IMG/VR virus record: IMGVR_UViG_3300007734_000675
Location: 1-39,771 of that record
Length of the DNA: 39,771 nucleotides
DNA from: a virus
Strand: one strand, 5' to 3'
The notes under the pieces were generated by a model. That model did not search any database and was not told the DNA's origin. It saw only the letters and a program-made list of their open reading frames with translations. Within the stretch, counting starts at the first letter, position 1; every line of letters starts with the position of its first letter. Of this stretch, positions 1-39,771 are shown one piece after another. The position numbers and the translations under genes are program-made.

Positions 1-1254
1 ATCAATAGTAAACTTTTAACACCAGAACAACAAACAGCCTCGAATACAGCAGCAATTGAAACTGGGGCAGTATCATCAAGCGGTGAACCAACAGGTCCAA
101 CAGGCCCAACTGGTCCAGGGCTAACAGGGCCAACTGGTACAGGACCAACGGGCGGTACAGGACCAACGGGTGGTACAGGACCAACGGGTGGTACAGGACC
201 AACGGGCGGTACAGGACCAACGGGTGGTACAGGACCAACGGGTGGTACAGGACCAACGGGTGGTACAGGACCTGGTGCTAGTGGTGCTACTAATACTTGG
301 AAAGCAACTGACGGAACTGTCTTCACAGATCAAAATACTTTTCTTGCTTATCAGAAAATGATTAACGATGCAGATGCTGCTAAAAAAGCATTAGATGCAA
401 CTAATACAGCATCTCGTCAATCTGCTTATGATTTACTTTTTGCAGAGTTTTCTAAGTATGGGTTAGGTTCTCTAGTAGAACCACTTAAAGGTCTTATTCA
501 ATCTGGTTCATCTCCTGCAGAATTTACTCTTAAACTACGTGAGTCAAAAGCATATCAGACTCGCTTTTCTGCAAACCAACAACGCGTCAATAAAGGACTT
601 AAAGCAATTAGTGAAGCTGAATACCTTGGCCTTGAAGACCAGTATCAAAGCATTATGCGAAATGCTGGGTTACCAGAATCATATTGGAAGCGTGGCGATT
701 TAGGCGTACAAGAAGGTTTTACTAATTTTATTGCTAATGACGTATCTGCAGTAGAACTAGAAGACCGTGTTATGACAGCACAAAAGCGTATTCTTTATGC
801 TAACCCTGAAGTAAGTATCGCTCTTAAAAACTTCTATCCAGATATCACCAATGGTGATTTACTAGCATATGCACTAGACCCAACCAAGGGACTAGACCAG
901 ATTAAGCGTCGCATTACTGCAGCAGAAGTTGGTTCATCAGCAGTTCAACTAGGACTTACTACTAATGTAACTGATGCTGAATACTTAGCACGTTATGGAG
1001 TAACCAAGGCTAGTGCTCAGCAAGGTTATGGAACTATCGCAGGTGGATTACAGCGTGGTACACAACTTGCATCTATCTATGGACAAGATCCATATACACA
1101 GACAACTGCAGAACAAGAAATCTTCCAAGTACCAGGAGCGGCAGAGGCAAAAACTGCACGTCAAAAGATTACTGGACTAGAAAAGGCCACCTTTGGTGGT
1201 CAAAGCGGAATGAGTAGCGGAGCATTAGCCAGAGATAGAGCTGGCGGCTTCTAA
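1..1254 (+). CDS. Collagen-like virion protein, 3' part (gene cut by the contig ends)
   Basis: The frame is open from base 1, so the gene enters from outside; 417 residues are present before the TAA. Residues about 31-95 are Gly-Pro-Thr/Gly-Gly-Thr collagen-like repeats. A long helical region follows and ends in a flexible Gly/Ala/Arg tail. The phase matches the truncated gene at 39274-39771, and the two together make a 583-residue protein. It lies downstream of the 1560-residue internal protein and two other late proteins and upstream of scaffold and capsid, so a virion or ejection-apparatus role is inferred. The exact function is not recognised. No catalytic motif is visible. Confidence 0.85.
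136..261 (+). repeat. Seven tandem 18-base units encoding Gly-Thr-Gly-Pro-Thr-Gly
   Basis: The unit GGTACAGGACCAACGGGY is repeated seven times, differing only at the last base, and a partial eighth copy follows. Near-identity at the DNA level points to recent expansion by slippage or unequal recombination. It encodes the collagen-like stalk of the surrounding protein. Confidence 0.95.
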
Positions 1255-1266
1255 ATAATAAACCTG

Positions 1267-1290
1267 CCACTAGAACGACTGGCCTAGTGG
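1267..1290 (+). other. Hairpin in the leader of the scaffold/capsid genes
   Basis: CCACTAG (1267-1273) pairs perfectly with CTAGTGG (1284-1290) around a 10-base loop. It lies in the 126-base gap between the collagen-like gene and the scaffold gene. No T-run follows, so this looks like a processing or regulatory stem rather than a terminator. No convincing promoter was found in this gap. Confidence 0.4.
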
Positions 1291-1380
1291 AGCGATAACA
1301 ATACCAGGAGTTAGAGCCATACCTGTTCCCCGATGGGATATGAGGCTAACGATCAAACCAACTGATAGGGAGAAGGACTA

Positions 1381-1848
1381 ATGTCCAATTACGACTACGA
1401 GGATGACGATGACTTCACAGAAGACACCGGCAACGACCTTGTTAAACAACTACGCAAGGCATCAAAGCAAAAAGATAAAGAACTCAATGAACTTCGTTCA
1501 CAGTTTGATTCTTTAAGCAAGGGCCAGCGTGATAGAACAATCAAGGATGCACTCGCAAGTCGCGGGATAAATCCGAAGATAGCTTCATTTATCCCATCGG
1601 ACATTGACCCAACTGAGGAGTCCGTGTCTAAATGGCTAGAAGATTATGCCGATGTATTCGGTTATGAATCTGGCCAAACCCAGGCATCACCTAATGTGAA
1701 TCCAGCCGATGCTGCTTCGTATAAGAGAATGACAAATACTGCAGACTCTGGTACATCACCAGAACATAACGCAGACATTATGCAACGTCTACTCAATACA
1801 AATAGCAAAGAAGAACTGGATGAACTAATTAGGCTGTCTGGACTCTAA
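1381..1848 (+). CDS. Probable capsid scaffolding protein
   Basis: This 155-residue protein has a very acidic N-terminus (Asp/Glu-rich residues 4-15). A charged helical segment at about 20-50, probably coiled coil, follows, and the C-terminus is again helical and acidic. Small, highly charged, helical proteins directly upstream of the major capsid gene are typically scaffolds that guide procapsid assembly and then leave. The ATG is preceded by GGGAGAAGG at good spacing. The call rests on composition and position, since scaffolds diverge beyond sequence recognition. Confidence 0.7.
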   Translation: MSNYDYEDDDDFTEDTGNDLVKQLRKASKQKDKELNELRSQFDSLSKGQRDRTIKDALASRGINPKIASFIPSDIDPTEESVSKWLEDYADVFGYESGQTQASPNVNPADAASYKRMTNTADSGTSPEHNADIMQRLLNTNSKEELDELIRLSGL

Positions 1849-1878
1849 TATCCGATCCTAACGAAAGGCTAGACCAAA

Positions 1879-3060
1879 GTGGCAATTCCAACAGGTACCC
1901 CCACCTCTAGCTCGACGATCAGCAACCTCGTACAAGCAGCATACGACCAGTATGTTAGAATGGCGCTTCGCTCCATTCCTGTTATGCGTAATCTTGCTGA
2001 CGTCAAGCCAGTGCAACAGGCAATGCCAGGATCATCAGTTGTATTCTCAATCTATTCAGATTTAGCGCAAGCTACTTCAACATTGACAGAAACTTCAGAT
2101 GTATCTTCCATTGCTCTAGGTAACCCATCACAGGTTACCGTTACTTTGAACGAATACGGTTCAGCAGTAACAACAACAAAGAAGTTAAACTTAACTTCAT
2201 TCAACGATGTTGACTCAGCACTTGCTGATATCATCGCTTACAACGCAGCAGATTCTATTGACAATGTAGTAGGTCAGGTCCTGTCCGCAGGTACTGGCGT
2301 TATCTACTCCAATGGTCCTTCAGGAACTACTCCAACTGCATCATCTGCAGTTCTCCCAGTAGACACAATGACAGTTGCAGATATCCGCAACGCTGTTGTA
2401 TCACTACGCACAAACAAGGCATTGCCTCGTATGGGCGAACTATATGCTGCATACCTTCACCCACGTCAGTCAGCCGATCTTCGTGCTGAAACTGGTACAG
2501 GTGGATTCCAAGAACTTTCCAAGTATGTTGACCGCACTCCATTCGTGGCTGGTGCAGTTGGCGTCATTGAAGGTGCTTTCATCGTTGAGACACCACGTGT
2601 CCTTAACGGTCTAAAGTTGGCTACAGGTATTACTACAAGTACTACTATCACCAACAGCGCGTTGACATCAAACGTTGCAACAATTACTACAGCAGTTGCT
2701 CACGGTCTTGGCGTAGGTCAGGTCGTAACAGTTGCTTGCGTAACTGCAACAACACTTAATGGTACATATACAATTGCAACTGTACCAACAACAACAACAT
2801 TTACCTATGCTCTGACAACAACTAACGTTACTTCAGCAGCAGATACAGGTACTGTTACATTTACCAACAACTACCGAGCAATTGTTGCCGGTCGTGAAGC
2901 ATTGGCTGAAGCACAGGCTGCAGACATCTCAACCGTTATCGGTCCAGAGATTGACGCACTCCGTCGTTTCCGCACAATCGGTTGGTACTACTTCGGAGGC
3001 TTTGCTCGCCTTCGTGAGACTGCACTCTATCGCATTGAGTCTGCAGCAACTAACGGATAG
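1879..3060 (+). CDS. Major capsid protein, HK97-type fold, N4 gp56-like
   Basis: This 393-residue protein starts at GTG 1879 behind GAAAGG. The N-terminal helix, the mid-protein pattern around YLHPRQSADLRA and the GAVGVIEGAFIVET strand resemble the N4 gp56 family of HK97-fold coat proteins, which form the icosahedral shell. Position just after the scaffold agrees. Residues about 250-330 are a Thr/Val-rich beta segment inserted between the family-like body and the C-terminal conserved part that begins near NNYRAIVAGREAL. That insert resembles the small beta-rich modules found in phage fibres and is a candidate surface decoration. The capsid assignment is firm; the exact family is a reading by eye. 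Confidence 0.85.
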   Translation: MAIPTGTPTSSSTISNLVQAAYDQYVRMALRSIPVMRNLADVKPVQQAMPGSSVVFSIYSDLAQATSTLTETSDVSSIALGNPSQVTVTLNEYGSAVTTTKKLNLTSFNDVDSALADIIAYNAADSIDNVVGQVLSAGTGVIYSNGPSGTTPTASSAVLPVDTMTVADIRNAVVSLRTNKALPRMGELYAAYLHPRQSADLRAETGTGGFQELSKYVDRTPFVAGAVGVIEGAFIVETPRVLNGLKLATGITTSTTITNSALTSNVATITTAVAHGLGVGQVVTVACVTATTLNGTYTIATVPTTTTFTYALTTTNVTSAADTGTVTFTNNYRAIVAGREALAEAQAADISTVIGPEIDALRRFRTIGWYYFGGFARLRETALYRIESAATNG

Positions 3061-3070
3061 TTTCCGTTCG

Positions 3071-3098
3071 GCAGGGGCGGGGTCAAACCCGCCTCTGC
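3071..3098 (+). terminator. GC-rich hairpin after the capsid gene
   Basis: GCAGGGGCGGG (3071-3081) pairs with CCCGCCTCTGC (3088-3098), 11 pairs including one G-T wobble, with the six-base loop GTCAAA. No T-run follows. It may be a weak terminator or an mRNA-stabilising stem that sets a high capsid-to-downstream expression ratio. Confidence 0.55.
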
Positions 3099-3117
3099 TA
3101 CTTATGAAAGGTTAGAT

Positions 3118-3435
3118 ATGGCATATACATTAGTAACACCTTACCAGTGGCAGACGTGGATAGATGAACCATTCTCAAAGTATGCTCGTCTTGCAGGTCG
3201 TCGCTTTACCGGTGGAACTATTGATGGTGCTATTGCACCTAGTATGACTGATGTACCAAGAGGTCAATCATTATTAGTTACTGGTACTACTGTTGTAATG
3301 ACACAAACACCAAGCCAAGATGATCTAGCAGCGTGCAGTTACTACTTCCTTGGTGGACACGAGTACACTATTAGTGATGCTCAAGCTACTGTTTTAATCA
3401 ATGCTGGCTATAGCGATTATGTGACTCCAGTATGA
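3118..3435 (+). CDS. Small head-region protein of unknown function
   Basis: This 105-residue protein starts at ATG behind GAAAGG. It is rich in aromatic and small residues, with no transmembrane segment or catalytic motif. It lies directly after the capsid gene, where head decoration or head-completion proteins are common, but I do not recognise the family. Its stop overlaps the next start (ATGA), which indicates translational coupling. Confidence 0.7.
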   Translation: MAYTLVTPYQWQTWIDEPFSKYARLAGRRFTGGTIDGAIAPSMTDVPRGQSLLVTGTTVVMTQTPSQDDLAACSYYFLGGHEYTISDAQATVLINAGYSDYVTPV

Positions 3436-3704
3436 GCCTACATAGGCGCACAACGCACCCTGAGTATGTTGAAGATTGCTTTGGTTGCAAGGTAGGCGAA
3501 CTAGAGTTGAGCGTAGGTGTGGCAAACCACAGAGGTATACCTACTGCTAAAGCCCACGATAAGGAACTACAATCTTATTATGATGCCACAAGGCAGGGCA
3601 TAGAACCACGTTCAACAAAGAGTAAAGATATAGATGCAGCAGTTCAACTTTCCAATGAAGGCGGTAAGGCTTTTAATGGAATCACAATGACCTTTAAGGA
3701 GTAG
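3432..3704 (+). CDS. Conserved-looking phage protein with a CxxC motif, unknown function
   Basis: This 90-residue protein overlaps the previous gene by four bases (ATGA). The N-terminus carries CFGCKVGEL, one CxxC knuckle that could bind metal, and the C-terminus reads like an amphipathic segment. It sits among small head-region genes. No family was recognised with confidence. Confidence 0.65.
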   Translation: MSLHRRTTHPEYVEDCFGCKVGELELSVGVANHRGIPTAKAHDKELQSYYDATRQGIEPRSTKSKDIDAAVQLSNEGGKAFNGITMTFKE

Positions 3705-3706
3705 AA

Positions 3707-3856
3707 ATGAAAGAAGTTTACAAGAGCAAGGCAGCCAAGATGAAGCACGAAAAAAAAGAATCTCCTGCTAAAAAGAAGGCTGAAGCAAAGTCAGGTATGC
3801 ACAAAATGGCTAATGGTAAAATGATGAAAAACTCCGCTATGAAGAAAGGTAGTTAA
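3707..3856 (+). CDS. Lys/Met-rich mini-protein (49 aa)
   Basis: The ATG at 3707 is preceded by AAGGAG at 3697-3702, within the end of the previous gene. The protein is extremely basic, with about a third of residues Lys, and has a C-terminal MHKMANGKMMKNSAM segment. It is the first of three consecutive mini-genes. A DNA-binding or capsid-internal role is possible from charge alone; no function is recognised. Confidence 0.65.
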   Translation: MKEVYKSKAAKMKHEKKESPAKKKAEAKSGMHKMANGKMMKNSAMKKGS

Positions 3857-3858
3857 TA

Positions 3859-4011
3859 ATGAACACATCAGATAACTCAATGATAAACGATATGGGTATG
3901 GAAGAAGCTATCAAGCCTTATCCATCATCAGACAAGCAGTATCCAAATAATACTAAGTACTCATCTTATGATTCAATTCAGACAGGCGCAATGGGCAAGG
4001 CTGCTAAGTAA
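3859..4011 (+). CDS. Mini-protein (50 aa), unknown function
   Basis: The ATG at 3859 comes two bases after the previous stop, and the TAA overlaps the next ATG (TAATG at 4009-4013). The product is polar, Ser/Tyr/Asn-rich and has no hydrophobic segment. Its position between two Lys-rich mini-proteins in a coupled run supports a real gene. Function is not recognised. Confidence 0.55.
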   Translation: MNTSDNSMINDMGMEEAIKPYPSSDKQYPNNTKYSSYDSIQTGAMGKAAK

Positions 4012-4169
4012 TGAACAATGCAGCCAAGAAAGCCAAGATTGCTAAAGTAATGAAAGAGTTTAAGGCTGGGACTTTGAACTCAGGATCTAGTAAAGGTCCA
4101 GTAGTTAAAGGCAAGAAGCAAGCAATTGCTATTGCAATGTCTCAAGCAAAGAAAACTAAGAAGAAGTAA
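4011..4169 (+). CDS. DUF6496-like basic mini-protein (52 aa)
   Basis: The product has the pattern AKVMKEFKAGTLNSGSSKGP, then KGKKQAIAIAMSQA and a poly-Lys tail. This matches the small DUF6496 family as I know it (basic helix, Gly-Ser linker, QAIAIA helix), which is widespread in phages and of unknown function. It begins in TAATG overlap with the previous gene. AAAGGAG after its stop serves the next gene. High charge suggests nucleic-acid contact, which is inference. Confidence 0.7.
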   Translation: MNNAAKKAKIAKVMKEFKAGTLNSGSSKGPVVKGKKQAIAIAMSQAKKTKKK

Positions 4170-4180
4170 AGGAGATATAG

Positions 4181-4465
4181 GTGGCACTAGGAGTAGCAGG
4201 AACAACGCTATTAGATGAACTTAATCGTTTGGCTAATGGTGGCACTTATAGAGTACCAGGAGCAATGGTAGGGCGAGCACTTGCTGCTCGTCAATGGGCA
4301 GTAGCACGTTCAGTAACTACAAACTTAACAGACACAGTGGGGGTTCTTAATGCGATTCAAGGCACGACTAGTACCAATCGCCTTGACCTTGCTGGCGTAT
4401 GTAACGCTCTCGCTAGTACTACTCAACTACCTGCAGCGCAGGCTCTCAGAGGAATCTCCACGTGA
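4181..4465 (+). CDS. Unknown structural-region protein (94 aa)
   Basis: The start is GTG at 4181, behind AAAGGAGAT at good spacing. The product is Ala/Leu/Thr-rich with a central AMVGRALAARQWAVARSV helix. No transmembrane or catalytic motif is seen. The stop overlaps the next start (GTGA at 4462). It lies between head-region mini-genes and the fibre genes. Family not recognised. Confidence 0.7.
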   Translation: MALGVAGTTLLDELNRLANGGTYRVPGAMVGRALAARQWAVARSVTTNLTDTVGVLNAIQGTTSTNRLDLAGVCNALASTTQLPAAQALRGIST

Positions 4466-4799
4466 GCGCTAAATTTAATCTTATATGCGAACAAGCAACC
4501 ACATTTAGTTTTATATTCTCAGTCAACAATGACGCTGTTCCTATCAACCTTACTGGTTATACAGGAACTATGACAGTGCGCCCATTCGTTGGCTCTAGCA
4601 CTACAACCATAACTGCCACTACTACTAATGCTCGTATGGTTATTACTGGAGCTACAGGAACTGTAACAGTTACCATTTCTGCAGCGTTGACAGAAGCAAT
4701 TACAGCAGGTCGTTATTCTTACGACTTAGTATTAGATAGCGGATCTACTGTTACTAGATTCCTTGAAGGCTTATTTATCGTAACGGGAGCTGTGACACT

Positions 4800-4803
<4 letters not shown>
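4462..4803 (+). CDS. Beta-rich tail-fibre-associated protein
   Basis: This 113-residue, all-beta-looking protein has the pattern [12 protein letters not shown], then [20 protein letters not shown] and a closing strand with RFLEGLFIV. That layout (unit describing an applied field, then [10 protein letters not shown]) resembles the small immunoglobulin- or BppU-like domains in phage baseplate and fibre operons. It overlaps its neighbours at both ends (GTGA and ATGA), so it is probably made in fixed ratio with the collagen-like fibre that follows. The role as fibre base or adaptor is inferred. Confidence 0.65.
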
Positions 4804-6317
<1,514 letters not shown>

Positions 6318-6326
6318 ACTAGATCT

Positions 6327-7388
6327 ATGAGATTCCACGTTATTAGCCTGCCACATACGCAAACAACTAAAGAGTACGTCAACTGCGCCTATACCGAAAA
6401 GGTAAGACGCTTTTGTATAATGATGAAGAACCTAGGCCATACGGTTTACCTCTATGCTAGTGAAGATAACGAAGCACCGGTAGATGAACTGATTACTTGC
6501 ATCACTAAAGAACAGCAGGCAGAGGCGCTAGAGGGCAAGCACTACACAGAAGCAGCCTTTGATAATGCGCTACCACATTGGCAAATCTTTAACGGCAATG
6601 CCATTAAAGAACTAGGCAAGCGCTTGCAGAAGAAAGATTTTATCTGTCTTATTGGTGGTTATTCACAGCAACCTATAGCAGATGCCTACCCAGAGTATAT
6701 GAGCGTAGAGTTTGGTGTGGGCTACGGTGGAGTCTTTAGTAAGTACAAGGTCTTTGAGTCTTACGCTTGGATGCACAGTATCTATGCAATGTTTAAGGAC
6801 CCAACGCTAGTAGATGGTAACTTCTATGATGCGGTAATACCTGGGTACTTAGAGCCAGAGATGTTTCCATTGCAAGAGAAGAAAGAAGATTACTACCTCT
6901 ACGTTGGACGTATGGTAGATCGTAAAGGTTTAATTGTTGCTCAGCACGTCTGTAAAGAACTAGGCTTAAAGTTAATTATGGCAGGACCTGGTAATAACCC
7001 AAAGATTGAGTATGGCGAATGGGTTGGACCAGTAGGGCCAGAGGAACGAGCAAAGCTAATGGGCGGTGCTATTGCCCTATTTGCACCAACGCTCTACATA
7101 GAACCTTTTGGTAACGTTGTTATCGAAGCACAAGCCTGTGGAACTCCAACGATTACCACAGACTGGGGAGCCTTTACTGAGACTAACCCAAATGGAGTTA
7201 CTGGATACCGTTGCAGAAATGCAATGGAGTTTGCAGTAGCAACAGAATGGGTCAAGGACTTAGACCCAGTAGCAATACATAAGAGGGCAGTAGCGTTGTA
7301 TTCACTAGATGCTATCGCTCCACAATACGAACAATACTTTGCACGACTGCTAACTCTATGGGGAGATGGCTGGTATGAAAGGAAATAA
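6327..7388 (+). CDS. GT4-type (GT-B fold) glycosyltransferase
   Basis: This 353-residue protein looks like a group 1 glycosyltransferase. YVGRMVDRKG at 192 opens the C-terminal nucleotide-sugar domain. EPFGNVVIE (E259-E267) is the EX7E motif, followed by ACGTPTI and the typical GVTGY segment. The N-terminal half begins with a beta strand and a VRRFCIMMKNLGH helix, as in the acceptor domain. It lies inside the fibre gene block and ends in TAATG overlap with the next gene, so it is made late. It could glycosylate virion fibres or modify host surface sugars; donor and acceptor cannot be told from sequence. Confidence 0.85.
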   Translation: MRFHVISLPHTQTTKEYVNCAYTEKVRRFCIMMKNLGHTVYLYASEDNEAPVDELITCITKEQQAEALEGKHYTEAAFDNALPHWQIFNGNAIKELGKRLQKKDFICLIGGYSQQPIADAYPEYMSVEFGVGYGGVFSKYKVFESYAWMHSIYAMFKDPTLVDGNFYDAVIPGYLEPEMFPLQEKKEDYYLYVGRMVDRKGLIVAQHVCKELGLKLIMAGPGNNPKIEYGEWVGPVGPEERAKLMGGAIALFAPTLYIEPFGNVVIEAQACGTPTITTDWGAFTETNPNGVTGYRCRNAMEFAVATEWVKDLDPVAIHKRAVALYSLDAIAPQYEQYFARLLTLWGDGWYERK

Positions 7389-8284
7389 TGCCAACGCTTA
7401 GCGATATGATAGACGAGGTTAGGGCCTCCTTAGCTGGATACACCCTGCGCCAAGATAGAATAACCTATCTCGATACTGCTATAACATCTACCGATACAGC
7501 TATGATTATTGGTTCAAGTTCTAACTTAGCCAAAGGTATCATTGAAATTGATGATGAACTTATCTGGATTGATAACTTTAACCAGTCAAGTAGCACACTT
7601 AATGCAGCGCCAGGATTTGGCAGAGGCTATCAGAACACTAATGCCTCACCACACGCTCAGTATGCTCAGATAACCTTAACCCCAACTTTTCCTAGAACTA
7701 TTATTAAGAAAGCTATTAACGATACTATCAATAGTTTTTATCCTAAACTATGGGCTGTTGCCTCAACTACCTTTACCTTTAATGCAAGCCAGACTACCTA
7801 TGCTTTGCCAGATGATTTAGAGTCCATCCTTTATATGTCTTGGCAGACAACAGGATCTAGCCAAGAATGGCTACCTATCAACCGTTGGCGTGCAGACCAG
7901 ATGGCAAATGTTGCAACCTTTAATACACAAAACACAGTAAACCTTTACGAGAACATCCAACCTGGTAGAACTGTTCAGGTCTGGTATACAACTACTCCTA
8001 ATACTTTAGATAATGGTACAGATGATTACGCAGATGTAACAGGTTTACCTTCTTCTTCTTCGGAAGTAGCAATCCTTGGTGCCTCTTACAAGTTATTATC
8101 ATACCTAGATGCTGGTCGAATCAACCTTAGTTCAGCAGAGGCTGACCTTAACGATACTAAGATTCCAAGCACTGCCGGTGTTTCAGCATCTCGTTACATC
8201 TTTGCCCTATACCAACAACGTCTTAGCGAAGAGGCATTAAAATTAAAAGACAAATACCCAATCCGTATCCATTACACAAGTTGA
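7388..8284 (+). CDS. Head-tail adaptor or tail-tubular-like structural protein
   Basis: This 298-residue protein begins with a beta module (DDELIWIDNF, GRGYQNT) also seen in phage fibre proteins. A helix-rich middle (PRTIIKKAINDTINSFYPKLW), a beta region and a C-terminal helix follow. The helix SRYIFALYQQRLSEEALKLKDKYP is like those of adaptor or gatekeeper proteins that join portal and tail. Assignment to the connector or tail-tube A class is inference from this layout and from the propeller-like tail protein further downstream. It starts in TAATG overlap with the glycosyltransferase. Confidence 0.55.
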   Translation: MPTLSDMIDEVRASLAGYTLRQDRITYLDTAITSTDTAMIIGSSSNLAKGIIEIDDELIWIDNFNQSSSTLNAAPGFGRGYQNTNASPHAQYAQITLTPTFPRTIIKKAINDTINSFYPKLWAVASTTFTFNASQTTYALPDDLESILYMSWQTTGSSQEWLPINRWRADQMANVATFNTQNTVNLYENIQPGRTVQVWYTTTPNTLDNGTDDYADVTGLPSSSSEVAILGASYKLLSYLDAGRINLSSAEADLNDTKIPSTAGVSASRYIFALYQQRLSEEALKLKDKYPIRIHYTS

Positions 8285-8293
8285 GGCAAATAA

Positions 8294-9133
8294 ATGACTA
8301 GACAATACTCCAGCACCAGTAATGCAACAACGCTTGCTAGTTCTATTAACACAACCGTTACCAGTCTAACGGTAGCAACAGGTACTGGTACAGCCCTTAT
8401 GGGTGGTGTAACACTAGCTAGTGGCAATGTTGATATCTTTACCATTGCAATAGACCCAGATACAGTCAATGAAGAAATTGTTTATGTAACGCAAGTCAGT
8501 GGTGACACACTTACCATTGTTAGAGGTGAAGCCGGTACTGGTACACCAGCCGTATCTGGTATTGCCCACACTTCAGGTGCTGCAATTAAACACGTATTAA
8601 CAAGTGATGATCTTATATTTTTTCGCAACAACGCCTCACCAGTAGCATCCTTTGCCTTTAGTGGGTCTACCTCTGGAACTACCACAGTGCAGGCAACAGC
8701 CATTGCTGGTACTAATACCTTGACATTGCCTGCTACAACCAGCGATACCTTGGTGGGTAAGGCAACTACAGACACTCTTACCAATAAGACTTTAACTACT
8801 CCTACCATTAACAGCGCAAAGATAAACCTTGCCCTTAATGCCCAGACAGGCACAAGTTATACCTTAGTTGCCTCCGACTCAAGCAAATTGGTCACAACAT
8901 CAAATGCTGCAGCAATTACTCTTACAGTGCCACCATCAATTTTTGCAATAGGAGAACAGGTTAACGTTCAATCTATTGGTGCTGGCCTTACTACCTTTGC
9001 TGCAGGCTCTGGTGTAACTATTACCTCAACTGGTGCTACATCTGCAGCTCCTAATCTACGAGCACAATACTCTGCAGCCACAGTTATCTGTACAGCATCT
9101 AACACCTTTACGATTGTCGGTGATCTCTCCTAA
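8294..9133 (+). CDS. Tail fibre protein, paralogous tip domain
   Basis: This 279-residue protein has an N-terminal module of the type seen in many phage fibres (TIAIDPDTVNEEIVYVTQVSG, then TIVRGEAGT). [12 protein letters not shown] and a C-terminal beta tip follow. The tip aligns by eye with the end of the 4800-6317 protein, so the two fibres share a duplicated tip domain. The stop overlaps the next start (TAATG at 9131-9135). Confidence 0.75.
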   Translation: MTRQYSSTSNATTLASSINTTVTSLTVATGTGTALMGGVTLASGNVDIFTIAIDPDTVNEEIVYVTQVSGDTLTIVRGEAGTGTPAVSGIAHTSGAAIKHVLTSDDLIFFRNNASPVASFAFSGSTSGTTTVQATAIAGTNTLTLPATTSDTLVGKATTDTLTNKTLTTPTINSAKINLALNAQTGTSYTLVASDSSKLVTTSNAAAITLTVPPSIFAIGEQVNVQSIGAGLTTFAAGSGVTITSTGATSAAPNLRAQYSAATVICTASNTFTIVGDLS

Positions 9134-9696
9134 TGGCTCCAATTCTAGGAATTATGGCTTCACAAATCTCAGGCCATCTGGTCACAGGTGCCTATGACTC
9201 TATTGCTACGACTACGGTATCAACGGCTACTGCTTCCATTACTTTCAGCAGTATTCCTGCTACTTATACGCATTTGCAAATTAGAGGAATTGGGCGCATA
9301 AATCAAGCGGCAGATACGGCAGGTGCTGCAATAAGATTGAACTCCGATACTGGAAGTAATTATGCAAATCACTGGGTCTACGGTGAAGGAAGCACTCCAG
9401 CAGTATTATCTCAAGCATCTACAACTATGGGAAGATTTCCGCAAATGGGTGGAGATAACTACACATCTAGTTTCGGTGCGGCAATTATAGATATTTTAGA
9501 TTATGCAAATACAAGTAAATATAAAACTATCAGGTCTATTGGTGGTGCAGATGTTAACGCCTCTGGTTTTGTTGGCTTTGAAAGTAGTCTTTGGATGAAT
9601 ACTGCAGCCGTTACCACAATTACTTTATTTAGTTCGTCCTCACTCAACTGGCAACAATACTCATCCTTCGCTCTATACGGAATTAAGGGAGCATAA
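9133..9696 (+). CDS. Fibre tip module, copy 1 of 3
   Basis: This 187-residue beta-rich protein contains SITFSSIPATYTHLQIRG near the start and ends with SSFALYGIKGA. These two marks recur in the proteins at 9699 and 10740, so the three genes are tandem paralogs. Such lectin-like modules with a closing FxLYGI strand are common at fibre tips, and receptor binding is inferred. TAATG overlap with the preceding fibre gene indicates joint translation. Confidence 0.75.
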   Translation: MAPILGIMASQISGHLVTGAYDSIATTTVSTATASITFSSIPATYTHLQIRGIGRINQAADTAGAAIRLNSDTGSNYANHWVYGEGSTPAVLSQASTTMGRFPQMGGDNYTSSFGAAIIDILDYANTSKYKTIRSIGGADVNASGFVGFESSLWMNTAAVTTITLFSSSSLNWQQYSSFALYGIKGA

Positions 9697-9698
9697 CA

Positions 9699-10196
9699 AT
9701 GGCCGCAGCAAATACTTATGTAGCACTAGCAACTAACACACTATCTTCAGCAACAGCCTCAGTTACTTTTTCTAGCATCTCTGGTGCTTATACTGATTTG
9801 GTGCTGGTGTGTAACCCAACTGGAACGGGAACTGGCGATGTTTCTATGTATCTCAATGGTGACACCTCTGCCCTCTACAGTCGTACAGTTTTAGATGGTA
9901 ATGGAACTACTGCCGCAAGTGCAAGAACTACAGGCGGTACATTTATTTATCTCAATTACAATGGTGCTACAACAACTGCCAATCCAAATTATTACGCAAT
10001 CAATGTAATGAACTATGCAAACACGACAACTTTTAAGACAATTCTTAGCCGACAAAGTAATGCCACTAATGCAGTTGCTGCAACTGTTGGTTTATATCGA
10101 AGCACCTCTGCTATTACATCAATTACTGTTCAGATGAGTGCTAACAATTTCGCTACTGGCTCTACCTTCGCACTCTATGGAATACAAAGTGCCTAA
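9699..10196 (+). CDS. Fibre tip module, copy 2 of 3
   Basis: This 165-residue paralog of the previous protein carries ASVTFSSISGAYTDLVLV near the start and STFALYGIQSA at the end. Its 3' end overlaps the HNH endonuclease gene in another frame by 8-20 bases depending on the HNH start. The module is intact up to its stop, so the HNH gene entered at the gene boundary without destroying it. It probably contributes to host recognition. Confidence 0.75.
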   Translation: MAAANTYVALATNTLSSATASVTFSSISGAYTDLVLVCNPTGTGTGDVSMYLNGDTSALYSRTVLDGNGTTAASARTTGGTFIYLNYNGATTTANPNYYAINVMNYANTTTFKTILSRQSNATNAVAATVGLYRSTSAITSITVQMSANNFATGSTFALYGIQSA

Positions 10197-10737
10197 GACT
10201 TGCAGCGTAGATGGCTGCGAAAAAGAGTTAAAGGCTCGTAGTCTTTGTTCAATGCACTGGAAGCGACTTAAAGTTCACGGTGATATTGCAAAGGTATTGC
10301 CAAGAGGAAACTTTGCAACCATTACCCAATGCACAATAGATGATTGCGATAAGCCACATCGCGCTAAAGGTATGTGCCAAATGCACTATCGGCGTGTGGC
10401 TTTGTATGACCATCCAGAAGTTTCATCTTCTATTGGATATACCTATGATAATCGTGGATATGTAGTATTGCATTTACCCAATCATCCAATAGCAAATAAA
10501 ACTGGAACTGTTTACGAACACCGTTTAGTAATGTCAGAACATCTTGGTAGATGGTTAGTCAAGGGTGAATCCGTACATCATAAGAATGGAAACCGCCAAG
10601 ATAATCGTATTGAAAACTTAGAACTTTGGTCAAAGGCACAACCAGCAGGACAACGAGTAGAGGATAAGGTGGTTTACGCTTTGGAGATATTAAGACAGTA
10701 CGCTCCCGAATACCTTGAAAGAATTGGAGTAGCATAA
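10177..10737 (+). CDS. HNH homing-type endonuclease with N-terminal zinc fingers
   Basis: The product is 186 residues from ATG 10177; GTG 10189 is also possible, and neither has a clear ribosome site. Two tandem Cys modules (CSVDGCEKELKARSLCSMH and CTIDDCDKPHRAKGMCQMH) look like DNA-binding zinc knuckles. The HNH core EHRLVMSEHLGRWL, then SVHHKNGNRQDNRIENLEL, is the classical phage HNH_3-type nuclease. It sits between two fibre paralogs, overlapping the first, which is typical of a free-standing homing endonuclease that spreads by cutting alleles lacking it. Confidence 0.88.
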   Translation: MEYKVPKTCSVDGCEKELKARSLCSMHWKRLKVHGDIAKVLPRGNFATITQCTIDDCDKPHRAKGMCQMHYRRVALYDHPEVSSSIGYTYDNRGYVVLHLPNHPIANKTGTVYEHRLVMSEHLGRWLVKGESVHHKNGNRQDNRIENLELWSKAQPAGQRVEDKVVYALEILRQYAPEYLERIGVA

Positions 10738-10739
10738 CT

Positions 10740-11258
10740 ATGACAGCAAATTATGTTTTACTCGAGCGCATTACAGTTGGAGCCGCAGGTGCATCCAGCG
10801 TTACCTTTAGTAGTATTCCGCAGACTGGGTACACTGATTTGGTTGTGAATGTAAGTGCTAGAGGAAATACAACAGGGTGGGAAGACAACATTAAATTTAC
10901 CGCCAATAGTATAACTTCTTACGACACTATGCTTTTGTATGTTTCTGGTGGAAGTGCTACTTCTTACAAAGCGGCTGCAAACGCAACCGATAATCTTTCT
11001 TTTGTTACAGCGGCGGGTGCAACTGCTAGTACTTTTGGTTCAATGTCTTTTTATATTCCCAATTATACATCTTCAAATTACAAATCAATGAGTAAAGATT
11101 ATGTTGTAGAAAATAATTCAGCAAGTAATTATGATTTAGGATTTTCTGCTACAACAATAAATTCTATAGCAGCAATTACAAGTATTACGCTGACTCCACA
11201 AAGTAGTACTTTATGGGCCGCCAACTCAACCTTCTACCTCTACGGCGTAGCAAAGTAA
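10740..11258 (+). CDS. Fibre tip module, copy 3 of 3
   Basis: This 172-residue paralog of the modules at 9133 and 9699 carries SSVTFSSIPQTGYTDLVV near the start and STFYLYGVAK at the end. Its TAA (11256-11258) is followed in the same frame by a further open stretch leading straight into the glycine-rich protein at 11307, so the two look like one split or readthrough gene. It starts two bases after the HNH stop. Confidence 0.75.
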   Translation: MTANYVLLERITVGAAGASSVTFSSIPQTGYTDLVVNVSARGNTTGWEDNIKFTANSITSYDTMLLYVSGGSATSYKAAANATDNLSFVTAAGATASTFGSMSFYIPNYTSSNYKSMSKDYVVENNSASNYDLGFSATTINSIAAITSITLTPQSSTLWAANSTFYLYGVAK

Positions 11259-11306
11259 GGTACAACCCCAGCCATTCAGCCATACGCAACAGGTGGCGAT
11301 ACTATT

Positions 11307-11978
11307 ATGACTGACGGTACTTACTGGTACCACACCTTTATTTCTAACGGAACATTTACTCCTGCTAAAGGATTAAGTTGTGATGTGCTTGTTGTTGCAG
11401 GTGGCGGTGGCGGTGGTTATTATTATGGAAGCGGCGGCGGTGGCGGTGGTTTGCTTGAGCAAACAGGTCGTTCAGTAACTACATCAACCGCATACACGGT
11501 CACTATTGGGGCAGGTGGTGCAAAATCTCCAGCGGTGGCAGTAAATAATGTGGGAAGTGTTGGAAGTAATTCTATATTTGACACTATCACTGCAATTGGT
11601 GGCGGTGGCGGTAATGGTGGTTTCCAAAGTAATTCGACTGCGACACCTGGCGGTTCATCTGGTGGTATGCAAGCAGGAACAGCCACTACACACTCGCAAG
11701 GTAATTCAGGCGGTGCCACTGGTTATGGATTCGATGGCGCAGTTAATATGAACGGTGCTGGCGGCGGTGGTGCGGGTGCTAACGGTTCAAGTGGAAATGG
11801 TGGCAACGGTCGCGCTAATTCCATTACAGGAACTTCAGTTACTTATGCTGGCGGCGGTGGTGGACAAGCTGGTACAAATGGAACAGGTGGAGGCCCAACT
11901 GCTAATCGTGGCGGCGGTGGCAAAGGCGATAATGAAAATGGTGGTTCAGGCATTGTTATTATTCGGTATGCGGTTTAA
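11307..11978 (+). CDS. Glycine-rich fibre or adhesin protein
   Basis: The product is 223 residues from ATG 11307. WYHTFISNGTFTPA opens the domain, followed by LVVAGGGGGG-type Gly runs and a closing GGSGIVIIRY strand. This is a known layout for glycine-rich phage adhesin domains, which pack polyglycine helices. The domain seems to begin upstream of the ATG (PAIQPYATGGDTI at 11271-11306), in frame with the preceding gene. AGGTGG at 11291-11296 could serve as a ribosome site 10 bases before ATG. It could be separate, or the C-terminus of a readthrough product. Confidence 0.75.
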   Translation: MTDGTYWYHTFISNGTFTPAKGLSCDVLVVAGGGGGGYYYGSGGGGGGLLEQTGRSVTTSTAYTVTIGAGGAKSPAVAVNNVGSVGSNSIFDTITAIGGGGGNGGFQSNSTATPGGSSGGMQAGTATTHSQGNSGGATGYGFDGAVNMNGAGGGGAGANGSSGNGGNGRANSITGTSVTYAGGGGGQAGTNGTGGGPTANRGGGGKGDNENGGSGIVIIRYAV

Positions 11979-11987
11979 GGAGAAACA

Positions 11988-12281
11988 ATGAGTCATTGGG
12001 CAGAAGTAGATAACAACAACACGGTAATCCGTGTATTAGTTGGCAACAACTACGGCGATGAAGGTTATCAATGGTTAATAGATAATCTTGGCGGTACTTG
12101 GATTAAGACAAGTTACAACGGCAACATCAGAAAGAACTATGCTGGTATCGGTTATTCTTACGCACCTGATATAGATGCTTTCGTTCCCCCAAAATGCCAC
12201 GATGAAGCAGTACTAGATGAAGTAATAGCACAATGGATTTGCAATAACCCTGACCATACTAAGGAGATAACAAGTGAGTGA
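11988..12281 (+). CDS. Small tail-associated protein (RKNYAGIGY type)
   Basis: This 97-residue protein has the pattern WIKTSYNGNIRKNYAGIGYSY, then DAFVPPK. It occurs in small proteins or domains of the tail region of many environmental phages, including cyanophages, as far as I know. Function is not established. Strong AAGGAG at 11977-11982 precedes the ATG. The stop lies within the GTGAGTGA overlap with the next gene. Confidence 0.75.
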   Translation: MSHWAEVDNNNTVIRVLVGNNYGDEGYQWLIDNLGGTWIKTSYNGNIRKNYAGIGYSYAPDIDAFVPPKCHDEAVLDEVIAQWICNNPDHTKEITSE

Positions 12282-12498
12282 AGTATTAACAAAGATAATC
12301 GTGGACTGTGGGACTGGCGTGGTGTCAGAAGTGCCTTTGACTGGTGAGGAAATTGCACAGCGTGAGGTTGATGCAGCACAGGCCGAGGCAGATCGTGTGG
12401 CTAAAGAGGCAGCAGATGCAGAAGCAGCAACAGCCAAAGCTGCTTTACTTGCTAAGTTAGGCATTAGCGAAGACGAAGCCAAGCTCCTACTAGCGTAA
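12274..12498 (+). CDS. Small coiled-coil tail-region protein
   Basis: The product is 74 residues from GTG 12274, behind AAGGAG. A short N-terminal beta segment (KIIVDCGTGVVSEVPLT) leads to an Ala/Glu-rich helix of about 45 residues, probably coiled coil, ending in KLGISEDEAKLLLA. This layout is common for small phage proteins next to tail genes, sometimes called fibre-assembly-like, but its role is uncertain. Confidence 0.65.
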   Translation: MSEVLTKIIVDCGTGVVSEVPLTGEEIAQREVDAAQAEADRVAKEAADAEAATAKAALLAKLGISEDEAKLLLA

Positions 12499-12508
12499 GG
12501 AATACCCA

Positions 12509-14422
12509 ATGGCCTATGGCGATGACATCACCGAAGGTATACCCTACGTACTTTCCAACCCTTCAGGAACTACAACATATACACCTACTGGGGCTGCTTA
12601 TGAAATAGCAATTGGCGCTTTGCCATTCTTTCTTGCTAACTCAGATGAGATGCCTTACCGTCGCGTCACTGCTCAATATCGCAAACAACAAATTGACCAG
12701 ACTCGTGAGGCCGGAGAGCAGACACTCACCGGTTGGTGGGTTCGATCTCAGTCATCCTTTCACCTTGGCGCTGGTATCAAGTACTTTGAACCACAGCAGG
12801 AGGAGTCGCTACGCTTTCAGTACACAGAGTCTAAAGGCTTAGATGTATGGACTAGAGGACAAGCCACCCTACTTAACGACACAGCCAGCTTCTATTCAGG
12901 AACTGTTGGTCCTGCTCAACTTATCGGTGTTAATGATGGCACCAATGACTGCATCCTAGCAACAGATGGAACAGTTCTAAACAAGATTCCAACTACCACT
13001 GGTACTCCATCTCCTTACACACAGGCTGGCACAGCATCTACTATTTATAGCATTACTACTAATGGCAAGCAGTACTTCTTTATCAATGGAACTCACGTTC
13101 ACCGAGGTAACTTATCTGGTACTACTAGCGATACTGAAATCTATAACGCTTCTAGCACTACTCGTGGAACTATTCGCTATGTAAAGCAGCGCTTGATTGC
13201 AGCTATTAACAATAAAATCTATGAGTTAGATGCCAACAACGCATCAGGTGCGCTACCTGCAGCTTTATATACACATCCTAATACTTCTTGGGTATGGTCT
13301 AGTATTGCTGAAGGACCACAGGCTATTTATATCTCAGGCTATGATCCCAATGGTACTTCATCATCTGTCTTTAAGATTACTTTAGATGCAACTGTTCCTA
13401 ACACTCTTGGTTTCCCAACTCTTAATACTCCTACCGTTGTTATTGATATGCCACAAGGTGAGAGAATCAATGACTTTGATGTATACCTTGGAGTTTACGC
13501 AGTCCTTGCTACCAGTCTAGGATTTAGAGCAGGTGTCTCTGATGCTAATGGAGATATCCAGTATGGGCCATTACTCTTTGATGATGCACCTTGTGACTCT
13601 ATTGCTTTCCGTGACCGCTTTGCATACATTGCCACTCTTGTAGATGGTGAAGCAGGGTTGATTCGCGTAGACCTATCGGTCACAGTCATTGCAGGTTCTT
13701 TATTCTTTCCTTGGGCTTGGGACTTAGTAGCCTCTGGCACTACAACTACTGCATCTCAAGTTGCTTTCTTTGGTAACTCAGATAGGGCGGCCTTTACCAC
13801 TGGCAATAACACGTGGGCTGAATCAACTACTAGCCTAGTAGCAACTGGTTATTTGCGTACCGGTTACATCCGCTATAACACACTAGAGACTAAGATATTT
13901 AAGTTGCTTCAAGCTCGTGTAGATACCACTAATGGTGGCATTAGTATTCAATCAATTGATTACTTAGATAACTTTGTACTTATTGGTACCTTTTCACAAG
14001 GAGAAAGTGTTTCAGAAGTTAACGTAAGTTATCCTAACTCTGCACAGGAATACCTTGGGTTTGAATTTACCCTGACTCGCTCAGCTACAGATGTTCTTAA
14101 AGGACCACTCTTTACTGGATACCAACTCAAGTCACTACCTGCAGTACCACGCCAGCGCCTTATTCAGTATCCATTATTTTGTTATGACCACGAGAGCGAT
14201 AAGTTTGGCAACGAAATTGGTTATGAAGGATCTTCTTATTTCCGTATGTCACAGTTAGAGGCAATTGAAAACGTTGGAGATACTATTCGTGTGCAAGATT
14301 TTAGAACTAACGAATCATACCTTGGTTTAATTGAAGAGTTAGATTTCATAAATAAAACGCCAGAGGATAAAAGGTTCTCTGGTTTTGGTGGCACATTACT
14401 AGTAACGATTCGGACAATTTAA
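12509..14422 (+). CDS. Large tail/nozzle protein with propeller-like repeats
   Basis: This 637-residue soluble protein has a beta-rich body. Repeated segments such as QYFFINGTHVHRG, KQRLIAAINNKIYELD and DRFAYIATLVDGEAGLIRVD look like blades of a beta-propeller. Podoviral nozzle proteins (T7 gp12 type) have such a propeller and a similar length, and this is the last structural gene before lysis. The nozzle assignment is inference. The stop overlaps the following ATG (TAATG at 14420). Confidence 0.6.
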   Translation: MAYGDDITEGIPYVLSNPSGTTTYTPTGAAYEIAIGALPFFLANSDEMPYRRVTAQYRKQQIDQTREAGEQTLTGWWVRSQSSFHLGAGIKYFEPQQEESLRFQYTESKGLDVWTRGQATLLNDTASFYSGTVGPAQLIGVNDGTNDCILATDGTVLNKIPTTTGTPSPYTQAGTASTIYSITTNGKQYFFINGTHVHRGNLSGTTSDTEIYNASSTTRGTIRYVKQRLIAAINNKIYELDANNASGALPAALYTHPNTSWVWSSIAEGPQAIYISGYDPNGTSSSVFKITLDATVPNTLGFPTLNTPTVVIDMPQGERINDFDVYLGVYAVLATSLGFRAGVSDANGDIQYGPLLFDDAPCDSIAFRDRFAYIATLVDGEAGLIRVDLSVTVIAGSLFFPWAWDLVASGTTTTASQVAFFGNSDRAAFTTGNNTWAESTTSLVATGYLRTGYIRYNTLETKIFKLLQARVDTTNGGISIQSIDYLDNFVLIGTFSQGESVSEVNVSYPNSAQEYLGFEFTLTRSATDVLKGPLFTGYQLKSLPAVPRQRLIQYPLFCYDHESDKFGNEIGYEGSSYFRMSQLEAIENVGDTIRVQDFRTNESYLGLIEELDFINKTPEDKRFSGFGGTLLVTIRTI

Positions 14423-14616
14423 TGGAGTTCAAAGACTACCTAACAATGGCAGTTGCCGTCATAGCCATCATCAGTGCTTTTGCTACAAGTATGCGCTGGA
14501 TGGTAAAGCATTATCTCAACGAACTTCGCCCCAATGGTGGCAGTTCAATGAAGGATTCTATGGCTCGTATGGAAGCACGCATTGATGACTTGTACAAGTT
14601 ACTAGCAGAGAAGTGA
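14422..14616 (+). CDS. Small membrane protein, lysis region
   Basis: This 64-residue protein has one N-terminal hydrophobic segment (about 7-24, TMAVAVIAIISAF) followed by a polar helix ending in ARMEARIDDLYKLLAE. It overlaps the tail gene by TAATG and precedes the endolysin, so a holin-like, spanin-like or holin-modulating role is plausible, but no family is recognised. Confidence 0.65.
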   Translation: MEFKDYLTMAVAVIAIISAFATSMRWMVKHYLNELRPNGGSSMKDSMARMEARIDDLYKLLAEK

Positions 14617-14622
14617 ACTTAG

Positions 14623-15090
14623 ATGAAACCTATTGTCAAGCAAGCAACGCCAGCTGCAATATCTGTTCTCCGTCAAGCAACAGCGCTCAAGCCCAAGCGC
14701 AAGAAAATATCAGATGGCCTATTGCCATCGCCAGCACACCAGTTACAAAATCCTAACTCAGATCACAACACTGGTTATGGTGTGGATGTAACGCACGACC
14801 CAGTATCTGGTATTGATGGTCACGAAGTCTATGAGCATTTGAAATCTGATAAACGTGTTAAGTATTTAATTTTTATGGGCAAGATATGGACACCTGAAAA
14901 AGGAGATCATCCATATGATGGCCCAAATCAGCACAATCACCATTGTCATATCTCAATCAAAGACGAGTGTGGCAATGACACATCTGCCTGGTTCCCTTGG
15001 TTAGATAAACCAGCGTTTAAGACTGCAGATGCTGCTCGTGCAGCAGTTGCAAAACTAATGCCACTACCTAAGAAGAAGGAAAACAAATGA
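14623..15090 (+). CDS. Endolysin, M15-type zinc peptidase
   Basis: This 155-residue protein carries the metal ligands expected of M15/VanY-like peptidases: SDHNTGYGVDVTHD (H48 and D55) and HNHHCHIS (H109). RVKYLIFMGKIW lies between them, as in actinophage lysin peptidase domains. Such enzymes cut peptide cross-links of the host wall. No cell-wall-binding domain or signal peptide is seen, so release depends on the holin encoded next. The stop overlaps the holin start (ATGA at 15087). Confidence 0.85.
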   Translation: MKPIVKQATPAAISVLRQATALKPKRKKISDGLLPSPAHQLQNPNSDHNTGYGVDVTHDPVSGIDGHEVYEHLKSDKRVKYLIFMGKIWTPEKGDHPYDGPNQHNHHCHISIKDECGNDTSAWFPWLDKPAFKTADAARAAVAKLMPLPKKKENK

Positions 15091-15278
15091 ACAAAGATAA
15101 GTTATCCGCTATCGCAGCAACTTACCTACGTGCTGGAATTGCATCAGTTATTGCACTCTGGCTTGCAGGAATTACCGATCCAAAGGCTTTAGCAACAGCA
15201 GGTATTGCTGCTATCGCAGGTCCATTACTTAAAGTACTAGACCCAAAAGCTACAGAGTTTGGTCGTGGGTCTAAGTAA
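15087..15278 (+). CDS. r1t-type holin
   Basis: The product is 63 residues. The pattern ATYLRAGIASVIALWLAGI, then DPKALATAGIAAIAGPLLKVLDP, fits the r1t holin family of actinophages: two hydrophobic helices joined by a short loop and a charged C-terminus. It would open the membrane to let the endolysin reach the wall. It overlaps the endolysin stop by four bases and is the last gene before the strong terminator. Confidence 0.85.
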   Translation: MNKDKLSAIAATYLRAGIASVIALWLAGITDPKALATAGIAAIAGPLLKVLDPKATEFGRGSK

Positions 15279-15312
15279 ACAAAGACCCATCAGCGCGAGG
15301 CAAACAGAAAGA

Positions 15313-15339
15313 GTGGCCCCTTCGGGGGCCGCTTTTTTT
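15313..15339 (+). terminator. Strong rho-independent terminator of the late operon
   Basis: GTGGCCCC (15313-15320), the stable loop TTCG and GGGGCCGC (15325-15332) form an 8-pair stem with one wobble, followed by seven T. It closes the rightward structural/lysis transcript and also lies just beyond the stop of the leftward gene at 15351. Confidence 0.95.
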
Positions 15340-15350
15340 GTGCCACAAAA

Positions 15351-15602
15351 CTATACTGGTCTATCTACTGGACACGGTATGGTTACTATATTGCCACAAC
15401 TAGAACAGGTTGCATCAAGAAAATACCAGACTATCTCATAATCTTCAAAGCTCACTAGAGCGTTAAAGACCTGGCACCCACAGGAACATACGTGGAGGGG
15501 TCCTAAACCCCGCAAATCGGCTCCAAAAGGCTCAGGAAGGGCATCTGGTGGCGCCTTACGACGCTTAAATTTAGGCATAACAAAGGGGTGACGTCTTACC
15601 AT
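15351..15602 (-). CDS. Zinc-ribbon protein, unknown function
   Basis: The product is 83 residues on the minus strand. After a basic N-terminus (PKFKRRKAPP), two Cys clusters, VCSCGC and CSSCGN, are separated by about 20 residues and followed by VTIPCPVD. This is a classic four-Cys zinc ribbon. The first ATG (15602) has AGGAAGGAG upstream on the minus strand; an in-frame ATG at 15578 lacks one. It is the only leftward gene between the late and early rightward blocks and is divergent from the peptidase gene at 15765. A regulatory role is possible but unproven. Confidence 0.7.
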   Translation of the reverse strand: MVRRHPFVMPKFKRRKAPPDALPEPFGADLRGLGPLHVCSCGCQVFNALVSFEDYEIVWYFLDATCSSCGNIVTIPCPVDRPV

Positions 15603-15640
15603 ATTGCTCGGAACGGCTCCTTCCTGTGGTCAGTCGCCTC

Positions 15641-15733
15641 TCGCCTTACGGCTCGTCCCCGTAAGGGGACCGGTCCGTTTTAATTCGCCTTACGGCTCAT
15701 ATTGTAGAAGCCTAGTAAGTGTCGCTACGCGAC
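15641..15733. repeat. Structured divergent intergenic region with 14-base direct repeats
   Basis: TCGCCTTACGGCTC occurs exactly at 15641-15654 and 15685-15698, 44 bases apart. Between them GTCCCC-GTAA-GGGGAC (15655-15670) forms a perfect hairpin, and GTCGC-TAC-GCGAC (15721-15733) forms another. The region separates two divergent genes. It could hold operator sites for a phage regulator. Confidence 0.7.
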
Positions 15734-15748
15734 GACACGCCGTAGTGA

Positions 15749-15764
15749 TGCTAAGATAAATTTT
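15749..15764 (+). promoter_or_regulatory. Extended -10 promoter, probably giving a leaderless transcript
   Basis: TG-C-TAAGAT (15749-15757) matches an extended -10 (TGNTANNNT). A start seven to eight bases downstream would coincide with the ATG at 15765. No ribosome site precedes that ATG, so leaderless translation, common in actinobacteria, is inferred. No convincing -35 is seen. Confidence 0.45.
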
Positions 15765-16322
15765 ATGACCACAATATCTGCGATACAAGGAATTGATTAT
15801 GCTGTACTAGTAGCTGACTCACAGATTACTGAAGATAATCTTGTGACCTTGGCGACTAGTACTCCTAAGATCGTTGAGGTTGGCAAGTTCTTACTTGCCA
15901 TCTCAGGGGACACACGCCCAGGAGATATTCTTTCCTATAACTGGAAGCCTCCGGCCTATCGTGGTGAAGATCCAGTACAATTTATGGGCAAGAAGGTGAT
16001 ACCTAGTATCATCGCAGCTTTTACAGACAACAACTACGAATGGAATAAGGTGGACAAGGATGATGGTTTCGATTATCTCGTTAGTTTTAATGGTAATATC
16101 TTTAGGGTTGCTTGTGACCTCTCTTTTTTCCAAAGTTCTCACGATATTTATGGCATCGGTAGTGGTGGTCAGTTTGCTCTTGGCTATCTGTATTCAATCC
16201 GCAAGCCTGATATGGAATTAGATTATGCTAAACGACACGCCCGTAAAGCCGTTGATGTAGCCTCGGTTCTTGACACCAATACTGGCAAGCCTTTACAATT
16301 GGTAGTCCAAGAACGACTATAG
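15765..16322 (+). CDS. HslV/proteasome-beta-like threonine peptidase
   Basis: This 185-residue protein has the Ntn-hydrolase layout of HslV. MTTISAIQG would expose Thr1 after Met removal. ADSQIT places Asp at position 17, K35 in STPKIVEV fits the catalytic Lys, LLAISGDTRPGD matches the glycine strand, and YGIGSGGQFALGY matches the HslV IGSGG segment. A helix with AVDVASVLDTNTG follows. All catalytic residues appear present, so active proteolysis is likely. No HslU-type ATPase is encoded. It may self-assemble, pair with a host unfoldase, or act on phage or host proteins. It is the first gene of the rightward early block. Confidence 0.78.
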   Translation: MTTISAIQGIDYAVLVADSQITEDNLVTLATSTPKIVEVGKFLLAISGDTRPGDILSYNWKPPAYRGEDPVQFMGKKVIPSIIAAFTDNNYEWNKVDKDDGFDYLVSFNGNIFRVACDLSFFQSSHDIYGIGSGGQFALGYLYSIRKPDMELDYAKRHARKAVDVASVLDTNTGKPLQLVVQERL

Positions 16323-16331
16323 GAGGAAGCA

Positions 16332-16520
16332 ATGAGTACACAAACAGAACGTTGGTTGAGAACAGAAGAGGCAGCAGATTACTTATCTGTAAGCATCGGA
16401 TTTTTATACAACCGTTCAATAGAAATTGGAATACCACGTGTAAAACTAGGTAACGGATATCGTTATCGCGCAACAGATCTTGATAAGTGGATGCTAGGTA
16501 ATTTAGATGACAGTAACTGA
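16332..16520 (+). CDS. Small excisionase/MerR-like HTH protein
   Basis: This 62-residue protein has the motif WLRTEEAADYLSVSIGFLYN, a winged-helix HTH as in HTH_17/excisionase proteins. The wing follows (RVKLGNGYRYRATDLDKWM). A strong AGGAGG (16322-16327) lies at ideal spacing. No integrase is present, so a role as a transcription regulator or DNA-bending factor is more likely than excision. It overlaps the nuclease gene that follows. Confidence 0.8.
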   Translation: MSTQTERWLRTEEAADYLSVSIGFLYNRSIEIGIPRVKLGNGYRYRATDLDKWMLGNLDDSN

Positions 16521-17454
16521 CCCAAAAGAACTATTACTAAGCGCACTTAAAGCAGTTGATGCTAAGCGCTCACGCTCCACACAGGTACAGATAGGTCCAT
16601 CAGAGGTAGGTGGTTGCCGACGTAAGGTTTGGTACCGACTCAATGACCAGCCAGAGACTAACGATAATGAGTTAAAGCTCGCTGCCATTATGGGTACTGC
16701 TATTCACGCAGAGATTGAAAGAGCACTATCAGATAACCCAGATGTATTGATTGAAACAGAAGTTGAATACAATGGAATGAAGGCGCATATTGATGCCTAT
16801 GTTCCTAGTAGTGGTGATGTAATTGACTGGAAAACTAGTAAGTTAAAGAACCTTGGTTACTTCCCATCAACGCAACAGCGTTGGCAGGTCCAGCTCTACG
16901 GTTATCTACTAGCAAAGAACGGTCACAAGGTAGAACGTGTATCACTCGTAGCCATTGCCAGAGATGGAGATGAGCGCGACGTTAAGGTACACACAGAACC
17001 TTACAATGAAGCGATAGCCTTAGAAGCATTAGCCTGGTTATCAGTTGTTAAAGAAGCAAAGGATGCACCAGATCCTGAGAAGGATGCAAACTACTGTCAG
17101 TTCTATTGCAAGTACTACGACTCATCAGGTGAGATGGGATGCGTTGGTCTAAAAAAAGAACGTACACCAGTCAGTGATGTAATCATTGATGATGTAGACG
17201 TTGACAAAAATGCTTTGTTGTATTTACAATTAGGAGTACAAATAAAAGCGTTAGAGAAAGCACAAGATTCTCTTAAAGCTAGCTTTGAGGGAGTACTAGG
17301 TACTACTAATAGCGGTATCGAAGTAAGTTGGACAACAATCGCTGGCAGGTCTACAGTGGACAGTGATGAAGTTGAGAAACTTCTTGGGTTTATTCCTAAG
17401 AAGATAGGCGAGACAAGCCAAAGATTATCTATCAAACAAAGTGGAGGAAAGTAA
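16507..17454 (+). CDS. Cas4/RecB-like PD-(D/E)XK exonuclease with Fe-S cysteines
   Basis: This 315-residue protein has the pattern GPSEVGGCRRKVWYRL (C37) and GTAIHAEIERAL (H67). D96 and DWKTSK (D107-W-K109) form the nuclease core, followed by RWQVQLYGYLLA, the QxxxY motif. Three late cysteines (C197, C201, C212) with C37 would hold a 4Fe-4S cluster, as in Cas4 and AddB. It probably resects DNA ends for recombination or replication. No CRISPR array or other cas gene is present. It is followed at once by a coupled small gene. Confidence 0.85.
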   Translation: MTVTDPKELLLSALKAVDAKRSRSTQVQIGPSEVGGCRRKVWYRLNDQPETNDNELKLAAIMGTAIHAEIERALSDNPDVLIETEVEYNGMKAHIDAYVPSSGDVIDWKTSKLKNLGYFPSTQQRWQVQLYGYLLAKNGHKVERVSLVAIARDGDERDVKVHTEPYNEAIALEALAWLSVVKEAKDAPDPEKDANYCQFYCKYYDSSGEMGCVGLKKERTPVSDVIIDDVDVDKNALLYLQLGVQIKALEKAQDSLKASFEGVLGTTNSGIEVSWTTIAGRSTVDSDEVEKLLGFIPKKIGETSQRLSIKQSGGK

Positions 17455-17850
17455 ATGGCTACAGAGGGAACAAAGTTCCAAGTCAATTACAAGTTAAATG
17501 ATGGAACACTCATCAACTTGTACGCAGCATCAGTTACAGAATTAGAGACAGGTCTTGCTGACCTTGCTATGAACGCAACAAACATTAAGGCTACTGGTAT
17601 TGACTTGAGCGTTGCTCACGTTGCCGGTGCGCCAGCACCAACAGTTGAAACAGTTGCTGCAGCATTTAATGCAACGCCAGTTGCAGCACCACAACCAGTG
17701 GCAGTTAATGCCAATGGATCAGTACATCAATGCCGTCACGGTGAGATGGCTTTCCGTTCAGGAACATCAGCTAAGGGACCTTGGAAGGGTTATATGTGTG
17801 CTGCACCCAAGGGTGCGCTAGATAAGTGCGACACTATCTGGATTAGATAG
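17455..17850 (+). CDS. Unknown protein with C-terminal Cys/His zinc-like module
   Basis: This 131-residue protein has a beta-rich N-terminus (KFQVNYKLNDGTLINLY). An Ala/Pro-rich linker leads to a C-terminal module CRHGEMAFRSG, then KGYMCAAPKG and DKC, likely binding zinc. It follows the nuclease without a gap and abuts whiB. A nucleic-acid-binding partner, for instance a single-strand binder, is possible, but no family was recognised. Confidence 0.7.
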   Translation: MATEGTKFQVNYKLNDGTLINLYAASVTELETGLADLAMNATNIKATGIDLSVAHVAGAPAPTVETVAAAFNATPVAAPQPVAVNANGSVHQCRHGEMAFRSGTSAKGPWKGYMCAAPKGALDKCDTIWIR

Positions 17851-18111
17851 ATGCGCGAGCCTGCAAGTTATGAGGCTCCTAGTTGTGCAAGCGTAGGTGG
17901 CGACTTCTGGTTTCCTGATGGAGAGAAGAACTCTATTACGCTAACCGATGCAGCATTTGCAAAGTCTATTTGCAGAATGTGTCCACATAAAACAGAGTGC
18001 GCTCAGTGGGGTATTGCCAACGAAACTCACGGTGTCTGGGGTGGATTATCTCCTAGAGATCGTAGTTCTATCCGTCGCCAAAAGAAACTGAAAGGGCAAA
18101 ACGTTGCTTGA
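17851..18111 (+). CDS. whiB: WhiB-family iron-sulfur regulator
   Basis: This 86-residue protein has C12, then C41-x2-C44-x5-C50, the four cluster ligands of Wbl proteins. The GVWGG turn (61-65) and a basic C-terminal tail (RRQKKLKG) for DNA contact follow. Wbl proteins bind the principal sigma factor and are essentially confined to actinobacteria and their phages, so this gene fixes the host phylum. It starts directly after the preceding stop. It may redirect host transcription or block a host Wbl protein. Confidence 0.93.
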   Translation: MREPASYEAPSCASVGGDFWFPDGEKNSITLTDAAFAKSICRMCPHKTECAQWGIANETHGVWGGLSPRDRSSIRRQKKLKGQNVA

Positions 18112-18952
18112 GTTATCTCGTGCCTGGGGTGGTGTGCTTACCAAAGCAACACCGCTACCTGATGTATGGGAAGGACTCAAAGCAAAGCAGATTAAGTTCA
18201 GACGTGGACAAGTGTGTATGGTAGCTGCGGCTCCTAATGCTGGTAAGTCTATGTTCGCTCTTATTTATGCTATCAAAGCAAAAGTACCAACGCTATTTTT
18301 TTCAGCAGATACTGATACAACTACAGTGATGATGCGTGGGGCATCTCACGTATCAGGTCATTCGCAGTTAAGTGTTGAAACTAATCTAGCAAGCAATACG
18401 CATTACTACGACCAATACTTTCAAAAGTTAAGTCACATCAAATGGGTCTTTGATTCATCTCCAAGTCTTGATGACATTGAGTTAGAAATCAGAGCTTATG
18501 TGGAACTCTACGGTCACGCTCCAGAGTTGATAGTCATTGATAACTTAATGAATGTTACTGCTGAGACAGATAACGAATGGGCAGGACTTCGTGCAATTAT
18601 GATGGAGTTCCACGATATGGCACGAAAGACCGAGGCTTGCGTACTAGTACTGCATCACGTCTCTGAGCAATCAGAGTATGGCAATCCTAGTAAGCCACCT
18701 CATCGCAGAGCTATTCACGGTAAGGTCAGTCAACTACCGGCGCTGATCTTAACACTTGGTTATGACCCAGTGCAGGCAACCTTGTTGGTTGCTGCAGTTA
18801 AGAATCGCTTTGGACCACACACTGCAGATGGCAGCAATTATGCAACCCTACTGGTAAACTATGCGGCGTGTCAGATAGGTGACCAAGATGCGTTTGGAAG
18901 AATGTTACGACAAGATGTAATGGCTGGATACGATGGAGGATACAATGTCTGA
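18104..18952 (+). CDS. RecA/DnaB-like ATPase (probable replicative helicase-type)
   Basis: The product is 282 residues from TTG 18104, with AAAGGG at 18090-18095 at suitable distance, overlapping whiB by eight bases. APNAGKS (43-49) is Walker A and ELIVIDNL (D146) Walker B. LVLHHVSE is a sensor-like strand and AAVKNRFG lies near the end. This is the RecA-type core found in DnaB/AAA_25 proteins. It lacks the N-terminal DnaB domain and is about 150 residues short of a full DnaB. It probably works with the split primase encoded downstream. Confidence 0.75.
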   Translation: MLELSRAWGGVLTKATPLPDVWEGLKAKQIKFRRGQVCMVAAAPNAGKSMFALIYAIKAKVPTLFFSADTDTTTVMMRGASHVSGHSQLSVETNLASNTHYYDQYFQKLSHIKWVFDSSPSLDDIELEIRAYVELYGHAPELIVIDNLMNVTAETDNEWAGLRAIMMEFHDMARKTEACVLVLHHVSEQSEYGNPSKPPHRRAIHGKVSQLPALILTLGYDPVQATLLVAAVKNRFGPHTADGSNYATLLVNYAACQIGDQDAFGRMLRQDVMAGYDGGYNV

Positions 18953-19148
18953 TGTAATGGAATGGCGCAGCAAGAGTGAGTACGAAGCCCTGTTAGAACG
19001 AGTCAACATATTACAGGCAGACTTGGCTAACTTCGTTGGTGCAATCCTGCAAGCTGGGATTGTAGAACTAGTAAAGGATGAGACAGGTGAACTTGTCTAC
19101 AAGATCAACAAGGTAGTACTAGTAGATGAGTCAGTACAACAAGACTAA
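18945..19148 (+). CDS. Small helical protein, unknown function
   Basis: ATG 18945 has GGAGGA five bases upstream and is preferred over an in-frame ATG at 18933. The product is 67 residues: a heptad-like helix (YEALLERVNILQADLANFVGA) and a short beta tail. It overlaps the ATPase gene and the next gene (19126). Function is not recognised; the position suggests a replication accessory. Confidence 0.65.
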   Translation: MSDVMEWRSKSEYEALLERVNILQADLANFVGAILQAGIVELVKDETGELVYKINKVVLVDESVQQD

Positions 19149-19476
19149 AGGCGCTACCTTTGAGACTGATGTTCTCAAATGGTTTCGCAAAATGGGAGTT
19201 CTTGCTGAACGCTTGACTAAAGCAGGCAGTAAGGATGAAGGAGATATGGTGTGTATTGTGGCGGGGGTTACATACATACTAGAACTCAAGAACCGGCAGA
19301 CCCTTTCCCTGCCGCAGTTCTGGAGAGAAGCAGAAGTTGAGGCGCTTAACTACTCTAAGGCTCGTGGGCTTGGGGAAGTACCATTGCATTATGTAGTGGT
19401 TAAGCGTCGCAACGCTGGAATAGAACAAGCCTGGGTCATTCAGGACCTAGCACAATGGTTAGAGGAGAAGAAGTAA
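19126..19476 (+). CDS. Holliday junction resolvase-like PD-(D/E)XK nuclease
   Basis: This 116-residue protein has GATFETDVLKWFR (E13), RLTKAGSKDEGDM (D40) and YILELKNR (E53-x-K55), the metal-binding core of resolvase-like nucleases. SLPQFWREAE, typical of the actinophage family, follows. It would resolve branched DNA before packaging. The start overlaps the previous gene and the stop overlaps the next ATG (TAATG). Confidence 0.8.
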   Translation: MSQYNKTKGATFETDVLKWFRKMGVLAERLTKAGSKDEGDMVCIVAGVTYILELKNRQTLSLPQFWREAEVEALNYSKARGLGEVPLHYVVVKRRNAGIEQAWVIQDLAQWLEEKK

Positions 19477-19598
19477 TGCCAATACCAGAGGGTGAAATTA
19501 CCACAGCAGAGATACTTGTACCAGAAGTTGTACCAGTTGAGGATGAAGTTATTATTTCTTGGGAAGAAGCCAAAGATGATCTGTCTAAACTGCCTTAA
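19476..19598 (+). CDS. Acidic mini-protein (40 aa)
   Basis: The gene starts in TAATG overlap with the resolvase gene and ends inside the following zinc-finger gene. The product is strongly acidic, Glu/Val/Pro-rich and has no motif. Coupling at both ends supports translation; function is unknown. It could alternatively serve mainly as a translational bridge. Confidence 0.5.
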   Translation: MPIPEGEITTAEILVPEVVPVEDEVIISWEEAKDDLSKLP

Positions 19599-19755
19599 AG
19601 GTGGAGAAGAGAACGGCCTAGCTCACTACAAGAGAGCAGCACATTGGCACGAAAAGTGTGCAGATAAGGGGTGCGTATGCCAACACAAGACTGGAACAGG
19701 TTGGGTAAAGTCAAGAAATTCAAAGGAGACGTTGACGCCAACACCATCCCCATAG
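19576..19755 (+). CDS. Small zinc-finger protein (59 aa)
   Basis: The ATG at 19576 follows GGAAGAAG. The product has MICLNCLKGG, then HWHEKCADKGCVCQHKTG: CxxC plus a His/Cys cluster, consistent with one or two zinc sites. A longer in-frame ORF exists upstream, but its N-terminus has no conserved look and lies in the acidic mini-gene. The 3' end overlaps the CHC2 gene by 79 bases. Nucleic-acid binding is inferred. Confidence 0.6.
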   Translation: MICLNCLKGGEENGLAHYKRAAHWHEKCADKGCVCQHKTGTGWVKSRNSKETLTPTPSP

Positions 19756-20054
19756 GTGCCATTGTTGCTAACTATGGTGGCGAAGTACGTGAGGGTAAGA
19801 GTGTTGCAGTACGTTGTTGTTTACATAGCGACTCACGTCGCTCGGCTGTCATCAATACCTATGACAATTTATATTTCTGTCACACCTGCGGTAAGGGTGG
19901 CAACGCAGTGAACTTAGTCTGCATACTAGAGAGTTTGGATTTCAAAGATGGCCTCAAACGTGCAATCGAAATTGCTACTGGAAGCGGCGCAGCGATACGC
20001 TCAAGCAATAAGTCCGGCGGCGCTAAGCGTTCTCGAAGAACGTGGGATCTCTGA
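19677..20054 (+). CDS. DnaG-type primase, CHC2 zinc-finger part
   Basis: The product is 125 residues from ATG 19677, with AAGGGG six bases upstream. VRCCLHSDSRRS (C47, H50) and YFCHTCGKGGNAVNLV (C68, C71) form the CHC2 zinc finger that reads template in bacterial and phage primases. FKDGLKRAIEIA is the helix that normally follows. The protein ends in a basic Ser/Arg tail rather than continuing to Toprim. The Toprim part is in the next gene in the +1 frame, with a 107-base overlap. Confidence 0.8.
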   Translation: MPTQDWNRLGKVKKFKGDVDANTIPIGAIVANYGGEVREGKSVAVRCCLHSDSRRSAVINTYDNLYFCHTCGKGGNAVNLVCILESLDFKDGLKRAIEIATGSGAAIRSSNKSGGAKRSRRTWDL

Positions 20055-20598
20055 TGCAGTGGCGGCAATGTTTCAACTGGGTACAATCACCGAACCGATT
20101 AACGGTCACGAGATGTATGAAGGTTGGATTTCTATTCCTTACATTACTGCTGGCGGTTCTTGCGTGGGGTTCAAGTTCCGCAGAGTAGATGAAGGCAAGC
20201 CTAAGTATGGCTCACCTACTGGGCAGAAGGCACACCTGTATAATGTAGTTGATGTAACTATTATGTCGCCTTATATTGTTATCTGCGAGGGTGAGTTAGA
20301 TACTGTAATTACTTCCGGTGTCTTGGGTATACCTGCAGTGGGAGTACCAGGAGTTGCAGCGTGGAAGTCACACTTTCCCAAGCTCTTTGGTGGCTATGAA
20401 ACTGTTTATGTTGTAGGCGATAATGATATTAAAGAAGATGGTTCTAACCCAGGGGCAGAGTTTGCTAAGCGTGTCGCAAACGAGGTGATGAACTCAACTA
20501 TAGTAACCTTGCCTGCGGGTATGGATATTAATGACTATTACTTAAAGCACGGGGTAGAAGAGACACGTAAGTTACTGATAGGAGAGTCTAATGTATGA
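19948..20598 (+). CDS. DnaG-type primase, Toprim catalytic part
   Basis: This 216-residue protein has the segment LSVLEERGISDAVAAMFQLG, as found before the Toprim domain of phage primases. VICEGELDTV (E114) and VVGDND (D158, D160) are the Toprim metal residues. The only upstream ATG in frame is 19948, inside the CHC2 gene and without a clear ribosome site. Either it starts there or it is reached by +1 frameshifting from the CHC2 gene. With the ATPase at 18104 it would form the phage priming apparatus. Confidence 0.8.
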   Translation: MASNVQSKLLLEAAQRYAQAISPAALSVLEERGISDAVAAMFQLGTITEPINGHEMYEGWISIPYITAGGSCVGFKFRRVDEGKPKYGSPTGQKAHLYNVVDVTIMSPYIVICEGELDTVITSGVLGIPAVGVPGVAAWKSHFPKLFGGYETVYVVGDNDIKEDGSNPGAEFAKRVANEVMNSTIVTLPAGMDINDYYLKHGVEETRKLLIGESNV

Positions 20599-20998
20599 GC
20601 AAAAGCGAATGGGTAAAAATGTTACAGACTTTGCAGCATATGGGCTTTCAGATCTTGCAGCAGGATTACCAAAGCGAGACGGTAGTAATAAGGCCGACAC
20701 CAATCCGTTAGCAGACCACCCTGCAGTCATTGGCTACCGTGAGAGTGGTGTATCTACCGATGACTTAGTATCCTTTATAGAATCCTTTGCATCTCTTCGT
20801 GCTAGTAGGGTCAGACAAGTAGGCCACGACCAGTACGCTATCGCTAATGGGCAGAAGTTTGAATCATTTGGTGCATCAGATACCATCCGAGAATTGATTG
20901 AAGAGCTGGCAGATGCCAGTAACTATATAGATTTCCTTGCTATCAAACTACTCAACCTTACACAGATAATGGAATCTAAATTGGATTACTGTGACTGA
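20591..20998 (+). CDS. Conserved-looking helical protein, unknown function
   Basis: This 135-residue protein has the middle segment QYAIANGQKFESF and the C-terminal helix TIRELIEELADASNYIDFLAIKLLNL. The latter resembles the helices of MazG-like or dNTP-handling phage proteins, though catalytic residues cannot be assigned. It overlaps the Toprim gene by eight bases and the sigma-like gene by eight (GTGACTGA). Confidence 0.65.
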   Translation: MYEQKRMGKNVTDFAAYGLSDLAAGLPKRDGSNKADTNPLADHPAVIGYRESGVSTDDLVSFIESFASLRASRVRQVGHDQYAIANGQKFESFGASDTIRELIEELADASNYIDFLAIKLLNLTQIMESKLDYCD

Positions 20999-21623
20999 TC
21001 TGGACAAGACTGCTTATGAACTAGCACACTCAGTTGCTTCGACTATCTACCGACGCTATAACAGTTATACAGAACGCTCTGACATTGAGCAGGAGTGTAT
21101 AACGTGGGCGCTAAGTCGTAGTAGTTATATCAATTTCCAACTGGCAGAGACAGATACTGATAAGCGCAAGCACAATGAGCAGCGCATAGCTTGGCAGATG
21201 AGACGCGTAGCAGAGCGCTATGCTCGCAAAGAGAAGGCGGTTAAGTCTGGCTATCTTGTCAACGATGAGGCTTACTATGAGTCAGTTATCGTGGCTCAGT
21301 TGCTTCCATTTGTTATTGCATCTATCCAGAATAATACAGTGATAGAAGTTGCTCAGCATATGGTCCAGGATGGACAGCCAAAGGGTAAGTCTAGTCCGGC
21401 AGAGGGTGGCAACTTACTAGCGATGTTGATTGATATGAAGAAGGCTTATCTATTACTAGAAGTGGGAGATCAAACGCTACTTCGACTGCGCTACTTCGAG
21501 TCCTTTACCTTACAACAAGTAGCACAATACTTAGAATGTGCTATCTCTACTGCAGATCGCAGGTGCGATAAGTCTCTGCGTCGCTTGATTGACCTACTAG
21601 GCGGGGCAAGTCCTTTCAAATGA
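20991..21623 (+). CDS. Sigma-70 region 4-like HTH protein
   Basis: The product is 210 residues from GTG 20991. The C-terminal part, LRYFESFTLQQVAQYLECAISTADRR, has the helix-turn-helix of sigma region 4 (short-circuit to -35 reading). The N-terminus, with SDIEQECITWAL and a basic helical stretch, recalls region 2 but is poorly conserved. It may be a divergent ECF-like sigma factor or a sigma-derived activator for late promoters. It overlaps its neighbours at both ends. Confidence 0.65.
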   Translation: MTDLDKTAYELAHSVASTIYRRYNSYTERSDIEQECITWALSRSSYINFQLAETDTDKRKHNEQRIAWQMRRVAERYARKEKAVKSGYLVNDEAYYESVIVAQLLPFVIASIQNNTVIEVAQHMVQDGQPKGKSSPAEGGNLLAMLIDMKKAYLLLEVGDQTLLRLRYFESFTLQQVAQYLECAISTADRRCDKSLRRLIDLLGGASPFK

Positions 21624-22003
21624 AAGAAGCCGAACTCTTCGAGTACTTAAAAGCTGACCTATACCCAGACTTAGAGAAGTCTGTTGGTATCTTTGATTCC
21701 TTTGACTGTATCTCTAAGCAGGCAGGTCACTACATAGAACTCAAGTGTAGGCATACTCACTATCCCACGCTACTGATTGAAGAGATGAAGTATCGCAAAC
21801 TCATCACCCAATCTGCAGAGCGAGATCTTATCCCGTTCTACATCAATTCGACACCTTTGGGTGTCTTTTCTTTTGACCTAATGGATGTAGCAGAGCCAGA
21901 GTGGGTAAGCCACTGGATGCCAGCGACTACCGAGTTCTCTCGCTCTAATAAGGTAAGCAAGTTAGTAGGTTATCTACCGATTGAGGAGGCAGTGCAGCTA
22001 TGA
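21620..22003 (+). CDS. Putative PD-(D/E)XK nuclease-like protein
   Basis: This 127-residue protein has FDSFDCISKQAGHYIELKCRHTHYP, where an Asp and E39-x-K41 could form a minimal PD-(D/E)XK core. EEMKYRKLI and a beta-rich C-terminus follow. It overlaps the sigma-like gene (ATGA). No named family is certain, and a non-catalytic relative is possible. Confidence 0.55.
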   Translation: MKEAELFEYLKADLYPDLEKSVGIFDSFDCISKQAGHYIELKCRHTHYPTLLIEEMKYRKLITQSAERDLIPFYINSTPLGVFSFDLMDVAEPEWVSHWMPATTEFSRSNKVSKLVGYLPIEEAVQL

Positions 22004-22173
22004 TCTATGAATACGAGTGTCCAGGGTGCGGTGATGTGCGCCAGATAGAACGCAAGATTACAGACCCGGAAGAGACATACATCTGCACTGCTTGTCACAA
22101 TGAGTTCCGGCGCATATGGACCTCTCCTGCTGTTACCTTTAAGGGCAAAGGATTTTATAGTAATGGTGGGTAA
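22000..22173 (+). CDS. FmdB-type zinc-ribbon protein
   Basis: This 57-residue protein has YEYECPGCGDVRQ and YICTACHNEFRRIWTSPAVTFKGKGFY. The two CxxC pairs (C7/C10, C29/C32) and the closing FKGxGFY are hallmarks of FmdB-like small regulators. Function in phages is unknown, perhaps transcription or redox sensing. It overlaps its neighbours at both ends (ATGA; TAATG). Confidence 0.85.
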   Translation: MIYEYECPGCGDVRQIERKITDPEETYICTACHNEFRRIWTSPAVTFKGKGFYSNGG

Positions 22174-22496
22174 TGACTGAAGGTTTCTACAAGACTGATA
22201 CGTTCAAAACATCTAATGATGATACGTGGACTACACCACGTGACTTCTACAATAAATATAATAGAGAGTTTAACTTCACACTAGATGCGGCAGCTCTTGA
22301 ATCTTCTACCCTTGTACCTGATAACTGGTACGGTCCTGATCACCCGGACCAATCAAGGCGTGATGCTTTTACTAGAGACTGGGCTAAGGATAGTGCTGGT
22401 TCTATATGGCTTAACCCTCCATATGGCAGGACTATTAAGGACTGGGTTCGCAAAGCAAACGCCGTTGCCAATGGGGGGGTACAGTCGTATGTCTAG
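22173..22496 (+). CDS. DNA N6-adenine methyltransferase, N-terminal part (frameshifted)
   Basis: The product is 107 residues as read. WTTPRDFYNKYNREFNFTLD, then IWLNPPYGRTIKDWV (NPPY catalytic motif), match phage Dam-type adenine methyltransferases. After NG the frame runs into GGGGGGG (22473-22479) and ends five codons later at TAG. The -1 frame continues with the expected C-terminus. One extra G would restore a protein of about 153 residues. It may be a sequencing error, phase variation, a real mutation or recoding. Confidence 0.8.
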   Translation: MTEGFYKTDTFKTSNDDTWTTPRDFYNKYNREFNFTLDAAALESSTLVPDNWYGPDHPDQSRRDAFTRDWAKDSAGSIWLNPPYGRTIKDWVRKANAVANGGVQSYV

Positions 22497-22633
22497 TACC
22501 AGCTCGTACCGATACTTCTTGGTGGCACGATTACTGCATACATCACGAGATTAGATTTATACGTGGGCGCTTAAAGTTTGGCGCTCAAAAGAACTCAGCA
22601 CCTTTTCCCTCAGCGCTTGTAATTATGAGATAG
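22478..22633 (+). pseudogene. C-terminal part of the frameshifted adenine methyltransferase
   Basis: In the -1 frame after the G7 run, the translation reads VVCLVPARTDTSWWHDY, then EIRFIRGRLKFG and APFPSALVIM. This is the strand-helix layout that closes phage Dam proteins. It has no start codon of its own, so it is expressed only if the frame is restored. Confidence 0.75.
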
Positions 22634-22656
22634 ATAGTTTATTATTTAACCCTTGG

Positions 22657-22670
22657 CAGGCGCCCGCCTG
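22657..22670. other. Perfect GC hairpin CAGGCG-CC-CGCCTG
   Basis: A 6-pair palindrome with a two-base centre lies 24 bases after the methyltransferase remnant and just before the terminator. It may be a protein-binding palindrome or part of the termination region. Confidence 0.5.
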
Positions 22671-22677
22671 TTGAGTG

Positions 22678-22725
22678 CTAGCAAGAAGCCCCCGCCAGTT
22701 ACGGCGAGGGCTTTTTGTTTGCTAG
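22678..22725. terminator. Bidirectional rho-independent terminator between convergent operons
   Basis: AGCCCCCGCC (22687-22696) pairs with GGCGAGGGCT (22703-22712) with one mismatch, followed by a T-run at 22712-22716. An outer stem CTAGCAA (22678-22684) and TTGCTAG (22719-22725) extends it. It lies between the rightward methyltransferase and the leftward transglycosylase and likely stops both transcripts. Confidence 0.88.
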
Positions 22726-22754
22726 GAAAGGGTGAGAAACCTAGCAATATCTAG

Positions 22755-23171
22755 TCAGTACCAGCCGTGTTGAGAGTGGAAGGCAAGGGCTCGGCAAGCA
22801 TTTCCTTGGAAGCGGTGGTTAAGGTATCTAATACCGTGCAAGATTTGGATATCAGGTTGGCTACTTCTCTCTCTAAGGAGCTGAGCAATACCATAAGCAC
22901 TTGATCGTTTGTTATCTGCGAGGTGGTCAAACCTGCTCTCACCGGTCCAAAGGGTGATAAGGCAGTTGATGTTCTTGTGACTGTAACCGAGTGCTTTTGC
23001 GTAACTAATTGTAAGTGCCTTGTTTTCACGCTTCTCCTCCATCGTTGCTTTTGTTCTGTGGTGTATCTGCGGTATGAACGTGGGCGTTAGCCCCGTTCGC
23101 TCGGGTATGAGTACCAACAGTAAGATTACTAAGACCGTCAATACCAACCCACTTCTTGCCCTCTTGCTCAT
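22755..23171 (-). CDS. Membrane-anchored lytic transglycosylase-like protein
   Basis: This 138-residue protein starts with MSKRARSGLVLTVLVILLLV, a positively charged start and one membrane helix. The catalytic part has WTGESRF (E78-S79), then SSAYGIAQLL, QILHGIRYL and AFHSQHGWY, the order seen in phage SLT-type transglycosylases. AGAGGAG lies five bases before ATG 23171, supporting this start although it is nested 146 bases inside the preceding gene. A shorter start at 23042 would lose the anchor. Being outside the late lysis cassette, it may act early on the wall. Confidence 0.75.
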   Translation of the reverse strand: MSKRARSGLVLTVLVILLLVLIPERTGLTPTFIPQIHHRTKATMEEKRENKALTISYAKALGYSHKNINCLITLWTGESRFDHLADNKRSSAYGIAQLLRERSSQPDIQILHGIRYLNHRFQGNACRALAFHSQHGWY

Positions 23172-23307
23172 CAAAACTCCTCTCGATTACAAGCAACTGC
23201 TTGTATGTGTCGGGATATAATTGAGCAAGGCGCACGAGTGCGCGATCTCTTGCCCTGCGATAGTTACGATAGGTAATAGCTTGCTTACCGCTTACCTGCT
23301 TGGTCAT
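23026..23307 (-). CDS. Basic helical protein, unknown function
   Basis: This 93-residue protein has the N-terminal segment YRNYRRARDRALVRLAQLYP, an Arg-rich helix typical of small actinophage proteins. The C-terminal half is polar and low in complexity. It overlaps the membrane mini-gene upstream and the transglycosylase downstream, whose membrane anchor is read from the same DNA in another frame. Nucleic-acid binding is possible. Confidence 0.7.
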   Translation of the reverse strand: MTKQVSGKQAITYRNYRRARDRALVRLAQLYPDTYKQLLVIERSFDEQEGKKWVGIDGLSNLTVGTHTRANGANAHVHTADTPQNKSNDGGEA

Positions 23308-23380
23308 TCACTCTCTCCTCAATGACTATAAGTGCATATGCTACCAGCATTATCACGCCTAAACCTATCCAATACATCAT
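23285..23380 (-). CDS. Single-helix membrane mini-protein (31 aa)
   Basis: The ATG at 23380 overlaps the upstream stop as ATGA, a strong sign of coupled translation. The product is MMYWIGLGVIMLVAYALIV followed by a charged tail, that is, one transmembrane helix. Its 3' end overlaps the next start. It may partner the membrane-anchored transglycosylase encoded just downstream. Confidence 0.6.
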   Translation of the reverse strand: MMYWIGLGVIMLVAYALIVIEERVNDQAGKR

Positions 23381-23628
23381 AGACTTCTACCTAGTGCTTG
23401 GACAATTAGGGCCGTTATGTCTAACGATTGACCTACTAGGTGAGCGTCCTCTTCATCGCTCTCCCACCCAGATACCAGTACGCGAGAGCCAGTAGGTGCC
23501 AGATAGAGCCATTGTAGGCACTGTTCAGGGTCATTACCACCCCACTCGGCTCTCCCCTCCTCGTCCACTACCTCATATAGCAGGATAAGTGGTGACTTCT
23601 TTGGGTGTATGGTGTAGATGTTACTCAC
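23377..23628 (-). CDS. Acidic small protein, unknown function
   Basis: The product is 83 residues from GTG 23628, within a GTGAGTAA overlap. It has YTIHPKKSPLILLYEVVDEE and EWGGNDPEQCLQWLYLAP, then a C-terminal helix ITALIVQALGRSL. It is compact and acidic with no motif. It belongs to the coupled leftward chain. Confidence 0.7.
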   Translation of the reverse strand: MSNIYTIHPKKSPLILLYEVVDEEGRAEWGGNDPEQCLQWLYLAPTGSRVLVSGWESDEEDAHLVGQSLDITALIVQALGRSL

Positions 23629-23749
23629 TCTCTTTCTCCCCCTTCTCCTTGACCTTAATCCATACGAACCCGTCTTGGTGACGGGTAATCTGCCCTAATA
23701 TGTCGAACCATTCTTGATCTACCTCAGCAGTTATCACTCGCTTACTCAT
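23621..23749 (-). CDS. Mini-protein (42 aa), unknown function
   Basis: The start is ATG 23749, with ATG 23752 also possible. The product is MSKRVITAEVDQEWFDILGQ, then a beta strand and a Lys/Glu-rich tail. GAGAGGAGAAG upstream on the minus strand is a good ribosome site. It overlaps both neighbours by about eight bases. Confidence 0.65.
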   Translation of the reverse strand: MSKRVITAEVDQEWFDILGQITRHQDGFVWIKVKEKGEKESE

Positions 23750-23846
23750 CATCTTCTCCTCTCATTGAGCATTGCTGGCATTGGGCATACGCCCACTCTT
23801 GGCTAAACTTATCTTTATCTTGGTTACAGGTTATGCACTTACTCAT
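23742..23846 (-). CDS. Zinc-knuckle mini-protein (34 aa)
   Basis: MSKCITCNQDKDKFSQEWAY is followed by CQQC, giving CxxC-x15-CxxC, a minimal zinc ribbon. It is preceded by GAGGAGGC at good distance. It lies in the overlapping leftward chain. Function is unknown. Confidence 0.65.
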   Translation of the reverse strand: MSKCITCNQDKDKFSQEWAYAQCQQCSMRGEDDE

Positions 23847-24000
23847 CTTTAGCCTCCTCCTCTAGCCCAAAGAGGCGAGACATAGCTGAGTTAGCCCTCT
23901 CTAGGTTCTTGATAGCCTTTGCTATCTCCTCCTGCTTGAGATCTTCTACTGCTTGATTAAGGCATAGGTTAGCCTTAGCTGCTAGATACTCTTCATTCAT
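23839..24000 (-). CDS. Helical mini-protein (53 aa)
   Basis: The gene starts at ATG 24000, directly after the previous TAA. The product is Glu/Ala/Leu-rich and predicted almost all helix (AAKANLCLNQAVEDLKQEE, then KAIKNLERANSAMSRLFG). Function is not recognised; it could oligomerise through a short coiled coil. Confidence 0.65.
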   Translation of the reverse strand: MNEEYLAAKANLCLNQAVEDLKQEEIAKAIKNLERANSAMSRLFGLEEEAKDE

Positions 24001-24123
24001 TTACTTATCCTCCAATTTATTCTGGCACTTAGAGCAATAGATATCATCGCCCTCCCAATATCCGGGCCGGCTGCAATGCCACCACGATACATCGCTATTC
24101 TCTTTCATCTCCCATTTACTCAT
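24001..24123 (-). CDS. Trp-rich zinc-knuckle mini-protein (40 aa)
   Basis: This 40-residue protein has WWHCSRPGYW followed by YCSKCQNKL: three Cys and one His that could form one zinc site. The start lies in an ATGAGTAA overlap with the upstream gene. No function is recognised. Confidence 0.65.
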   Translation of the reverse strand: MSKWEMKENSDVSWWHCSRPGYWEGDDIYCSKCQNKLEDK

Positions 24124-24319
24124 TGCTATCTCCCTCGCTTGGTAAGCACGATACGCACCACGCAGTATCGTTGCCCTCTTTCACTATCTGGCCTTCAACA
24201 TCGGCCCACACTATCTCCTCCTCATCTAGCTCATCACTACATCTAAAGCACTTAATAGGCTCTACCTCCTCCTCTACCCCATAGAATACCGGGTCATTTA
24301 GCTCTGGCTCATAGCTCAT
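24116..24319 (-). CDS. Acidic zinc-ribbon protein (67 aa)
   Basis: IKCFRCSDEL and WCVSCLPSE provide two CxxC pairs about 30 residues apart in a very acidic protein. It starts in ATGA overlap with the upstream gene. It is one of several Cys-pair proteins in this block. The partner is unknown. Confidence 0.7.
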   Translation of the reverse strand: MSYEPELNDPVFYGVEEEVEPIKCFRCSDELDEEEIVWADVEGQIVKEGNDTAWCVSCLPSEGDSNE

Positions 24320-24510
24320 ACTAATTCTCCTACCTTAGTAACGGTTACGCTTTCATATTCTGGAATAGTTAAGCCATTCTGATCGGCTACACCTACTGCC
24401 CAAGCGATAATCTTGCTATCGCCTACCTCGCTATCTTGCTCGTGATAACACAAGATATTTATTACCCATTGACTGCCATAGAATCTGACCTCATACTCAT
24501 ATTCACTCAT
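24316..24510 (-). CDS. Small beta-rich protein (64 aa)
   Basis: The start at ATG 24510 overlaps the upstream stop (TAATG); an in-frame ATG at 24516 is less likely. The product has MSEYEYEVRFYGSQWVINIL, then SKIIAWAVGVADQNGL. No motif is recognised. Confidence 0.65.
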   Translation of the reverse strand: MSEYEYEVRFYGSQWVINILCYHEQDSEVGDSKIIAWAVGVADQNGLTIPEYESVTVTKVGELV

Positions 24511-24863
24511 TACCATTGCGCCCTCTCTAATCGGTACATCATCTCGCTGCCACTCTTGCTTACTATGTCACCTAGATCAATAGTTAAATCGTCCCATTCT
24601 ATAAAGTCTGCTACGTAATCTTCTAGTAGAGACTTTAGCTCTAGACCATAGGCGTAGGCTTCATCTACACTCTCATATCTATTCCACGAATTATCACTAC
24701 CGCTAGCTGTGGCCTTCTCCTCTAGCTTGTTTAGTACCTCTCTTCTATCCGACAGCTTGCTCTCTAGCGCCTTAACTACCTCGCTGCACTTATCCTTATC
24801 GAATTGTGCGACATATTCTTGCGCCATAGACGCATAAGTATTAACACTTAGTAGGTCAATCAT
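24510..24863 (-). CDS. Helical acidic protein (117 aa), unknown function
   Basis: The start at ATG 24863 overlaps the upstream stop (TAATG) and is preferred over a longer in-frame ORF. The product has a Lys/Glu-rich coiled-coil-like middle (VKALESKLSDRREVLNKLEE) and an acidic C-terminal segment (DFIEWDDLTIDLGDIV). No catalytic motif is visible. Confidence 0.65.
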   Translation of the reverse strand: MIDLLSVNTYASMAQEYVAQFDKDKCSEVVKALESKLSDRREVLNKLEEKATASGSDNSWNRYESVDEAYAYGLELKSLLEDYVADFIEWDDLTIDLGDIVSKSGSEMMYRLERAQW

Positions 24864-25006
24864 TACGCTACCTCGCTCTCTATCTTGCGTAATACCCACA
24901 GTAAAGCCTTCTCCCAACCCTCTAGCAAGGCTCTCTCTTGATTATTATCGCTCTCTATCTCTTCTCGCACACTTTCCAATTCATTTATTACGGTATCCTT
25001 TAGCAT
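24863..25006 (-). CDS. Helical acidic mini-protein (47 aa)
   Basis: It is coupled at both ends by TAATG overlaps. The product is Glu/Leu-rich, with VINELESVREEIESDNNQER, then LLEGWEKALLWVLRKIE, predicted as helices. Function is unknown. Confidence 0.6.
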   Translation of the reverse strand: MLKDTVINELESVREEIESDNNQERALLEGWEKALLWVLRKIESEVA

Positions 25007-25164
25007 TACGCAACCTCTCCCTCTATCGCTATTCTAAATTGTGCTTTAGCTTGCGCTAAGGTATAGCCATAATATGTGCGGGTAAATAGATAGGCGTTAC
25101 GGCCCTCTCCCGCTATCTGGCTTATTACATAAGCGCCACTATGCTTTACTCTCTCTATCGTCAT
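25006..25164 (-). CDS. Small protein (52 aa), first of a coupled run
   Basis: The product is MTIERVKHSGAYVISQIAGE, then RNAYLFTRTYYGYTLAQA and a helix: a strand-turn-strand-helix layout resembling small phage DNA-mimic or regulator folds, but not assignable. Upstream lies AAGGG within a 15-base leader that is repeated before the clamp gene. It is the first gene after the hairpin at 25212-25253. Confidence 0.65.
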   Translation of the reverse strand: MTIERVKHSGAYVISQIAGEGRNAYLFTRTYYGYTLAQAKAQFRIAIEGEVA

Positions 25165-25171
25165 CTCTTTC

Positions 25172-25186
25172 ACCCTTATTCTCTTA
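25172..25186 (-). promoter_or_regulatory. Repeated 15-base ribosome-site leader, copy 1
   Basis: On the minus strand this reads TAAGAGAATAAGGGT, seven bases before ATG 25164. The identical 15-mer occurs at 25890-25904, five bases before the clamp ATG. AAGGG is the likely ribosome site. Identity beyond it suggests a duplicated or selected translation leader. Confidence 0.6.
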
Positions 25187-25211
25187 ACTATCTCACTAGC
25201 TCTTAGTAAGA

Positions 25212-25253
25212 TACTACCTTACTCTACCCTATAGAGGATAGAATAAGATAGTA
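25212..25253 (-). other. 18-pair RNA hairpin specific to the minus-strand transcript
   Basis: The 18-base arms (25212-25229 and 25236-25253) with a six-base loop pair fully in minus-strand RNA using three G-U wobbles. In plus-strand RNA those would be mismatches. It sits 11 bases after the clamp stop. No T-run follows, so it may be an RNA-processing or mRNA-stability element separating clamp and mini-gene expression. Confidence 0.6.
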
Positions 25254-25263
25254 CGCCACTAAA

Positions 25264-25884
25264 TTAGATTACACGCATAGGCATAAGCAGCGCACGCCAC
25301 TCTACTTTAGTCACCGGTAAGTGAATAAGCATAGGCTTACCTTGTCCTATAAACTCTACTCTTACCGCGTTAGCCTTACCCGCTATCTTCGCATAGTCTG
25401 CCATAAATGCGGGGTTAAAATTGACCTCGCCTAAGTCTGCTCTCTCTTGATTATTTAGTAAGGTATCGAAAGAGGGAGGGTAAGTAGCGTCTAACACGGT
25501 AAGAGTAATAGAGCTACCATTCACACTTACGGTTAAGAGGTCACCGATACGGTTAAGGCTAACCTTACCGCTTATCTTGCCCTCTTTCGCTATCGCTATC
25601 ACTCTCTTAATATCCTCTAAGGATACTAGGCTAGTGGCTAAGTCTCCACTCTCTATCTCGATTCTGCCCTCGATTAGTCTAAACCGATCGGTAGCACGTG
25701 CAACTAGGTACCCGCTTACACTCTCTAATTGTGCGCTATTGAGAGCGCGTAGGCTCTTATCCTTAGAAGAGTGCGTGATAGTGCCCTCTAATAGCTCAAT
25801 GAGAGCGCTAGCGCTAACCTCTACGCTATCGCTCACGCTCTCCCTCTCTCCCTCTACCGCTCTATTCTGCTCTATTGTGTCCAT
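25264..25884 (-). CDS. Shortened beta sliding-clamp-like protein
   Basis: This 206-residue protein has the pattern YLVARATDRFRLIEGRIEIE, SLEDIKRVIAIA and TLTVLDATYPPSFDTLL. Then come FNPAFMADYAKIAG, KPMLIHLP and the terminal WRALLMPMRV. This is the domain II/III pattern of DnaN, including the LMPMR end. DnaN has about 370 residues, so roughly one domain is missing. It may form a ring as a multimer. The ATG at 25884 has AAGGGT five bases upstream. No phage DNA polymerase is encoded, so it probably tethers the host polymerase. Confidence 0.8.
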   Translation of the reverse strand: MDTIEQNRAVEGERESVSDSVEVSASALIELLEGTITHSSKDKSLRALNSAQLESVSGYLVARATDRFRLIEGRIEIESGDLATSLVSLEDIKRVIAIAKEGKISGKVSLNRIGDLLTVSVNGSSITLTVLDATYPPSFDTLLNNQERADLGEVNFNPAFMADYAKIAGKANAVRVEFIGQGKPMLIHLPVTKVEWRALLMPMRVI

Positions 25885-25889
25885 TATCT

Positions 25890-25904
25890 ACCCTTATTCT
25901 CTTA
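25890..25904 (-). promoter_or_regulatory. Repeated 15-base ribosome-site leader, copy 2
   Basis: This is identical to the element at 25172-25186 and is placed five bases before the clamp start codon. See that entry for the shared sequence. Confidence 0.6.
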
Positions 25905-25930
25905 GTTATCCGGCTAGGTACCGGCTACCT

Positions 25931-25952
25931 CTCTCCCGCTTACGCGGGAGAG
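25931..25952. other. Perfect 9-pair hairpin upstream of the clamp gene
   Basis: CTCTCCCGC-TTAC-GCGGGAGAG lies in the 81-base gap before the clamp gene. Flanking CTAGGTA and TACCTAG can form an outer stem. The core GCTTACGCG resembles TTACGG-containing repeats at 15641 and 27400. It could be a terminator-less attenuator or a protein site. Confidence 0.65.
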
Positions 25953-25965
25953 GATAGTCACCTAC

Positions 25966-26124
25966 CTAGTGAAAGTCTGGCCCGTAGCACTCTAAGAGAG
26001 TGCCTAGACAGTATCCTCTCCCCTCTACGTACCATAAGTGGCCCGATAGATACCAGATACCGGCAAGAGCTAGCCCTATGACTATCCCTAGCACTAAGTG
26101 CCCTCTAGGGGTTAGGTTACTCAT
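25966..26124 (-). CDS. Single-pass membrane protein (52 aa)
   Basis: The start at ATG 26124 lies in an ATGAGTAA overlap with the upstream gene, preferred over a longer ORF. The product has a hydrophobic helix (HLVLGIVIGLALAGIWYL) and a C-terminal tail with two Cys (YCLGTLLECYG). It may alter the host envelope or exclude other phages, but function is unknown. Confidence 0.65.
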   Translation of the reverse strand: MSNLTPRGHLVLGIVIGLALAGIWYLSGHLWYVEGRGYCLGTLLECYGPDFH

Positions 26125-26479
26125 AAGATATCCCCTCGATGATGTTGCGGGCATAATCGTAAGCGGGCTCAAAATCGAATACGGGAAGAGTAGCCGTATC
26201 AAACCAGTCACTGAACCGATACGTCACCGATATAATCTGGCTACCTAAGTGCTTTACCTCTAGGTAAGAGCTAGGCCCTCCATAGCTTAGACATATACTA
26301 GTGAGTTGATAGGTGTCTACCGATAGCGCGATGTCGTTGAAGTGCTCATCACTATTAGGGTCATTAGATAGTTGCGTTAGCTCTTCATTAAGTGAGACTA
26401 GCTCATTCTTAATTCTATCCGCGCAATTCTTAGCCTTAATAGCCTTTAGCTCTTCGCCTAGTTCATCTACTTTACTCAT
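26117..26479 (-). CDS. Unknown protein with N-terminal coiled coil (120 aa)
   Basis: ATG 26479 is preferred over ATG 26497 because AAGGATAAGG lies just before it. The product has an N-terminal Lys/Glu helix (VDELGEELKAIKAK, then NELVSLNEELTQLSND) and a beta-rich C-terminal half (YQLTSICLSYGGPSSYLEV). No family is recognised. ATTAGAGC and GCTCTAAT around 26496-26526 could fold over the upper start codon. Confidence 0.65.
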   Translation of the reverse strand: MSKVDELGEELKAIKAKNCADRIKNELVSLNEELTQLSNDPNSDEHFNDIALSVDTYQLTSICLSYGGPSSYLEVKHLGSQIISVTYRFSDWFDTATLPVFDFEPAYDYARNIIEGISYE

Positions 26480-26586
26480 ATCCTTATCCTTATCCATTAG
26501 AGCGGGTAGGTAGGTAATGCTCTAATAGGTTAAAGGTATACGGTATAGGGCAAGAGTGCAACTACCTAGCGCGGGCAATTCTGCCC

Positions 26587-26787
26587 CTATTTAATTGGAT
26601 CCATAGAATAGGGGGAGAGGATAGCTACCGCCAAACGGTCATACTTATCACCGTGAGATGCCCGCTCTAGGCTCTTAGGTGTAACCGCGTTAGGCGTATC
26701 CCTTGAGTAGAGGATAACCCACACCATAAGAGAGTGAGTAGAGCGGATAGACAAGCGGTAAGCGAGTGGGTGTGTAGTTGCATTCAT
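26587..26787 (-). CDS. First gene of the leftward operon (66 aa), unknown function
   Basis: The ATG at 26787 has AAGGAG about 10 bases upstream. The product has HPLAYRLSIRSTHSLMVWVI and TPKSLERASHGDKYDRLAV, a compact mixed fold without known motif. It is the promoter-proximal gene of the leftward block, a usual place for early host-takeover proteins, which is inference only. Confidence 0.65.
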   Translation of the reverse strand: MNATTHPLAYRLSIRSTHSLMVWVILYSRDTPNAVTPKSLERASHGDKYDRLAVAILSPYSMDPIK

Positions 26788-27101
26788 TAGGTAAGTCTCC
26801 TTAGTAGTCGGTTACTTACTTACTCACTCTTGGCGGTTTATATGTTAAGAGCTCACGGGTAGAGCGCTTACTTAATGGCGAGAGGGTTAAGGGTTAGGGG
26901 TCACGGGGTCGCCGTAGCCGTAGCACGCCCTCCCACTTCTTCTTAGACATACCGCCCGATTATGTCCAACCCTAACGGTAAGGTGGAGGGTTAGACTGGA
27001 AAACACCACCCCCCGTTGTTGAATACCAGGCGGGCGGGTCCTGTACTCCCACAATAAATATATTTCCTAAAGTGAGATCCGATATAGCTTTGACCTGCAC
27101 T

Positions 27102-27130
27102 TATATACTGTAATAGATGATGTGATGTAA
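27102..27130 (-). promoter_or_regulatory. Candidate leftward early promoter
   Basis: On the minus strand TTACAT (27130-27125) and TATATA (27107-27102) are separated by 17 bases. It would drive the leftward operon from about 310 bases upstream of its first gene. The -35 overlaps the CRP-type palindrome, so binding there could repress this promoter. Confidence 0.35.
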
Positions 27131-27137
27131 CTCACAT
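27120..27137. promoter_or_regulatory. CRP/GlxR-type operator
   Basis: ATGTGATGTAACTCACAT is a perfect interrupted palindrome that contains TGTGA-N6-TCACA. That is the consensus for CRP-family regulators including actinobacterial GlxR and mycobacterial Crp. It lies in the AT-rich promoter zone between the divergent operons. No phage CRP protein is encoded, so a host cAMP-responsive regulator would be the binder. Confidence 0.65.
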
Positions 27138-27221
27138 TCTAAAAGCGGGAAATCACCTATTTTTTCTGTCTTATATATAGTATACCCGTAAAATAAGTTG
27201 TGATGAATTTTACCTACGGTT

Positions 27222-27324
27222 GGCCTCTAGCGAGGCCCCTAGGCCGAGTCCTGACTTACCCCTCAGTTCGCTGTAGCTCCCTCGGGCGCTAAGCCCGAAC
27301 TGATTACGGTGCTTCGCACCTTTT
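27222..27324. other. Cluster of hairpins, possible structured RNA
   Basis: Three stems follow in a row. GGCCTC-TAGC-GAGGCC is at 27222-27237. TCGGGC-GCTAA-GCCCGA at 27282-27298 competes with a longer stem TCAGTTCG/CGAACTGA at 27263-27303. GGTGC-TTC-GCACC plus TTTT at 27308-27324 resembles a small terminator. It does not fold as a tRNA by eye. It could be a short non-coding RNA, a leader attenuator or a packaging site. Confidence 0.45.
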
Positions 27325-27365
27325 CTAAACGGGATAGTTCTATCAAAATCTTGATCGCCTAGTAT

Positions 27366-27393
27366 TTGGAAAATTTACCGAAACTAGTATAAA
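27366..27393 (+). promoter_or_regulatory. Candidate promoter of the packaging/structural operon
   Basis: TTGGAA (27366-27371), a 16-base spacer and TATAAA (27388-27393) form a sigma-A-like promoter. It ends 36 bases before the GTG of the terminase gene. AAAGGAG at 27419-27425 is the ribosome site. Confidence 0.5.
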
Positions 27394-27429
27394 TGAAATC
27401 CGCTTACGGCGTTTTTCAAAAGGAGATAC

Positions 27430-29295
27430 GTGGCTGATAATTCAGCAGATATTGCCAAGCGTATTATCCTTGGATGTGTAGCAGAAGGTATGACCATAGA
27501 CGCGGCCTGTCAGTCGGCCGGTAAGTCTATGAAGACTTATGAGTACTACCGCCGCACCGATAAGATATTTTCAGACAAGGTAGATAGAACACGCCTTGGT
27601 CTAAAGGACAAGCAGTTTGCCGGTGGTGACGTCCACGACATTAGCTTTGCAGAGTTTAGAAAGCGCTTCCTGCACTCAGAGACTTTTCCGCATCAGCAAA
27701 ACCTAGTAGATATGATCCAGACGGGTAAACCCTCTTGGCTCCATCCTAGTATGAAGTATGAGCCAGGTGTGGCTAACAACCGCATCTTGCTCAACATCCC
27801 GCCTAACCACGCCAAGTCAATGACCATCACGGTTGACTACGTGACTTGGCAAGTAGCTCAGAACCCTAACTTTAGAGTACTCATAGTTTCCCAGACTCAG
27901 CGCCTTGCCTCCGACTTTCTCTACGCCATCAAGCAACGCCTGACTCATCCTATGTATGAAGACCTCCAGAGCGCTTATGCTGCTGGCGTAGGGTTTAACT
28001 CTAAGTCTGCTTCTTGGCAAGCCACCCGTATCACCTTTGGTGATGAGCTACGTGAGACTGGTGAAAAAGACCCCAACATCGAAGCAGTTGGCATTGGTGG
28101 TCAGATTTACGGCAAGCGTGCCGATATGATTATTGTAGATGACGCTGTGACCTTATCTAATGCTAATGACTTTGAACGACAGATTAAGTGGTTAACACAG
28201 GACGTACGCTCCCGTCTTAACCCTACTGGTAAGTTAATTATTATTGGTACACGCGTTGCCTCGGTAGACTTATACAAGGAACTACGCAACGAGGACAGAT
28301 ACCCTGGTGGTATTGTCCCTTGGTCATATCTGGCTATGCCAGCTCTTTTAACTGTAGATGATAACCCTGATAAATGGGAGACTCTTTGGCCTGCTTCCGA
28401 TCAACCATTTGATGGACAGAAGGAAGAAGAAAAAGATTTAGATACTGGACTCTATCCTAGATGGAATGGGCGCAACCTTTACAATGAGCGCCAATCTATG
28501 GATGCTAGTACCTGGGCTTTAATCTATCAACAGCAAGATATTTCAGATGATGCCGCCTTTGACCCAGTATGTGTTCGTGGCTCTATTGATGGTATGCGAA
28601 AGTCTGGCAACCTAACTGGGGGCCACCCAGGACATCCAAAAGATTTGAACGGCTTTACTTATATCTGCGGCCTAGACCCAGCGATGATTGGTGATACCGC
28701 AGCTATCTGTTATGCCATTGACCGCCAAACTAAGAAGAGGTACATAGTAGATGCTATTAAAATTAGCAGACCGTCTCCGGCTGCTATCCGTAATCTTATC
28801 TTTGATTGGACATCCCTCTACTCTCCCTCAGAGTGGATCGTTGAAAAAAACGCCTTCCAATCCTTCTTAACACAAGACGAAGGCATCCGTATGCACTTAG
28901 CATCACGCGGCGTTCAATTCAAAGAACACCATACTGGTTCTAATAAATGGGATGCAGGTTTTGGTGTGGCATCTATGTCTACCCTCTTTGGTACTAAACA
29001 GTTCGATGGCAAGCACCATAGAGATAATCTGATACACCTTCCCAGTGACCAGACAGAAAACATTAAGTCTTTAATAGAGCAGTTAGTTACTTGGTCACCT
29101 ACCACCAAGGGTAAGACTGACCTAGTAATGGCTCTGTGGTTCTGTGAGATTAGAGCACGAGAGATGCTCAACTATGGTCAGTACGCCACCCATCATATGA
29201 AAAACCCTTTCCTATCTCGCCAAGAGGTAGGCAAACGAACAGTCATCAACTTAGATGAAGCCTTCGCCGAACAAAACCGTATGCAAGTAATCTAA
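27430..29295 (+). CDS. terL: Terminase large subunit with N-terminal HTH extension
   Basis: The product is 621 residues from GTG 27430. IPPNHAKS (124-130) is the Walker A of terminase ATPases, GKRADMIIVDDAV (D237-D238) is Walker B, and GLDPAMIGDTA (D416) opens the nuclease domain. Residues about 10-55 (AEGMTIDAACQSAGKSMKTY) look like a small-terminase-type helix-turn-helix, and no separate small-subunit gene was seen nearby. It cuts and pumps DNA into the procapsid at the portal encoded downstream. Confidence 0.92.
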   Translation: MADNSADIAKRIILGCVAEGMTIDAACQSAGKSMKTYEYYRRTDKIFSDKVDRTRLGLKDKQFAGGDVHDISFAEFRKRFLHSETFPHQQNLVDMIQTGKPSWLHPSMKYEPGVANNRILLNIPPNHAKSMTITVDYVTWQVAQNPNFRVLIVSQTQRLASDFLYAIKQRLTHPMYEDLQSAYAAGVGFNSKSASWQATRITFGDELRETGEKDPNIEAVGIGGQIYGKRADMIIVDDAVTLSNANDFERQIKWLTQDVRSRLNPTGKLIIIGTRVASVDLYKELRNEDRYPGGIVPWSYLAMPALLTVDDNPDKWETLWPASDQPFDGQKEEEKDLDTGLYPRWNGRNLYNERQSMDASTWALIYQQQDISDDAAFDPVCVRGSIDGMRKSGNLTGGHPGHPKDLNGFTYICGLDPAMIGDTAAICYAIDRQTKKRYIVDAIKISRPSPAAIRNLIFDWTSLYSPSEWIVEKNAFQSFLTQDEGIRMHLASRGVQFKEHHTGSNKWDAGFGVASMSTLFGTKQFDGKHHRDNLIHLPSDQTENIKSLIEQLVTWSPTTKGKTDLVMALWFCEIRAREMLNYGQYATHHMKNPFLSRQEVGKRTVINLDEAFAEQNRMQVI

Positions 29296-29305
29296 GGAGA
29301 AGACA

Positions 29306-29755
29306 ATGGCAAAGAAAAAAGAGATGAGCACTGCTGAAAAAGCAAAGGCTGCTCGTGCTAAAGCATCAGGCAAGGTTGAAATTAAAACTATTAAAGATAC
29401 TGGATTTGTTAAAGGTTTAACGGAACGACCTTCTGATAAAAAATACAGTACACAAGCAACTGTTTTAGCTAAGGCTAAGAAACTTACTCCAACTAAAGTT
29501 GAAAACCTTTATATGGAAGGTCCAGATATGGTTACAAAAGCATCTGTTAAAAAAGTAGATGCAGACGCTTACAATCTTTTAGCAAAGCGTGCTAAGGCTG
29601 CAGGCCTTAAGGGTAAAGAAGCAGAAGCTGCAATTAGCAAAGCAATCAAAGCCGTATCTTCTCGTATGACTAATGACCGCCAACGCACAGCATCACGTGG
29701 CGAAGCAATCGTTCGTCGTGAAGCCAAGAAGCGTAGCGGCACAAACCTAGGATAA
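29306..29755 (+). CDS. Highly basic protein between terminase and portal
   Basis: This 149-residue protein is very rich in Lys, Arg and Ala, with NLLAKRAKAAGLKGKEAEAA and RTASRGEAIVRREAKKRS. AAGGAGA precedes the ATG. Basic proteins here may bind packaged DNA or the packaging complex, or stand in for a small terminase. No family is recognised. Confidence 0.7.
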   Translation: MAKKKEMSTAEKAKAARAKASGKVEIKTIKDTGFVKGLTERPSDKKYSTQATVLAKAKKLTPTKVENLYMEGPDMVTKASVKKVDADAYNLLAKRAKAAGLKGKEAEAAISKAIKAVSSRMTNDRQRTASRGEAIVRREAKKRSGTNLG

Positions 29756-29764
29756 GGAACACCA

Positions 29765-31525
29765 TTGTTATCAGTCAAAGAAGTAGACGCTAAGCTAGCA
29801 CGCTTACGTACGCGCTCATCAGCGCGAGATCAACGTATGCGTGATGTGCTATCCGTGCGTCAAGGCGATATCTCTAAGGTATTTCCATCTATGTTTTCAG
29901 AGGACTATCCAAAGCCTCTGGTTGCAAACTTCATTGACGTAGCAGCACGTGATTTAGCAGAGGCTATGGCGCCCTTGCCATCCTTTAACTGTTCAGCAAC
30001 TAATATGGTTTCCGATACTGCTCGCAAAGCAGCAGATACTAGAACTCGTATTGCCAATTTTTACGTTTCAAACTCTGACTTACAACTACAGATGTATACA
30101 GCAGCCGACTGGTATAACACTTACGGTATGTGTGTTGCTATGGTTGAGATGGATTACGATGATAACAACCCACGCATCCGTATGCTCAATCCATTTGGAG
30201 TCTATCCAGAGCTAGACCGCTATGGTCGCACTCTATCTTTGACTCAAGTTATTATCAGCGATGCTGAAACATTAGCTGCCCAGTACCCAGAGTTCTATAA
30301 TGAGATCCTTGGTAGAAACAACTATCAACTAAGTTCTCCTTATGTCTCAATGGTTAAATACCACGACAAAGACCAAGACCTACTTTACTTACCAGAACGT
30401 AAAAACTTAGTTCTTTCCCAGACTCCCAACATTCTTGGTAAGTCTATGGCACGTACTGTAATGCGCTCTTCACTAGATGGAGAAGCACGTGGTCAGTTTG
30501 ATGATGTACTCTCCGTTCAACTTGCTCGTGCTCGCTTTGCAATCCTACAGATTCAAGCAGCAGAAAAATCTATTCAAGCACCAATTGCTATTCCACAAGA
30601 TGTGCAAGAGTTGGCCCTTGGACCAGATGCCATTATGCGCTCTGCTAATCCACAAGGCATCCGTCGTGTTCCATTAGAACTACCACCTGGAGTCTTCCAA
30701 GAATCAGGTGTACTTGAGCGTGAATTACGTTTAGGCTCTCGTTACCCAGAGTCTCGCTCTGGTAACATTGACGCATCAGTTGTTACTGGTCGCGGAGTAC
30801 AAGCATTACAAGCAGGCTTTGACACACAGATCAAAGCAGCACAAGCACAGTTTGCTAGAATCTTTACTGAACTTTTATCTCTTTGCTTTGAAGCAGATGA
30901 GAAAGTCTTTGGTGGAATCCCTAAGACTATTAAGGGAACCGATGACGGTACACCTTATGTGTTAAAATACATACCTTCTCGTGATATTAAAAGCGAGTAC
31001 GGTGTAGATGTACGCTATGGAATTATGTCTGGTATGGACCCTAACCGTGCCATCATTGCTTTACTACAAATGAGAAGTGACAAGTTAGTCTCACGCGACT
31101 ATGTACGCCGTGAGATTCCTATGGACCTTAACGTCACTCAGGAGGAACAACGTGTTGATATTGAAGAAATGCGCGACTCTTTGCGTGTTGCTGTTGCACA
31201 GTATGCTCAGGCGATACCTTCCCTCGCAGCGCAAGGCCAAGACCCTTCCGAGATTATCAGCCGTATCGCAACTGTTATCCAAGGTCGCCAAAAGGGACAA
31301 GCCCTAGAAAACATTATTGAAAAAGCATTTATGCCAACACCACCACCGGCAGGATCACCAATGCCACCTATGGCACCTGGTATGCCACCTCAACTTCCAG
31401 CAGCAGGTGCGGCCCCCGCTCCTGCCTCGCAGCAACCTCCACAAGAACAAGCTGGTCAGGCCCCTGCTGCTGGTCAAAAACCCGATATAGCCCAACTACT
31501 AGCTGGTATTACCGGCGCAGCATAA
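29765..31525 (+). CDS. Portal protein
   Basis: The product is 586 residues from TTG 29765, behind AAGGA. The size, the place after the terminase, a conserved-looking body (FIDVAARDLAEAMAPLP, NPFGVYPELDRYG, SVVTGRGVQALQAG-like) and a Pro/Ala/Gln-rich flexible C-terminus fit podovirus-type portals. These form the 12-fold ring at one capsid vertex and gate DNA entry. Assignment rests on order and composition rather than a short signature motif. Confidence 0.8.
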   Translation: MLSVKEVDAKLARLRTRSSARDQRMRDVLSVRQGDISKVFPSMFSEDYPKPLVANFIDVAARDLAEAMAPLPSFNCSATNMVSDTARKAADTRTRIANFYVSNSDLQLQMYTAADWYNTYGMCVAMVEMDYDDNNPRIRMLNPFGVYPELDRYGRTLSLTQVIISDAETLAAQYPEFYNEILGRNNYQLSSPYVSMVKYHDKDQDLLYLPERKNLVLSQTPNILGKSMARTVMRSSLDGEARGQFDDVLSVQLARARFAILQIQAAEKSIQAPIAIPQDVQELALGPDAIMRSANPQGIRRVPLELPPGVFQESGVLERELRLGSRYPESRSGNIDASVVTGRGVQALQAGFDTQIKAAQAQFARIFTELLSLCFEADEKVFGGIPKTIKGTDDGTPYVLKYIPSRDIKSEYGVDVRYGIMSGMDPNRAIIALLQMRSDKLVSRDYVRREIPMDLNVTQEEQRVDIEEMRDSLRVAVAQYAQAIPSLAAQGQDPSEIISRIATVIQGRQKGQALENIIEKAFMPTPPPAGSPMPPMAPGMPPQLPAAGAAPAPASQQPPQEQAGQAPAAGQKPDIAQLLAGITGAA

Positions 31526-31543
31526 ATAAGAGGAGGTGTAAAT

Positions 31544-31687
31544 ATGAACAAAGGATCACGTGCAGCAGCACCTATGTCAATGCCAGTTGAAGGCAAGAAG
31601 GATACCTCCAAGCCAGCAGGACCAGGCAAAGTTGTACCATCAGTAACTCCAGCAGGACGACGCGGTAACGCAGTCAAAAAGGGATAA
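31544..31687 (+). CDS. Basic Pro/Gly-rich mini-protein (47 aa)
   Basis: A near-perfect ribosome site AGGAGGTG precedes the ATG. The product contains MNKGSRAAAPMSMPVEGKK and ends GRRGNAVKKG. It is disordered and basic. Strong initiation suggests abundant expression, perhaps as a minor head protein. Confidence 0.6.
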   Translation: MNKGSRAAAPMSMPVEGKKDTSKPAGPGKVVPSVTPAGRRGNAVKKG

Positions 31688-31712
31688 GTATTTTTAATAG
31701 GAGGTGTATTGG

Positions 31713-31928
31713 GTGAGCGATAATAATGACTATATTCCTCGCCCAATACGCTTTCTTGATTTTGTAGTAATTGGTGTGGGTTTTATACACAATCTAGCAT
31801 CAACTGTTGAAACATTAACAGGTGAACTAATGGAACTTTCAATTTATCATTCAAATCATAAGACCCAAACTAATAGAGCTTGGGAAGATATGACAGCAGA
31901 TTTAGAAAAATTACAGGAGGACAAGTGA
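31713..31928 (+). CDS. Small protein with a hydrophobic segment (71 aa)
   Basis: GTG 31713 is preferred because AGGAGGTG (31699-31706) lies six bases before it; GTG 31704 overlaps that site. The product has RFLDFVVIGVGFIHNLAST, a short hydrophobic stretch, then a helical polar tail. The stop overlaps the next start (GTGA). Function unknown. Confidence 0.65.
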   Translation: MSDNNDYIPRPIRFLDFVVIGVGFIHNLASTVETLTGELMELSIYHSNHKTQTNRAWEDMTADLEKLQEDK

Positions 31929-32299
31929 CGACTGCACCAATGAATCCGCTTGCCGGTCCTGCAGGCCCTGGCAAATTTGCCACACGCACAGATAACTTAC
32001 AAATGGGTTCTATCGCCTATGGCGAAGGTAAAGATACACAGGCTATTAAGTCTGGTGCTCCACTTGCAAAAACTGGCGACGTTAGCCCAGCACCATTAGT
32101 AGGTTTAGGTGCTCCAAGCCAGCGTCCAAATGAGGCTATTACTTCAGGTATTGATATGGGTGCAGGTCCAGGATCTAATGCTTTAATGATGCAAAAGTCA
32201 AACGTGAAGACTTCCGATACTTTAGCAAAACTATTACCCTTTGATACAGATGATTCCATTGCAATCTTGTACCAACAAGCATTAGCAAATGGTGATTAA
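31925..32299 (+). CDS. Small late protein (124 aa), unknown function
   Basis: The start at GTG 31925 is preceded by AGGAGGA, with GTGA overlap; a longer ORF start at 31880 lies in the previous gene. The product is Gly/Ala/Pro-rich N-terminally with a helical end (SDTLAKLLPFDTDDSIAILY). It is coupled by TAATG to the giant internal protein, so perhaps a chaperone or partner of it. Confidence 0.65.
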   Translation: MTTAPMNPLAGPAGPGKFATRTDNLQMGSIAYGEGKDTQAIKSGAPLAKTGDVSPAPLVGLGAPSQRPNEAITSGIDMGAGPGSNALMMQKSNVKTSDTLAKLLPFDTDDSIAILYQQALANGD

Positions 32300-35200
32300 T
32301 GGCTGATAATCTAAAAGCAGCATATTTAGCAGCAGGCTTAACGCCTAATGAACAAAAACAAATGGAGACTCTCCATAAGACTTTATCTGTTCATCGTGAA
32401 TTATCTAATCTTCCACAAAATGTAGCACAACAGGCTTATGCTTCTAAGACTCCAGAACAACAGGCAGCTCTAGTTAAACTTGCAGGACAACAAGATCCAG
32501 TAACTAAACCAGCTCGTGGATGGTTAGGCACTGCTTGGCACTATAGCATTGGTGGATTATTTAGTCTTGCTCAAGAAGGCTCTGATTTAGCCACACGTTT
32601 ATATCGTACTGGTGCTATCGCTGTAACTGAAAACAAACCTGTCTTTGGTTTTGGAAATGCTTGGGATGTTGCCAACGATAAAGGCGATAAAGTATTTAAC
32701 CAAAATCGCATTACAACTGCAAAGCGACAATACGGTGATGCTCGCATCAATGTAGCAATACGCGTTGCATCTGGTGAAAAACTCAGCGCTATTGCAACTA
32801 GTGGTACTGAAGAAGAAAAAGCAATTGCAGCAGCAGCAGCGCAAAAAACTGATGGATTATTTAATGACGCATTAGATACAGTCAATGCCGCTAAGTATTC
32901 TCCTGGTCGCCAGTTTGCAAATGTGATTGATGCCATCACTCCTGGTGATTTAATTAAGAATGGCTTTATGTACAAGGCTATATCTGGCGCAGTAGATGCA
33001 GCCTATAGAGTCTATGCAGATCCCTTACTTGCAGCAGGCAAAGCAAAAAAATTAGTTGATATATCTCGTTACTCACTAGATGTTGTAGTCGGTGGAGGTA
33101 AAGTTGAAGAAGTATTTGCTCGTGCAAATGTAACAAACTTTTGGGATGTCTACGGTCAGCAACTTACCAAATATCGTGAAGCAGTAAAATCAGGCAATAA
33201 AGCAGAGGCAGTTGCAGCTAGAAAGCAATTAGAGATTACAGCACCTGAATTTGGTACTGCAGTTATCAAGTCTTTTGTTAATATTGACACACCTATTAAA
33301 GATGCTAATACTGCTAAGGCTTTCTTCTTAAATGCAAAGCAAGTAGAAGAGATGATGAAGGGCCAGATTGGTCGCAAGCGTGTGATGATTCCACGTCTTG
33401 GTGCCTCTCGCCAGATTCGTATTAAAGCAGCAACGAGTGCTAATAAAGTTTTTAATATAGATTTTATGGGTTCTAAGTTTGTAGATGATAAGTACTTTGG
33501 TGGCGCAGCAACTGATGACGGCATATCAGATATTATGATTAACAACCGCTCTGCAATAGTTGATGCTATTAAGCCAAACTATGATGCTAAAGGTATGGCT
33601 CGTTTCTCTATGGCACAGATTCAGTATCGCATTGACCGTATGAAGGCTAAGTTTGAGCGAGTACCAATCTTTGACAATGAATCACTAGATGTAACCGCTG
33701 GAGATTCTGCACAAAAGGTTTACCTTTATGCTCGTATGATATTGCCACGCAATGATGCTAAACTATTAGCACAGACATTTGATGATGCAGAAGTTGGTCT
33801 TAAAAAAGAAATCTTCTACGGTCTTCAATCTACTATTGCAGATATTCGTGGCATCAATGTTACTAAAGAGGGACAACCTATTGGTCGTGCCTTAGCTGGT
33901 AAAGCTAAAGCACAGTTTGCCCTAACTGTTGATGGATATAATCCAGCAGCATTACCTAATGGTGAACAAATTGGTCTTATTCTTTCTGATATGTCAGATT
34001 TTGTAACAACATTAAGCATTAAAGATATTGACCGTCTATCAGCACGTAGTGGTCTTATTGGAAGTATCTTAGGCATTGCCCACTCAGGTTGGGTAGATAA
34101 GATGACAAGTGGCTGGTCATTCTTAACTCTTGCCGGTCCTCGTTACGCTGTTCGTAATGCAGCAGAAGATTTAATGGTCCACCTTGCAATCGGTGAATCT
34201 CCTTGGGGTCTTGTTAAGGCTCGTGGTTTATCAACACGTATTCGCACAGCAAAGGGCCTAGAAGCAGGTTTAACTAAATCTGAGAAGATAGCACAAGATC
34301 CACTAGGTGGAGTTTTACGTTTTATTAACAAGAAAGAAGCCAAATCATATGGCGCCGAAGTTGCCAAAGCAGACGGTGACTTAAAAGCAATACGTGAGAT
34401 TACAGCACGTGCTCTTAATGAAGGCAAGATGGCTCGTTTCTACGAGAAGACTGGTCTTGGAAAGTTTGGTAAAGCAGAACGCGAAGCATTGGCTGAACAG
34501 ATTAGATACGGCGATTTAGATAACGCTTTGATGGATATTGTTGAAGGTGGTAAGAACTCCTTTACTGGTATTGATGCCTACACTCGTACACTTAATTTTA
34601 CTCGCAAGTATAATGTTCGCACAGCAGCCCTTGGTTATGACCTACCAAAGGGATACAGCCGCGCTAAAGGTGCTAAGGGATTAAAGCCACAAGCACCATT
34701 ATCCGATGAAGCATCAAAGATTGCTTGGGCTATGCGTATTGGATATTACTCCAATGATAGACTAGGAGCAATTGCAGTTGCTAATCTTTCTGATACCGTA
34801 AAAGGTGAAGAACTAGCAGTTGCTAAAATTCGTAATTGGCTAAATGACCCAAAGAATGAAAAACTTGTTAGTTCTTTTCGTATGGAAGAAAATGGAATTA
34901 CCATAGATGACCACGCACAACGCATCTATGATGCAGCAAAACAACTCTTTGTAAAGCAAGATGGCAAGGCTCTTAACTTAGACTTACTTAGTAAAGTACG
35001 AGAGTTTGACCTTACAACTGGACAGTACAAGATTACTGGTAAAATTTCACTAGATGACTTGCCAACTAATGCAGCAGATGCACCGCAATATATTCTTGGT
35101 CCACAGTTAGTAGCTGTAACTGATACTGGTAACTACACCACTTCCATTATGGAGTGGGGCTGGGATTGGCTAGGAAATGCCAATGCTCGTTTCTCACGTG

Positions 35201-36981
35201 AGCCTATGGCTTTACAAGAGATGATTAAGATTCGCAAAGAGTTTAAGAAGACTGGATTTGAAGAGGCATTTATTGCATCTCATATCAAAGGCATTACTGC
35301 TCCTAAAGCAATTGAACGAGCAACACTTAACGCAAGACACAAGTTAGCAGAGATTGTTGAAGAACGAGCTGCTGCACAAACACTTGCCTATGTTGATAAT
35401 CCTTTGATTCAAAGTCAACTTGCCTTTACTGGTCGCAACTTTGCACGTTTCTATCGTGCCACTGAAGACTTCTATCGTCGTATGGCTCGTATGGTTAGAT
35501 ATAACCCAGAGTCTATCGCACGTGCATCACTAACCTATGAAGGAATTACTCACTCAGGTTGGGTACAACACGACGATCAGGGTGAACCATACTTCATTTA
35601 TCCTGGAACACAGTATGTTTATCGTGCAGTTCAGACTGCAATGCAAGCATTAGGTGTACCAGCAGAGTTCAAAGTTCCATTTCCAGTACAATTTGGTGCA
35701 AACCTTAAAATGATTACACCATCTTTGAACCTAGACTCTGCAATTCCTACACTTGCTGGTCCATTATCTGGACTATCTATCAAGTTAGCGTCAAATCTTG
35801 TAAGCATATTCAATCCAGGTGCAGCAGATACTATCGTAGGTGCAACTCTTGGTAAATATGCAATAGGCCAATCTACGGTTTCAGCGTTTTTACCAGCACA
35901 CGTTAACCGCATTTATGCAGCAATGAACACTGACGAACGTGATGGGCAATATGCCTCAGCTATGCGTAAGTCTATAACTTATCTTGAAGCAACTGGACAC
36001 GGATTAGAACAAAAGTTTGCAGCAGATGGAACTCCAATCCCATTTAGCGCCAAAGAACTTGAAGACTATCGTGTTAAGTTGAAGAATACTACACTTAGTA
36101 TCCTTGGTCTTCGTGTTGTTTATGGTTTTGTAGCACCTGCCTCACCTCAAGTTGAGTTAAAGTCTGAAATGGCTAGTTGGGTGCGTGGCAATAGTGAAGC
36201 ATCGTTCAAGCAAGTCTGGTATGGAATACTAGACAAAACAGGTGATTATGACAAGGCAATGACTGAATGGGTCAAGCGTTATCCAGACCAAATTCCATTT
36301 ACAATTTCAGAGTCAGAGCGTTCAACTGTTGCCTACTTTAGATATGCCACAGAATCTGGTCAGTTTGTAGACCAGAACCAGCAACTGTTTAAGGATTACA
36401 AGCAAGGTGCAACTTTCTTGATTCCTCACAAGGCTGGTTACTCTTGGGATGCCTATAAGTCTATGACTGATATGGGTCTTCGCAGCAATAAGACAGTGAC
36501 TGACTTTCTACGTGAGGCACAAACTGCTGCAGATATGCAGACTTACTACGATAAGAAAAGTGATTATGAATTAAACCTTGAATCTGTTGGTACAGATTTT
36601 GAGCGTTCACAACTGCGTCAAGAATGGTCTAGTTGGTCAACGATATTCAAATCAGGTCGTCCATTAGTTCAAGAAGAACTAGCACAAGGTGGCAAGAAAG
36701 CCATTGAGCGTATCAATGCCTACAATGATCTTAAAGCAATGCTTGATTCTAAGGCAGCAAATAAAGCCTCACCTGAGACTGCACAGAAACTGCGCCAGAT
36801 GACTGACCTTTATGAAACATATAAGAAAACAAAAGCAGAGTATGACTCATTTGGTGGTCGTCAGTTCTTATCACAGATGAATAAGGATGAAACTATTATT
36901 AAAATGCGTGAACTTTCAAAATTCAACGAAAACACTTTAAGTGCATATAACGTGCTCTTTGGTAGATTGCTAGGAGACTAA
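32299..36981 (+). CDS. Giant internal virion/DNA-ejection protein (1560 aa)
   Basis: This is the longest gene in the window. It is mostly helical and Ala/Lys-rich. A region near residue 600-635 (SFLTLAGPRYAVRNAAEDLM) is of a type seen in very large phage virion proteins, and several polar helical blocks follow. No transmembrane run typical of tape measures and no lysozyme or transglycosylase motif was found. Size, location after the portal and absence of tail-tube genes suggest an ejection protein like T7 gp16 or N4 virion proteins. An enzymatic domain cannot be excluded. Confidence 0.65.
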   Translation: MADNLKAAYLAAGLTPNEQKQMETLHKTLSVHRELSNLPQNVAQQAYASKTPEQQAALVKLAGQQDPVTKPARGWLGTAWHYSIGGLFSLAQEGSDLATRLYRTGAIAVTENKPVFGFGNAWDVANDKGDKVFNQNRITTAKRQYGDARINVAIRVASGEKLSAIATSGTEEEKAIAAAAAQKTDGLFNDALDTVNAAKYSPGRQFANVIDAITPGDLIKNGFMYKAISGAVDAAYRVYADPLLAAGKAKKLVDISRYSLDVVVGGGKVEEVFARANVTNFWDVYGQQLTKYREAVKSGNKAEAVAARKQLEITAPEFGTAVIKSFVNIDTPIKDANTAKAFFLNAKQVEEMMKGQIGRKRVMIPRLGASRQIRIKAATSANKVFNIDFMGSKFVDDKYFGGAATDDGISDIMINNRSAIVDAIKPNYDAKGMARFSMAQIQYRIDRMKAKFERVPIFDNESLDVTAGDSAQKVYLYARMILPRNDAKLLAQTFDDAEVGLKKEIFYGLQSTIADIRGINVTKEGQPIGRALAGKAKAQFALTVDGYNPAALPNGEQIGLILSDMSDFVTTLSIKDIDRLSARSGLIGSILGIAHSGWVDKMTSGWSFLTLAGPRYAVRNAAEDLMVHLAIGESPWGLVKARGLSTRIRTAKGLEAGLTKSEKIAQDPLGGVLRFINKKEAKSYGAEVAKADGDLKAIREITARALNEGKMARFYEKTGLGKFGKAEREALAEQIRYGDLDNALMDIVEGGKNSFTGIDAYTRTLNFTRKYNVRTAALGYDLPKGYSRAKGAKGLKPQAPLSDEASKIAWAMRIGYYSNDRLGAIAVANLSDTVKGEELAVAKIRNWLNDPKNEKLVSSFRMEENGITIDDHAQRIYDAAKQLFVKQDGKALNLDLLSKVREFDLTTGQYKITGKISLDDLPTNAADAPQYILGPQLVAVTDTGNYTTSIMEWGWDWLGNANARFSREPMALQEMIKIRKEFKKTGFEEAFIASHIKGITAPKAIERATLNARHKLAEIVEERAAAQTLAYVDNPLIQSQLAFTGRNFARFYRATEDFYRRMARMVRYNPESIARASLTYEGITHSGWVQHDDQGEPYFIYPGTQYVYRAVQTAMQALGVPAEFKVPFPVQFGANLKMITPSLNLDSAIPTLAGPLSGLSIKLASNLVSIFNPGAADTIVGATLGKYAIGQSTVSAFLPAHVNRIYAAMNTDERDGQYASAMRKSITYLEATGHGLEQKFAADGTPIPFSAKELEDYRVKLKNTTLSILGLRVVYGFVAPASPQVELKSEMASWVRGNSEASFKQVWYGILDKTGDYDKAMTEWVKRYPDQIPFTISESERSTVAYFRYATESGQFVDQNQQLFKDYKQGATFLIPHKAGYSWDAYKSMTDMGLRSNKTVTDFLREAQTAADMQTYYDKKSDYELNLESVGTDFERSQLRQEWSSWSTIFKSGRPLVQEELAQGGKKAIERINAYNDLKAMLDSKAANKASPETAQKLRQMTDLYETYKKTKAEYDSFGGRQFLSQMNKDETIIKMRELSKFNENTLSAYNVLFGRLLGD

Positions 36982-36982
36982 C

Positions 36983-37633
36983 GTGGGACGTAACTTACCA
37001 AAGACAATCGTTAAGACTCCAGTTTCAACTGGTACTGGTGCTACAGGACCTGCAGGTGCTCCGTCTGACTACACACAATTTTTAACTACTATTGCTAAAA
37101 ATCCAGCATTTATTACTGGATACTCAAAACTGTTAAAAACTGCTGGATACTACAAGGGTGCAATTACTAATAAGTACACTCCTGCGCTACAGGCAGCCTT
37201 TGATAAGGCAGAACAAGCACGTCTATCAATCTTTGCTGTTAATCCAATGGATCGTGATACTTTCTTAGCACAACCAGCTACTACTAGTACTGGTACTGGT
37301 ACTGGTCAACCTAACACGGTTAAAAGTGTAACTGTCTTTACTCCAGAGACAGCAAAGACTCTTATTGAAACAGTTATTCGAGATAGTCTAGGACGTAATG
37401 CCACTGCTGCTGAAATTAAGAAATACACAGCAACCTTAAAAGGTATACAAGATAAGGCTACATCAATTACACAGTATTCTACTTCCGGTGGCGTTCAGAC
37501 TTCAAAGACAACACCTGGAATTAACGAACAACAGTATCTAATAGATCAAGTTGCTGGAACCGATGAAGGCAAAGCCAATAAAGTACTTGGTTTCTATGAA
37601 ACATTTATGAACGCGTTAGGCGGTAACCGCTAA
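36983..37633 (+). CDS. Late virion-associated protein (216 aa)
   Basis: The product is 216 residues from GTG 36983. It has a short collagen-like GATGPAGAP near residue 19 and a helix YSKLLKTAGYYKGAITNKYT reminiscent of peptidoglycan-binding-like repeats (x-G-Y-Y-x-G). The C-terminus carries a helical VIRDSLGRNATAAEI segment. Coupled by TAATG to the next gene. Possibly an internal core or ejection component. Confidence 0.6.
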   Translation: MGRNLPKTIVKTPVSTGTGATGPAGAPSDYTQFLTTIAKNPAFITGYSKLLKTAGYYKGAITNKYTPALQAAFDKAEQARLSIFAVNPMDRDTFLAQPATTSTGTGTGQPNTVKSVTVFTPETAKTLIETVIRDSLGRNATAAEIKKYTATLKGIQDKATSITQYSTSGGVQTSKTTPGINEQQYLIDQVAGTDEGKANKVLGFYETFMNALGGNR

Positions 37634-39267
37634 TGGCTAGAAATTCAGTTCAACAACAAGAACAAGCAATTGCAGATTTGAAAAAAACTGTTCGTGAATT
37701 AAAAATTCAATCTCAAAGTACAATGCACTCTGCTGCTGAACATAAGAAATACCTTGACCAATATACTCTTTATAGTAAGAAATTATCTTCTGCTGAATCA
37801 GATTTAATTAAATTTAAGGCTGGACTTGCAATTGAATTAAGAGATTCTAAAAAAGCAGCAGGTCTTGCTAATGTTAAAAAAATTGAAGATAAGTACAAAG
37901 AACTTAATAGGCAATTGGCTTATCAGATTGACCCTAATAGTAAAGAAGCAAAAGATATTCAAGCAAAATTAAAAGCATTACCAGAAGAATATCGAGTTGC
38001 TCTTTCTGATTCAAAAGGTACACCATTTTCTCTTGCTTACGCAAGAACTGTTTTAACAAAAGTACCTTTGCCAACTCTTGGTGGCGCATCAGGTCCATCC
38101 GGTGCATCCGGTCCAACAGGTACTCCTACTGCCACTGGCCCTACTGGTCCTAAAGTTGGCGCCTCTGGTGCTAGCGGTCCTTCTGGTCCTACTGGTCCTA
38201 CAATTGGCGCCTCTGGCGCCTCCGGTGTTAGCGGTGCAGGCGCCTCTGGTGCTAGTGGTGCTAGTGGTGCTAGTGGTGCTAGTGGTGCTGTAAATCCACC
38301 TTCAGATCTTAAAACTCTTTTACAAAAGACAGAGTTCTGGTATGACCTACCTGATTACATATTTAATACCGTACCAGGTTTGGGTGATATTCTTGTTAAA
38401 GCGGTTGCTGAAGGTTGGGATGACAAAAAGTTTCTTGCTGCAGCACAAGGTACTACTTGGTGGCAAAAAAATTCATCTAATATACGTACTCGTATTATTG
38501 ATAAAGCCAAATATGATGAACTTAAAGCCGCTGGTGAAGATGTATCTAAGACAGATTATGGTTTATATTTAACAAAGCAGATTAACACAGTTAAGGCTAA
38601 GGCCCAAGAAATTGCTGGCGTTACACTTACTGATGAGCAAGCACAAAATGTTGCTAGCAAAATCTATAATGGTTTCTTAGATGATGACCCAACAGCACTT
38701 ACCTCTCTTATAGCTCCATTTATTGGTAAAGTTACCAGTATCGCTGGTACTGGAACAGGTGCTCAAAGCATTGGTGGCTTTAGCGGTCAAGCATTACAGA
38801 ACTATCAGACACTTCAAGCCATTGCCAAAGCAAATGGATTTACCATTAAAGACATTCTGCCCAATATATCTACTACTGCCACAGGTGGTGACCTAGAAAC
38901 TGCAGTATTGCAGCAATTGGCAGCAGGAAAGATAGATATTAACCGTGTAGCACAAGATGCTCGTACTCTTGCAGCACAAGGTCAGCCACAATATGTACGA
39001 GGATTACTTAATCAGGGTTATGACCTTGAGAATATCTACTCTCCTTACAAAAATCAGATGGCAGCAGTACTAGAAATTGACCCAAATACTATTAACCTCA
39101 ATGATCCAACACTTCGTGGTGCTATTACAGATAAGGGTGATATGAACTTGTTTGATTTCAAACGCTCTTTGAAACAAGATAGCCGTTGGCAATATACCTC
39201 ATCTGCTAGAGATGAAGTATCTACTGCGGCATTAGGAGTCTTAAAAGACTTCGGATTCCAGGGGTAG
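37633..39267 (+). CDS. Collagen-like virion protein (544 aa)
   Basis: Residues about 10-145 form a long Lys/Gln/Glu-rich coiled-coil-like region. Residues 150-219 are GASGPTG/GASGAS repeats, followed by an alpha-rich domain of about 320 residues (TTWWQKNSSNIRTRI, DEQAQNVASKIYNGF, FDFKRSLKQDSRWQYT). The architecture of helical head, collagen-like linker and helical tail is shared with the gene that spans the contig ends. The two are probably partners or distant paralogs in the ejection apparatus. Confidence 0.7.
   Translation: MARNSVQQQEQAIADLKKTVRELKIQSQSTMHSAAEHKKYLDQYTLYSKKLSSAESDLIKFKAGLAIELRDSKKAAGLANVKKIEDKYKELNRQLAYQIDPNSKEAKDIQAKLKALPEEYRVALSDSKGTPFSLAYARTVLTKVPLPTLGGASGPSGASGPTGTPTATGPTGPKVGASGASGPSGPTGPTIGASGASGVSGAGASGASGASGASGASGAVNPPSDLKTLLQKTEFWYDLPDYIFNTVPGLGDILVKAVAEGWDDKKFLAAAQGTTWWQKNSSNIRTRIIDKAKYDELKAAGEDVSKTDYGLYLTKQINTVKAKAQEIAGVTLTDEQAQNVASKIYNGFLDDDPTALTSLIAPFIGKVTSIAGTGTGAQSIGGFSGQALQNYQTLQAIAKANGFTIKDILPNISTTATGGDLETAVLQQLAAGKIDINRVAQDARTLAAQGQPQYVRGLLNQGYDLENIYSPYKNQMAAVLEIDPNTINLNDPTLRGAITDKGDMNLFDFKRSLKQDSRWQYTSSARDEVSTAALGVLKDFGFQG
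38248..38289 (+). repeat. Tandem 9-base units encoding Gly-Ala-Ser
   Basis: GGTGCTAGT is repeated four full times plus a partial copy, at the end of the collagen-like linker. Exact DNA identity suggests recent slippage. Confidence 0.9.
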
Positions 39268-39273
39268 AGACTA

Positions 39274-39771
39274 ATGGCACTTACAAGAGAAGAATGGGAA
39301 ATCTTCCAAGAGAACATTTCTCGAACCAATAGAATAAGTTATGAAACATACCTTGCTGGGTTAAAAGACGAATTAACAAAAAAAGCAGCGGTTAATGCCG
39401 CTATTGTTGCCGCAAAAGCAGCAGGCATCCCAACATTTACACCTGATGAAAAAACAAAAATTGCAGAACAAGTTGCTGCTATTGCTGCTGCAAAATCAGC
39501 AGGTATCCCAACAACTACAGCAACTGATGAATTAACTAAAATCGCTGGTGCTAAAGCAGCATTGGCTGCTGCTGGAACAATTGTTGGCAGTAGCAAAGAT
39601 GATAAAGATGCTAAAGATGCAGTAACTCCTACACCAACTAAAACAAAAACACCAGAACAAATTGCTGCGTATGAAAATGCCAAGGCTGTTGCACAAGGAT
39701 TTGTTGATACTTATGGTGGTAGTCTTAGTGATTACTTTGACGATGCAACTGGAAAAGTTATAGCACCATCT
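39274..39771 (+). CDS. Collagen-like virion protein, 5' part (continues at base 1)
   Basis: ATG 39274 opens 166 codons that run off the right end. The product has an N-terminal helix (TREEWEIFQENISRTNR), three Ala/Lys-rich segments with recurring KAAGIPT/KSAGIPT, and a DTYGGSLSDYFDDATG segment. Phase and composition match the frame open from base 1, where the collagen repeats and the helical tail follow. Together they encode about 583 residues. Confidence 0.85.
   Translation, partial: MALTREEWEIFQENISRTNRISYETYLAGLKDELTKKAAVNAAIVAAKAAGIPTFTPDEKTKIAEQVAAIAAAKSAGIPTTTATDELTKIAGAKAALAAAGTIVGSSKDDKDAKDAVTPTPTKTKTPEQIAAYENAKAVAQGFVDTYGGSLSDYFDDATGKVIAPS

Follow-up and report, generated by a model that had tools for sequence, protein, structure and literature searches.

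The stretch of DNA analysed here (hereafter the window) comprises 39,771 nucleotides, positions 1 to 39,771 of the IMG/VR virus record IMGVR_UViG_3300007734_000675. Its ORF list includes an ORF of 185 aa that starts with ATG and whose product, beginning with MTTISAIQ, resembles proteasome subunits. This gene (Table 1) is the first one on the plus strand past a divergent intergenic region and is followed by genes encoding an HTH protein, a PD-(D/E)XK exonuclease, WhiB, a DnaB-like helicase, a primase and a sigma factor.

Table 1. Features of the peptidase locus, in window coordinates
Feature	Position	Strand	Support
Divergent 83-aa Cys-rich (zinc-ribbon-like) ORF, common intergenic region	15351..15602	-	beside the peptidase gene in 9/9 loci
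TACAAT, putative -10 box of the divergent gene	15701..15706	-	conservation of the region across 20 aligned loci
Small inverted repeat overlapping the CGACACGCCG box	15720..15734	+	6 predicted pairs
CGACACGCCG upstream box	15733..15742	+	invariant in 20/20 aligned loci; sole exact copy in the window
TAAGAT, TANNNT -10-like box, 7 bases before ATG	15752..15757	+	conservation
Proteasome-like threonine peptidase gene	15765..16322	+	PF00227, PHROG 1040, predicted fold, invariant catalytic residues
Co-directional downstream block: HTH, PD-(D/E)XK exonuclease, 131-aa ORF, WhiB, DnaB-like helicase	16332..18952	+	order conserved

All nine window-like loci checked share one gene order, interrupted in some by small insertions. 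On the left, these loci carry tail-side genes, endolysin/holin-like ORFs where detected, and the divergent Cys-rich ORF adjoining the peptidase gene; on the right come the exonuclease, the 131-aa ORF, WhiB, DnaB, the primase and the sigma factor. The peptidase gene heads the replication block, as the initial annotation had proposed in describing it as leading the early block, and it is this gene order that suggests early expression. The divergent Cys-rich ORF, which displays 59-90% identity across the nine loci, has no PHROG or PADLOC match, and the PADLOC search gave no matches. The position of the gene also bears on the initial suggestion that the enzyme might mature phage proteins. Among the structural proteins scanned, none was recognised as a dedicated head maturation protease, which would leave room for a capsid protease processing virion proteins. 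However, the peptidase gene lies in the replication block, away from the portal, scaffold and major head genes, and many short-tailed phages require no head protease, which is dispensable for them. A role in virion maturation is therefore disfavoured and seems very improbable.

The intergenic region is highly conserved between window positions 15696 and 15764, which include the CGACACGCCG box, the inverted repeat and TANNNT boxes in both orientations. In most window-like loci, the TANNNT box preceding the peptidase gene has its end 6 or 7 bases from the start codon, and its T, A and T positions do not vary among the 20 aligned loci, which are related and not independent. Two of the six predicted pairs of the inverted repeat display pair-keeping changes on both sides, a weak signal given that the sequences are related. 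The CGACACGCCG box is a possible operator or promoter element, and the whole region might correspond to a divergent leaderless promoter with its operator. Indeed, a leaderless actinobacterial promoter and early expression would both fit the upstream pattern. As a standard scan for sigma-70 promoters yielded no hit above the chance level, the case for a leaderless promoter is one from conservation.

The assignment to the proteasome families, made at first from the letters of the sequence, is borne out by HMM searches. The product matches the Pfam Proteasome family (PF00227; 44.6 bits versus a cut-off of 22.4, E 1.7e-11) and PHROG 1040, 'peptidase HslV family' (92.7 bits, E 5.9e-26). These scores place the family match far beyond chance, and membership of PHROG 1040 means that the phage family was already catalogued; the PHROG label records resemblance, not an assayed function. 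The cut-offs of the more specific NCBIfam equivalog models are far out of reach, both for HslV (20.1 versus 157.75 bits and 20.3 versus 137 bits) and for the archaeal 20S beta subunit (31.8 versus 224 bits). Therefore, the peptidase is neither a typical HslV nor a typical 20S beta subunit, and both identities were dropped. A profile built from 43 relatives matched BPH (1.5e-9) and HslV (4.5e-9) in the PDB over nearly the full length. The initial term 'HslV-like' is thus only loosely right and does not extend to HslV in the strict sense, and the best solved relative is BPH. The window protein shares with HslV (ClpQ) the fold, the catalytic residues and the GSGG segment; it differs from it by its low equivalog score, by a longer H2-S7 loop and by the fact that no HslU was found. 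As judged from sequence and model, it is a single-subunit, propeptide-less member of the proteasome-like (group I, HslV/BPH-type) Ntn-hydrolase family.

In the proteasome numbering that applies after loss of the initial Met, Thr1 corresponds to T2, Asp17 to D18 and Gly47 to G48, and the GSGG segment lies at 132-135. The Lys33 equivalent, K35, is shifted one position later than in this numbering. All 176 aligned relatives (142 distinct proteins, the named phage ones going down to about 20% identity) have identical residues at T2, D18, K35, G132 and G134 (GxG), and 168 of the 176 keep the oxyanion Gly47 (G48). The Thr/Asp/Lys triad recognised initially is therefore invariant, and none of these aligned relatives lacks it. 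A D-x-x-T-G stretch at 170-174 corresponds to Asp166/Ser169/Gly170 of proteasomes. In addition, the window-like genes display a median dN/dS of 0.089 over 279 pairs, which indicates strong purifying selection. The exact conservation of the catalytic residues and this selection together argue for a working Ntn hydrolase, whatever its cleavage target may be. The alignment of the very diverse phage members included no stretch conserved enough to scan with.

The gene is widespread in viral contigs: a scan of IMG/VR gave at least 599 matching stretches, at least 592 of them encoding relatives, and querying with a Planktophila phage protein gave 199 more-distant relatives in a second scan. A single genome scan gave only four relatives, all distant proteobacterial MAG proteins. 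The nearest named relatives (30-33% identity) are found in the Planktophila phages LanE43-AprE7/F5 (OX376640, OX376641; hereafter E7 and F5) and in Actinomycetia phage DSL-LC01 (OQ999401), and remoter ones in phages of Tunturiibacter, Pseudoalteromonas, Psychrobacter, Vibrio, Moorella, Xanthomonas and Aeromonas. E7 and F5 were cultured on a 'Ca. Nanopelagicales' isolate, and WhiB, sigma factor and glycosyltransferase traits were reported for both (PMC10202952). The window phage encodes a WhiB, a sigma factor and a glycosyltransferase, and it has DnaB, primase, sigma and other proteins in common with F5 (31-57%). These common traits and proteins make an actinobacterial, probably Nanopelagicales, host likely.

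In the tree, whose branches are long and some of whose joins may, according to the tool's warning, be spurious, one actinophage clade (support 90/89) unites the window-like, DSL-like and Planktophila-like proteins. The Planktophila type differs from the window type by a shorter helix H4 and a different local gene order, and the DSL type by a basic C-terminal tail and by its position adjoining WhiB; in DSL-like phages (L083:8001-8954, L095, L096), the WhiB gene adjoins the peptidase gene or is near it. A neighbouring clade includes MTC/MTV proteins with a TSSFRMGQ motif from plasmids of Rhizobium, Sinorhizobium, Mesorhizobium, Paraburkholderia, Bacillus and Streptomyces, and also takes in proteins of Vibrio, Aeromonas and other phages. 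Its members (L182, L183, L185-L189, L087-L094) have a Ser at the oxyanion Gly47 position (TSSFRMGQ); their mature residue 2 is in most cases Cys or Val, and they retain Thr1/Asp17/Lys33. The members of PHROG 1040 are, like the window protein, stand-alone phage proteins with Thr1/Asp17/Lys33; however, most of the named-phage members examined start with MTC and have a Ser where the window protein has Gly47. In Aeromonas phage 2L372X (L092), two adjacent genes are both labelled 'peptidase HslV family', and some phages may therefore use two different peptidase subunits.

Two other phage-borne group I proteasome homologs, PPH and AAH, were described in 2021 (Fuchs, Alva, Lupas, PMC8665760), and the window protein resembles both in being phage-borne and in having no AAA+ partner. 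PPH was rejected as its counterpart, being about 140 aa long and devoid of H2, whereas the window protein has 185 aa and an H2 at 70-88 in the model. The Rhizobium and Streptomyces plasmid homologs of the neighbouring clade are possibly AAH, and the taxonomic spread of that clade resembles that of AAH as described (PMC8665760), a likeness by description that serves as a lead only. The 2021 survey found no Actinobacteria-specific phage carrying AAH (PMC8665760). If the window lineage is AAH, it may fill this gap by supplying the Actinobacteria-specific phage carriers missing in Fuchs et al. 2021 (PMC8665760).

The AlphaFold2 model of the monomer, obtained from the 43 relatives (pLDDT 85.8, pTM 0.84), predicts strands and four helices in the Ntn order. 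Both the model and its PDB matches display the Ntn sandwich with two helix pairs, so that the fold proposed initially is recovered as that of proteasome Ntn hydrolases. VIA-align gave Z 19-20 to both 20S beta and BPH (tied within 1; rmsd 2.6-3.4 over about 170 residues), most rows beginning with model residue 2 against chain residue 1, and the Foldseek top match was BPH (5ovs, E 7e-12). BPH is thus the best match by Foldseek as well as by sequence profile.

The resemblance to 20S beta could be taken to favour a hybrid subunit able to insert into the host 20S proteasome or to poison it, as the initial annotation had envisaged, all the more so as 20S proteasomes are frequent in Actinobacteria. 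However, the 20S beta equivalog score is far below its cut-off, and phages of Vibrio, Aeromonas and Xanthomonas, hosts in which no 20S proteasome is known, also encode homologs. Hybrid particles are disfavoured and appear highly unlikely.

BPH (PDB 5OVS, 5OVT, 5OVU; PMC5777263) and the window protein are alike in lacking a propeptide and a known ATPase partner and in carrying a long acidic pore loop. Indeed, the H2-S7 loop of the window protein, which has about 13-16 residues, is net acidic and is poorly ordered in the AlphaFold2 model, resembles that of BPH more than the short HslV linker (PMC5777263). However, the two proteins share about 19-27% identity over structural alignments, the BPH loop is more acidic and the BPH gene is bacterial, not phage. 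In the tree, which includes a single BPH sequence and has long branches, the phage branch (91/91) is separate from BPH, which stands beside HslV and proteins of bacterial MAGs.

BPH was inert in vitro on standard peptides and casein (PMC5777263), and connectase is a monomeric ligase in the proteasome-like family (PMC8665760), an example from which it follows that 'proteasome-like' implies neither self-assembly nor proteolysis. Together with a variation of H4 length inside the clade, these precedents would fit a highly specific Ntn hydrolase instead of a general protease, i.e. a ligase or a single-substrate processor, maybe monomeric. Such an enzyme is nevertheless quite unlikely here, as all four helices are kept and the S3-S4 insertion of connectase is absent. 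Connectase itself was rejected as a counterpart: it carries a two-helix S3-S4 insertion and has no H1/H2, whereas the model has no helix between S3 and S4 and has helices at 51-59 and 70-88 (H2). As to H4, it has 11 residues in the Planktophila type versus 18 in the window type; the shortening, by about 7 residues, is seen in locus L098:4146-4679 and Planktophila-type relatives, at the position of the ring-ring contact of proteasomes. In proteasomes, H3 and H4 form the ring-ring contacts, so that assembly may differ inside the clade.

No AAA+ unfoldase was found in the window, in agreement with the initial observation that no HslU or proteasomal ATPase is encoded. The window record has no AAA_2 (PF07724) or AAA (PF00004) match, and AAA_2 (HslU/ClpX-type) gave none in 16 phage records (the window and 15 related ones, which may be incomplete but include the complete E7, F5 and DSL-LC01 genomes). 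Matches to PF00004 were obtained only in E7/F5 and DSL-LC01. That of E7/F5 was rejected as an unfoldase, since its coordinates coincide with the DnaB-like helicase, and those of DSL-LC01 were not traced to an unfoldase. BPH has no known ATPase partner and works, if at all, without HslU (PMC5777263), and no co-occurring AAA+ was reported for the new proteasome homologs of Fuchs et al. 2021 (PMC8665760); members of the wider family usually lack an ATPase.

As HslV and the 20S proteasome use AAA+ partners and the phage encodes none, the phage barrel might be fed by an unfoldase of the host, e.g. ClpX, ClpC or the Pup-system ATPase, the Pup locus having been reported in all Actinobacteria, some of which have lost the 20S subunits (PMC8223512). 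However, no docking feature was identified in the peptidase, the 20S alpha subunits on which Mpa docks are absent here, and the score stays below the HslU-specific family cut-off. An Arg cluster near the pore was not seen in the alignment with Thermotoga maritima HslV, in which the loop is hard to align. Feeding by a host unfoldase is thus considered unlikely.

A mode of action like that of BPH, an ATPase-free proteasome homolog, is more plausible for the window protein than one like that of HslV. On balance, and judging from sequence, model and analogy, we lean towards an early, self-assembling, ATP-independent threonine peptidase that would act on particular host or phage proteins. The peptidase would be made early in infection, the methionine aminopeptidase of the host would expose Thr1, and the subunits would form a two-ring barrel like that of HslV or like the heptameric double ring of BPH. 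During takeover, this barrel would then cleave host or phage proteins that are unfolded or specifically presented to it, with no need for a dedicated ATPase and perhaps with the help of host chaperones. Degradation of host or defence factors is conceivable. The inertness of BPH in vitro is the main caution about this peptidase mechanism. A bolder proposal, which we make tentatively and would not expect to hold in full, is that of a distinct viral proteasome subfamily not represented in the published group I clusters. It would be a core early gene in phages of abundant freshwater actinobacteria, and its stand-alone, ATP-independent barrel would remove particular host proteins at the start of infection.

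Phage proteasome homologs devoid of an ATPase were already known. The present analysis adds a large actinophage lineage whose catalytic residues are invariant, whose locus is conserved and which has cultured relatives. This little-studied lineage is carried by an abundant group of freshwater viruses whose hosts are probably actinobacteria. No functional study was found in the literature on phage HslV or phage proteasomes, and no phage proteasome-like protein has a demonstrated function. As the gene is conserved, constrained and syntenic, and as homologs exist in two cultured Planktophila phages with an isolated host, the ATPase-less role of a viral proteasome becomes testable.

Elsewhere in the window, a 1560-aa protein encoded after the portal gene (32299-36981, plus strand) has no PHROG match at E 0.001. 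Long collagen-like G-x-y repeats occur at 4800-6317 and 37633-39267 (plus strand), and the second of these ORFs matches tail fibre PHROGs.
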